From Bacteroidales bacterium (GTDB lineage Bacteria; Bacteroidota; Bacteroidia; Bacteroidales; F082): 40,053 nucleotides of DNA. The stretch's first letter is position 1. Every line of letters starts with the position of its first letter. The stretch lies in contig WGDP01000257.1 of the NCBI GenBank assembly GCA_015493215.1, positions 1 through 40,053 of the forward strand. The letters run 5' to 3'. This document shows positions 1 to 40,053 of this stretch, in pieces. The notes under the pieces were generated by a model. It saw only the letters and a list, made by a program, of their open reading frames with translations. It was not told the DNA's origin and made no database searches. Both the position numbers and the translations under genes were made by a program.

Positions 1-1086
1 GATGGAAAATGCAAGCATCATCAACAATGCCAAAGGCATCAACTCACTGATTCCCTTAAGGGTGAGATCAACCATTTTTTTTGTTTTCATTATGCCCTGC
101 ACACGATAAAGAATCATGGCAAAAACCAGCGAAGTTGTAACAGAGTACAGCACAGCTGATGAGCCGGAACCTTTTTCGATGGCCTTTACAATGTGGTCGA
201 ACAGTGATGAGAAATTTTCCACTGCGCCCCAACCGGTATAAATCAATGTGACGGGCATCATAAAAATCATAACCAACAGCGGCAGCACCATATTCATGCT
301 TTTGGGGGTTACACCCTTTTTCATTTCCATGGAGGTTATCTCGTCCGAAATGAGTGGTTTGGCATTGTCGTTGTGAACTTTTCCCGTTTCGCGGGTGCGT
401 TTTTCAGCCACAGCCATGGGGCCGAAATCTTTTTTGGTAAGAATAATTACCGTAACCATAACAATGGTGAGCATGGGATAAAAATTGAGCATCAATGCCG
501 AAGCCATGGTGGGCAGCGGGTTTTGGATGCCCTGCGTAATAAGCAGTCCCATAATAAATGCTCCCCAGGCATTAACCGGAATTAAAATGGATGAAGGAGC
601 CGAAGTGGCATCGGCGATGTAAGCCAGCTTTTCGCGCGGAATTTTCAATTTATCAAACACAGGACGGTAAAGGGTTCCTACCGTTAAAGAGCTGATGCTG
701 GTTTCGATAAACAACAGCATTCCGGTAAGTTGTGCAAAAAGCTGAACAACAACCCTGCTTCGTCCGCTCTGTTGCGAATCGAGCCGGTTTAACATCTTGT
801 TGATGCTGATGATAAATCCCTGCACACCGCCCGAATACTGAATAAACATCAGCAGCGAGCCAACCAAAGCACTGAACATAATGGTTCGTGTGTTGCCCGC
901 CGATTTAAACACGTTAACAAACCCTTCCAACGTGCCGATGGTTCCGTCCAGAAAATTCCAATCGTTTAAAATGAGCCATCCCAACCATATTCCCGCCACC
1001 AGCGAAATGTAAACCTGTTTGGTTCGCAAGGCCAATAAAATGGCTATCACCGGAGGCAAAATGGAAAGAAGGCCGTAATTATCCAT
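1..1086 (-). CDS. Na+/H+ antiporter, NhaC family (3' end outside window)
   Basis: A leftward reading frame opens at ATG 1086 (MDNYGLLSIL...) and runs off the left edge without a stop, giving 362 codons. It is very hydrophobic, with repeated membrane spans and short polar loops. The segment SAPSSILIPVNAWGAF is typical of NhaC-type antiporters (PF03553), where an Asn-containing broken helix lies in the transport core. A longer charged cytoplasmic loop (residues about 215-260) splits two hydrophobic halves, as in this family. The expected role is sodium or organic-ion export in exchange for protons at the inner membrane; the substrate cannot be read from the sequence. It diverges from dacB across about 150 bp. 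The 3' end is missing only because of the window edge. Confidence 0.85.
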   Translation of the reverse strand, partial: MDNYGLLSILPPVIAILLALRTKQVYISLVAGIWLGWLILNDWNFLDGTIGTLEGFVNVFKSAGNTRTIMFSALVGSLLMFIQYSGGVQGFIISINKMLNRLDSQQSGRSRVVVQLFAQLTGMLLFIETSISSLTVGTLYRPVFDKLKIPREKLAYIADATSAPSSILIPVNAWGAFIMGLLITQGIQNPLPTMASALMLNFYPMLTIVMVTVIILTKKDFGPMAVAEKRTRETGKVHNDNAKPLISDEITSMEMKKGVTPKSMNMVLPLLVMIFMMPVTLIYTGWGAVENFSSLFDHIVKAIEKGSGSSAVLYSVTTSLVFAMILYRVQGIMKTKKMVDLTLKGISELMPLALLMMLAFSI

Positions 1087-1236
1087 ATTAATTGATGTGC
1101 AATTTATTTTGAAGGCTAAAATAGTAAATAGAGTTGTTTGTTGCCGGAGATGGCAGAATATTTATTCACTTGTTGTATTTTCGCTTCGCGATTCGGTGAA
1201 GCTCTTTAACCGAGCTCTACACAAAAATAGTTACCC

Positions 1237-2730
1237 ATGAAAAAAACCTTTACTCTTTTAATATTTCTTTTTACCGTTTCCGTTTTAATGGCACAGTTCA
1301 GGCCGTTAAAAAAGCGCAGGCATAAGGTAAACAAGGCCTTAAAGCAGCTTGTGGCCACCACCGATTTTAAACCGGCGGGGTTTGCCTTTCTTGCAAAAGA
1401 TGTTAACACGGGTGAGATCATTTCGGAATACAATGCCGACATGGTTTTGCGGCCGGCATCTACCCTTAAGCTGGTAACAACGGCCACGGCTTTGGAGCTG
1501 TTAAAGCCTGATTATCGCTATAAAACCATGTTGGAATATTCAGGGAAACTTGACACGGTGCGCCATTTTCTGGATGGCAACCTGATTATAAAAGGGGGTG
1601 GCGACCCGACTTTGGGGTCGAAATATTTTGCGCAGACAAAATCAAGACAATTTTTGACTCTTTGGAAAAAGGCTGTTGCCCAATTGGGTATCGACTCGCT
1701 AAACGGCGCTGTAATTGCCGATGCCCGCGTATTTAGTTACAAAATAGTTCCTTCTTCCTGGTCGTGGCAAAACATGGGTAACTATTTTGGTGCCGGCCCT
1801 TGTGGGTTAACGGTTGAGGATAACACCTATTCCGTTTTTTTCAATACGGGAAACAGGGTGAATGATACCGTAAAATTGCTTGGTGTATCGCCCACCATAC
1901 CGAACCTTAACATCGAAAACTTTGTAACGGCTGACTCCATCAACTACGACAACTCGTATATTTTTGGCGCTCCCTATTGCAATAAGCGGGTTGTCAGGGG
2001 TGAGTTGCCGGTGGGCAAAACTCGTTTCAGGGTAAAAGGCTCTATGCCCGATCCTGCATATATTGTTGCGTGGCAACTTGATTCAACGCTGAATGCAAAT
2101 GGTATTAAAACCGGAAAAAATCCCACCACAATCCGGAGGATGAGAGAAAACGGAAATTCCACAGTATTTTCAGCTGTTTCGTTTGATACCATTTTTTCAC
2201 CGTCACTTTCTGAGATCATTGCTCAAACTAACATTCATAGCATCAATCTTTTTGCCGAACATTGTGCCATCAGTGCAGGAATAATGCTGGGGTCGGCACC
2301 CGAAACTTCTGCTGCCATGGATTCAATTACAAGCTATTGGGAAAAACGGGGAATGAACACGCAGGGTATGAGGCTTACCGATGGCAGTGGCCTGTCGCAG
2401 TACGATGTAATTTCTCCGAGGCAGATGGTGTTTGTGCTTACCTATATGAAAAAACAAAGCCCCTTTTTTAATGATTTTTATCAATCTTTTGCGGTGGGTG
2501 GCGAAAACGGTACTTTGGAAGATATGTTTTACAACAGTGCTGCCAAAGGAAATATTCATGCCAAAAGCGGAACCATCGACGGTGTAAAGGCCTATACCGG
2601 ATATGTTACCACAAAATCGGGACGGGAGGTGGTTTTTTCGATGGTGGTAAACAATTTCGATTGCTCCTCAAAGGAAGCCAAAGCCAAGCTGGAGTACTTA
2701 ATGACAGCACTGGCAGCCTTTGACAGATAG
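1237..2730 (+). CDS. dacB: D-alanyl-D-alanine carboxypeptidase/endopeptidase, PBP4 type (peptidase S13)
   Basis: A 497-residue periplasmic penicillin-binding protein that trims D-Ala and opens D-Ala-mDAP cross-links in peptidoglycan. All three penicilloyl-serine transferase motifs are present: S75-T-L-K78, S335-I-N337 and K443-S-G445. A Sec signal peptide (MKKTFTLLIFLFTVSVLMAQ) ends near residue 20. The long insertion between the first two motifs and the total length match the S13 family (class C low-mass PBPs). The start at 1237 places the signal peptide correctly. The gene converges on an L,D-carboxypeptidase gene with only 5 bp between stops, so two peptidoglycan-trimming enzymes are neighbours. 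I see no exact TAnnTTTG promoter upstream. Confidence 0.93.
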   Translation: MKKTFTLLIFLFTVSVLMAQFRPLKKRRHKVNKALKQLVATTDFKPAGFAFLAKDVNTGEIISEYNADMVLRPASTLKLVTTATALELLKPDYRYKTMLEYSGKLDTVRHFLDGNLIIKGGGDPTLGSKYFAQTKSRQFLTLWKKAVAQLGIDSLNGAVIADARVFSYKIVPSSWSWQNMGNYFGAGPCGLTVEDNTYSVFFNTGNRVNDTVKLLGVSPTIPNLNIENFVTADSINYDNSYIFGAPYCNKRVVRGELPVGKTRFRVKGSMPDPAYIVAWQLDSTLNANGIKTGKNPTTIRRMRENGNSTVFSAVSFDTIFSPSLSEIIAQTNIHSINLFAEHCAISAGIMLGSAPETSAAMDSITSYWEKRGMNTQGMRLTDGSGLSQYDVISPRQMVFVLTYMKKQSPFFNDFYQSFAVGGENGTLEDMFYNSAAKGNIHAKSGTIDGVKAYTGYVTTKSGREVVFSMVVNNFDCSSKEAKAKLEYLMTALAAFDR

Positions 2731-2735
2731 TAACC

Positions 2736-3785
2736 TCAGCTTACTGCTTTTTCCAAAAGTTTTAAACTGTTTTTGGTAGCATTAAAACGTGCCTGTATCC
2801 CAATAGGAATGGTGATGATGTTGTCGATGTGGCCAAAGGGAAAGCCATAAGATATGGGTATATCCAGCGGTTTAAACAGGTCGGCGAGGGCCTGTTTTAA
2901 CGTTAGCCGGGGTTCATCGTTAAGGTTGCACTGATTAAATACACCAAAAACAATGCCGGCAGCCTTTTTAAGATTGGTAGCCTGAAGCATGTGTACCAGC
3001 ATTTTATCAACACGGTAGGTTTTTTCTTCAATCTCTTCCAAAAAAACAATTTTGTTTTCAAAATCGGGTTCAAAACCACCGCCAATCATCGAAGCCAGCA
3101 CGCTGATATTACCCCCAACGAGTTCGCCCTCGGCTTTTCCTTTATTTATGGTATAGCGGTTAAATTCCGGATTGCCTTCGGTTCCCGGTTCCCGCTGATA
3201 ACCATATTTGTAGTGGCTTTTAGGATTTATCAGTACGTTTTCAAGTGAGTTCCAAACAAAATCATTTAAGGGAGAAATTCCCAACGGGCCATGAAAAGTT
3301 ACCAACCCCGTGCGTTCGTAAATGGCATTTAAAAAGGCGGTAATGTCGCTGTATCCCATAAATATTTTCGGATTGTTGCGGATAAGATTATAATCCAGCA
3401 TGTCCAATATTCTGATGGCACCGTAGCCGCCCCTTACGCACAAAATAGCATCAACGCTGTTGTTGGCAAACATTTTATTTAGCTCGGCTGCCCTGTCGCT
3501 GTCCTTTCCGGCAAAGTAACCATATTGGTCTAATACACTATCTTCGTAATAGGCTTTAAAGCCAAAGGATTTTAATTGTGCAACGGCATCATCCAGCTGC
3601 TGTTTGTTGATTGGCCCCGATGGTGTGATTAATCCAATGGTGTTGCCGCGTTGCAGGCGTTTGGGCAAAATACGTACGGGCTGCTTTTTTCGGTCGGGTA
3701 AACTTAACGCACTTCCCGGTTTTGGTGCCAGCAGTAGTGCCGAAGCTGCTCCAGCCCCTTTTATAAAATTCCTTCTGTTAAGCAT
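2736..3785 (-). CDS. L,D-carboxypeptidase (peptidase S66, LdcA-like) with Tat-type signal
   Basis: A 349-residue S66 peptidase, the family that removes the terminal D-Ala from tetrapeptides during muropeptide recycling. The expected Ser-Glu-His set is visible: S146 in GYSD, E250 in FLEEIEE and H319 in FPFGHIDN. The N-terminus NRRNFIKGAGAASALLLAP is a twin-arginine signal (RR-x-F-I-K plus a hydrophobic, Ala-rich stretch). The protein is therefore probably exported folded, unlike the cytosolic E. coli LdcA. It lies convergent to dacB. The catalytic residues are assigned by analogy with Pseudomonas LdcA. The exact substrate (tetrapeptide or microcin-like peptide) is not shown by the sequence. 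Confidence 0.9.
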   Translation of the reverse strand: MLNRRNFIKGAGAASALLLAPKPGSALSLPDRKKQPVRILPKRLQRGNTIGLITPSGPINKQQLDDAVAQLKSFGFKAYYEDSVLDQYGYFAGKDSDRAAELNKMFANNSVDAILCVRGGYGAIRILDMLDYNLIRNNPKIFMGYSDITAFLNAIYERTGLVTFHGPLGISPLNDFVWNSLENVLINPKSHYKYGYQREPGTEGNPEFNRYTINKGKAEGELVGGNISVLASMIGGGFEPDFENKIVFLEEIEEKTYRVDKMLVHMLQATNLKKAAGIVFGVFNQCNLNDEPRLTLKQALADLFKPLDIPISYGFPFGHIDNIITIPIGIQARFNATKNSLKLLEKAVS

Positions 3786-3906
3786 TGATAAAATTTTGTT
3801 TAAAATTATACTTTTTTCGTGAGATACACCGCGAGAGGTGGCCGTAATTTCTTTGACATGTAAACTGCTAATTCCTATTTTGATGTGATAGATTATTATT
3901 TTGGAT

Positions 3907-3945
3907 GTCCCGTTAGAGGGACGATATCAGCCTGACCGGTGAGGC
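3907..3945. repeat. Double palindrome, probable dispersed intergenic repeat
   Basis: GTCCC (3907-3911) pairs with GGGAC (3918-3922) around a 6-nt loop. It is followed at once by GCCTGACCGGTGAGGC (3930-3945), a 16-bp palindrome with one mismatched pair. Tandem short hairpins like these often mark REP-like intergenic elements in Bacteroidota. Whether this one recurs in the genome cannot be seen from a single copy in the window. Confidence 0.4.
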
Positions 3946-4087
3946 ATGTATGAGTTTTTGTCATTAAGCACGTAAGTTATTCGTAATCAATTTTAAATCT
4001 TCGCCATAAGATTATTTGATTTGATAAAACCTTTTAGCACATCAAAACAGAAATTAGCTTAATGGCCAGATTTCACAACAGGAATGG

Positions 4088-4117
4088 GTTGTTAAACAAA
4101 ATTATTTTCTATTTTTG
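4088..4117 (+). promoter_or_regulatory. Bacteroidota-type promoter candidate for the MORN/TonB gene
   Basis: TATTTTTG at 4110-4117 fits the -7 consensus TAnnTTTG exactly. GTTG at 4088-4091 lies 18 nt upstream, close to the TTTG -33 box. It predicts a 5' leader of about 115 nt before the start at 4239. Confidence 0.5.
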
Positions 4118-4238
4118 GATTATGTTTGAGCCTCCGGTTACCGGACCGGCAATTTCAAAAGGAAGATAATTCCGGATTAGGGAGGAAGGGTCTCTTTTAA
4201 CCATCTGCATATTTTTTAAATCTTAAAACCAACATTTA

Positions 4239-5144
4239 ATGAAAATTTTTTTTACGATGAAACATTACATGACTTTTAAACCGGTTTTTCTATTGGTTGT
4301 ATTTCTGTTTTCATACTCTGTTTACGGGCAGCACGGTAAGGTTACCTATTTTGACGCTAATTGGAAAAAATGTGAACCGTACGCGGCATCCTTTTACCGG
4401 AAGGTTGAAAAAAAGGAAAACAAACATTGGAAAATAAACGACTATTATTATATAGATGGTTCGATTCAGATGACAGGTTATTTTAAAAAGCGAAGCGGTA
4501 AGATAAAGGATGGCCATTTTGTCTATTATTATAGGGGAGGTCAAAATGTATCAGAAGGTGATTATAAGGAAGATAAGAGAACCGGATTATGGACATTTTG
4601 GTTTGAGAACGGCCAAAAAATATCGGAAGGTAGTTATAAGGCCGGATTGAAAACGGGTAACTGGACATATTGGTATGAAAACGGGAACAAAAATAAAGAA
4701 GGTGCCTTTTTAGATGGAAAAAAAGACGGCAGGTGGCGTTGGTACTTTGAAAACGGTAAATTGTCTTCGGATGAATACTATAAGCACGGGTCAAGAATCA
4801 GTTATCACTTTTTTGATGAAGAGGGTAACGATGTGCCTCTTGCCGAAGCCGAGTATAATCCTTCTTTCCCCGGTGGAAAAGATTCTTTGGTGAAATTTAT
4901 AAAGGCGAACCTTGAATATCCCGATATGGTGAAGGCTCATCAGGGTAAGGTAGTGGTTAAATTAATTGTTGATAAAAGTGGAAAGATTTCGGATTATGAG
5001 ATTTACAAATCAGCGTATCATAGATTGAATGAGGAGGCACTGCGGGTTGTTGGAATGATGCCCGATTTTGTTCCTGCAAAGCGCCATAACAGAGCGGTTA
5101 GTGGCTACATGTATTTACCGGTGCTTTTTACATACCGGAAATAG
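4239..5144 (+). CDS. Secreted MORN-repeat (YwqK-like) protein with C-terminal TonB domain
   Basis: A 301-residue protein. An N-terminal signal peptide (hydrophobic VFLLVVFLFSYSVYG) is followed from about residue 85 to 190 by at least four MORN_2-type repeats. Their core reads G-x-W-x-x-W/Y-x-E/D-N-G-x-x-x-x-E-G-x-Y (PF07661). Residues about 215-300 form a TonB C-terminal domain: YPDMVKAHQGKVVVKLIVD, then a late A-L-R-V-V ... F-V-P-A-K motif. TonB domains normally contact outer-membrane receptors, but this protein lacks the usual N-terminal TM anchor plus Pro-rich spacer, so it may be a periplasmic structural or accessory protein. Internal ATGs at 4257 and 4269 are also possible starts; the latter gives a more compact signal peptide. 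It converges on recN. Confidence 0.8.
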   Translation: MKIFFTMKHYMTFKPVFLLVVFLFSYSVYGQHGKVTYFDANWKKCEPYAASFYRKVEKKENKHWKINDYYYIDGSIQMTGYFKKRSGKIKDGHFVYYYRGGQNVSEGDYKEDKRTGLWTFWFENGQKISEGSYKAGLKTGNWTYWYENGNKNKEGAFLDGKKDGRWRWYFENGKLSSDEYYKHGSRISYHFFDEEGNDVPLAEAEYNPSFPGGKDSLVKFIKANLEYPDMVKAHQGKVVVKLIVDKSGKISDYEIYKSAYHRLNEEALRVVGMMPDFVPAKRHNRAVSGYMYLPVLFTYRK

Positions 5145-5156
5145 ATTATTCAATCG

Positions 5157-6809
5157 TTATCTTAGCAGGTCTTTAGCTGCCTCACGGGCAACCTGCGATA
5201 CAGTTTCATCCGAAAGCATGGCAGCTATTTCCTCAACCCGTTGATTGTTATCCAACAAAACAATGTTGGTGCGGGTTGTCTCGTCAATAGTTTGTTTATA
5301 CACTTTGTAATGATGGTGAGCCTTTGAGGCTATTTGTGGCAGATGGGTGATAACAATCAGTTGATGGTTTTTAGCCATTTCCAACATAATGTTGCCTGTT
5401 TTGCCGGCAATATCGCCCGATACTCCCGAATCAATTTCATCAAAAACCATGGTGGGCAGCATGCTTTTCTCGCTTATCAACGATTTGATGGCAAGCATCA
5501 GTCTCGAAAGCTCTCCTCCCGATGCAATTTTTGATATTTCTCCTGCAGGTACGCCTTTGTTGGCACTAAACCAAAAGTCAACACGGTTGGTGCCTGTGGC
5601 TGTAAACTCGTTAAGATTGGTAAGCCGGATTTCAAAAACAGCCTCTTTCATTCCCAATTTGCCGAGAACCTTTTTGATGGCTGAAATAAAGCCTGCCATG
5701 CCCGATTTGCGGCTGTTGGTTAACGCGCCGGCTTGCTTTTGCAACTCTTTTGTGGTTTTATCTAATGCTTTTGTAACCTTTTCAATTTTTTCATCTACTC
5801 CCGAAATGTTAAGCAATTGATCGGAAATTTCCTTTTTTAATGCAATGAGTTCACCAACAGTTGAGGCACGGTACTTTTGTTGCAGGCGGTAAATTTCGTC
5901 TCTCTTTTCGGTAAGTTCGGCCAGTTCGGCAGGGTTTACCTCTCCTTCCGATAACATGCCGGCAGTTTCGTCGGCCATGTCTTTAAGCTCTAACCTTACC
6001 GATTCAAGCCGCTCTATAAGTTCATCGGCTTTGGGATAGAAAGGTGCAATCGACGAAAGAGTCTCTTTTATCAAGGCTATGCGGTCGATTAAATTGTGTT
6101 CGTCTTCAAAAATAATGGAATTGGCCACTCCAAGGGCATTCATCACCTCTTCGGCATGCGACAAAAATTGCTGCCGCTCTTCCAGTTTTTTAAACCCTTC
6201 TTCGTTAAGTGCTGCCTTATCCAGTTCTTCAAATTGAAAATTTAAAAAGTCCTCCTCTTTTTTAAGTTCATACTGTTGCTGCTGCAAAGTGGTCAGTTCG
6301 TTTTTAAGGGTAGCATATTGTTTGAAAACATCTTTGTATGCTGCAAGTAAAGAGCCGTTTCCAACATATCCGTCTAAGGCTTCAAGCTGGAAGTTGCTGC
6401 TGGCAAGCATCAGTGTTTGATGTTGCGAATGAATATCAACCAACCGGTTCCCCAGTGCCCGTAAAGTGGTAAGATTTACCGGTGTATCGTTAATAAAAGC
6501 TCTGGATTTACCCGAAGGAAGGATTTCTCTTCTTACAAAGGTGATGGCATCGTAATCCAAATCGTTTTTGGTAAAAAAGGGTTGTAGGTTTAATGATGAG
6601 ATATCAAAAGTACCTTCAATGATGCATTTTGTTGTTTTGTTGTTTAGCACCCTTGTGTCGGCCCGTTTACCCAATATAATTGAAAGGGCGCCCATCAAAA
6701 TTGATTTTCCGGCACCTGTTTCGCCTGTGATGGCCGAAAAACCCCTTTCAAATTGAATTGACAGATGGTCGATAAGGGCGTAATTTTTTATTGACAACGA
6801 TGTTAGCAT
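5157..6809 (-). CDS. recN: DNA repair protein RecN (SMC-like ATPase)
   Basis: A 550-residue SMC-family ATPase used in double-strand-break repair. The N-terminal half carries Walker A GETGAGKS at residues 29-36. The middle (about 150-370) is charged and heptad-rich, as expected for the short RecN coiled coil. The C-terminal half carries the ABC signature ASGGELSRLMLAIKSL and Walker B TMVFDEIDSGVSG. The length is typical of RecN. It is the last gene of a leftward operon with bamD, rpoZ, coaBC and porD, 48 bp after porD. It ends 12 bp from the convergent MORN/TonB gene. Confidence 0.97.
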   Translation of the reverse strand: MLTSLSIKNYALIDHLSIQFERGFSAITGETGAGKSILMGALSIILGKRADTRVLNNKTTKCIIEGTFDISSLNLQPFFTKNDLDYDAITFVRREILPSGKSRAFINDTPVNLTTLRALGNRLVDIHSQHQTLMLASSNFQLEALDGYVGNGSLLAAYKDVFKQYATLKNELTTLQQQQYELKKEEDFLNFQFEELDKAALNEEGFKKLEERQQFLSHAEEVMNALGVANSIIFEDEHNLIDRIALIKETLSSIAPFYPKADELIERLESVRLELKDMADETAGMLSEGEVNPAELAELTEKRDEIYRLQQKYRASTVGELIALKKEISDQLLNISGVDEKIEKVTKALDKTTKELQKQAGALTNSRKSGMAGFISAIKKVLGKLGMKEAVFEIRLTNLNEFTATGTNRVDFWFSANKGVPAGEISKIASGGELSRLMLAIKSLISEKSMLPTMVFDEIDSGVSGDIAGKTGNIMLEMAKNHQLIVITHLPQIASKAHHHYKVYKQTIDETTRTNIVLLDNNQRVEEIAAMLSDETVSQVAREAAKDLLR

Positions 6810-6857
6810 CGGTTATAAATTGAATGGAAGAAAAGCAAAAATAGGAAAAAACCGGGG

Positions 6858-7754
6858 TTATCTCATCACCCTGTTGTATTTTGAGCTGTTGGCAGGGTCG
6901 ATATCTTTCATGATGGCCACAAAATTACTTTTTTCAGCCGGGTCGCCGTTTTTAAAAATGTTAATCATTTCGTCGCGTTTGGCTTGTATCATAACCTGCA
7001 ACAGGTATAACCCCGGACGTTTTTTGTAAACATTCTTTAATAAATTAAGACTTTTGTTGATTTCTGCCCGCCCTTTCATCACGTCTTTCGACATCACATC
7101 AAGTCCTAAACGGTGGTAGCGGTAATTAAAGGTTCTTAGGTCGCTGTATGATGAGTTCATCAGGTTTTCAATAAGACTGTAACGGGTTTTAGTGCCATCG
7201 AACGAGCCCCAGCCTTTTTCGTTTGAATTTTGTGCAGCAGTTACCACATCGTTGGCTTTTTGAAAAAAGGGGGTGCCACCCTGTTCCGAAAATGAATCGA
7301 AATCCATCCCCAGCATGGTGTAAGCATAAAATGCCAATAGAGAGGTGAGGTTGTTGGTAAAGGTGTTGTCGGCATACTCCATGTTTTGCATGGGCGTGTA
7401 ATGTATGTGGATGTCCTTGTCCACAATGTTTAGTAGAACTGTCTGATAATCGGTATTAAACACCGGTCGCTGCTGTACAATATTCAACGTACCTTTAAAC
7501 TCATCGCTCGAAATGGCCTGCTCAATAGTAAAAACCATGGTGCATTCAATGCGTTCTTCGGTTTTAAAGTTATACCCTGTCCAATTTCGGTTGTTCATAA
7601 AATCGTAAATGGAGGTCTTCAGCGACTCAAAAATGGTTTTATCAACCCCTTGTACTTTTGTAGTTTGAATTTGAACGGTGCAATAAAACTCCTGGCCAAA
7701 ACCTTTTATGGCAATAAGAACAATAAAAATCAGTATGGCAATTTTTTTTAGCAT
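6858..7754 (-). CDS. porD: DUF4835 family protein, probable type IX secretion protein PorD
   Basis: A 298-residue secreted protein with a Sec signal peptide (MLKKIAILIFIVLIAIKGFGQ). It contains the conserved block typical of DUF4835 (PF16119): the start of the mature protein followed by FMNNRNWTGYNFKTEERIECT, and later YAYTMLGMDFDSFSEQGGTPFF. The family is nearly confined to Bacteroidota and is named PorD in recent annotation because of its link to T9SS; its exact mechanical role is not established. Its place between coaBC and recN is a familiar arrangement in this phylum. The start is 2 bp from the coaBC stop, so translation is probably coupled. An M14 peptidase with a T9SS sorting domain lies nearby. 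Confidence 0.82.
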   Translation of the reverse strand: MLKKIAILIFIVLIAIKGFGQEFYCTVQIQTTKVQGVDKTIFESLKTSIYDFMNNRNWTGYNFKTEERIECTMVFTIEQAISSDEFKGTLNIVQQRPVFNTDYQTVLLNIVDKDIHIHYTPMQNMEYADNTFTNNLTSLLAFYAYTMLGMDFDSFSEQGGTPFFQKANDVVTAAQNSNEKGWGSFDGTKTRYSLIENLMNSSYSDLRTFNYRYHRLGLDVMSKDVMKGRAEINKSLNLLKNVYKKRPGLYLLQVMIQAKRDEMINIFKNGDPAEKSNFVAIMKDIDPANSSKYNRVMR

Positions 7755-7756
7755 GC

Positions 7757-8956
7757 TTATTTCATTATTTGCTTGATGGTGTCCGTTAGTTTGCGGGCAA
7801 CCTCTTTTTTAGTCATTAACGGAAGTTCGGTGTGTTTATTATTTCGGTTGATGATTGTTACCTTATTGGTGGAAACGCCAAAACCGGCACCTTTATCTTT
7901 AAGGGAGTTTAGCACAATTATATCCAGATTCTTTCGCTTGAGTTTCGATGTTGCGTTAGCAATCTCATTGTCAGTTTCCAAAGCAAAACCAATAAGCAGC
8001 TGGTGGCTTTTTTTTGCGGCACCCAATCCTGCTAAAATATCGGTAGTGGGTACCAGCTCGATATTTTTCAGGCCTGCTTCTTTTTTTATTTTTGAGGAAG
8101 TTTTATCCTTTGGGGTAAAATCGGCAACGGCCGCTGCCATAACGGCAATATCGGATTTGGAAAACAGTGATGTGCAGGCTTTTTCCATTTGTTCAGCGGT
8201 TTGCACATTGTGAACGGTTATTCCGTTGTGTTCAGCCTTAAGATGGGTTGGCCCGAGCACTAAATCCACCTGTGCGCCTCTTTCGGCAAATGACTTTGCT
8301 ATTTCGATGCCCATCAGGCCGGAACTGCTGTTGCCTATAAATCGCACAGGGTCGATGGGTTCGTGGGTAGGGCCTGCCGATATTAAAACCTGTTTTCCTT
8401 TAAAGTCATCTTTATATTTAAAGAAATCGTTTAAAACCGAAAAAATTATTTCAGGTTCCTGCATTCTGCCTTTGCCTTCCAGTCCGCTGGCCAGTTCTCC
8501 CGAAGCCGGCTCAATAAGATGGTATCCCATCTGTTGTAGTTTAACAACATTTTGTTGGGTGGTAACATGTTTGTACATGTCCAAATCCATGGCCGGTGCA
8601 ACAAAAACAGGGCATCTTGCCGACAAAACACTGGCAAGAAGCAGGTTGTCGGTAATACCGGTTACCATTTTAGCCATGGTGTTGGCCGTTAGAGGTGCCA
8701 CTACAATGGCATCGGCCCACAGGCCGTTTTCAATATGGCTGTGCCAGGTTCCGTCACCGGTGTTGTAAAAATCGGTCAGAACAGGTTGCTCCGATAAAAC
8801 AGAAAGTGTTAACGGTGTTACAAATTCCTTGGCGTAAGGCGTTAAAACAACCCTGACATTGGCTCCCTCTTTTTTTAGCAGTCGAATTAAAAAAGGAACT
8901 TTGTAGGCAGCTATGCCGCCTGAAATGCCAACAAGTATGTTTTTATCCTTAAGCAT
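7757..8956 (-). CDS. coaBC: Bifunctional phosphopantothenoylcysteine decarboxylase / phosphopantothenate-cysteine ligase
   Basis: A 399-residue bifunctional coenzyme A biosynthesis enzyme. The N-terminal flavin-dependent CoaC domain (about 1-185) shows GISGGIAAYK, the catalytic His in SHIENGLWAD (H74) and the substrate clamp PAMDLDMYKH (121-130). The CoaB domain (about 190-399) shows ISAGPTHEPIDPVRFIGNSSSG and AVADF. PAMD replaces the classical PAMN motif of CoaC; from memory Asp here is common in Bacteroidota and not a sign of decay. Gaps of 4 bp to rpoZ and 2 bp to porD put it inside one transcript. Confidence 0.96.
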   Translation of the reverse strand: MLKDKNILVGISGGIAAYKVPFLIRLLKKEGANVRVVLTPYAKEFVTPLTLSVLSEQPVLTDFYNTGDGTWHSHIENGLWADAIVVAPLTANTMAKMVTGITDNLLLASVLSARCPVFVAPAMDLDMYKHVTTQQNVVKLQQMGYHLIEPASGELASGLEGKGRMQEPEIIFSVLNDFFKYKDDFKGKQVLISAGPTHEPIDPVRFIGNSSSGLMGIEIAKSFAERGAQVDLVLGPTHLKAEHNGITVHNVQTAEQMEKACTSLFSKSDIAVMAAAVADFTPKDKTSSKIKKEAGLKNIELVPTTDILAGLGAAKKSHQLLIGFALETDNEIANATSKLKRKNLDIIVLNSLKDKGAGFGVSTNKVTIINRNNKHTELPLMTKKEVARKLTDTIKQIMK

Positions 8957-8960
8957 TTAT

Positions 8961-9296
8961 TTAAAAGCTTTCGGCGCTCTTTTTGTGCGGGTTGCGGAAA
9001 TAAATTTCTCCATTTAAAAATTCGTGAATGGCCAACAACGTGGGTTTTGGCAGCCGCTCGTAAAATTTGGCAATCTCAATTTGTTCACGATTTTCAAAAA
9101 CCTCTTCCAGGTTGTCGTTATGCGTGGCAAATTCCGAAACTTTTTGGTTTAACTCTTCTTTCAGTTCGGCGCCAATCTGGTTGGCACGTTTCGATAAAAT
9201 AGCAATGGTTTCATAAATGTTGCCCGTGTGGTCGTAAAACCGGTCCTTTTGACGGGTAACAGCAGTTGTTTCTGTTTTAATCTTTTTGTAATCCAT
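8961..9296 (-). CDS. rpoZ: DNA-directed RNA polymerase omega subunit
   Basis: A 111-residue Rpb6/omega-type protein. The diagnostic region GNIYETIAILSKRANQIGAELKEELN matches the omega core helices that wrap the beta' C-terminus. Bacteroidota omega proteins are longer and more divergent than E. coli RpoZ, and the length here fits. It sits 8 bp after bamD and 4 bp before coaBC. The rpoZ-coaBC linkage is conserved well beyond this phylum and supports the call. Confidence 0.88.
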   Translation of the reverse strand: MDYKKIKTETTAVTRQKDRFYDHTGNIYETIAILSKRANQIGAELKEELNQKVSEFATHNDNLEEVFENREQIEIAKFYERLPKPTLLAIHEFLNGEIYFRNPHKKSAESF

Positions 9297-9304
9297 CCGT
9301 TTAT

Positions 9305-10099
9305 TTATTTTAAATGTTGTTTTGCTTCTTCGTTAATGTCTTTTAATTCTTTAAGGTATTTACTATCGGGAAACAGGTATTTTAAGCTGTTGTACGACTC
9401 AACCGTTTTTTCGTAACGCTCCTTTTGTTTTGAGTAGATACTTTTTTGAGCGTACTCAAAATTGGTTTTAACCATGTAATAATAAATTTCCTCTTTGAAA
9501 TCGGTATCAGGGTAGTCGTCCAGCAAGTTTTCGAAGCTGGTATTGGCAGCCTGATAACTGCGCATCCTGTAATACAGTTTGGCAATGTTAAAGTCTTTCA
9601 ATTCAAGTTTGGCTCTCAGCTTATCCATTAATTCGTTGGCTTCGGCTACTTTAGGGCTTTTCGGATACATGTCGATAAACTGCTGCAACTCGCTTAATGC
9701 CGTATAAGTGTTGGTTTGATCAAGGCTATATACGGGCGATGAAAGGTAATTACAATAGGCACTTTGATAGGCACATTCTTCGGCTTTATCACCCCTGGGG
9801 TACATCTGTATATATTGTTTGTAGTAGTAGCTTGCTATTTGATAATCATGGGTATTGTAGTAACACTGTGCTGTAAGATAGGTGAGGTTTTCGCCCTTTT
9901 CGGTACCCCGGTAAACCGCTCTGAGGATATCAAAGAATTGTAATGCTTTATTATAATCGCCTTTTTCGTATAAATCTAATCCGGTTTCGTACTTAAGGTC
10001 GTTATTACCACTTTTTAATACTTTTTGGTAATTTTTACACCCAAAGCTAAAAACCAGTAAACCAGATAGTAACGATATGAAAAATAATTTTTTTAACAT
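9305..10099 (-). CDS. bamD: Outer membrane assembly lipoprotein BamD
   Basis: A 264-residue lipoprotein of the BAM complex that folds outer-membrane beta-barrels. The signal ends with lipobox FSFG-C21. The mature part is a string of TPR-like helix pairs (LYEKGDYNKALQFFDILR, CYYNTHDYQIASYYYKQYI and others), as in BamD/YfiO. It is the promoter-proximal gene of the operon running to recN. An exact -7 element ends only 4 nt before its ATG, so the mRNA may be leaderless (see promoter entry). Confidence 0.93.
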   Translation of the reverse strand: MLKKLFFISLLSGLLVFSFGCKNYQKVLKSGNNDLKYETGLDLYEKGDYNKALQFFDILRAVYRGTEKGENLTYLTAQCYYNTHDYQIASYYYKQYIQMYPRGDKAEECAYQSAYCNYLSSPVYSLDQTNTYTALSELQQFIDMYPKSPKVAEANELMDKLRAKLELKDFNIAKLYYRMRSYQAANTSFENLLDDYPDTDFKEEIYYYMVKTNFEYAQKSIYSKQKERYEKTVESYNSLKYLFPDSKYLKELKDINEEAKQHLK

Positions 10100-10103
10100 T
10101 GCG

Positions 10104-10111
10104 CAAAAGTA
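10104..10111 (-). promoter_or_regulatory. -7 promoter element for the bamD operon
   Basis: On the minus strand this reads TACTTTTG, an exact TAnnTTTG. The bamD ATG (10099) follows after only 4 nt. The -33 region is weak (TTTA, not TTTG). If used, transcription would start at or next to the start codon. Confidence 0.5.
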
Positions 10112-10370
10112 ATATAAATAATTGAACCATAAACGTAAAAATTTGAAGATTCTTATGTGGGATGACGGATGTTAACATCCCTTAACAGGATGGGTAAGAA
10201 ACAGGGTAAAAGGTAGCGCCGGTTTGCTTTTGTTAGTTATAGGCTGTTTTTAGCGAGGAATTTTTTTTGATTGCTGTGCTTTGATGGATATGAATATCAA
10301 TAGCCTGTATTATACCATAAACTCCTCCGGTTGGTCTCGAAGATCGAAAGTAATATTCTTTTACAATCGC

Positions 10371-10415
10371 TAAATTAACGCTAATTTTTCGGATATATCC
10401 GGTAAATTAACGCTA
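10371..10415. repeat. 13-bp direct repeats flanking a 12-bp palindrome
   Basis: TAAATTAACGCTA occurs at 10371-10383 and again at 10403-10415, 32 bp apart start to start. The perfect palindrome CGGATATATCCG (10390-10401) lies between them. The spacing is about three helical turns, so both copies would face the same side of DNA, as for a dimeric regulator. The function is unknown. Confidence 0.6.
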
Positions 10416-10559
10416 TTTTTTATCATTGTTCCAATGGTTATGGTTCAGATAACTATTGGAATAATGCCTGTTTGTTCGGACAGGCAGGAATGATGCGGTT
10501 TATGATTTTACCTCCGAAAATCGTTGTTAACAACCCGTCAGTACCGCATTGCATTTAGA

Positions 10560-10590
10560 TTTGTTCAATAAATTAAAATCAATACATTTG
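10560..10590 (+). promoter_or_regulatory. Consensus Bacteroidota promoter for the alpha-oxoamine synthase gene
   Basis: TTTG (10560-10563), a 19-nt spacer, then TACATTTG (10583-10590) match the TTTG-N19-TAnnTTTG consensus without error. The ATG is at 10619, giving a leader of about 25 nt. Confidence 0.8.
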
Positions 10591-10618
10591 CAGCTCAAAA
10601 TTTTAATTAATATGTAAC

Positions 10619-11878
10619 ATGGATATATTTGATAAATGTGTTGTAAACATGGGGCCGTTGGGCAAATATGCCAAAGGTGCCGAAGGATATTTTATGTTTC
10701 CCAAGTTGGAAGGGCCGCTAAGCAACCGGATGATGTTTAACGGAAAGGAACGGTTGATTTGGAGCTTGAATAACTATCTCGGGCTTGGTAATCATCCTGA
10801 TGTCAGAGAAGCCGATGCTAAAGCTGCAGCAGAGTGGGGGATGGCTTATCCCATGGGCGCACGCATGATGTCGGGTCACACCAAATATCATGAACAGTTG
10901 GAAAACGAATTGGCAGCCTTTGAAAAAAAGGAAGCAGCCTATTTGCTTAATTACGGTTACCAGGGGATGGTTTCTATTATCCATTCGCTGGTGGGACGCA
11001 ATGATGTTATAGTTTACGACTCGGAAGCCCATGCCTGTATTATCGATGGGATGAGGCTGAGTTTTGGAAAACGTTTTGTTTATCCTCATAACGATATGGC
11101 CAAACTCGAAAAAGAGTTGGGCAGAGCAACAAAACTTGCCGAAAAGCAAGGTGGTGGCATTTTAGTTATCACCGAAGGGGTTTATGGCATGTCGGGCGAT
11201 TTGGGTAAACTTGATGAGATTGTAAAGCTTAAGGAAAAATATAATTTCAGACTCTTTATTGATGATGCACATGGATTTGGAACCATGGGGCCAACAGGTG
11301 CCGGTACCAGCGAGTTTTTTGGCGTAATGGATGAGGTTGATCTCTATTTCGGAACCTTTGCCAAGTCGATGGCCGGCATTGGCGGTTTTGTGGCCGGTAA
11401 AAAAGAGGTCATCAAATATTTGCAATACAACATGCGTTCGCAAATATATGCCAAGTCGTTGCCCATGCCCATGGTTATGGGGGCGTTAAAAAGATTGCAA
11501 ATGCTCCGTGAAGAATCCGAACACCGCGAAAAACTCTGGTCTATTGTAAATGCATTACAAAACGGCTTGCGCGATTCAGGATTCAATATTGGCAATACTC
11601 AGTCGCCTGTTACTCCGGTAATGATGGAAGGTGGCGATGCCGAAGCCATTGGAGTTACTTACGATTTAAGAGAAGAATACAATATATTTTGCTCCATTGT
11701 TATCTATCCGGTTGTTCCCAAAGGGGTTATTTTATTGCGACTTATCCCTACAGCCATGCACACACTGGAGGATGTTGAATATACATTAAACGCCTTTAAA
11801 GCTGTTCAGAAAAAGTTGGATGATGGTACCTATGCCAAACTCGACCCCGAAAAGGTTTTTGATAAAATTCAGTTTTAA
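10619..11878 (+). CDS. Alpha-oxoamine synthase, probable serine palmitoyltransferase-type enzyme
   Basis: A 419-residue PLP-dependent enzyme of fold type I. Family features include the N-terminal substrate segment WSLNNYLGLGNHP, ARMMSGHTKYHEQLE, the PLP-ring region YDSEAHACIIDG, IDDAHGFGTMG, and the Schiff-base lysine K249 in TFAKSMAGIGG. This set belongs to the group with serine palmitoyltransferase, KBL, ALAS and BioF. No coaBC-like or biotin genes are adjacent. In Bacteroidota such genes usually start sphingolipid synthesis (Ser + acyl-CoA/ACP) or the related sulfonolipid pathway (cysteate + acyl). The sequence alone does not separate these two. It has its own strong promoter and a terminator just after the stop. 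Confidence 0.8.
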   Translation: MDIFDKCVVNMGPLGKYAKGAEGYFMFPKLEGPLSNRMMFNGKERLIWSLNNYLGLGNHPDVREADAKAAAEWGMAYPMGARMMSGHTKYHEQLENELAAFEKKEAAYLLNYGYQGMVSIIHSLVGRNDVIVYDSEAHACIIDGMRLSFGKRFVYPHNDMAKLEKELGRATKLAEKQGGGILVITEGVYGMSGDLGKLDEIVKLKEKYNFRLFIDDAHGFGTMGPTGAGTSEFFGVMDEVDLYFGTFAKSMAGIGGFVAGKKEVIKYLQYNMRSQIYAKSLPMPMVMGALKRLQMLREESEHREKLWSIVNALQNGLRDSGFNIGNTQSPVTPVMMEGGDAEAIGVTYDLREEYNIFCSIVIYPVVPKGVILLRLIPTAMHTLEDVEYTLNAFKAVQKKLDDGTYAKLDPEKVFDKIQF

Positions 11879-11890
11879 ACTTTAGAAGTT

Positions 11891-11922
11891 AAAAACGGTT
11901 TGATAAGTTCAGACCGTTTTTT
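11891..11922 (+). terminator. Intrinsic terminator after the alpha-oxoamine synthase gene
   Basis: AAAAACGGT (11891-11899) pairs with ACCGTTTTT (11913-11921), followed by more T residues. It begins 13 bp after the stop. Its T-tract merges with the -7 element of the next gene. Confidence 0.75.
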
Positions 11923-11930
11923 TATTTTTG
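11899..11930 (+). promoter_or_regulatory. Promoter embedded in the preceding terminator
   Basis: TTTG (11899-11902), a 20-nt spacer and TATTTTTG (11923-11930) form a near-consensus promoter. Its -33 box lies in the terminator stem and its -7 box in the T-tract. The ATG of the next gene (11935) follows after 4 nt, so the transcript would be essentially leaderless. Confidence 0.6.
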
Positions 11931-11934
11931 TCCA

Positions 11935-12789
11935 ATGGATAGTAAAGAGAAAAAGAAACTCCAACAACAGCGGCTTCTTTCAAAGCGGAATTTTTGGGTA
12001 ATAGCTACCAACTCTACTTCGGCTTTTGTGTTGGCATTTCTGTTTATTTTTTATGTCAACCATTTTACTACCCTGCTTACTGCCGGTATGTTTGGCTATG
12101 ATGTCAGCTTTAACTATTACGTTATTTTTTACCATATTGAACCTTACCAGTGGACCCACGATTCGGTTAAATTAATGTATAGTGCAGGCCCCATTTTGAT
12201 TTTACTGGTGGGAATAATTTCGCTGATTGCCTTTTATTCAATGGTTGAAGAGGTTGCCAGAGCTAAAATATTTTTTGTCTGGCTTACCTTTTTATCGTTT
12301 AATTACTTTTTTGGTGGTTTGTTGTTGGGAAACCTTTTTACAAAAGGGGTAGGGCATGTGTTTAACTGGATGTACCTGAATAGTACCGAAAAAATGATTG
12401 TAGCCCTAATAGGCTTTTTCGGGTTGATAGGAACCGCTTTTTTAATGGCCAAACCCATCGCCATTTCTGCCAACTCATATTATAAAGAATTTAACCCCAG
12501 GCTGTTTCCGTTTTTTTTCACCTCACAAATTATTGTTCCTTTTCTTATTGGAACTGTTTTGGTGGAGCTTTATTTTCTGCCTAATCCCAATTTTCAGGTC
12601 ATGTGGTTTTGGGCTCCCATGATTGTGCTGCTGTTGCTTATCTATAAGGTGCTTGATTCAGCCGACAACCTCTATTTTGATGAAGAAGACAGATACGTGC
12701 TGATATCAAAAGGAATGACCATTACTGCGGCAGCGGTATATATCGGCTTGCGCGTTATTCTGTCCCATGAGTTCTATATTAATTGGTGA
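11935..12789 (+). CDS. Multi-pass membrane protein of unknown function
   Basis: A 284-residue protein not recognised as a known family. A basic N-terminal tail (KEKKKLQQQRLLSKR) is followed by about seven hydrophobic spans, for example SAFVLAFLFIFYVNHF, AGPILILLVGIISLIAFYS and MIVALIGFFGLIGTAFLMA. The loop between spans 1 and 2 is aromatic-rich. No HExxH, Walker or transporter signature is visible. No alternative ATG lies near the start, so 11935 is the only sensible start even though it sits 4 nt after a -7 element. It follows the sphingolipid-type enzyme in the same direction and could serve the membrane-lipid pathway, but only proximity suggests that. It is convergent with the M14 gene, 1 bp between stops. 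Confidence 0.75.
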   Translation: MDSKEKKKLQQQRLLSKRNFWVIATNSTSAFVLAFLFIFYVNHFTTLLTAGMFGYDVSFNYYVIFYHIEPYQWTHDSVKLMYSAGPILILLVGIISLIAFYSMVEEVARAKIFFVWLTFLSFNYFFGGLLLGNLFTKGVGHVFNWMYLNSTEKMIVALIGFFGLIGTAFLMAKPIAISANSYYKEFNPRLFPFFFTSQIIVPFLIGTVLVELYFLPNPNFQVMWFWAPMIVLLLLIYKVLDSADNLYFDEEDRYVLISKGMTITAAAVYIGLRVILSHEFYINW

Positions 12790-12790
12790 G

Positions 12791-15109
12791 TTATTGAATC
12801 GCCAGTTTTTTTATTACAAAACCTTTACTCATGTTAATTTTTACGAAATAGATACCTTGTGGCACGGCTTCAATATTCATTAACACATGTTTACCGGTAG
12901 CTTTAATTGCAATGGACTGCTTCTGTCCGGAAATATCAAACAACTCAACACTTATAACAGGTTTACTGCTTTCGATGGCAATGTAATTATTGGCGGGATT
13001 AGGGTGAATAGAAACTGTTGGGTTGTCGTTTTCGGCAATTCCAACGCCGGTATCACAACTAAGTACTGCTTTCCAACCTGAATGAGTTACCATCCCATCG
13101 GAGTGAAATTTAAAGGTTAAAGCGCCTTCGTTATTGGTGGCAGTTATTTTGCCGGGGCTGTCAGTGCCGCAATAAGTCCCAATTGGCGTTGCACTGGTTG
13201 AGCTGCCATTGTATATTTCAAGGTAATCGTAGTTGCAGCTGTACTCGGGTTCCACATCAAAAGCGGTAAAGTCGGCCACCAATTTGGCGTTGTTTGTATC
13301 CGGAAAAAAGGTCATTACATAGTCTTCATCATTGCTGTAATCAGCATCAGCGCCACCTGAATCATAAAAATTGCCGCTACATACTGTGAACGAACCGTTT
13401 TGCATGTTATAATTTTCCGATACGCTGATGTAGTTTTCTTTGGTAAGCTGACTTTGTGCTCCGCTGGAGTCGGTTACGGTAAGGGTAACATCAAATTGCC
13501 CAAGTTGGTTATAAACAATGCCCTGTGGGTTTTGTTCCGATGAAGAAGCAGGCTCTCCTCCCGGAAAACTCCAACTCCACGAAACAATGCTGTCACCATA
13601 GGAGCTGTCGAAAAAGTTTACCGAATCACCACTGCTAATGGCTGTATCGCTGGCATAAAAGTCTGCCAACACAGGGCCGGCAGGCTGAAGCTGAACATCC
13701 AACACCGTTGCCTGCCTGTCGGTTACCGAAACAGTAATGGTTTGGTCGTTGTACCCAAAGGCTGAAAAAGTTATATCATAGGTTCCTGCCTTAAGCATAC
13801 GATGGTAATTACCCACAGGAAGTGAAGAATAAACTTCCGAATTATCAATATCGTGCCCCTCAATAAAAACCTTTGCCTGTACTGGCGCGCCTGATACACT
13901 ATTGGTAATTACACCTCGTACACCATAAGTGGATTCTTTCATATAATTTAAAAAAGAACGGTAATCATAATCCCAAAAATCAGGCAGTTGCGATGCGGGA
14001 GGCGTTTTGTCATCTGATAATTCCAATGTAAACTCCCTGCAATGTTTAAAATAGTTCATATAATCCTGTCTACCGCCGGTGATGCTGTACCAGGCATATC
14101 CATTGGTAACGCCGTTGTTTAAAGTCGTAAAATAATTTGCCGGAGCGTATTGATGGATGGTGTCGGCAAATTCGCGCGAAACAAAATACCACCAGTCGTT
14201 GTCGGCTGTAAGTCGCGACCAGGTGTCCCAGGGGTAGTTGGCCACTTCGGCGCCACCATGCAGGTTTGCTGACATAACAATGTTGTGTTCGTCAGCAAAA
14301 TTCATAAACGCAACGGTTTCATCCTGATAGATATTGCCATCGGGATGAGAGCCGGCTTCCGGATCGGGATAGTTTCGGTTTAAATCAACATTGTTGGCGT
14401 TTGTACGGGTAGCTCCATAAACGGTATTGTTGCCGCCATGATAAGTGCCGTCAGGGTTGGCCAACGGGTTTATCCAAATGTCAATACTGTCAACCATATT
14501 GGTAACTTCCGGAATAACACCATAATTTGAAAGGAGGTAATCAATTAAGTGCAACATCAGCACATATCCGGTAACTTCGTCGCCATGCATGGTCGAAGTG
14601 TACAGAAACTGAGGCTCGTTTTGTGCGGTTGTCAAGTCGTTGTTAATGTGGATAAACAGCAACTCTCTGCCGCTTTCCAGTGTGTCGATACTAATATACT
14701 CGCACAACGACGGATAATCGGTGGCAAACTGTTGCATCATACTTACATAGCCTTCGTAAGTGGGGTAGAAATCCCAGTCGGTAATTTCCCTGATGTTGAT
14801 ATTGCTCAGCATTTTAGGCTGCCGCAACATGGAGGGAGGAGTGAGCACTTTATAGGTAAGGCCGGTTGTTAAAAACTTATCAAACTGAGCCTTGTTGGCA
14901 TAAGCGATAATATGATTGTTTTCAATTTTATCCACATAAATTAGCTTCCCGACTTTTTGTAAATCAACCGGTAGATTTTTTGTTGGAATGGTAAAATAAA
15001 CTTCGCCGCGATTATTTAAATAGTCGAAAGCTTTGTTTTTTTCGCTTTGCTGTCCAAAACCTGACAGGGAAAAAACAATAAAAAAAGCAACAATAAAAAA
15101 CCGTTTCAT
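12791..15109 (-). CDS. Secreted M14 zinc carboxypeptidase with PKD, CUB-like and T9SS sorting domains
   Basis: A 772-residue exported metallopeptidase. A signal peptide (residues 1-20) precedes an M14 domain with zinc ligands H175 and E178 (MHGDE) and H284 (NLHGG), and catalytic E363 in FTLELSDD. A carboxypeptidase regulatory-like beta-sandwich (about 390-470), a PKD domain (about 475-560, SWSWSFPGGEP) and a CUB-like domain (about 575-680) follow. The end is a type A T9SS sorting domain: IHPNPANNYIAI, then VELFDISGQ, then GIYFVKI and a basic end. It is therefore predicted to reach the cell surface or medium through T9SS. It starts 15 bp after dapA and may be cotranscribed with it. Confidence 0.93.
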   Translation of the reverse strand: MKRFFIVAFFIVFSLSGFGQQSEKNKAFDYLNNRGEVYFTIPTKNLPVDLQKVGKLIYVDKIENNHIIAYANKAQFDKFLTTGLTYKVLTPPSMLRQPKMLSNINIREITDWDFYPTYEGYVSMMQQFATDYPSLCEYISIDTLESGRELLFIHINNDLTTAQNEPQFLYTSTMHGDEVTGYVLMLHLIDYLLSNYGVIPEVTNMVDSIDIWINPLANPDGTYHGGNNTVYGATRTNANNVDLNRNYPDPEAGSHPDGNIYQDETVAFMNFADEHNIVMSANLHGGAEVANYPWDTWSRLTADNDWWYFVSREFADTIHQYAPANYFTTLNNGVTNGYAWYSITGGRQDYMNYFKHCREFTLELSDDKTPPASQLPDFWDYDYRSFLNYMKESTYGVRGVITNSVSGAPVQAKVFIEGHDIDNSEVYSSLPVGNYHRMLKAGTYDITFSAFGYNDQTITVSVTDRQATVLDVQLQPAGPVLADFYASDTAISSGDSVNFFDSSYGDSIVSWSWSFPGGEPASSSEQNPQGIVYNQLGQFDVTLTVTDSSGAQSQLTKENYISVSENYNMQNGSFTVCSGNFYDSGGADADYSNDEDYVMTFFPDTNNAKLVADFTAFDVEPEYSCNYDYLEIYNGSSTSATPIGTYCGTDSPGKITATNNEGALTFKFHSDGMVTHSGWKAVLSCDTGVGIAENDNPTVSIHPNPANNYIAIESSKPVISVELFDISGQKQSIAIKATGKHVLMNIEAVPQGIYFVKINMSKGFVIKKLAIQ

Positions 15110-15124
15110 TTGTAATGGGTTATT

Positions 15125-16003
15125 TTAATATGCGGAAATAATTTTTTGCAACTGAACCTGAAGCGCTTTGTTAATTTTTACCATGGGTAGCCGCAGGTTG
15201 TTTTTTGCCAGCTCCATCATGCTTAAAGCAGCTTTTATACCGGCCGGATTGCCGTCGGCAAAAATGGCATCAATAAACTCAAGCAGCGAAAAATGAATTT
15301 TCAGAGCTGCATCATAATTTTTGGCCTTTAGCAATCGAACCATATCGGAATATTGTTTTGGATAACCCATGGCAGCCACCGAAATAACACCATCGGCACC
15401 CATGGCCATCATGGGATAGGTAAGTGCATCATCACCCGAAAAAACCTTAAACCCTTTTGGCCTGTCGCGCAATAGTTTCATTATTTGCTCCATATTGCCC
15501 GAAGCTTCTTTAACACCCATAATGTTTTTAAACTCCTTTGCAAGCCTTACGGTTGTTTCAGCTGAAATGGTTGAACAGGTTCGTCCGGGAACATTATATA
15601 GAATGACCGGAACCGGGCTGGCACCGGCTATCAGTTTAAAATGGTTGTATATGCCTTTTTGATTGGGCTTATTATAATAAGGTGCTACCGATAAAATAGC
15701 GTCGATGCCGTCAAAGTCCTGACCTTTAATATAGTCAACAATGGCGTGGGTGTTGTTGCCACCGCATCCCAGCACAATGGGAACGCGTCCGTTAACAGTT
15801 TCTTTTATAAAATTTACCACTGCATACTTTTCGTCCATGCTGAGGGTAGCCGCTTCGCTGGTGGTTCCCAAGGCCACAATAAAATCAACGCCGCCGCCAA
15901 TGATGTGTTCAATTATTTTTTCCAGCGATGTAAAATCCACTGTGCCATAATTATGGAAAGGGGTTACAATAGCAACTCCGGTTCCGTCGATGCCTGTTTT
16001 CAT
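15125..16003 (-). CDS. dapA: 4-hydroxy-tetrahydrodipicolinate synthase
   Basis: A 292-residue class I aldolase that condenses pyruvate with aspartate semialdehyde in lysine and diaminopimelate synthesis. The Schiff-base lysine K165 lies in IMGVKEASGN, the catalytic Tyr136 in YNVPGRT, and the Thr pair in GTTSEAATL (47-48). The length is standard. It is divergent from the metallo-hydrolase gene. Paralogues acting on N-acetylneuraminate or keto-deoxy sugars share the fold, but GTTSEAATL and YNVPGRT favour DapA. Confidence 0.95.
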   Translation of the reverse strand: MKTGIDGTGVAIVTPFHNYGTVDFTSLEKIIEHIIGGGVDFIVALGTTSEAATLSMDEKYAVVNFIKETVNGRVPIVLGCGGNNTHAIVDYIKGQDFDGIDAILSVAPYYNKPNQKGIYNHFKLIAGASPVPVILYNVPGRTCSTISAETTVRLAKEFKNIMGVKEASGNMEQIMKLLRDRPKGFKVFSGDDALTYPMMAMGADGVISVAAMGYPKQYSDMVRLLKAKNYDAALKIHFSLLEFIDAIFADGNPAGIKAALSMMELAKNNLRLPMVKINKALQVQLQKIISAY

Positions 16004-16073
16004 AAGTGTTGTTTTTTCAAAAAGGAGATGGTAAAATTAAGAAAATAATAATTTAAAAAGTCGTTTATTGAAT

Positions 16074-16081
16074 TACCTTTG
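16074..16081 (+). promoter_or_regulatory. -7 element upstream of the metallo-hydrolase gene
   Basis: TACCTTTG matches TAnnTTTG exactly and ends 28 nt before the ATG at 16110. No good TTTG box is seen 19 nt upstream. The 9-mer TTACCTTTG recurs at 16951-16959 before the next gene. Confidence 0.4.
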
Positions 16082-16109
16082 ACAAATCATTTTATTATTT
16101 TGTTATTAA

Positions 16110-16871
16110 ATGAAAATCACCTTCTTAGGAACCGGTACATCGCAAGGTATTCCTGTTGTGGCATGCCCGTGCGATGTTTGTGCAAGCACTGATGCAAAAG
16201 ATAAGCGTTTGCGAACCTCTGTTTTAGTTGAGACTGATGGTCAATATTTTACAATTGATGCAGGTCCTGATTTTAGGTATCAAATGCTGCGAGAAAAGGT
16301 TAAACACCTTGATGCCATATTAATAACACACAGTCATAAAGATCATATTGGCGGGCTTGACGATGTGAGATCGTTTAATTATTTGCAGAAAAAAGCCATG
16401 GATATTTATGTGGCACCTTCGCACCAGAAGGAGATAATACGCGAATATTCGTATGCATTTCAGGAAAACCCCTATCCGGGTGTACCCGCCTTTAACTTAA
16501 TTGATATTGGTGAATCGCCCTTTTATGTGGGCAATGTAAAAATAGAACCGTTGCCCGTTTTACATCTGAGAATGGAAGTAACAGGCTTTCGAATAGGCGA
16601 TTTTGCCTATATAACCGATACAAATTATATTCCGGGTCATGTGTTGGCTCAACTGCTCGATTGTAAAGTTATTGTGCTCAATGCCCTGCGGAAGCGAAAA
16701 CATCTGTCGCATTACAACCTTGGCGAAGCGGTTAGGGTGTTAAAATTTTTACGTCCCGAAAAGGCATATATTACACATATCAGTCATCTGATGGGATTTG
16801 ATAAAACGGTTAATAAAGAACTCCCCGGTTTCATTGAGCTTGCTTACGACGGACTTGTGATTAATGTGTAA
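16110..16871 (+). CDS. MBL-fold metallo-hydrolase, PhnP-like
   Basis: A 253-residue metallo-beta-lactamase-fold enzyme. It opens with GTGTSQGIPV, typical of the PhnP/RNase Z-like branch, and has the dinuclear metal motif H74-S-H76-K-D78-H79. ITDTNYIPG supplies the bridging Asp, and HISHLMG supplies the last His. The cysteine cluster CPCDVC (residues 19-24) resembles the structural zinc loop of PhnP. In that subgroup the substrates are cyclic phosphodiesters such as phosphoribosyl 1,2-cyclic phosphate. No phn genes are present here, so the actual substrate is open. Confidence 0.85.
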   Translation: MKITFLGTGTSQGIPVVACPCDVCASTDAKDKRLRTSVLVETDGQYFTIDAGPDFRYQMLREKVKHLDAILITHSHKDHIGGLDDVRSFNYLQKKAMDIYVAPSHQKEIIREYSYAFQENPYPGVPAFNLIDIGESPFYVGNVKIEPLPVLHLRMEVTGFRIGDFAYITDTNYIPGHVLAQLLDCKVIVLNALRKRKHLSHYNLGEAVRVLKFLRPEKAYITHISHLMGFDKTVNKELPGFIELAYDGLVINV

Positions 16872-16951
16872 ATGAGTTTGGTTTATAAAGTTTTTTTGAT
16901 GCTAAATATTTTAAGTTTCGCAACCCCTATCTGCATATTGTAAATCATGCT

Positions 16952-16959
16952 TACCTTTG
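16952..16959 (+). promoter_or_regulatory. -7 element upstream of the GT39 gene
   Basis: TACCTTTG matches TAnnTTTG. The -33 region is poor. It predicts a leader of about 55 nt before 17019. Confidence 0.35.
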
Positions 16960-17018
16960 TCCGACTTATAAAGTTATTAACCGAAACTTTTTCAATCAAA
17001 CATTAAAAAGAATGTAAA

Positions 17019-18716
17019 ATGCCCAATCTATTTAAAGATATTCATTTAGGAAACCACAGCTTTTACACCCATCTTTATCGTTACCGCTATTTTGTTTTGT
17101 TCCTCGCCATTTTTATCGTCTATTTTTTTAATATGTTTATTGATATTATGAATATTGATGCGGCCCAATACGCATTGATATCCATGGAAATGAGCATCAC
17201 AAAGAGTTTCCTGCACGTTTACCAGCTCGGGCATGATTATCTGGATAAACCACCGTTACTTTTCTGGCTTTCTTCCTTGTCGTTTCTGGGGTTCGGTATT
17301 TCTAATTTTACTTACAAGCTGCCTTCGGTTTTGGCCGCCCTGTTGGGTATATACAGTGTTTACCGCTTTTCCCGTATCTTTTACAGCAAAGAAAAATCCA
17401 TTCTGGCAGCGCTAATCCTGGCAACCACTCAGGCGCTTTTCCTCATTACCAACGACGTTAGGACTGATACGCTGCTTTTGGGATTTACCATATTTTCTAT
17501 CTGGCAGTTAATCGAATATCTCCGGAAAAAACGAATCATCAACCTGATACTGGGTTCTGTGGCAGTGGGTATGGCCATGCTGGCCAAAGGTCCAATCGGG
17601 ATTGTGGTGCCTGCTGTGGCTTTGGGGAGCCACTTTTTGCTAAAAAAACAGTGGAAAAACATTTTTAAGCCCCAATGGCTGCTGTTGCTTGTCATTGTCC
17701 TTATTGTTTTGTTGCCCATGTGCTACGGTCTATATACCCAGTTTGACCTGCATCCCGAAAAAACGGTTTATGGTTTGCATGGCCCCTCAGGTTTGCGTTT
17801 TTTTTTCTGGACACAAAGTTTCGGCAGGATTACCGGTGCAAGTCAATGGGATAACCATACAGGATTCTTTTACTTTTTTAATACCATTTCGTGGGATTTC
17901 CAGCCCTGGTTACTCTTTTTTATCCCGGCTATCGTGTGTAGGTTCCTGCAACTCATCAAACGAAAATCAATTAAAAACGACAAGGCAGAATACGTTACCC
18001 TGGGCGGGTTTACCCTGATGTTCATTGCCTTGTCCCTGTCAAGGTACAAGCTCCCCCATTACATCTATGTCCTGTTCCCGTTTGCTGCAGTCATAACCGC
18101 CGATTTTATTTACAATTTAAAAAACCGGGCGTTAACCATCCTTTCAGGGGTACAGTTTGGCCTTATGCACTTTTTTTGGCTGATGATGGCCATTGATTTC
18201 ATTTTTGTTTTTCCCCCAAAGAATCTGATTCTTCCCATCATCCTTACCATTCTTTTTATTATTACCTGGATAGTGTACAAAAAACTTCAATCCAAAACAG
18301 AACGAATTATTATCCCAACCATATTAACAGCTGTTGCTTTTAACTTGTTAATGGCTGTAAATTTCTATCCCCATCTCTTAACCTATCAGGCCGGTTCGCA
18401 AATCGGCCAAATGGTTGCAAATAAACATATTCCTGCCAACCGGTTTTATGATTGTGGTAGTTCCGATTTTGCCCTTGATTTTTACGCACGGCGTAACACT
18501 CCTCAAATTGCAGTTAAAGATATTCAAAAACTTCCCCCTGAAAGCCGGGTAGCTATGAATCAAAATGAATACGTAGCGTTTAAAAAAACCGGCGTCCCCT
18601 ATAAACTCTTGAAGGTCTTTCCTTCTTTCAGGGTTACCCGGCTAAACCCGACTTTCCTGTACAAAAAAACAAGAAGCAAAACCCTTGAGAAAGTTTACCT
18701 GATTGAAACACAATAG
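17019..18716 (+). CDS. Glycosyltransferase family 39 / ArnT-like membrane protein
   Basis: A 565-residue polytopic membrane protein. After a first TM span comes NIDAAQYALISMEM, the acidic first periplasmic loop that in ArnT/PMT enzymes holds the catalytic Asp/Glu, then DYLDKPPLLFWLSSLSF, the hallmark Lys-Pro-Pro segment of the PMT_2 domain (PF13231). About a dozen further spans follow, then a soluble periplasmic tail (about 455-565). Such enzymes move a sugar from undecaprenyl- or dolichyl-phosphate carriers to lipid A or proteins at the outer face of the inner membrane. The acceptor cannot be inferred. It stands alone between two unrelated genes. Confidence 0.88.
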   Translation: MPNLFKDIHLGNHSFYTHLYRYRYFVLFLAIFIVYFFNMFIDIMNIDAAQYALISMEMSITKSFLHVYQLGHDYLDKPPLLFWLSSLSFLGFGISNFTYKLPSVLAALLGIYSVYRFSRIFYSKEKSILAALILATTQALFLITNDVRTDTLLLGFTIFSIWQLIEYLRKKRIINLILGSVAVGMAMLAKGPIGIVVPAVALGSHFLLKKQWKNIFKPQWLLLLVIVLIVLLPMCYGLYTQFDLHPEKTVYGLHGPSGLRFFFWTQSFGRITGASQWDNHTGFFYFFNTISWDFQPWLLFFIPAIVCRFLQLIKRKSIKNDKAEYVTLGGFTLMFIALSLSRYKLPHYIYVLFPFAAVITADFIYNLKNRALTILSGVQFGLMHFFWLMMAIDFIFVFPPKNLILPIILTILFIITWIVYKKLQSKTERIIIPTILTAVAFNLLMAVNFYPHLLTYQAGSQIGQMVANKHIPANRFYDCGSSDFALDFYARRNTPQIAVKDIQKLPPESRVAMNQNEYVAFKKTGVPYKLLKVFPSFRVTRLNPTFLYKKTRSKTLEKVYLIETQ

Positions 18717-18973
18717 CGTAAAAATAGAACAGTACTCGTTTTCCTGTTAGATAATAGCGAAATTTTGCAGAGGTCACCATTTGCGGATTTAAGGAGTTTA
18801 TAAAAAAAGATAGGTGATGATGTCTTTTATGATAACTTTGCCGTATGACCGGAGAAATAATATTTCATGGAGAATATTTTACCCGAAATAAAATAAAAGA
18901 CTTTAAATAAGTTCATCTTGAAAATATAGTGATATTCATAATAGCATGAATCAACATACAAATTATTAAACAC

Positions 18974-20191
18974 ATGAGAAATCTTATTTTATTAGTATCA
19001 GTAGTGGTTACCCTCGTATTTTCGTCGTGCCAAAATCAAACACACAAAAAATCTGCTCCAAAACGATACGTGGTTATGCTTTCGTTGGATGGCTTTCGGT
19101 GGGATTACGAAGATTTGTACCATACACCGGTTTTCGATTCCATTTCAAAGGCAGGTGTGCGCGCTCAATCAATGCAGCCTGTTTTCCCGTCAAAAACATT
19201 CCCCAATCATTATTCGCTGGCCACAGGGTTGTATGCTGATGGCCACGGTATCGTATTAAATAATTTTTATGCCGAGGATTTGGGTAAGGACTACAACAAA
19301 AAGGATAAATCAACGGTGGGTGAAGGTGCTTTTTACGGTGGTGAACCCATTTGGAATACAGCTGTAAAAAACGGACTTAAATCGGCCACCCTGTTTTGGG
19401 TAGGCTCCGAAGCCGATGTGCAGGGTATGCGACCCACTTATTGGAAAAAATACAATCAAAAGATGCCCTTTGCAGCCAGAATAGATACGGTTATCCACTG
19501 GCTTAACCTGCCATACGCCAAGAGGCCTCATCTTGTTATGTGGTATTATCACGAGCCTGACCATACCGGACATGGTTTTGGCCCCGAAAGTAAAGAAACT
19601 AAACAGGTAGTTGAGCAGATTGACAATTGGCTGGGCGATTTTTTCAGAGAGGCTCGTAAGCTGCCCATATACGATAGTATCGACTTTATTATTGTATCCG
19701 ATCATGGCATGACGCAGCTGTCGCCTGACAAACAGGTAATTCTGGATGAATACATCGATACGGCAGATTTGGTCAGGTTTGATGGTTGGAATCCCAATTA
19801 CAATCTTCAGGCTAAAGCCGGAAAAGAGATTAAAGTGTGGAATGCTTTACAAAAGATTCCTCATGTTCAGGTTTGGAAACGGGGTACTCTGCCCAAAAGG
19901 TTGAACTATGGAAATAATTTACGAATTTACAACTACGTTTTAGTAGGTAAACCCGGATGGAGCGTTTACTGGTCGTGGCAAAACAAAAAGGGCAGAGGTG
20001 CACACGGGTACGATAACACCTTTATGGATATGCAGGCAATTTTTTATGCCATGGGACCCGATTTTAAAGCCGGATACAGGCAACCTGCGTTCCCAAATGT
20101 GGATGTTTATTCGCTTGTTTCAAAGCTGCTTGGCATAAAACCGGCTCCAAACAACGGAAATATAAAAGATGTTGAAGAAATGCTGAAATAA
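18974..20191 (+). CDS. Nucleotide pyrophosphatase/phosphodiesterase-like lipoprotein (alkaline phosphatase superfamily)
   Basis: A 405-residue member of the type I phosphodiesterase/NPP family (PF01663). The lipobox VFSS-C19 predicts a periplasmic or outer-membrane lipoprotein. The metal Asp40 is in LSLDGFRWD, the Thr nucleophile T75 in PSKTFPNHYSLATG, and the later metal ligands in YYHEPDHTGHG and IVSDHGMTQ. All match the two-zinc site of NPPs, with an intact nucleophile. The likely role is hydrolysis of extracellular nucleotides or phosphodiesters for phosphate scavenging. The upstream 257 bp hold TAACTTTG (18833-18840) and a 21-codon ATG frame (18845-18910) whose use is uncertain. Confidence 0.92.
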   Translation: MRNLILLVSVVVTLVFSSCQNQTHKKSAPKRYVVMLSLDGFRWDYEDLYHTPVFDSISKAGVRAQSMQPVFPSKTFPNHYSLATGLYADGHGIVLNNFYAEDLGKDYNKKDKSTVGEGAFYGGEPIWNTAVKNGLKSATLFWVGSEADVQGMRPTYWKKYNQKMPFAARIDTVIHWLNLPYAKRPHLVMWYYHEPDHTGHGFGPESKETKQVVEQIDNWLGDFFREARKLPIYDSIDFIIVSDHGMTQLSPDKQVILDEYIDTADLVRFDGWNPNYNLQAKAGKEIKVWNALQKIPHVQVWKRGTLPKRLNYGNNLRIYNYVLVGKPGWSVYWSWQNKKGRGAHGYDNTFMDMQAIFYAMGPDFKAGYRQPAFPNVDVYSLVSKLLGIKPAPNNGNIKDVEEMLK

Positions 20192-20251
20192 CAGGTTTAA
20201 AACAGGAGTTAGCCTGAAAATCTTTTTTTTCAAACAATATTTAAAAGCTAT

Positions 20252-20281
20252 TTTGGTTTTAGTAACTAAAAGTTATTTTTG
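20252..20281 (+). promoter_or_regulatory. Promoter of the DUF5606-pyrD operon
   Basis: TTTG (20252-20255), an 18-nt spacer and TATTTTTG (20274-20281) give an almost consensus promoter. The ATG at 20300 follows after 18 nt. Confidence 0.7.
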
Positions 20282-20299
20282 CACCAAAAATATTAAACT

Positions 20300-20755
20300 A
20301 TGGATTTGACGAAAGTATTATCAATCTCCGGAAAACCCGGCCTGTTTTTAATGGTTGGCGATGCCAAAAATAAAATTATTATTGAGTCGTTAACCGATGG
20401 CAAGCGCTATCCGGCTTTTTCGCACGACAAAATCAGTTCGTTGAAAGAGATTAGTATCTATACCGAAACTGATGACCTTCCATTGGAAGATGCGTTCAAA
20501 AATCTTTTCAAAGCACTGGACGGAAAACCTGTTGATAATCCTAAAAAAATGCCGTCGGACGATTTGAAAGCGCTTTTTGAAAAAGCTGTTCCCGATTACG
20601 ATAAGGAGTCGGTTTATGTTTCAAATATGAAAAGTGTTTTCACCTGGTACAATATCCTTGTTGAAAAAAACATGATTGATTTGGACGAACCGACTGAATC
20701 CGGCGAGGAACCCGAATCAAAAGAGGAAAAACAAGATACACCCAAGGAGGACTAA
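20300..20755 (+). CDS. DUF5606 domain protein
   Basis: A 151-residue protein with no signal peptide. The opening LTKVLSISGKPGLFLMVGDAKN and the block GKRYPAFSHDKISSLKEISIYT are typical of DUF5606 (PF18347), a small Bacteroidota family without assigned function. The last 25 residues are strongly acidic (ESGEEPESKEEKQ) and probably disordered. The stop is 3 bp before pyrD, whose Shine-Dalgarno lies inside this gene's end, so the two are cotranscribed and probably coupled. Confidence 0.85.
   Translation: MDLTKVLSISGKPGLFLMVGDAKNKIIIESLTDGKRYPAFSHDKISSLKEISIYTETDDLPLEDAFKNLFKALDGKPVDNPKKMPSDDLKALFEKAVPDYDKESVYVSNMKSVFTWYNILVEKNMIDLDEPTESGEEPESKEEKQDTPKED
20744..20750 (+). promoter_or_regulatory. 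Strong Shine-Dalgarno for pyrD with GTG start
   Basis: AAGGAGG ends 8 nt before the GTG at 20759 and fixes this start. Strong SD motifs are uncommon in this phylum. No ATG alternative keeps the N-terminal helix of class 2 DHODH intact. Confidence 0.65.
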
Positions 20756-20758
20756 CCG

Positions 20759-21796
20759 GTGTATAAAAAACTGATACGGCCGTTGCTATTCAGTTTTGAC
20801 CCTGAAAAGGTGCATCATTTTGCCACCGGTTCATTAAAATTTCTTTTTTCCATACCTCTGCTTGGTAAGGCTGTAAGCAGCTATGCATCTGTTAAAGATA
20901 AAAAGCTTGAACGGAAGCTGTTTGGTTTAACCTTTCCCAATCCAGTGGGCATTGCTGCGGGTTTTGATAAAAATGCAGCATTTTTTAACGAGTTGGGAAA
21001 TCTTGGCTTTGGCTTTGTTGAGGTGGGTACGGTTACACCTAAAGGACAACCCGGAAATAAAAAGCCCCGTTTGTTCAGGCTGCCGAAGGATAAAGCCCTG
21101 ATCAATCGAATGGGATTTAATAACAAGGGTTTGCAAAGCGCAGTTGAAAACCTCAGACAGAGGAGGGGAAATATTATTGTTGGCGGTAACCTTGGTAAAA
21201 ATACAGCCACACCAAATAGTAAAGCAGTTGACGATTATGTTACCCTGTTTAACGGCTTGTTTGATTATGTTGATTATTTCACTGTAAATGTTAGCTGTCC
21301 AAATATTAGCGACTTACGAGAGTTGCAGGATCAGGACGCTTTGCTTGAGATATTAAACAGCTTGCAAACCATTAATCTTAAGAAAAATAAGCCAAAACCA
21401 ATATTGCTAAAACTTTCGCCCGATTTAAACGAGAAACAGCTTGATGAAGTTATTGAAGTGATAGCACAAACTAATATTGACGGAGTGGTTGCTGTAAACA
21501 CTACGGTTTCAAGAAATCTGTTGGGTACCGAAAAGGCTGTTGTCGAATCAATAGGTAAAGGGGGGTTAAGTGGCCGTCCCGTTGGGAACAGAAGTACGGA
21601 AGTTATACGATACCTGTCGCAAAAATCGAATAAGGCATTTCCTATAATTGGCGTGGGAGGCATATTTACTCCCGAAGATGCCATGGAAAAATTAAATGCA
21701 GGTGCCGATTTGGTGCAGGTTTATACAGGTTTTATTTACGAAGGCCCTTTTATTGCGCGCAAAATAAATAAACACTTGTTAAATAGTGTGTTGTAA
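20759..21796 (+). CDS. pyrD: Dihydroorotate dehydrogenase, class 2 (quinone-type)
   Basis: A 345-residue FMN enzyme that oxidises dihydroorotate to orotate. The N-terminal amphipathic part (KKLIRPLLFSFDPEKVHHFA) is the membrane-associating domain that marks class 2. GIAAGFDKNAAFFNELGNLGFGFVE, GTVTPKGQPGN and INRMGFNNKG are family signatures, and IGVGGI plus VQVYTGFIYEGP hold the FMN phosphate. The oddity is NVSC180PN, where class 2 enzymes such as E. coli and human normally carry Ser as the catalytic base; Cys is the class 1 residue. It starts at GTG behind a strong SD. pyrB and pyrI lie downstream. Confidence 0.95.
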   Translation: MYKKLIRPLLFSFDPEKVHHFATGSLKFLFSIPLLGKAVSSYASVKDKKLERKLFGLTFPNPVGIAAGFDKNAAFFNELGNLGFGFVEVGTVTPKGQPGNKKPRLFRLPKDKALINRMGFNNKGLQSAVENLRQRRGNIIVGGNLGKNTATPNSKAVDDYVTLFNGLFDYVDYFTVNVSCPNISDLRELQDQDALLEILNSLQTINLKKNKPKPILLKLSPDLNEKQLDEVIEVIAQTNIDGVVAVNTTVSRNLLGTEKAVVESIGKGGLSGRPVGNRSTEVIRYLSQKSNKAFPIIGVGGIFTPEDAMEKLNAGADLVQVYTGFIYEGPFIARKINKHLLNSVL

Positions 21797-21856
21797 ATAT
21801 TTCTCGTTACTTATGCACATTTAATCAACAGGGCTGATAAGTATAAAAATTATCCT

Positions 21857-21864
21857 TAATTTTG
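21857..21864 (+). promoter_or_regulatory. -7 element of the pyrB leader
   Basis: TAATTTTG matches TAnnTTTG. The -33 region is weak. It places the transcript start close to 21868-21871, just ahead of the leader reading frame at 21874. Confidence 0.5.
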
Positions 21865-21873
21865 TATCCTGAA

Positions 21874-22008
21874 ATGAAACAAATAACTCAGTTCAGGCAG
21901 TTGGAATTAATTTGCAATGGTTCACTTGCAGATTACAATATATATTTAATCAGACGACTTTTATTTTTTAGAAGTCGTCTTTTTTTTGTGCTGAAAAACC
22001 CAAATTAA
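21874..22008 (+). CDS. Candidate pyrL-like leader peptide (44 codons)
   Basis: An ATG frame of 44 codons begins about 5 nt after the predicted transcript start and ends with TAA 10 nt before the pyrB ATG. It reads through both arms of the terminator hairpin at 21952-21980: codons 27-29 are the left arm, 34-36 the right arm, and the T-tract encodes Phe-Phe. This matches E. coli PyrL, also 44 residues, whose translation close behind RNA polymerase blocks the pyrBI terminator when UTP is low. Upstream codons are U-rich (TAC AAT ATA TAT TTA), and a small hairpin TGCAA/TTGCA (21913-21930) could act as a pause site. The peptide itself has no known homologue. Its regulatory role is inferred from layout only. 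Confidence 0.5.
   Translation: MKQITQFRQLELICNGSLADYNIYLIRRLLFFRSRLFFVLKNPN
21952..21987 (+). terminator. Attenuator-like intrinsic terminator in the pyrB leader
   Basis: AGACGACTT (21952-21960) pairs perfectly with AAGTCGTCT (21972-21980), followed by a run of eight T (21980-21987). It stands about 155 bp after pyrD and only 31 bp before pyrB, downstream of a -7 element. It therefore interrupts the pyrB transcript rather than simply ending pyrD. Confidence 0.8.
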
Positions 22009-22018
22009 ATAACAAAAT

Positions 22019-22939
22019 ATGATTAATCTGAAGAACAGAAGTCTGATTTCAATTACAGACTACAGCAAAGAAGAAATCCTTAAGGTATTGGAGATTGCAG
22101 AGGATTTTGAAAAAGATCAGCGGCAGCAGATTTTAACAAAAAATGTAATCGCGTCACTGTTTTTTGAGCCTTCTACCCGAACCCGGCTGAGTTTTGAAAG
22201 CGCAGTTCAGTATCTTGGAGGTAGTATTATCGGGTTTGCCAGCGCCGACACCTCCAGCGTTAAAAAGGGTGAGTCGTTAAAGGACACCATCCTTACGGTA
22301 AGTAATTATTCCGATTTAATTGTGATGCGAAATCCTTTGGACGGCAGTGCCCGCTTTGCCAGTGAGGTTTCACCGGTACCAATTATCAATGCGGGTGACG
22401 GTGCTAATCAGCATCCCACGCAGTGCCTGCTCGATTTGTATTCCATAAAAAAAACGCAGGGAACTCTTGAAAATATACACATAGCCTTGGTGGGCGATTT
22501 AAAATACGGACGTACTGTTCACTCATTGGTTCAGGCACTTAGCCTCTTTAATGCTACCTTCCATTTGGTTTCACCCGATTCGCTAAAATTGCCAAGCGCC
22601 GTGAAAACATACATCAAAAATGCAGGGTTGGAGTATCATCAATATACCGACCTCAATGAGGTAATCCCAATTGCTGACATTGTTTATATGACGCGTGTGC
22701 AGGGTGAGCGGTTTCCCGACCCGCTGGAATATGAAAAGGTAAAAAACGCCTATATTCTGGAAAATTCCATGCTGGAAGGCTCGAAACCCAACATGCGAAT
22801 CCTTCACCCTTTGCCTCGTGTAAACGAAATTAACGAGGATGTTGACAGCAACCCGAAAGCCTACTATTTTCAGCAGGCTAAAAACGGCGTTTATGTTCGT
22901 CAGGCACTTATTGCGGCTATTCTCGGCCTTAAATCATAA
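22019..22939 (+). CDS. pyrB: Aspartate carbamoyltransferase catalytic chain
   Basis: A 306-residue ATCase catalytic subunit, which makes carbamoyl-aspartate from carbamoyl phosphate and Asp. The carbamoyl-phosphate loop is FFEPSTRTRLSFE (S52-T-R-T-R56). HPTQCLLDLY and GDLKYGRTVHSL, the Asp-binding region, and MTRVQGERF and HPLPRVNEI complete the set. The presence of a regulatory chain gene directly downstream indicates the E. coli-type holoenzyme (c6r6). Expression is probably set by the leader attenuator upstream. Confidence 0.97.
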   Translation: MINLKNRSLISITDYSKEEILKVLEIAEDFEKDQRQQILTKNVIASLFFEPSTRTRLSFESAVQYLGGSIIGFASADTSSVKKGESLKDTILTVSNYSDLIVMRNPLDGSARFASEVSPVPIINAGDGANQHPTQCLLDLYSIKKTQGTLENIHIALVGDLKYGRTVHSLVQALSLFNATFHLVSPDSLKLPSAVKTYIKNAGLEYHQYTDLNEVIPIADIVYMTRVQGERFPDPLEYEKVKNAYILENSMLEGSKPNMRILHPLPRVNEINEDVDSNPKAYYFQQAKNGVYVRQALIAAILGLKS

Positions 22940-22955
22940 GCAAAAAAAAGTAATC

Positions 22956-23426
22956 ATGGATACAAATAAAAGAAAAGAATTAAAAGTTTCGGCACTTCGA
23001 AATGGCACCGTAATCGATCATATACCTGCTGAAAATACCTTTCAGGTGATAAAAATTTTAGGCCTGGAAAACAGCACCAGCCAGATATACATTGGAAACC
23101 ATCTTGACAGCAAAAAGTTTGGAACCAAAGGAATTATCAAGATTAGCGGCAAGTTTTTTGAGAAAGATGAAATTAATAAAATTTCATTGGCAGCACCCTC
23201 GGCTACCCTTATTGAAATAAAAGATTACGAGGTGGTTAATAAAGCTAAAGTTGAAACTCCTGATACCATTGAAAAAATTGTAAGATGTTTTAACCCGAAA
23301 TGTGTTACCAATAATCAAAATATTAAAACAAAGTTTAGAGTAATATCCGACCATCATAACAGGATGAAACTGAGATGTCATTATTGCGAAAAAACCATGT
23401 CAAAGGAAAACATTGAGTTTATCTAA
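22956..23426 (+). CDS. pyrI: Aspartate carbamoyltransferase regulatory chain
   Basis: A 156-residue regulatory subunit that binds CTP/ATP and zinc. The nucleotide-binding N-domain includes LKVSALRNGTVIDHIPAENTF, and the C-terminal zinc site has C111, C116, C141 and C144 with E. coli-like spacing. The ATG at 22956 lies 16 bp after pyrB. The frame extends upstream into pyrB, but that part does not resemble PyrI. Its presence predicts allosteric feedback by CTP in addition to the leader control. Confidence 0.96.
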   Translation: MDTNKRKELKVSALRNGTVIDHIPAENTFQVIKILGLENSTSQIYIGNHLDSKKFGTKGIIKISGKFFEKDEINKISLAAPSATLIEIKDYEVVNKAKVETPDTIEKIVRCFNPKCVTNNQNIKTKFRVISDHHNRMKLRCHYCEKTMSKENIEFI

Positions 23427-23429
23427 TTT

Positions 23430-24059
23430 ATGAAAAAACATCCTGTTAAATTGCTGATTGAAAGAGGGGAGGGGCTGCATCTTGATTTTAAGTTTGGAAT
23501 AAGTGATGCCGCCAAAATTGCCCGTTCGCTGGTGGCATTTGCCAATACCGGCGGCGGAAAGTTGTTGATTGGGGTAAACGATGATGGAACAATTAGAGGA
23601 ATTCAATCGGAAGAAGAATTTTATATGATTGAAAATGCTGCTCAAAATTACTGTAAACCGGAGGTTCGTTTTACAAGCAAAGAGTGGATGCTGAAAGGGA
23701 AAAAAATACTGGAAGTGGATATTCCTGTTAGTGGCAATAAACCGCACCGCGCACCTGATAAGGATGGCAGGCTTAAAGCATTTTTCAGAAGCGAGGATGA
23801 AAACCTGTTGGCTACCGGTGTTCAAATGAAGGTATGGTTAAAATATTATTCCGACAAAAACATTAATATTTCCATCGAAGGAGATTATAAATGGCTGCTG
23901 GAATATTTACAAAAGTATTCAACCATTACCGTTAACGAGTTTCGTAATTATGCAGGTATAAGCAAGCATCTGGCCGAAGATATTCTTTCCGATTTTGTTG
24001 TAATAGATGTAATCAGGATGGAAATGAATAAAAGAGAGGCTGTTTTTTCGTTGAAGTAA
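23430..24059 (+). CDS. AlbA_2/Schlafen-type ATP-binding protein with C-terminal helix-turn-helix
   Basis: A 209-residue protein. Residues about 8-130 form an AlbA_2 domain (PF04326): DFKFGISDAAKIARSLVAFANTGGGKLLIGVNDDG, then KAFFRSEDENLLA. Residues about 145-209 look like a winged-helix unit (LLEYLQKYSTITVNEFRNYAG). Proteins of this build are often called putative transcriptional regulators, but the AlbA_2 biochemical role varies. It starts 3 bp after pyrI and is presumably cotranscribed with pyrB-pyrI, which raises but does not show a role in pyrimidine control. Confidence 0.8.
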   Translation: MKKHPVKLLIERGEGLHLDFKFGISDAAKIARSLVAFANTGGGKLLIGVNDDGTIRGIQSEEEFYMIENAAQNYCKPEVRFTSKEWMLKGKKILEVDIPVSGNKPHRAPDKDGRLKAFFRSEDENLLATGVQMKVWLKYYSDKNINISIEGDYKWLLEYLQKYSTITVNEFRNYAGISKHLAEDILSDFVVIDVIRMEMNKREAVFSLK

Positions 24060-24187
24060 TTAGTGCCATACTTTTTATATTCGTGTATTATTATGGCTCC
24101 TGTTTTTAGGAATTTAGGCGCAGAAATCCCAAAATTCAAATTTCAATGCGTATTTAACCCTAAAGCAGCCCGTTTATTCCTCTGAAC

Positions 24188-24329
24188 GCCCTGAAAGGGC
24201 AATTTATTCTATCCCAATGACAAAGTCTTGGGAATAATCCGGCAAAGAAGGCATTGTCGCCCTGAAAGGGCAGTTTAATGAATCAGTAGTATATCTCATT
24301 TTGAAATACTAAGCTGCCCTTTCAGGGCG
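24188..24329. repeat. GCCCTGAAAGGGC palindromic repeat cluster
   Basis: GCCCTGAAAGGGC occurs at 24188-24200 and 24259-24271, with the inverted form GCCCTTTCAGGGC at 24316-24328. The second and third copies extend to a perfect 16-bp inverted repeat (24258-24273 and 24314-24329), followed by TTTTTAT on the plus strand. CCCAA/TTGGG (24213-24232) sits between the first two copies. Similar 'ccctgaaaggg' elements are, from memory, common between genes in this phylum. Confidence 0.75.
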
Positions 24330-24349
24330 TTTTTATCTGCTCCTTATTT

Positions 24350-24372
24350 AACCTGTAGCGCTGCCACAGGTT
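24350..24372. repeat. AACCTGT...ACAGGTT inverted repeat
   Basis: AACCTGT and ACAGGTT flank a GCGCTGCC core (24350-24372), forming a hairpin. It is part of the same repeat mosaic. Confidence 0.6.
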
Positions 24373-24411
24373 AAAATAAACAAGACTTTCTGCCTTGCTC
24401 TTCGTACCGGT

Positions 24412-24439
24412 GTTGAGACGAACTACCGTTCGTCTCAAC
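24412..24439. repeat. Perfect 12-bp inverted repeat with 4-nt loop
   Basis: GTTGAGACGAAC (24412-24423) pairs perfectly with 24428-24439 around TACC. A partial echo of the same motif (AGACGAACCTGTCTC) follows at about 24457-24471. Confidence 0.75.
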
Positions 24440-24594
24440 CATAATTTCGAACGGGCAGACGAACCTGTCTCACTGCGTCCTAATGCATATCTGCACTTAC
24501 TACCGTTCCAAAATTTTCGGGAATTGCAAAATTGAACTCCGGATTCGTTTTCGTGAATTAGTAAATTGTCTTTTCTGATTTATACAGGTTAGTT

Positions 24595-27243
24595 TTACCA
24601 ACCGTAAACTTTTAAGATACCCTTTACGGTTATTTTTGCTCCTGTTTCCAGTTTTACGGAGTAACACTCTACGGTGTCGGAAACAGGGATATAAGGAAAA
24701 TTAGTTGCGGTGGACGGAATGGTTATGTCGGTTGTGCAATCAGGTAAAGTTCCTGTGTCCCAGTTGGCAGTGTTGCTCCAAAGAGTGTCGGTACTGCCCG
24801 TCCAGGTTGCAACGGTGGAGTCGGAAACGTCCAATGTGTAATCTTCAACTTCGCCATAGTCGGTATTACTGCAAGGGTAAACGCCGTAGTCATCATAATA
24901 ATGTGTACGGATGCGCATCCGGGTTTTTCCCAAAACAGCTGTATCGGGAACCGCAAAGTCAAAAGTACCTCCGCCGCCATTGTTTTTATCTACAACCATC
25001 TCTTCGCCATCGTCCCAAAAATCACCATCTCTGTTCCAGTCAACCCAAACAAAAACATCAAGATAGGGCGTGTAAGAAGCATCGGTTACACTGTTTGAAA
25101 TTGTCAGCTTGTGCGTCTTCCCCCTTAGCACTTTTGTAGAAACGGATGTCCAATCTTCGTAATATTTATCATTGGGGTCGGCATCGCCAACGTTTGTTGC
25201 AGTGGATGTGTTGTCAATTTTACATAATTTTACCCTGTTAATATATCCCCATGAGTTGTGAGAATAGGCTTCACAATACCCTGTGGGAGCATCGCCAACA
25301 GAAATGTATCCTGATTTAATTAAGGTATCGCTGCCGTAGCTGTTTTGAACGGCAAGTGTAACGGTGTAGCTGCCTGTGTCGGAAAATTGAACCTGAGGGT
25401 TTTGTGAAGTAGCGGCTGTTCCGTTAACATAGCTAACCGTAGATGGTGAAAACGACCAGCTCCACGAAGTTGGAATATGGATAGAGGCATCAAAAAAATC
25501 GACCTGCTGTCCTGCTCTCGGAGAAAGATTTGAGGCGTAAAAACCGGAAACCGGTGCCCGGTTTGTTGTAAACCTGCCATCCATCACAAGCGAAAAAGCC
25601 TGCCTGCTATTTTGTAAAGTTCCGTTGTGATTGATTTTAACCTGATAAACATGACCTGAGTCTGCTTTGGCAATGTCAACCTGCTCAACATTATCAACAT
25701 TGTTTTCGCCTTTCACTGCTGAATCCGAAGGGTTGTCCTTGTCAAGTTTCCAGGGGTAGTAAACGGTGTTTGTATTGGTATCGGTAACAGTCAGGTTCAG
25801 GTCGTTCACCAATATGGTATCCGGCGGATCAACCATAGTGGGGGGGATGTTGCCCACAGGATCAGTCCATACCAGCGTAAAGCGCAGGGAATTAGTATCG
25901 CTGACAGCAACGTTAATAAGGATGCTGTCACCATCTTCCAGCATCCCTTCATAAATCACGTCTGTAGTGTCATCTTCGGCAATTTTCAGGGCTGCTTTTT
26001 CCGTGTTCATCAGTCCCCAGCCAAAGGAGTAGTCGGGGCCATCGTAGCTGCCGGCTTCATCGGCAGTATTGATAATAAGTGCTTTCATGGTGGCAGCCCT
26101 CATTTTTTTGCCGCTGCCAAAAGTGTTTTCGTATTGCTGAATTAACAAAGCTATGGAACCGGTTACTGAGGGTGCCGACATGGAGGTTCCACTTAAAGAG
26201 GTGTAGGTATTATCGGCAGTTGAGTAGGTGGAGTAAAGGCTGCTTCCGTTGGCAACAATATCGGGTTTAATTCTTCCGTCATCAGCCGGCCCCCAGGAGC
26301 TAAAACTGGTCATCACTACATCCGAAGGCTTTGTGTATCCTGATGTTATGTCGTTTACCGCACCTACTGTTAATATGTTTTTTGAAATTCCCAACTGGTC
26401 AATACAGTCGTAAGGCCCGTCAGGCGGGTGCCCTGTGCCACTGTCGTTTCTGTCGTTTCCGGCTGATTTTACAATTAAATAATAAGGTGCGTCAAAGGCA
26501 ATTTCATCCCAGCGTTGCGAGGTTTCATCATAAAAACCAAATTTGTAGTCTTCATCGTTGCTAACGGTGGTATCTCCCCACCATGTGCTTCCATTCCAAC
26601 CTCTTAAAAAACCATAGGAATGATTGCTTACCAACATGCCGTTGGCGGCTTCCATGGCCATTTCCGAGCCGTCGTAATTCCAGTCGTGCGATTCCAATGA
26701 AGCCGCCGGAGCCATTCCTTTTGCTGATGCTGTTACACCTGAGGCAATGATGGTGCCTGCAACGTGGGTGGAATGGTAGTGTATGCTTGCTGCATCGTTG
26801 TTATGTGCTCTACCCCCAAATTCCTGATGGGTAGTTCGTACACTGCCGGCATCCCACTCGTGGGCAGTAACTCCTGACCCGTCCAATGACAATCCGGCTC
26901 CACCTCCGCTAAAAACTTTGTCAGTGGAAATAGTTTTTGCCGAATTTGCATTGTCGGCAACATAATATTGCGGATTTCCTCTTTTATCGATAAACTGTAA
27001 TTCAATGGTAACGCCGGCACTGTCTTTTCTTAAAGTATAACCTTCTATTGAAGCTGCAAACAGCGCTTTTTGTTTTCTTATTTTTTCAATTGCTTTTTGT
27101 GTGTTGGCAAAATGGATGAGCTTGTTTCGGTTGGTTGTAATTTGAGCATGGATTTTTGATGTAATCATAAATAGCATGATGACAGTAATCGTTAACAGGA
27201 TTTCTGTTGGGAAGCTTCTCCGATGAAAAAATAGGTGTAACAT
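24595..27243 (-). CDS. Secreted subtilisin-like S8 serine protease with PKD and GEVED domains
   Basis: A protease of 882 residues counted from ATG 27243. An upstream in-frame TTG at 27264 is less likely to be the start, since the signal peptide is complete from 27243. The catalytic triad is D131 (EWDAG), H160 (HSTHVAGT) and S354 (SGTSMSAPS). After the protease come a P/jelly-roll-like domain (about 430-560), a PKD domain (SWSWSFSPS, about 565-650) and a GEVED domain (YGEVEDYTLDV, about 660-800). The last 70 residues resemble the start of another beta-repeat and stop at LKVYGW. No T9SS sorting domain is present, unlike most Bacteroidota proteases of this design. Downstream lies the palindrome tract, so the C-terminus may have been lost. 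Confidence 0.9.
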   Translation of the reverse strand: MLHLFFHRRSFPTEILLTITVIMLFMITSKIHAQITTNRNKLIHFANTQKAIEKIRKQKALFAASIEGYTLRKDSAGVTIELQFIDKRGNPQYYVADNANSAKTISTDKVFSGGGAGLSLDGSGVTAHEWDAGSVRTTHQEFGGRAHNNDAASIHYHSTHVAGTIIASGVTASAKGMAPAASLESHDWNYDGSEMAMEAANGMLVSNHSYGFLRGWNGSTWWGDTTVSNDEDYKFGFYDETSQRWDEIAFDAPYYLIVKSAGNDRNDSGTGHPPDGPYDCIDQLGISKNILTVGAVNDITSGYTKPSDVVMTSFSSWGPADDGRIKPDIVANGSSLYSTYSTADNTYTSLSGTSMSAPSVTGSIALLIQQYENTFGSGKKMRAATMKALIINTADEAGSYDGPDYSFGWGLMNTEKAALKIAEDDTTDVIYEGMLEDGDSILINVAVSDTNSLRFTLVWTDPVGNIPPTMVDPPDTILVNDLNLTVTDTNTNTVYYPWKLDKDNPSDSAVKGENNVDNVEQVDIAKADSGHVYQVKINHNGTLQNSRQAFSLVMDGRFTTNRAPVSGFYASNLSPRAGQQVDFFDASIHIPTSWSWSFSPSTVSYVNGTAATSQNPQVQFSDTGSYTVTLAVQNSYGSDTLIKSGYISVGDAPTGYCEAYSHNSWGYINRVKLCKIDNTSTATNVGDADPNDKYYEDWTSVSTKVLRGKTHKLTISNSVTDASYTPYLDVFVWVDWNRDGDFWDDGEEMVVDKNNGGGGTFDFAVPDTAVLGKTRMRIRTHYYDDYGVYPCSNTDYGEVEDYTLDVSDSTVATWTGSTDTLWSNTANWDTGTLPDCTTDITIPSTATNFPYIPVSDTVECYSVKLETGAKITVKGILKVYGW

Positions 27244-27280
27244 AAATAAATAGATGGCTAACAATTTTGTAAAATTATAA

Positions 27281-27316
27281 AAAAAAGAGGCTGCTTCAAT
27301 GAACAGCCTCTTTTTT
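27281..27316. terminator. Bidirectional intrinsic terminator
   Basis: AAAAAAGAGGCTG (27281-27293) pairs perfectly with CAGCCTCTTTTTT (27304-27316). It ends the leftward multi-domain sorting substrate gene, 22 bp after its stop, and separates it from the S8 protease gene. Confidence 0.9.
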
Positions 27317-27338
27317 CATATAAATTATCTAAAAAAAT

Positions 27339-29546
27339 TTATGCAAGTCTCCTTCTGCGATAGGCTACAACCATAAAGAGGAGGATAAAGAAAATACCTG
27401 CATATACTGCCCAGTCGGATAGGGGTACAGGCGGTGCCTGAGTCTCTTCAATGGTAAAGTCATCGATACCCGAGTTGTCTGTACCGAAACCATATATTGA
27501 CATACCCCTGAACCTGAATTGTACATCGTCTGATTTTTTAAACCCGAGATTCATTTCTACTTTAAACCATTGCTCCGTAGTTGAGTGATCATGTGTATAA
27601 AGGGTTTCCCAGGTTGCTCCACCGTCCAGTGAAATTTCAAAATAGATGGGGTTGGTTGCAGCGTCGGAGCCAATCCATGCCCAATAGCTTACCTTATACC
27701 ATTTATCAGGTGTTGAAAGGTCAAATTTGGGGGTAAGCAAATTAAACGGACTTTCACTTGCATAGGTAAAATAATCGTCAAGTAGTGCATAATAGCCTGT
27801 TCCTGAAGTGTGATCTCCGCTTGGCCCGTGGGAGTTGTCTGTTACAAATTCCCACTCGCCGCCGGCGTCACTCGGGTCGTTTGTCCAGCAGTTGGCAATA
27901 CTTCCGGCATTTTCAAAGTCGGTGGAATAGGGGAATGTTGTAATTTTTGCAGGACATGCAGTTGTAAAATGAAGTGGGCCGATATAGCTACTTCCACAAT
28001 CTGTTTGTACATATGCATCGTAAGTTGTGCCACCTGTTAAACCGGAAGCAACAACTGTTGTATCGCTAACGTTACCACTGGCAATAACCCCGGTTCCTTG
28101 TGCATTACCCAAAGGTACTACTTCCCAGTTATATCCTGTGGCACCGGAAGCAGGATTCCAGGCAAGCCTTGCTGTTGTGGTAGTCAAATCGGAGGCTGTC
28201 AAGCCACTGGGAGGAGGGCAGGAGGGCATTTCCTTAACGCTGACGTCATCCACCAAGATATCATTATAATATGTAGTTGAAGCTGTTCCTGTAACTACAA
28301 ATTTAAACTGAACATCACCGGTAATTGTGTAACCTGATAAATCAAATAAACCCTGTAGCCATGAAGCATCATCACCTGCGTAGGTTAATAAGGTATTCCA
28401 TGCGGCACCATCATAAAATGATACGGTTAACGTATTATTATCTCCGGGGTTATCTGTGTTATTACTAAAATAGTAAAATTCAAAGGCAGGTGTTGTAAAG
28501 CCACTTAAGTCAACATAAGGTGTGATAAGTGCATTGGTTCCTACACCACCGCTTCCATCAATCCATGCATAATTAGTTCCCCCACCTGGGGTATGGTCAC
28601 CTGCAGAACTGGCACCATAACCGGCTCCTGTACTGAAGAGCCAACTTTCGGTTCCTGAATTATCCCAACAAGCAGGTGTTGAAGAAGAAGAGAAATCTTC
28701 GGAAAGTGTGGTTACAGTTGCACAAGCCGTTGTAAAGGTGTTAGGCCCTACCCATGCACTGGTACCGGTATTGTTCTGATCACAGTCACTACGTACATAC
28801 CAGTCGTAAGTGGTTGCAGCAGTTCCTCCAGCCCAAGTATAAGGGTTGGTAGTTACATCATTGGCCGTTGGCGGGGTGTCTTGCGCGGGAGTTGTTCCGC
28901 CCGATGTTGTAACATAGATGTCCCAGTGGGAACCGCTGGCATCTGTCCATCCTAAATCAGCACCGCTTGAGGTGATGTTGGTTACGGTTTGGGCGGTGGG
29001 ATCGGGGCAGGCAGGAGGTGCATCAATATTTACATCATCCAAATAAACATAATAAAGATAGTTGCCATAATAATGCCATGCAAAAAAGATTGTGCTTCCT
29101 ACATAGGCGCTTAAGTCAACTGTTGTTTCTTGCCAGTCGCTATTTGATAAAGCGACAGATGTCCATGAACTTACAGCAGAAGAGGATTGACTTGTTGTAG
29201 ATATCCCCCATTCCAAAGTTTCTGATGAACTATTGTACTTTCTGTGCCAAAAGGTGAGTTGAGTATAACTTCCTGTTACGTGAATGGTATCTGTAAACAG
29301 ATATTGGTTGTAATCGCTGGCCGAACTATAAGAACTAAACCGGCATGAATAGGTTCCGCCCGTAGTGTGGTTTTGACTACTGCTTTTGGTAATGTCGTTT
29401 GCAGCATCACCAAGCTCTTTGACCCAACCATTGGGTAAAAATGTCCCCTCAAAATCTTCCGTGTAAGGAAATGATGTGATTTGTGCTTTTCCTATCCAAG
29501 GTATAAAAAAAGCAAGCATTAAAATCAAAAGTAATTTTCTCTTCAT
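27339..29546 (-). CDS. Large secreted adhesin-like protein with exosortase-type C-terminal signal
   Basis: A 735-residue protein with a signal peptide (residues 1-22). Three MAM/cleaved-adhesin-like jelly-roll modules (about 25-175, 275-440 and 530-700; each opens with an E-D-F or T-D-F-E motif) alternate with two fibronectin III-like modules (about 180-275 and 440-530). The last 29 residues are a sorting signal: VPLSDWA, a hydrophobic span, then YRRRRLA. This closely parallels the end of the protein at 31656-32414, with P, S, W-A, G and YRR shared. The layout matches IPTL-CTERM signals processed by exosortases of the XrtH type. Surface attachment or an adhesive role is inferred from the domains. 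Confidence 0.85.
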   Translation of the reverse strand: MKRKLLLILMLAFFIPWIGKAQITSFPYTEDFEGTFLPNGWVKELGDAANDITKSSSQNHTTGGTYSCRFSSYSSASDYNQYLFTDTIHVTGSYTQLTFWHRKYNSSSETLEWGISTTSQSSSAVSSWTSVALSNSDWQETTVDLSAYVGSTIFFAWHYYGNYLYYVYLDDVNIDAPPACPDPTAQTVTNITSSGADLGWTDASGSHWDIYVTTSGGTTPAQDTPPTANDVTTNPYTWAGGTAATTYDWYVRSDCDQNNTGTSAWVGPNTFTTACATVTTLSEDFSSSSTPACWDNSGTESWLFSTGAGYGASSAGDHTPGGGTNYAWIDGSGGVGTNALITPYVDLSGFTTPAFEFYYFSNNTDNPGDNNTLTVSFYDGAAWNTLLTYAGDDASWLQGLFDLSGYTITGDVQFKFVVTGTASTTYYNDILVDDVSVKEMPSCPPPSGLTASDLTTTTARLAWNPASGATGYNWEVVPLGNAQGTGVIASGNVSDTTVVASGLTGGTTYDAYVQTDCGSSYIGPLHFTTACPAKITTFPYSTDFENAGSIANCWTNDPSDAGGEWEFVTDNSHGPSGDHTSGTGYYALLDDYFTYASESPFNLLTPKFDLSTPDKWYKVSYWAWIGSDAATNPIYFEISLDGGATWETLYTHDHSTTEQWFKVEMNLGFKKSDDVQFRFRGMSIYGFGTDNSGIDDFTIEETQAPPVPLSDWAVYAGIFFILLFMVVAYRRRRLA

Positions 29547-29900
29547 AATAAATAGGTTTTTAGTTAAAACAATAATCTTTTTGCTGTTTATGAATCGTTA
29601 AAAATACTTAAAATGAACGTGCAATGCTATAAAAAGTACGATTACTTTATAAATGGCATTCTTTGATTTATAAATGGTTAAATTTATACAATAAGTGGTA
29701 CATTTTTTATATTTGAGATTAATATTTGGGTTCCGCAATGTAAAAAAAGGGTGGGAATTAATATACATAAAAAATCCCCCGAACTTTTGGTTCGGGGGAT
29801 TTTTATTTTATAGAAACTAACTTTTCTCTATACAAAACAGCAAACTGTTTATAGACAAAGAATTATTAAAATCTAAATAAGGTGGTCTTTTAATAAAAGA
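29547..29900. other. Intergenic region within the sorting island
   Basis: 354 AT-rich bp with a strong terminator (29770-29804) and the upstream region of the adhesin-like gene. No exact TAnnTTTG is found on the minus strand, and no other gene is seen. Confidence 0.6.
29770..29804. terminator. Strong intrinsic terminator of the mini-protein gene
   Basis: A perfect 15-bp stem (29770-29784 with 29790-29804), rich in C/G, with A and T runs on both sides, works in either direction. It lies about 97 bp past the stop of the leftward 79-residue gene. Confidence 0.88.
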
Positions 29901-30140
29901 CTACTTATTTAAATTATACAGTTTTTTACTGCCATAGGCAGCACCTAATCCCAAAAGGATAAACAAGCCACCACCGATGGGAGCACCACCACCACCCGGT
30001 CCGGGACCATCTCTTTCGGGTCCTTTTTCCTGCATGGCCGGATCATCTTTAGCTCCTGGCGATTGTGTTTGAGCATTTGTAAGGTAAGGTAAAGCAGTGA
30101 ACAGCGTTACGGCTACCAATAAAGTGAGTAATTTTTTCAT
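29901..30140 (-). CDS. 79-residue secreted mini-protein with PIGGG C-terminal sorting signal
   Basis: A signal peptide (1-23, MKKLLTLLVAVTLFTALPYL then TNAQ) is followed by a short charged, Pro/Gly-rich linker (PGPGGGG) and then PIGGGLFILLGLGAAYGSKKL. This is a compact motif-TM-basic tail like the PID-CTERM signals of small Bacteroidota proteins. After cleavage of both ends only about 30 residues of linker would remain, so the protein is almost entirely sorting apparatus. It lies downstream of the exosortase-associated gene on the same strand, 283 bp away. Its function is unknown. Confidence 0.8.
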   Translation of the reverse strand: MKKLLTLLVAVTLFTALPYLTNAQTQSPGAKDDPAMQEKGPERDGPGPGGGGAPIGGGLFILLGLGAAYGSKKLYNLNK

Positions 30141-30423
30141 TTTTCTTATTTTTTCATTTAGATGTTTCAGGGTGTAAAGATAATATTTTTTTTAATATTC
30201 AAAATAGATTTTTAAAATTAATTAACCTGTAGTTGTTAATTGCGTTGACCGGCTTTACGTCAGGTAAATCATCCGGATTTTCAAGTCCGGACGAGTTTGG
30301 AACCATTAGAACTGTTCTGGTTGAGGTTGGATTGCGCGAAGCGGCCTGAGTGGTTGAAAACCAACTAATTGTGGTGGCGTGAACGGCGGGTAAATCCAAA
30401 CGTACTTGTGAGTTGTAAAAACC

Positions 30424-30954
30424 TTAGTTAACACTATCCGTTTTTCTTCGAAAAACAGGGTGTAATATATTGTCTTTAATGACTATGATTAAAGCTATTA
30501 TATAAAAGTTGTCGAGCATCATGTCGAACAAAAACTGTTGAACGGCCGAGTTGTAATATCCTGTAAGAAATATTAAAAAGATTACCTGAATAACAACAAA
30601 CGAAACGATGTTTATTGTCAGTAGTTTAAGGGCTGTTTTAAAATTCAGTACAAAAAATAAAAACAGCTGCCACGATAAAACTATCACAAAGGGCTCCATA
30701 AGCCCTCCGGTTTCCTGCGGATAGTTTCCCATTCTTCCCTGAACACGGGTATAAACCCTGAATTGATAAGTGTTATCCTTTCCTGTTGTTTCCAAATCAA
30801 TTCTGGTATCTTTTTTTATAATTGGTAGCACTATATTGGTAATCCCTACCAACGATTGTTCATATGTTCGTTCAGCCCCCATTTCCCATGCCGTAAAAAT
30901 GATAATGGAGATGGCGATTAGCAGTAATATTTTTTTTATGTATGACCAAAGCAT
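30424..30954 (-). CDS. Exosortase-associated membrane protein
   Basis: A 176-residue protein with one N-terminal TM helix, a periplasmic segment of about 65 residues (Glu/Asp/Lys-rich, with RVYTRVQGRMGNYPQET) and three further TM helices (about 88-103, 113-136 and 145-158). It starts 17 bp after the exosortase gene on the same strand, so the two form an operon. XrtH-type exosortases in other phyla are followed by a membrane protein of similar size and layout. I base the call on context and topology, not on a recognised motif. Confidence 0.65.
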   Translation of the reverse strand: MLWSYIKKILLLIAISIIIFTAWEMGAERTYEQSLVGITNIVLPIIKKDTRIDLETTGKDNTYQFRVYTRVQGRMGNYPQETGGLMEPFVIVLSWQLFLFFVLNFKTALKLLTINIVSFVVIQVIFLIFLTGYYNSAVQQFLFDMMLDNFYIIALIIVIKDNILHPVFRRKTDSVN

Positions 30955-30971
30955 GTCCTTAGTTTATTTTT

Positions 30972-31565
30972 TTAATATTGTGTATTGCTTTCATCCGGGT
31001 TGTCACTTTGTACATTGGAAGTATTGTTGTATCTCCATGCCCAAATCAGGAATACTAAAAAGCCAAATAAAATATTCCAAAGATAATCGTGAACCAAATG
31101 AAACATTTTTTGTGAATAGCTTCCGATGTACCCCACGGTAATAAAACGTAAATTGTTAATTACAAACACTGCCAGTAAAAAAATAAGCAGGGTTATAAGT
31201 CTTTGTTTCCAGTTTACCGGTGAAAACAGGCTTAAAAAGATAACAAAAAGATAAAAATTGTAGGCTGTACATTCCATTACTACTTTCATGGTATAACCAC
31301 CTATGGTTAAAAACGGAAATGCAGTACTGGAAACAGGAATGAAAAATACTTTTCCAAACAGTAGTGAGGATTGCAGTGTAAAACTTATAAAAAATTGGGC
31401 AACTTCATTTTTTATGGAGGGCAGATGCATAATTGAACTGGACACAATCCATAAAGTTACCGCTGCAATCAACGGGAGAAATTGTTTGATTAGCTGTTTA
31501 TTAGCTACTCGTTTGTCTTGCTGATCGGGATGCCTGCGTTTTTTTGTTTTCTTTTTTTTGCTCAT
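30972..31565 (-). CDS. Exosortase/archaeosortase family protein, probably XrtH-like
   Basis: A 197-residue polytopic membrane protein with a very basic N-terminus (KKKKTKKRRH). The three catalytic residues of the exosortase family are in place: Cys99 in VMECTAYNFYLFV, Arg140 in VINNLRFITVGYIG, and a His in FHLVHDYLWN (H156 or H159) just before the last TM helix. The family cleaves and re-links C-terminal 'motif-TM-basic' tags of exported proteins at the inner membrane. Two neighbours carry P-x-S-x-W-A tags, the IPTL-CTERM pattern assigned to XrtH, which supports that subtype. No polysaccharide gene cluster accompanies it. An upstream terminator (31608-31639) separates it from the substrate gene. 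Confidence 0.85.
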   Translation of the reverse strand: MSKKKKTKKRRHPDQQDKRVANKQLIKQFLPLIAAVTLWIVSSSIMHLPSIKNEVAQFFISFTLQSSLLFGKVFFIPVSSTAFPFLTIGGYTMKVVMECTAYNFYLFVIFLSLFSPVNWKQRLITLLIFLLAVFVINNLRFITVGYIGSYSQKMFHLVHDYLWNILFGFLVFLIWAWRYNNTSNVQSDNPDESNTQY

Positions 31566-31607
31566 CTTAGAAGGAAAAAAATTCTTTTATACCTGATTGT
31601 TTGCAAC

Positions 31608-31639
31608 AAAAAAAGCCACTATAAGAAGTGGCTTTTTTT
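31608..31639. terminator. Intrinsic terminator between sorting substrate and exosortase
   Basis: AAAAAAAGCCACT (31608-31620) pairs perfectly with AGTGGCTTTTTTT (31627-31639). It lies 16 bp past the stop of the leftward gene at 31656 and would separate its transcript from the exosortase operon. Confidence 0.9.
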
Positions 31640-31655
31640 GTTAAAATAAAATAGA

Positions 31656-32414
31656 CTAAGCAATGCTTCTTCTGTATCTGATTACTACAAAAGTTCCGAT
31701 AAGCAGAACGCCCAACAAAATGGCCCAGTTTGAAACAGGGACTGCTGCTGTACTTTCATCACCTGTAATTTCAAAACAGAGATCGTAGTTGGCTCTGCCA
31801 GCCCAGGCGCTATAACTTGAAGATTGTCCCCAGGTAGCCGGCCAGGCACCACCAAACAGTTGATCCGGGTCGCGATCGGCAAAAACATAGTTTGCCTGTG
31901 GAGCATTGTTCCATGCCGAACCCCATTGTCCATTTGTGTTATAAGGCATTACGGCTACAATTGATATCCAGTAATGTCCTGCATTCAATTGTATTGTTGA
32001 ATTAAGTGGAATATCAAATCTTCCACCGGATGTTTCCGAAAAGGTTAATCCTGTTTGCTCAAACATTGGTGTTGCTGCAGGCAATCCACTCATGTCAGCA
32101 AAAATCTGAACAGTAAAACTTGTGGCCGGACCTGTTCCGTTCCAATAGCCACCTATTGTTGCAACCGAAGTAACGTTCCATGTTTTTCCAATGGGAATAA
32201 TAAAGTCATCAGCTGTTTGAGCTATGCTGTTGCTGAAATCGGTAAATTGTTGTGAAGCTACAACCGGAATAGTGTCAACAGGGTTCATTTGTGCATATAA
32301 AACACCGGCCTGACTACCGTAATTACCGGCAGTAACACTTCCGCCTTCGGGGGTTTGAGCCATCAAGAATGTGGTCATAAATACGGAAAGCAAAATCAAT
32401 GTAAACTTTTTCAT
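31656..32414 (-). CDS. Secreted protein with IPTL-CTERM-like C-terminal sorting signal
   Basis: A 252-residue protein. A signal peptide (1-20, MKKFTLILLSVFMTTFLMAQ) precedes a single beta-rich domain with QTADDFIIPIGKTWNVTSV and a jelly-roll-like pattern common in PEP-CTERM-type exported proteins. Residues 224-252 are the sorting tail: PVSNWA, a TM helix, then YRRSIA. It is the closest homologue in the window to the tail of the 735-residue protein. It lies immediately upstream of the exosortase on the same strand, behind a terminator, and is the most likely dedicated substrate. Confidence 0.85.
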   Translation of the reverse strand: MKKFTLILLSVFMTTFLMAQTPEGGSVTAGNYGSQAGVLYAQMNPVDTIPVVASQQFTDFSNSIAQTADDFIIPIGKTWNVTSVATIGGYWNGTGPATSFTVQIFADMSGLPAATPMFEQTGLTFSETSGGRFDIPLNSTIQLNAGHYWISIVAVMPYNTNGQWGSAWNNAPQANYVFADRDPDQLFGGAWPATWGQSSSYSAWAGRANYDLCFEITGDESTAAVPVSNWAILLGVLLIGTFVVIRYRRSIA

Positions 32415-32552
32415 GAGTTAATCTTTTTTATTTTTTTAATAGTTAATTTATATTTAAAGCAAAGAAAAGAAAAATTTGCTTTAAATGGAACAAAAAGAAA
32501 AAATAAATTTTAACTTTTCAGTTCGACAAATATAACTAATATTGCTGCAATT

Positions 32553-33209
32553 ATGAAGCATTTTGTAAAAATAGTTTTAGTTGTGTTGCTATTTTCCAGT
32601 GGCAATGATGTATTGATTGCCCAACAAGGTAGTTCTGATGTTGTAACAATGGATACCGTTAATTATAGTAAATCCGGTGCAGCCCGTTTTGTACCGGACT
32701 ATAGGTTTGGCCTCAGCACCTCATTTGGGAGTTTTACACCCGGGGTTGGTCTTTATGCTGCCTCTTTAAGTGCGGAAGCAGGCGATATTGTTTTGGGGAG
32801 GATTAGGATTTCAGCAGGAATGAGCTTAGGGGCTGTTTTTATCGGTAACACAAGAAACAGACATTCTCTTTTGTTTGATGCTCCATTAAACTATGGTTCG
32901 TTATTTGTAAAAGGCGAGTATGTCGTTAATAAAAGCATCACTGTTACCGCATTGGGATATAAAACGATGAACCTGAGGCCGTCCTTAACCGGCGAGGAAC
33001 AACTTAATCCTCACGCATTGGATTTGAGCAATCAGGGAATGATGATTAATCTCAATTACAAGGTTAACGATAATTTTCAGATTAATGCCACCTTATCCTA
33101 TAATAAAGGTTATTACAACCCCTATTTCAAAGGCACAAATAATGGAAATTTTAATAATCCTGCCATCAATGGTTTTGGAACCGGATTTCATGGATTTTAT
33201 CCTTATTGA
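32553..33209 (+). CDS. Secreted beta-rich protein, possible small outer-membrane barrel
   Basis: A 218-residue protein of unrecognised family. A signal peptide (MKHFVKIVLVVLLFSSGNDV then LIAQ) is followed by alternating polar/hydrophobic beta segments with aromatic turns (YRFGLSTSFGSFTPGVGLYAA, then YGSLFVKGEYVV and INATLSYNKGYYNPY), a pattern seen in outer-membrane beta barrels. The end is Gly/Asn/Phe-rich. The upstream element TAATATTG (32537-32544) is one mismatch from the -7 consensus. It is followed 71 bp later by a lipoprotein gene on the same strand. Confidence 0.7.
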   Translation: MKHFVKIVLVVLLFSSGNDVLIAQQGSSDVVTMDTVNYSKSGAARFVPDYRFGLSTSFGSFTPGVGLYAASLSAEAGDIVLGRIRISAGMSLGAVFIGNTRNRHSLLFDAPLNYGSLFVKGEYVVNKSITVTALGYKTMNLRPSLTGEEQLNPHALDLSNQGMMINLNYKVNDNFQINATLSYNKGYYNPYFKGTNNGNFNNPAINGFGTGFHGFYPY

Positions 33210-33280
33210 TTGTTGATTTTATATGGTCTGTTTTCGGCACAATAGTTGTTTAACCTTATGCTTTAAAACACTTACCTACC

Positions 33281-34357
33281 ATGAAAAATTTTGTCGCAGT
33301 TTTGTTATTGATACTAGTTGTTGTTTCTTTTTGGGGATGCCCAAACCTTTCTAAATTCAAATATCCGAAAGCCTATTTTCCTGTAACGCCGGTAAATCTT
33401 GATTTCGTTAACTCTGAGTACGATGATTATAATTCAGCTTTGCCTGAAACCCATTACGGCAGGGAGTTAATTTTTTCCTCAAATCGCAATTCTGCGGGTA
33501 ATGATTTTGATATTTATGGCGATAAATTTCATGCTGCCTGGTATATGGAGACGGGAACTTTGCAGGTTGATAACTCTGATTTCTGGCAAAATACTACTTA
33601 TGTTGTTAAGCTGTTGAGGCAGATTGAAAAGGAGGGGGATCAGTTTGCGCCTTATGCCATTGGTTTTGATACAATTGTTAATGATACGGTAACGCGAATA
33701 AATCTGATTGCTTACTCTACGACCGATGGTTCTTACAGCTTTTTCTCGAAGTTTGTTTACAGCCAGTCAACCGATGGAGGAGTAACCAATAGGGTGGAAG
33801 GGCCGACTGAAATCTCATTCCTGGGTGATCCGGTGCGACAGCAATATGTATCCTTTTATGGTAAAGATGTTCTTAGCCTTGATTGGGGGGATAGCAACCC
33901 AAACTTGTTCAGTGAGATGTATTTTGATTACACGAACGAAGGGGGCTCCGATATTGCAAAAATTATTATTCCTGACAGCCTGAATTTTATGCAGTTTCTT
34001 ACTTCCGCAGGCGAATATGAAAAAATTCCGGTAGATATTTTAAACTCTTCATCCAACGACCGTTGTCCATACGTTAACGGGCAGTTCATGGTTTTTACTT
34101 CTGACCGCCCGGGAGGTTACGGTGGTTACGACCTCTATTATTCCCGGTTTGAAAATGGAGAATGGACCGAACCTGTTAACTTTGGCGATAAAATTAATAC
34201 CGAGTTTGATGAGTTTCGACCCTTGGTTGTTCAGGTAACTAATTTTGAAAATGATTTGATGATTTTTTCCTCTGACCGTCCGGGCGGATTGGGCGGATTC
34301 GATTTGTATTATGTTGGAATTCCAAAAATCAACCCGATTGTCTATATTGAAAAGTAA
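33281..34357 (+). CDS. PD40 beta-propeller-like lipoprotein
   Basis: A 358-residue lipoprotein with lipobox SFWG-C20. Three degenerate PD40/WD40-like blades share the pattern S-x-R-x-x-G-G-x-x-x-x-D-x-Y: FSSNRNSAGNDFDIYG near residue 65, TSDRPGGYGGYDLYYSR near 275 and SSDRPGGLGGFDLYY near 331. Such repeats occur in TolB-like and OmpA-linked surface proteins of Bacteroidota. It may act with the preceding beta-rich secreted protein, but this is only proximity. Its last 16 bp overlap the convergent gene at 34342. Confidence 0.8.
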   Translation: MKNFVAVLLLILVVVSFWGCPNLSKFKYPKAYFPVTPVNLDFVNSEYDDYNSALPETHYGRELIFSSNRNSAGNDFDIYGDKFHAAWYMETGTLQVDNSDFWQNTTYVVKLLRQIEKEGDQFAPYAIGFDTIVNDTVTRINLIAYSTTDGSYSFFSKFVYSQSTDGGVTNRVEGPTEISFLGDPVRQQYVSFYGKDVLSLDWGDSNPNLFSEMYFDYTNEGGSDIAKIIIPDSLNFMQFLTSAGEYEKIPVDILNSSSNDRCPYVNGQFMVFTSDRPGGYGGYDLYYSRFENGEWTEPVNFGDKINTEFDEFRPLVVQVTNFENDLMIFSSDRPGGLGGFDLYYVGIPKINPIVYIEK

Positions 34358-34656
34358 ACAGTATTTACATCGGGTTCCCCTGTTAATTTATACCAAAATC
34401 CGTCGGTATAAAAGTTAAGGCACTTTGAAGTGGTATTAAAAATTACCAAACCATTCGCCGGAGTAGTTATGTCATCCCGTTCCTCTTTAGTCATCCTGGG
34501 AGGCAAAAAACTTTTGGTAATGCTCCTTGTCTCCAACATAGCTGACGAATCAGGTTCATCCCCATTAGTACTGATGGAAACCTGTGCTATTACACTATGG
34601 CTTAAGGCAATAGTCATTGCTGCAACAATCACAAAAACTTTTGTAAACTTATTCAT
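34342..34656 (-). CDS. Short secreted protein resembling only the N-terminal domain of larger surface proteins
   Basis: A 104-residue protein. A signal peptide (1-24, ending SVIAQ) precedes SAMLETRSITKSFLPPRMTKEER and GLVIFNTTSKCLNFYTDG. This block is familiar as the N-terminal part of much longer Bacteroidota tail-fibre-like surface proteins, usually written ...S-A-x-L-D-x-x-S-x-x-K-G-F-L-P-P-R-M-T. Here it stops after the W-Y-K-L-T segment, and downstream sequence on this strand is the coding region of another gene. It may be a short stand-alone member or a remnant. Confidence 0.7.
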   Translation of the reverse strand: MNKFTKVFVIVAAMTIALSHSVIAQVSISTNGDEPDSSAMLETRSITKSFLPPRMTKEERDDITTPANGLVIFNTTSKCLNFYTDGFWYKLTGEPDVNTVYFSI

Positions 34657-34763
34657 GGTAGTAAAATTTAATGATTATCCTTGATGAAACTTGTATGATA
34701 AATATAGGAATCATTTTTCGTTAGGTATAATTGCTGCTTCTTTAGATATTAGGTGCTTTTATA

Positions 34764-34791
34764 TAAAAAAAGCAACTATCGTTTAGTTGCT
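34764..34791 (-). terminator. Leftward intrinsic terminator without an obvious gene
   Basis: AGCAACTA (34771-34778) pairs with TAGTTGCT (34784-34791). Only on the minus strand is the stem followed by a T-run (complement of 34764-34770). Confidence 0.7.
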
Positions 34792-34934
34792 ACTAAGATA
34801 CTAATATTTAAAGCTTATTACAAATTTTTTTAATATTGGCCAATGTTCTGACACTTCGGTGCAGCCATTTGTTTATCAAATAATAAACGGATGCCTGCAA
34901 ATAATAAATAACTTACAGCACTTATCCTCCTTAT

Positions 34935-34965
34935 TTTGAAAAAACGTTTATTATTTTTATTTTTG
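34935..34965 (+). promoter_or_regulatory. Consensus promoter for the small secreted protein gene
   Basis: TTTG (34935-34938), exactly 19 nt, then TATTTTTG (34958-34965). It favours the ATG at 35036 (leader about 65 nt) over the upstream in-frame ATG at 35009. Confidence 0.75.
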
Positions 34966-35035
34966 AGCGTGTAAACCCGTTTAATGGCTGAAAGGTCGTA
35001 ATACCGGAATGTTTAATAATTTAAAAGTTAATGTT

Positions 35036-35533
35036 ATGAAATTTACAAAAAGTATTATGGTTTTGATGGGGCTTGCACTAAGCTTTGTCACCTTAATGAG
35101 TTCGCAGTGTAACGGAACCGATAACCCGCCGGATCCTGATTGTTCCGGATATATTCAGGCAACAGCAACAGGCAATGTAAACCAAAGCTACTGTTTCGAT
35201 ACCAACCCTCAGTACGTTTATGATGAAGAAAACGAAAGGGTAAGCTTTAGTGCCACAGTTACAATCGAAGGAGTTATCTATGCCTGCGACTTGTCAGCAG
35301 TTCCTTTTGTTGCAGGTACACAAAATTACTCTTGCGGGCCTGATAATCCCGGTTTTGTTGAGTTGATTTTGCATGGTGAAAACAATGAGTTTTACCAATC
35401 ACAATCCGGTTCACTTATCATTACCGAGGCTGATGCCACCCATTTAAAGGCTACTTTTAATGTGGTAACCAAGGGCTATAATAACGGTAAAACGGTTAAC
35501 CTGCAGGGGAGTGTTAACTATTCGGGTTCGTGA
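35036..35533 (+). CDS. Small secreted protein, unknown function
   Basis: 165 residues from ATG 35036, which gives a clean signal peptide (MKFTKSIMVLMGLALSFVTL then MSSQC). The Cys after SSQ could be lipidated, but Gln at -1 is unusual for a lipobox. The mature part has five further cysteines and a beta-rich C-terminus. That end, SGSLIITEADATHLKATFN then YNNGKTVNLQGSVNYSG, is a pattern seen in small Bacteroidota lipoproteins of the DUF6252 kind. I do not recognise a specific function. An upstream in-frame ATG (35009) would add nine residues. A consensus promoter lies upstream. Confidence 0.75.
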   Translation: MKFTKSIMVLMGLALSFVTLMSSQCNGTDNPPDPDCSGYIQATATGNVNQSYCFDTNPQYVYDEENERVSFSATVTIEGVIYACDLSAVPFVAGTQNYSCGPDNPGFVELILHGENNEFYQSQSGSLIITEADATHLKATFNVVTKGYNNGKTVNLQGSVNYSGS

Positions 35534-35590
35534 TACGTAAATTAGTTTGTCCGTAATTTAATGATACCTATTTGGCAGGCAGGTTGCGCA

Positions 35591-37063
35591 TCACTTTAAA
35601 CTAAACCATCCTTCGATTAGTTTATCGCGATTTTGTTCATTTCGATGAACCCATTCGTTGGTATGTGTGTTGTACGTGTAATCTTTTCTCCATACATCAA
35701 TATTTTCGGCAATTTGTTTGGTAGCATCTATTACCGTGTCAAGTTCGCTATCAGTCATAGTGGGGTGAAGTGAAACTCTAACGAAACCCGGTTTTTCGGA
35801 AAGGTCGCCGGCATCAATTTTTTCGGCAATGCGGTGCGATTCCTCAGGAGTTACGCCCAAAAGAAAATGTCCGTAAGTTCCGGCGCATGCGCATCCGCCG
35901 CGGGTTTGAATACCAAATCGGTCGTTGAGAAGTTTTACAATCAGGTTGTAGTGGATGCTCTCAATAAAAAAGGAAAAGATGCCCAACCGGTTTTTGATGT
36001 TTTGGGCAAGAATGTGCATTCCTTTTATTTTGCCAAAACCCTCAAAAGCTTTTTGTACCAATTCCTCTTCACGCTGTCTGATAAGTTTAGTATCCATTTG
36101 CTCTTTAACCTCAATGGCCATGGCTGTCCGCATAGCCTGTAAAAAGCCGGGTGTTCCTCCGTCTTCACGGAGTTCGATGTCTTCAAAATAGCTGTGTTCA
36201 CCCCAGGGATTGGTCCACTCAACGGTACCTCCTCCAGGATGGTCAGGTACGGTGCGGTTATAGAGGTGTTTGTTGAAAACCATCACACCTGATGAGCCGG
36301 GGCCGCCCAAAAACTTGTGGGGTGAAAAGAAGATGGCATCCAGATGCTCATCGTCCGGTTTGGGATGCATGTTTATATCTACATAAGGTGCAGCACCGGC
36401 AAAGTCAACAAAAGCCAATCCCCCGTGTTGATGCATAATTTTGGCAAGCTTGTGGTAAGGAGGCTCCACACCTGTAACGTTACTGGCGGCTGTAAAAGAA
36501 CCGAATTTTAAATGCCGGTCTTTGTACTTTTCAAGCTGCCTTTGTAACTCGTCAGGATTTACAGAGTTGTCGCTATTGGGTTCAAGTACAACAACATCGC
36601 AAATGGTTTCGAGCCATGAGGTTTGGTTTGAGTGGTGTTCCATGTGAGTAATAAACACCACCGGAATATCCTCTACTTTTAAGCAGTTACCCTGCTCGTC
36701 GAGCCTGGCACAGGCTTTTAAACCCAAAATACGCTGGAACTTGTTAATTACAGCTGTCATGCCGTTGCCGGCCATGATGATTACATCATCTTTGCCGGCA
36801 TTTACATGTTGTTTAATTTTGTGCTGGGCGTAATGGTAGGCTTTGGTCATAAGGGTTCCCGTTTCCGATGTTTCGGTGTGGGTGTTACCTACATAAGGCC
36901 CTATCATGTTTGCTATTCTGTCTTCAATTGGAGCATACAGCCGACCGCTTGCCACCCAGTCGGCATAAATCATTTTTTGTTTTCCGTAAGGCGTTTCAAA
37001 ATATTGTTCGTTGCCAATGATGTTTTTTCTGAACCTTTCAAAATGTTGCTCCAATTTACTCAT
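35591..37063 (-). CDS. Class V aminotransferase-fold enzyme, cysteine desulfurase/selenocysteine lyase-like
   Basis: A 490-residue PLP enzyme. HMEHHSNQTSW and FVDFAGAAPY are the cofactor-stacking and Asp regions, and the Schiff-base lysine K250 lies in SPHKFLGGPGSSG. RGGCACAGTYGH (C391, C393) resembles the mobile cysteine loop of NifS/SufS proteins. The protein is about 80 residues longer than standard SufS, with an extra C-terminal segment. It may act as a desulfurase or a C-S lyase on another substrate. No isc, suf or sel genes are nearby. A ygeY-ygeW pair follows upstream on the same strand after 176 bp. Confidence 0.85.
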   Translation of the reverse strand: MSKLEQHFERFRKNIIGNEQYFETPYGKQKMIYADWVASGRLYAPIEDRIANMIGPYVGNTHTETSETGTLMTKAYHYAQHKIKQHVNAGKDDVIIMAGNGMTAVINKFQRILGLKACARLDEQGNCLKVEDIPVVFITHMEHHSNQTSWLETICDVVVLEPNSDNSVNPDELQRQLEKYKDRHLKFGSFTAASNVTGVEPPYHKLAKIMHQHGGLAFVDFAGAAPYVDINMHPKPDDEHLDAIFFSPHKFLGGPGSSGVMVFNKHLYNRTVPDHPGGGTVEWTNPWGEHSYFEDIELREDGGTPGFLQAMRTAMAIEVKEQMDTKLIRQREEELVQKAFEGFGKIKGMHILAQNIKNRLGIFSFFIESIHYNLIVKLLNDRFGIQTRGGCACAGTYGHFLLGVTPEESHRIAEKIDAGDLSEKPGFVRVSLHPTMTDSELDTVIDATKQIAENIDVWRKDYTYNTHTNEWVHRNEQNRDKLIEGWFSLK

Positions 37064-37239
37064 ATCAATTGTATGTTAAATTTAAACCGTATCTCTTGCT
37101 GACTTTGACAACCCGAAGAAAAAATGGAATGTATTATTAACATGAATTTGTGCCATTCAGGCCTGAAGACAGTAAACGGAGATAGGGTGCTGTTAATTTT
37201 GCTACAATGGGATTCCATTTTGAAAGGTTTTCTAAAATG

Positions 37240-38427
37240 CTAAACACCTACTCTTTTTTTGTTTCTGATAAAAAGTTTTTCCAATACTTCTGCGGGATTT
37301 TCAAACCTGTTGGAAAACATCATGGCAGCAATAATATAGGGTTTAAAACCGGCTTCCACATAGGTGGGAATGCGATATTTTTCAAAAACGGTTTCACTCA
37401 CTTCACCTGCATCACATGATACATCCGTAATATCTGCCGGCAGGCAATGCATGTATAAAGCATCTTGTTGCCTTGTGAGTTTCATTTTTTCTTCATTGTA
37501 TTCCCACTCTTTAAAATTGGCATTTTGTGCCAAACACTGTTTTTCAAGTTCATCGAGACCTTTTGAGTCTCCCTGTTTTAGCAGCTCCGTGCGTTGTTGC
37601 ATTACACTAAAAGGTGCCCAGCTTTTTGGATACACAATATCAGCATCTCGAACAGCCTCTTTCATTGAGTGGCTAATTTTAAAACTACCACCACTTGCTT
37701 TGGCATTGTTGCGGGCAATGTCCACAATTTCAGGAATCAGGTCATAACCTTCGGGATGAGCCAGCTCAACATTCATTCCCATGCGAGTCATCAGTGCAAT
37801 GATACCCTGCGGTACCGAAAGCGGTTTACCGTATGAGGGCGAATAGGCCCAGCTCATAACGATTTTTTTACCTTTCAGCGCTTCCAGCGAGCCGTAGTGA
37901 TGTTGCAGGTGCAGCAGGTCGGCCATGGCTTGTGTGGGATGATCCTGATCGCACTGGAGGTTTACAATACCCGGACGAACCGGTAAAACACCCTGTGCAT
38001 AACCATCATCGAGGGCTTGGCCAACCTCTACCATATATTTATGTCCTTCACCCAAAAACATGTCATCGCGGATGCCTATAAAATCGGATAGAAACGAAAT
38101 CATATTGGCAGTTTCGCGAACTGTTTCGCCGTGTGCTATCTGCGATTTCTTTTCGTCCAAATCCTGAACGGCAAGCCCCAACAGGTTGGCTGCCGAAGCA
38201 TACGAAAAGCGGGTTCGGGTTGAATTGTCTCTGAAAATAGAAATTGCCAGACCTGAATCGAACATTTTAGGGGAGATGTTTTCATCGCGCATTTGCTTGA
38301 GGATGGAAGCAATCTCCAAAACGGCTTTCAGGTCGTCATCACTTTTTTCCCAGGTAAGCAAAAAATCTTTTTTAAAAAGTGCAGGCTTTAGCTGCCGTAA
38401 TAAATTTATTCTGTCGTTTATTTTCAT
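37240..38427 (-). CDS. ygeW: Knotted carbamoyltransferase YgeW
   Basis: 395 residues, with near-continuous similarity to E. coli YgeW (396 aa) as I recall it: DFLLTWEKS, NISPKMFDSGLAISIFRDNS, QIAHGETVRETANMISF, DHPTQAMADL, WAYSPSYGKPLSVPQG, KSWAPF and YMHCLPADI. The carbamoyl-phosphate loop is S69-T-R-T-R73. The true substrate of YgeW is not settled; the gene belongs to the ygeW-X-Y/ygf set linked with anaerobic purine breakdown and selenium-dependent hydroxylases. It is a distant paralogue of PyrB in the same window. It follows ygeY by 12 bp in one operon. Confidence 0.93.
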   Translation of the reverse strand: MKINDRINLLRQLKPALFKKDFLLTWEKSDDDLKAVLEIASILKQMRDENISPKMFDSGLAISIFRDNSTRTRFSYASAANLLGLAVQDLDEKKSQIAHGETVRETANMISFLSDFIGIRDDMFLGEGHKYMVEVGQALDDGYAQGVLPVRPGIVNLQCDQDHPTQAMADLLHLQHHYGSLEALKGKKIVMSWAYSPSYGKPLSVPQGIIALMTRMGMNVELAHPEGYDLIPEIVDIARNNAKASGGSFKISHSMKEAVRDADIVYPKSWAPFSVMQQRTELLKQGDSKGLDELEKQCLAQNANFKEWEYNEEKMKLTRQQDALYMHCLPADITDVSCDAGEVSETVFEKYRIPTYVEAGFKPYIIAAMMFSNRFENPAEVLEKLFIRNKKRVGV

Positions 38428-38439
38428 GTGTTTAAAATT

Positions 38440-39627
38440 TTACATTTCGTACGCAAAGCCTGCATAAAATGCAGAAGCTTTTACCAGATGATCTACAGGA
38501 ACCTTTTCGTTGGGAGCATGTGCCATAACTTCGTTACCGGGGCCAAAGCCGATGGTAGGAATACCATAAACTCCGTTGATAACCACCCCGTTGGTTGAAA
38601 AAGTCCATTTATCTACCAAGGGTTTTTTGCCAAAGAGGTTTTCGTATGCTGATACGCCTGTTTGAACTACAGGATGGTTTTCTTCCATTTTCCATGTGGG
38701 GTAATATTTTTCCATGCCGTATTCAAGGCCGGTATAGGCTTTTTCGCTGTATTGGAGTACTTCCACTTTGGCATTCATATCTTTTACAATTTCTTCAATT
38801 TCTTTCACTGCCGATTCTTTGGTCTCACCCCAGGTAAGGCGTCTGTCGAGATGTATTTTGGCAAAATCGGCCACTGCACACAACGAGGGGGCACCGGTTA
38901 CCATTTGTGAGATGGTTACGCTTCCTTTACCTAAAAACTCATCGTACGCAAGGTGTTCATTAAGTTTTTCTATTTCCAGAGCAGCCCTTGAGGCCATATA
39001 GATGGCATTTTTTCCTCTTTCGGGTGCCGAGCCGTGTGCCGACAAGCCGTAAAAGCTAACCACTATCTCCATTCGTCCGCGATGGCCGCGATAAATATTC
39101 AGGTTGGTAGGTTCGGTGCTGATGGCAAAATCGGGACGGATTTTATCCTCTTCAACAATATATTTCCAAGGCAGTCCGTCGCAATCCTCTTCCATTACAC
39201 TTCCAACAAAATAGACGGTTAAATCTTTGTCAAAGCCAAGCTCTTTTAAAATTCTGCCGGAGGTTACAAACGATGCCGGGCCGCCTTCCTGGTCAACCGA
39301 GCCGCGTCCGTGAACAAAACCATCCTTTACTTCTCCGCTTAACGGGTCAAATTCCCAGGCATCAAGGTTGCCAAAATCCACCGTGTCCATGTGACCGTCG
39401 ATGGCCAGAATTCTTTTTCCGTTACCAATACGGCCAATTACGTTTCCAAGGCCGTCGATAAATACTTCGTCAAAACCGGCCTCTTCCATTTGCCGTTTCA
39501 ATTCCAACTGCACATCCTTCTCTTGCGTGCTCAACGATTTAATTTTCACCAGCTTCGATAAGTTAGAGGCAGTATAGTCTCTATACTTTTCCGAAAGCTC
39601 ATTGATTTTTGCATGTATCTCTTTCAT
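38440..39627 (-). CDS. ygeY: YgeY family M20 metallohydrolase
   Basis: A 395-residue M20-type hydrolase. The dinuclear zinc residues are H79 and D81 (GHMDT), D112 (GSVDQEGG), E146/E147 (MEEDCDG), and later residues in STEPTNLNIYRGHRG. It is of the kind annotated as 'YgeY family selenium metabolism-linked hydrolase'; E. coli YgeY has about 403 residues. The reaction is thought to be peptide- or carbamoyl-type C-N hydrolysis in the purine/ureide pathway, not proven. It is promoter-proximal to ygeW. ygeX, which lies between the two in E. coli, is absent here. Confidence 0.92.
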   Translation of the reverse strand: MKEIHAKINELSEKYRDYTASNLSKLVKIKSLSTQEKDVQLELKRQMEEAGFDEVFIDGLGNVIGRIGNGKRILAIDGHMDTVDFGNLDAWEFDPLSGEVKDGFVHGRGSVDQEGGPASFVTSGRILKELGFDKDLTVYFVGSVMEEDCDGLPWKYIVEEDKIRPDFAISTEPTNLNIYRGHRGRMEIVVSFYGLSAHGSAPERGKNAIYMASRAALEIEKLNEHLAYDEFLGKGSVTISQMVTGAPSLCAVADFAKIHLDRRLTWGETKESAVKEIEEIVKDMNAKVEVLQYSEKAYTGLEYGMEKYYPTWKMEENHPVVQTGVSAYENLFGKKPLVDKWTFSTNGVVINGVYGIPTIGFGPGNEVMAHAPNEKVPVDHLVKASAFYAGFAYEM

Positions 39628-39946
39628 TTCTTTAAATTTTAGCCTGCTAAATTAGTAAAAAAGGGGGTAATGAGTGGCGCTACACCTGTCATATTATTAT
39701 ATTTTAACCAATTGTTATGCTGCTGGCTGTGATGCTTAATTGTTAAAAGTTAATAGTGAATAGTTTACACTATAAGTTCTTTCAGATTTGCAATTTTAGG
39801 TTTGTAATCTCATAGTTCTTGCCTAATTTTCTGCCAAAGGTTATACTGCGAGGTTGAGTTGACACTATCAATTTGGAGTTAATATTTAGTTATGGATATG
39901 GGCATAAAAAAAGCCTTCATGTTTCCATGAAGGCTTTTATAAAAAG
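39628..39946. other. Intergenic region between ygeY and the 5S rRNA gene
   Basis: 319 AT-rich bp. It contains a weak hairpin (ATAGTG ... CACTAT, about 39752-39772), the 5S/rRNA terminator (39909-39938), and no reading frame of note. Confidence 0.6.
39909..39938 (-). terminator. Terminator of the rRNA operon
   Basis: A perfect 13-bp stem: AAAAGCCTTCATG (39909-39921) with 39926-39938 around a 4-nt loop, plus A/T runs. On the minus strand it lies just after the 5S 3' end and is followed by T's. Confidence 0.9.

Positions 39947-40053
<107 letters not shown>

Follow-up and report, generated by a model that had tools for sequence, protein, structure and literature searches.

A putative C-terminal protein-sorting locus with an XrtH-like exosortase in Bacteroidota

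The named system closest to the locus described here is XrtH (TIGR04177), with which IPTL-CTERM tails are associated. Both have a small exosortase, a downstream protein with several transmembrane (TM) segments, tail genes nearby, and tails in which a proline and then Trp-Gly/Ala stand ahead of the TM helix. In contrast, the exosortase studied here scores 41.8 bits against the XrtH cut-off of 86, falls into a different clade and carries an ECTAYN signature; XrtH-clade tails have the spacing P-x4-W whereas those of the present type have P-x3-W; and the partner protein is without detectable sequence similarity to proteins around XrtH-clade exosortases. Another relevant system is XrtX/PID-CTERM (NF046081, NF046080), in which XrtX is presumably the PID-CTERM enzyme. 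A PID-CTERM protein does adjoin the present cassette, but the exosortase scores 33.5 bits against the XrtX cut-off of 170, and the distribution of PID-CTERM is independent of it.

In Flavobacterium johnsoniae, the genes for XrtF and the exosortase F-associated protein are both needed for surface colonisation, and the targets of XrtF are stated to be not yet known in the sections of the reports used here (PMC10936215, PMC12188702). XrtF, as presented in those sections, resembles the exosortase studied here in coming from Bacteroidota and in having a partner protein next to it (PMC10936215, PMC12188702). The present system, by contrast, offers a candidate substrate tail, and its exosortase reaches 15.2 bits against the XrtF cut-off of 90. 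The EpsH motifs are Cys-x-Gly, Asn-x2-Arg and His-x3-Gly (PMC1569441). According to the portion of that source drawn on here (PMC1569441), EpsH/PEP-CTERM shares with the present system a tail in three parts, an N-terminal signal, an enzyme with Cys, Arg and His, several substrates in each genome and a gene directly downstream (EpsI in Methylobacillus; the partner here), whereas the present enzyme has C-T-A and H-x3-W and five hydrophobic segments rather than eight, and the window contains no exopolysaccharide (EPS) cluster.

The window, meaning the whole 40,053-nucleotide stretch of DNA that was analysed, contains the following features, and the open reading frames (ORFs) named in an earlier sequence-only reading were confirmed at their coordinates:

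27339..29546, minus strand: secreted MAM/fn3/choice-of-anchor J protein, 735 aa, predicted substrate; P-L-S-D-W-A tail, profile 51.7 bits
29901..30140, minus strand: small PID-CTERM protein, 79 aa, next to the cassette and unlikely to be a substrate of the exosortase; PID_CTERM 27.7 bits against a cut-off of 26
30424..30954, minus strand: constant partner membrane protein, 176 aa, of no known family; conserved adjacency and co-occurrence
30972..31565, minus strand: exosortase of a subfamily without a name, 197 aa; TIGR04178 above cut-off, Cys99, Asn137-x-x-Arg140, His159 and invariant ECTAYNFY
31656..32414, minus strand: secreted protein, 252 aa, predicted substrate; P-V-S-N-W-A tail at residues 224-252, profile 55.4 bits

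The sequence-only reading had noted that no polysaccharide genes lie nearby, and this holds for the window: no EPS cluster was found near the exosortase among the 30 window proteins scanned, but only a single PMT_2 protein (17019-18716), about 12 kb away. It had also described flanking secreted proteins ending in motif-TM-basic tails. Both flanking proteins have such tails, but the tails are of two different kinds, P-V-S-N-W-A in the 31656-32414 product and PID_CTERM in that of 29901-30140. A second P-x-S-x-W-A protein (27339-29546) lies just beyond the span considered in that reading (29901-32414). With regard to a mobile-element origin, plasmids gave no match, and 13 viral contig stretches fit a pattern, none of which encoded a relative.

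The exosortase and its place among named subfamilies

The 197-residue protein is assigned to the exosortase superfamily, scoring 42.5 bits against TIGR04178 (cut-off 23) and 28.0 bits against PF09721 (cut-off 25.7), and all 26 aligned clade proteins match TIGR04178 at E ≤ 0.01. The Cys99, Arg140 and histidine that had been singled out at exosortase positions are indeed invariant, the last as His159 and together with Asn137, in 26/26 rows of an alignment of the clade. Equivalent C, N, R and H residues are common to all 44 other Bacteroidota exosortases compared, a count that excludes L196 and three long or broken ORFs (L217, L227 and L229). Only one of the three classical EpsH motifs is fully present in window-type exosortases: Asn-x2-Arg is kept, whereas C-x-G has become C-T-A and H-x3-G has become H-x3-W. 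The ECTAYNFY signature is invariant across the clade, and a hydropathy scan of the window exosortase gave five hydrophobic segments. A structure model of middling confidence (mean pLDDT 78.4) had no significant match among PDB folds (best E 1.8), and a sequence comparison with the PDB returned nothing credible (best E 0.075).

The proposal that the locus is of "XrtH type" is correct insofar as XrtH is the top-scoring named subfamily for the window exosortase, by a small margin over pacearchaeosortase. The score is, however, well below the curated cut-off, and in the tree, which was built without L217, L227 and L229, the 26 window-type proteins are set apart on a branch with a long stem and support of 100/99. 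All 26 match XrtH, but also pacearchaeosortase, archaeosortase B and XrtX, and their best XrtH E-value is 1.8e-13, compared with 3.8e-25 (88.7 bits) for L202. The window-type proteins do not group with XrtH in this tree, which is unrooted and has a single clade reference above the XrtH cut-off, namely L202, which alone among the eight XrtH-clade loci exceeds it; the window clade may be sister to the XrtH-like clade, with which the unrooted tree is compatible. Given this score and this tree, membership of XrtH was rejected, but XrtH is retained as the nearest named relative. As judged from these scores, the clade reaches no named-subfamily cut-off and constitutes a deep, unnamed branch.

A constant partner and a recurrent tail

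The adjacent partner had been described as a four-TM protein, and four hydrophobic segments were found in it. It starts at most 53 bp downstream of the exosortase in all 36 assessable loci (37 in total), and within a sample of 173 genomes of the family it is present in exactly the same 13 as the exosortase, including the same two-copy genomes (G019 and G171). Similarly, the exosortase adjoins the partner in 18/18 further partner-positive genomes from a sample of the order. An AlphaFold2 model (mean pLDDT 87.7) has an N-terminal helix, three strands and three C-terminal helices. The window partner matched nothing in NCBIfam or Pfam, its sequence matched nothing in the PDB, and its model had no significant match among PDB folds (best E 0.19). 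When proteins encoded near other exosortases were compared with a partner profile, none was recognised (best E 0.24).

The substrate tail consists of a C-terminal P-[VLI]-S-[ND]-W-A motif, a TM segment and basic residues. A tail profile, built partly from the two window tails, scored these far above all other window ORFs (at most 4.2 bits) and above 647 ORFs from control loci (best 7.1 bits); the two window tails are not due to chance. One of the two proteins, 31656-32414, has a counterpart at the same position in a sister locus (L049), and the other contains choice_anch_J, MAM and fn3 domains. Among matches of at least 24 bits, a threshold that excludes 8 of 80, all 72 stop no more than 10 residues short of the C-terminus, 67 have the spacing P-x3-W and none has P-x4-W. 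By a simple hydropathy test, the N-terminus is hydrophobic in 45 of the 49 tail proteins whose genes are complete at the 5' end. In 16 of 37 loci, the exosortase has a tail gene no more than 5 kb away.

The window's genome encodes six W-A tails, two at the locus and four on other contigs, and because of this the view of the locus as a small dedicated cassette fails and was ruled out. The sequence-only reading had named a sub-cut-off exosortase score, or a lack of other such tails in the genome together with absence of the locus from relatives, as results that would count against it; instead, the superfamily cut-off is passed, further tails occur in the genome and relatives have kept the locus.

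The W-A tails fit none of the specific tail models in NCBIfam, and a search with 17 of them at E ≤ 1 matched no IPTL model. For the LPXTG-anchor model TIGR01167 (cut-off 15.9), the isolated 29-aa tail of 31656-32414 scored 16.1 bits and the whole protein 11, the LPXTG motif itself being absent. In NCBIfam (June 2026), the cut-off of the general signature TIGR04178 is the only one of those seen that the enzyme passes; with no match for the window partner and no specific tail model, annotation of such genes would therefore go no further than "exosortase family" or hypothetical.

Co-occurrence of tails and locus across genomes

In the family sample, tails of at least 30 bits were found in 11/13 exosortase-positive genomes and 3/160 others, a threshold that removes five genomes lacking the enzyme whose tails score 18-21 bits. 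The counts at E ≤ 0.01 were 11/13 and 8/160 (P = 7e-11; this and the following P values overstate the significance, since genomes from the same clade are not independent of each other). When the genomes that had supplied the profile were removed, the difference persisted both at 30 bits or more (3/5 vs 3/160, P = 2.6e-4) and at E ≤ 0.01 (3/5 vs 8/160, P = 0.002). In the order sample, the partner represents the locus, because the exosortase profile was run on 21 genomes only (the 18 partner-positive ones plus G220, G420 and G532). There, tails of at least 30 bits occurred in 12/18 vs 2/374 genomes (P = 7e-17), and tails at E ≤ 0.001 in 15/18 vs 3/374; the held-out counts were 8/14 vs 2/374 (P = 1e-11) and 11/14 vs 3/374 (P = 2e-16), respectively.

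The correspondence is not complete. Five of 31 locus-bearing genomes had no tail match (G020 and G024 at E ≤ 0.01; G350, G370 and G486 at E ≤ 0.001), and in G247, G317 and G516 the matches reached 23-28 bits only. Tails of at least 30 bits were present without a window-type exosortase in G001, G003, G035, G220 and G420, as were weak tails (18-22 bits) in G027, G088, G104, G161, G164 and G532. Four of these genomes (G001, G220, G420 and G532) have another exosortase above the TIGR04178 cut-off; therefore, either tail and enzyme do not always pair one-to-one or parts of the assemblies are missing. Such other exosortases may account for the tails in genomes without the window-type enzyme. The exosortases of loci L192 and L193 have XrtX as their top model, at sub-cut-off scores of 101.9 and 91.1 vs 170 bits, and L194 was grouped with them by the tree alone. 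Judged by eye, L193 and L194 adjoin polysaccharide-type genes.

Proposed mechanism and alternative explanations

The superfamily assignment, the invariant residues, the constancy of the partner, the build of the tail and the co-occurrence across genomes described above make it very probable that the locus is a C-terminal protein-sorting system composed of an XrtH-like exosortase, a partner and a tail. By analogy with the exosortase family, substrates would be exported by Sec, and the tail would be recognised by the exosortase, a multi-TM enzyme that resembles cysteine transpeptidases and belongs to an unnamed relative of the XrtH subfamily. Cys99, with Arg140 and His159, would attack near the motif to give an acyl-enzyme, and the tail would be cut off. 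The substrate would then be set free or transferred to an acceptor and so reach the cell surface. The partner would act with the exosortase and may be needed for its activity, its specificity or the hand-over to the acceptor.

The locus could instead be simply a diverged XrtH system, with IPTL-CTERM variants as tails and a diverged XrtH-associated protein as partner. In addition to the XrtH ranking and the matches of all 26 proteins to that model, Cys-x-Ala and His-x3-Trp also occur in some XrtH-clade proteins (L202 and L205), five of eight XrtH-clade loci have genes nearby whose products end in P-x4-W-[GA] tails (VPSLGEWG and VPTLGEWA, for example), and the downstream proteins of several of these loci combine a single N-terminal TM segment with others towards the C-terminus. 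However, the XrtH score is less than half the cut-off, the E-values fall well short of that of L202, the clade is separate, the tails are one residue shorter and without an IPTL match, and the partner profile is blind to proteins around other exosortases, which leaves this explanation rather doubtful. Any C-terminal TM segment followed by basic residues can also hold an unprocessed protein in the inner membrane. If the W-A tails were such ordinary anchors, the exosortase neighbourhood would be incidental, and their presence in some genomes without a window-type exosortase would be accounted for; yet the P-x3-W ahead of the TM segment, the exact C-terminal placement and the co-occurrence with the locus in held-out genomes make this extremely improbable.

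A different alternative is that the exosortase serves the 79-aa PID-CTERM protein and its genomic relatives, besides or instead of the W-A tails. A PID-CTERM gene lies just downstream in both locus-bearing genomes of the genus (G000 and G004), and the window's genome has six PID-CTERM matches at E ≤ 0.001 and no second exosortase above the TIGR04178 cut-off. Nevertheless, 102 of 173 genomes have PID-CTERM, and its presence does not follow that of the exosortase (10/13 exosortase-positive genomes vs 92/160 others, P = 0.24); it is a widespread signal not tied to the window-type enzyme, whose XrtX score is also far below the cut-off. PID-CTERM was rejected as the main substrate because of this independent distribution, and the earlier view of the 79-aa neighbour, which bears a different signal, as an adjacent substrate was not supported; that the exosortase serves it at all is very unlikely.

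The sorting system proposed above is best read as a variant within the known exosortase/tail kind, with an enzyme subfamily so far without a name. It is conceivable, though unlikely, that it forms an EPS-independent sorting route beside type IX secretion, that the partner sets the specificity for a lipid or other acceptor, and that altered residues around the active site (ECTAYN, W163, G168 and R178) reflect a chemistry unlike that of classical exosortases. The two active-site-region motifs that differ from classical EpsH bear on which residues exosortase chemistry truly requires. Enzyme, constant partner and candidate tail are defined together by co-occurrence, in contrast to XrtF with its targets stated as unknown in the report sections used here, and therefore a matched enzyme-substrate pair is directly testable. 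The carriers are some uncultured Bacteroidota, and most of the locus-bearing genomes also encode tail-bearing secreted proteins.

Membership and residues of the exosortase

The open reading frame positions of the sequence-only reading were confirmed on the window, which is one entire contig of a 3.9 Mb assembly (355 contigs, completeness 96%). The features of the locus are as follows, where "tail" denotes a C-terminal P-[VLI]-S-[ND]-W-A motif followed by a transmembrane (TM) segment and basic residues:

27339-29546, tail-bearing protein (predicted substrate)
29901-30140, 79-residue PID-CTERM protein
30424-30954, minus strand, 176-residue membrane protein (the partner)
30972-31565, minus strand, 197-residue exosortase
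31656-32414, tail-bearing protein (predicted substrate)

The 197-residue protein scores above the cut-offs of the exosortase superfamily model TIGR04178 (42.5 bits vs 23) and Pfam Exosortase_EpsH (28.0 vs 25.7), and below that of every named subfamily: XrtH, the closest by score (41.8 vs 86), pacearchaeosortase (39.7 vs 80), XrtX (33.5 vs 170), and XrtF (15.2 vs 90). Its identification as an exosortase therefore stands, but its description as "of XrtH type" does not. One scan of named genomes recovered 24 loci with 45-91% identity to the exosortase, and the named relatives from a protein search were uncultured Bacteroidales or Bacteroidota MAGs, one of them labelled Lentimicrobiaceae. Within the family sample, 15 copies with at least 53% identity are present in 13 of 173 genomes, and 75 other genomes have matches at no more than 33% identity.

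Invariant residues in a 26-row alignment of window-type exosortases include E98-C99-T100-A101-Y102-N103-F104-Y105, as well as N137, R140, H159, W163, G168, and R178. Cys99, Asn137, Arg140, and His159 are also present in all 44 other Bacteroidota exosortases compared, among which Y102, G168, and R178 are found in none, and T100 (7/44), A101 (5/44), W163 (5/44), and N103 (3/44) in few. In a maximum-likelihood tree of 71 proteins, the 26 window-type exosortases form a single branch (support 100/99) with a very long stem; in this unrooted tree it attaches between an XrtH-like clade and all others, a position that is unsure because of the stem length. XrtH is associated with a tail named IPTL-CTERM. 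The XrtH-like clade comprises eight exosortases, one of which is above the XrtH cut-off and five of which have nearby genes with P-x4-W-[GA] tails (e.g. VPSLGEWG), in contrast to the P-x3-W spacing of window-type tails. Whereas a report on EpsH gives the conserved motifs as Cys-x-Gly, Asn-x2-Arg, and His-x3-Gly (PMC1569441), the window-type enzyme reads C-T-A, N-x2-R, and H-x3-W. Neither the window-type clade nor its tail is described in the titles and abstract openings of the exosortase, archaeosortase, and IPTL-CTERM literature, among the matches listed.

The partner protein

The window's partner has no match in Pfam or NCBIfam, and a 24-row alignment of partners gave scattered family matches, with at most three rows matching any single family. 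It lies downstream of the exosortase on the same strand in 36/36 loci with DNA beyond that end (out of 37 distinct loci), at a gap of -86 to +53 bp. In the family sample, the partner profile matches exactly the same 13/173 genomes as the exosortase, including two genomes with two copies of each (G019 and G171) and one with two partial partner matches on two contigs (G024). In the order sample (393 genomes), the partner is present in 18 genomes plus the window's own, and the exosortase adjoins it in all 18. An AlphaFold2 model (mean pLDDT 87.7) begins with a long helix, followed by three strands and three more helices. A TM layout like that of the partner is common among proteins encoded 3' of XrtH- and XrtX-like exosortases, yet the partner profile found nothing similar among them (best E 0.24).

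Tail proteins and their distribution

Fetched DNA contained 80 distinct tail matches, 72 of them at 24 bits or more. Each of these 72 tails ends no more than 10 residues from the C-terminus, and where the start of the protein is complete (49 cases), the N-terminus is hydrophobic in 45. P-x3-W occurs in 67/72 and P-x4-W in none; the 71 tails fitting a wider, Pro-requiring pattern have S in 63, N in 49 or D in 19, W in 67, and A in 65. The protein bodies are diverse: NCBIfam scans of 46 identified choice-of-anchor L (4), DUF11-type repeats (3), choice-of-anchor J (2), choice-of-anchor R (2), and one fimbrial isopeptide domain, and Pfam placed MAM, IgGFc-binding, and NIDO domains in single proteins. 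When 17 tails were searched in isolation, NCBIfam tail models matched LPXTG-anchor (9), Loki-CTERM (2), and VPxxxP-CTERM (1). The first tail scored 16.1 bits for LPXTG-anchor (cut-off 15.9; full 31656-32414 protein, 11 bits) and 17.1 for Loki-CTERM (cut-off 19.9), and none of the 46 full-length proteins matched a tail model at E<=0.001. In our view, such matches probably reflect a generic Pro/TM/basic resemblance.

Both flanking secreted proteins had been read as bearing motif-TM-basic tails. This holds for both, but the tails are of two kinds: 31656-32414 has the W-A tail, and the 79-residue protein bears another signal, PID_CTERM (27.7 bits vs cut-off 26). PID-CTERM is found in 102/173 family genomes at E<=0.001, in 10/13 exosortase-positive vs 92/160 exosortase-negative genomes (P=0.24). 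The window's genome has six such matches (29901-30140 and contigs C105, C326, C327, C3, and C108), and 30972-31565 is its only exosortase to pass the TIGR04178 cut-off.

A 29-position tail profile, built from 17 tails near 12 loci, detects only 31656-32414 (55.4 bits) and 27339-29546 (51.7 bits) in the window, the next-best frame scoring 4.2 bits. It matches 19/173 family genomes at E<=0.01; tails of at least 30 bits occur in 14, comprising 11/13 with the exosortase and 3/160 without (G001, G003, and G035), and five further enzyme-negative genomes have tails of 18-21 bits. In the order sample, 19/393 genomes match at E<=0.001: the window's own, 15/18 other locus genomes, and 3/374 without the partner (G220, G420, and G532), the only three of the 374 searched with the exosortase profile, which found no match. 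At 30 bits or more, the counts are 12/18 vs 2/374. When genomes that gave tails to the profile were removed, the tail was found in 3/5 vs 3/160 family genomes at 30 bits (P 2.6e-4), and in 11/14 vs 3/374 (E<=0.001, P 2e-16) or 8/14 vs 2/374 (30 bits, P 1e-11) order genomes, although these P values are overstated because Fisher tests take genomes as independent.

Some genomes count against a sorting role. Five have the enzyme and no tail match (G020, G024, G350, G370, and G486), three have matches of 23-28 bits only (G247, G317, and G516), and five have tails of at least 30 bits without a window-type exosortase (G001, G003, G035, G220, and G420). Of the latter, G001, G220, and G420 possess a different exosortase; for those of G420 and G220, XrtX is the best-matching subfamily, at scores under the XrtX cut-off. 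These mismatches may represent assembly gaps, remnants, or shared tails. Single contigs with several tails were also observed: six on C54 of G220 (L253), which is without a window-type exosortase, and four on C52 of G329 (L254).

The locus had been proposed to be a small dedicated sorting system, with a genome scan for further P-x-S-x-W-A tails as a check. That scan recovered four outside the window, one each on C126, C323, C95, and C174, so that four of the genome's six tails are on other contigs and the dedicated reading fails. Including weak matches, G012 has eleven tails and G441 has ten. Of 37 loci, many of which end at a contig edge or have short flanks, 16 have a tail gene no more than 5 kb from the exosortase. 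Therefore, the window-type exosortase is probably a modest genome-wide sorter rather than a private cassette.

Proposed sorting route and neighbouring genes

Tail proteins would be exported by Sec and retained in the inner membrane by the tail. Cys99 would then attack close to the P-x-S-[ND]-W-A motif, and the substrate would be released or transferred to an acceptor, with the surface as its probable destination. For archaeal ArtA, a model put forward as speculative has the Cys attacking and a lipid being attached (PMC7157517). The exosortase and partner may form a complex. In Flavobacterium johnsoniae, surface colonisation requires XrtF and an adjacent partner, and the XrtF targets are given as not yet known (PMC10936215, PMC12188702).

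A membrane protein of ~400 residues carrying an AraC-type HTH at its C-terminus lies near the exosortase in 11/27 loci (L044, L047, L051, L055, L056, L059, L062, L064, L066, L067, and L071). The L071 copy, the one scanned, matches PF12833 at 62.5 bits, and the protein is a possible regulator of the exosortase system. Additionally, in four loci (L047, L063, L064, and L066) the gene immediately upstream of the exosortase encodes a secreted protein of ~700 residues, the C-terminus of which resembles, by eye, a type IX secretion sorting domain. Elsewhere in the window are the following:

12791-15109, M14 carboxypeptidase with CUB, PKD, and Por_Secre_tail domains
22019-22939, carbamoyltransferase gene, differing from the 37240-38427 copy
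37240-38427, carbamoyltransferase gene
38440-39627, M20 peptidase, adjoining the preceding gene

The Por_Secre_tail domain indicates that a type IX secretion tail is also present in the window's genome. The carbamoyltransferase at 37240-38427 and the M20 peptidase perhaps belong to an acetylornithine-type arginine pathway.
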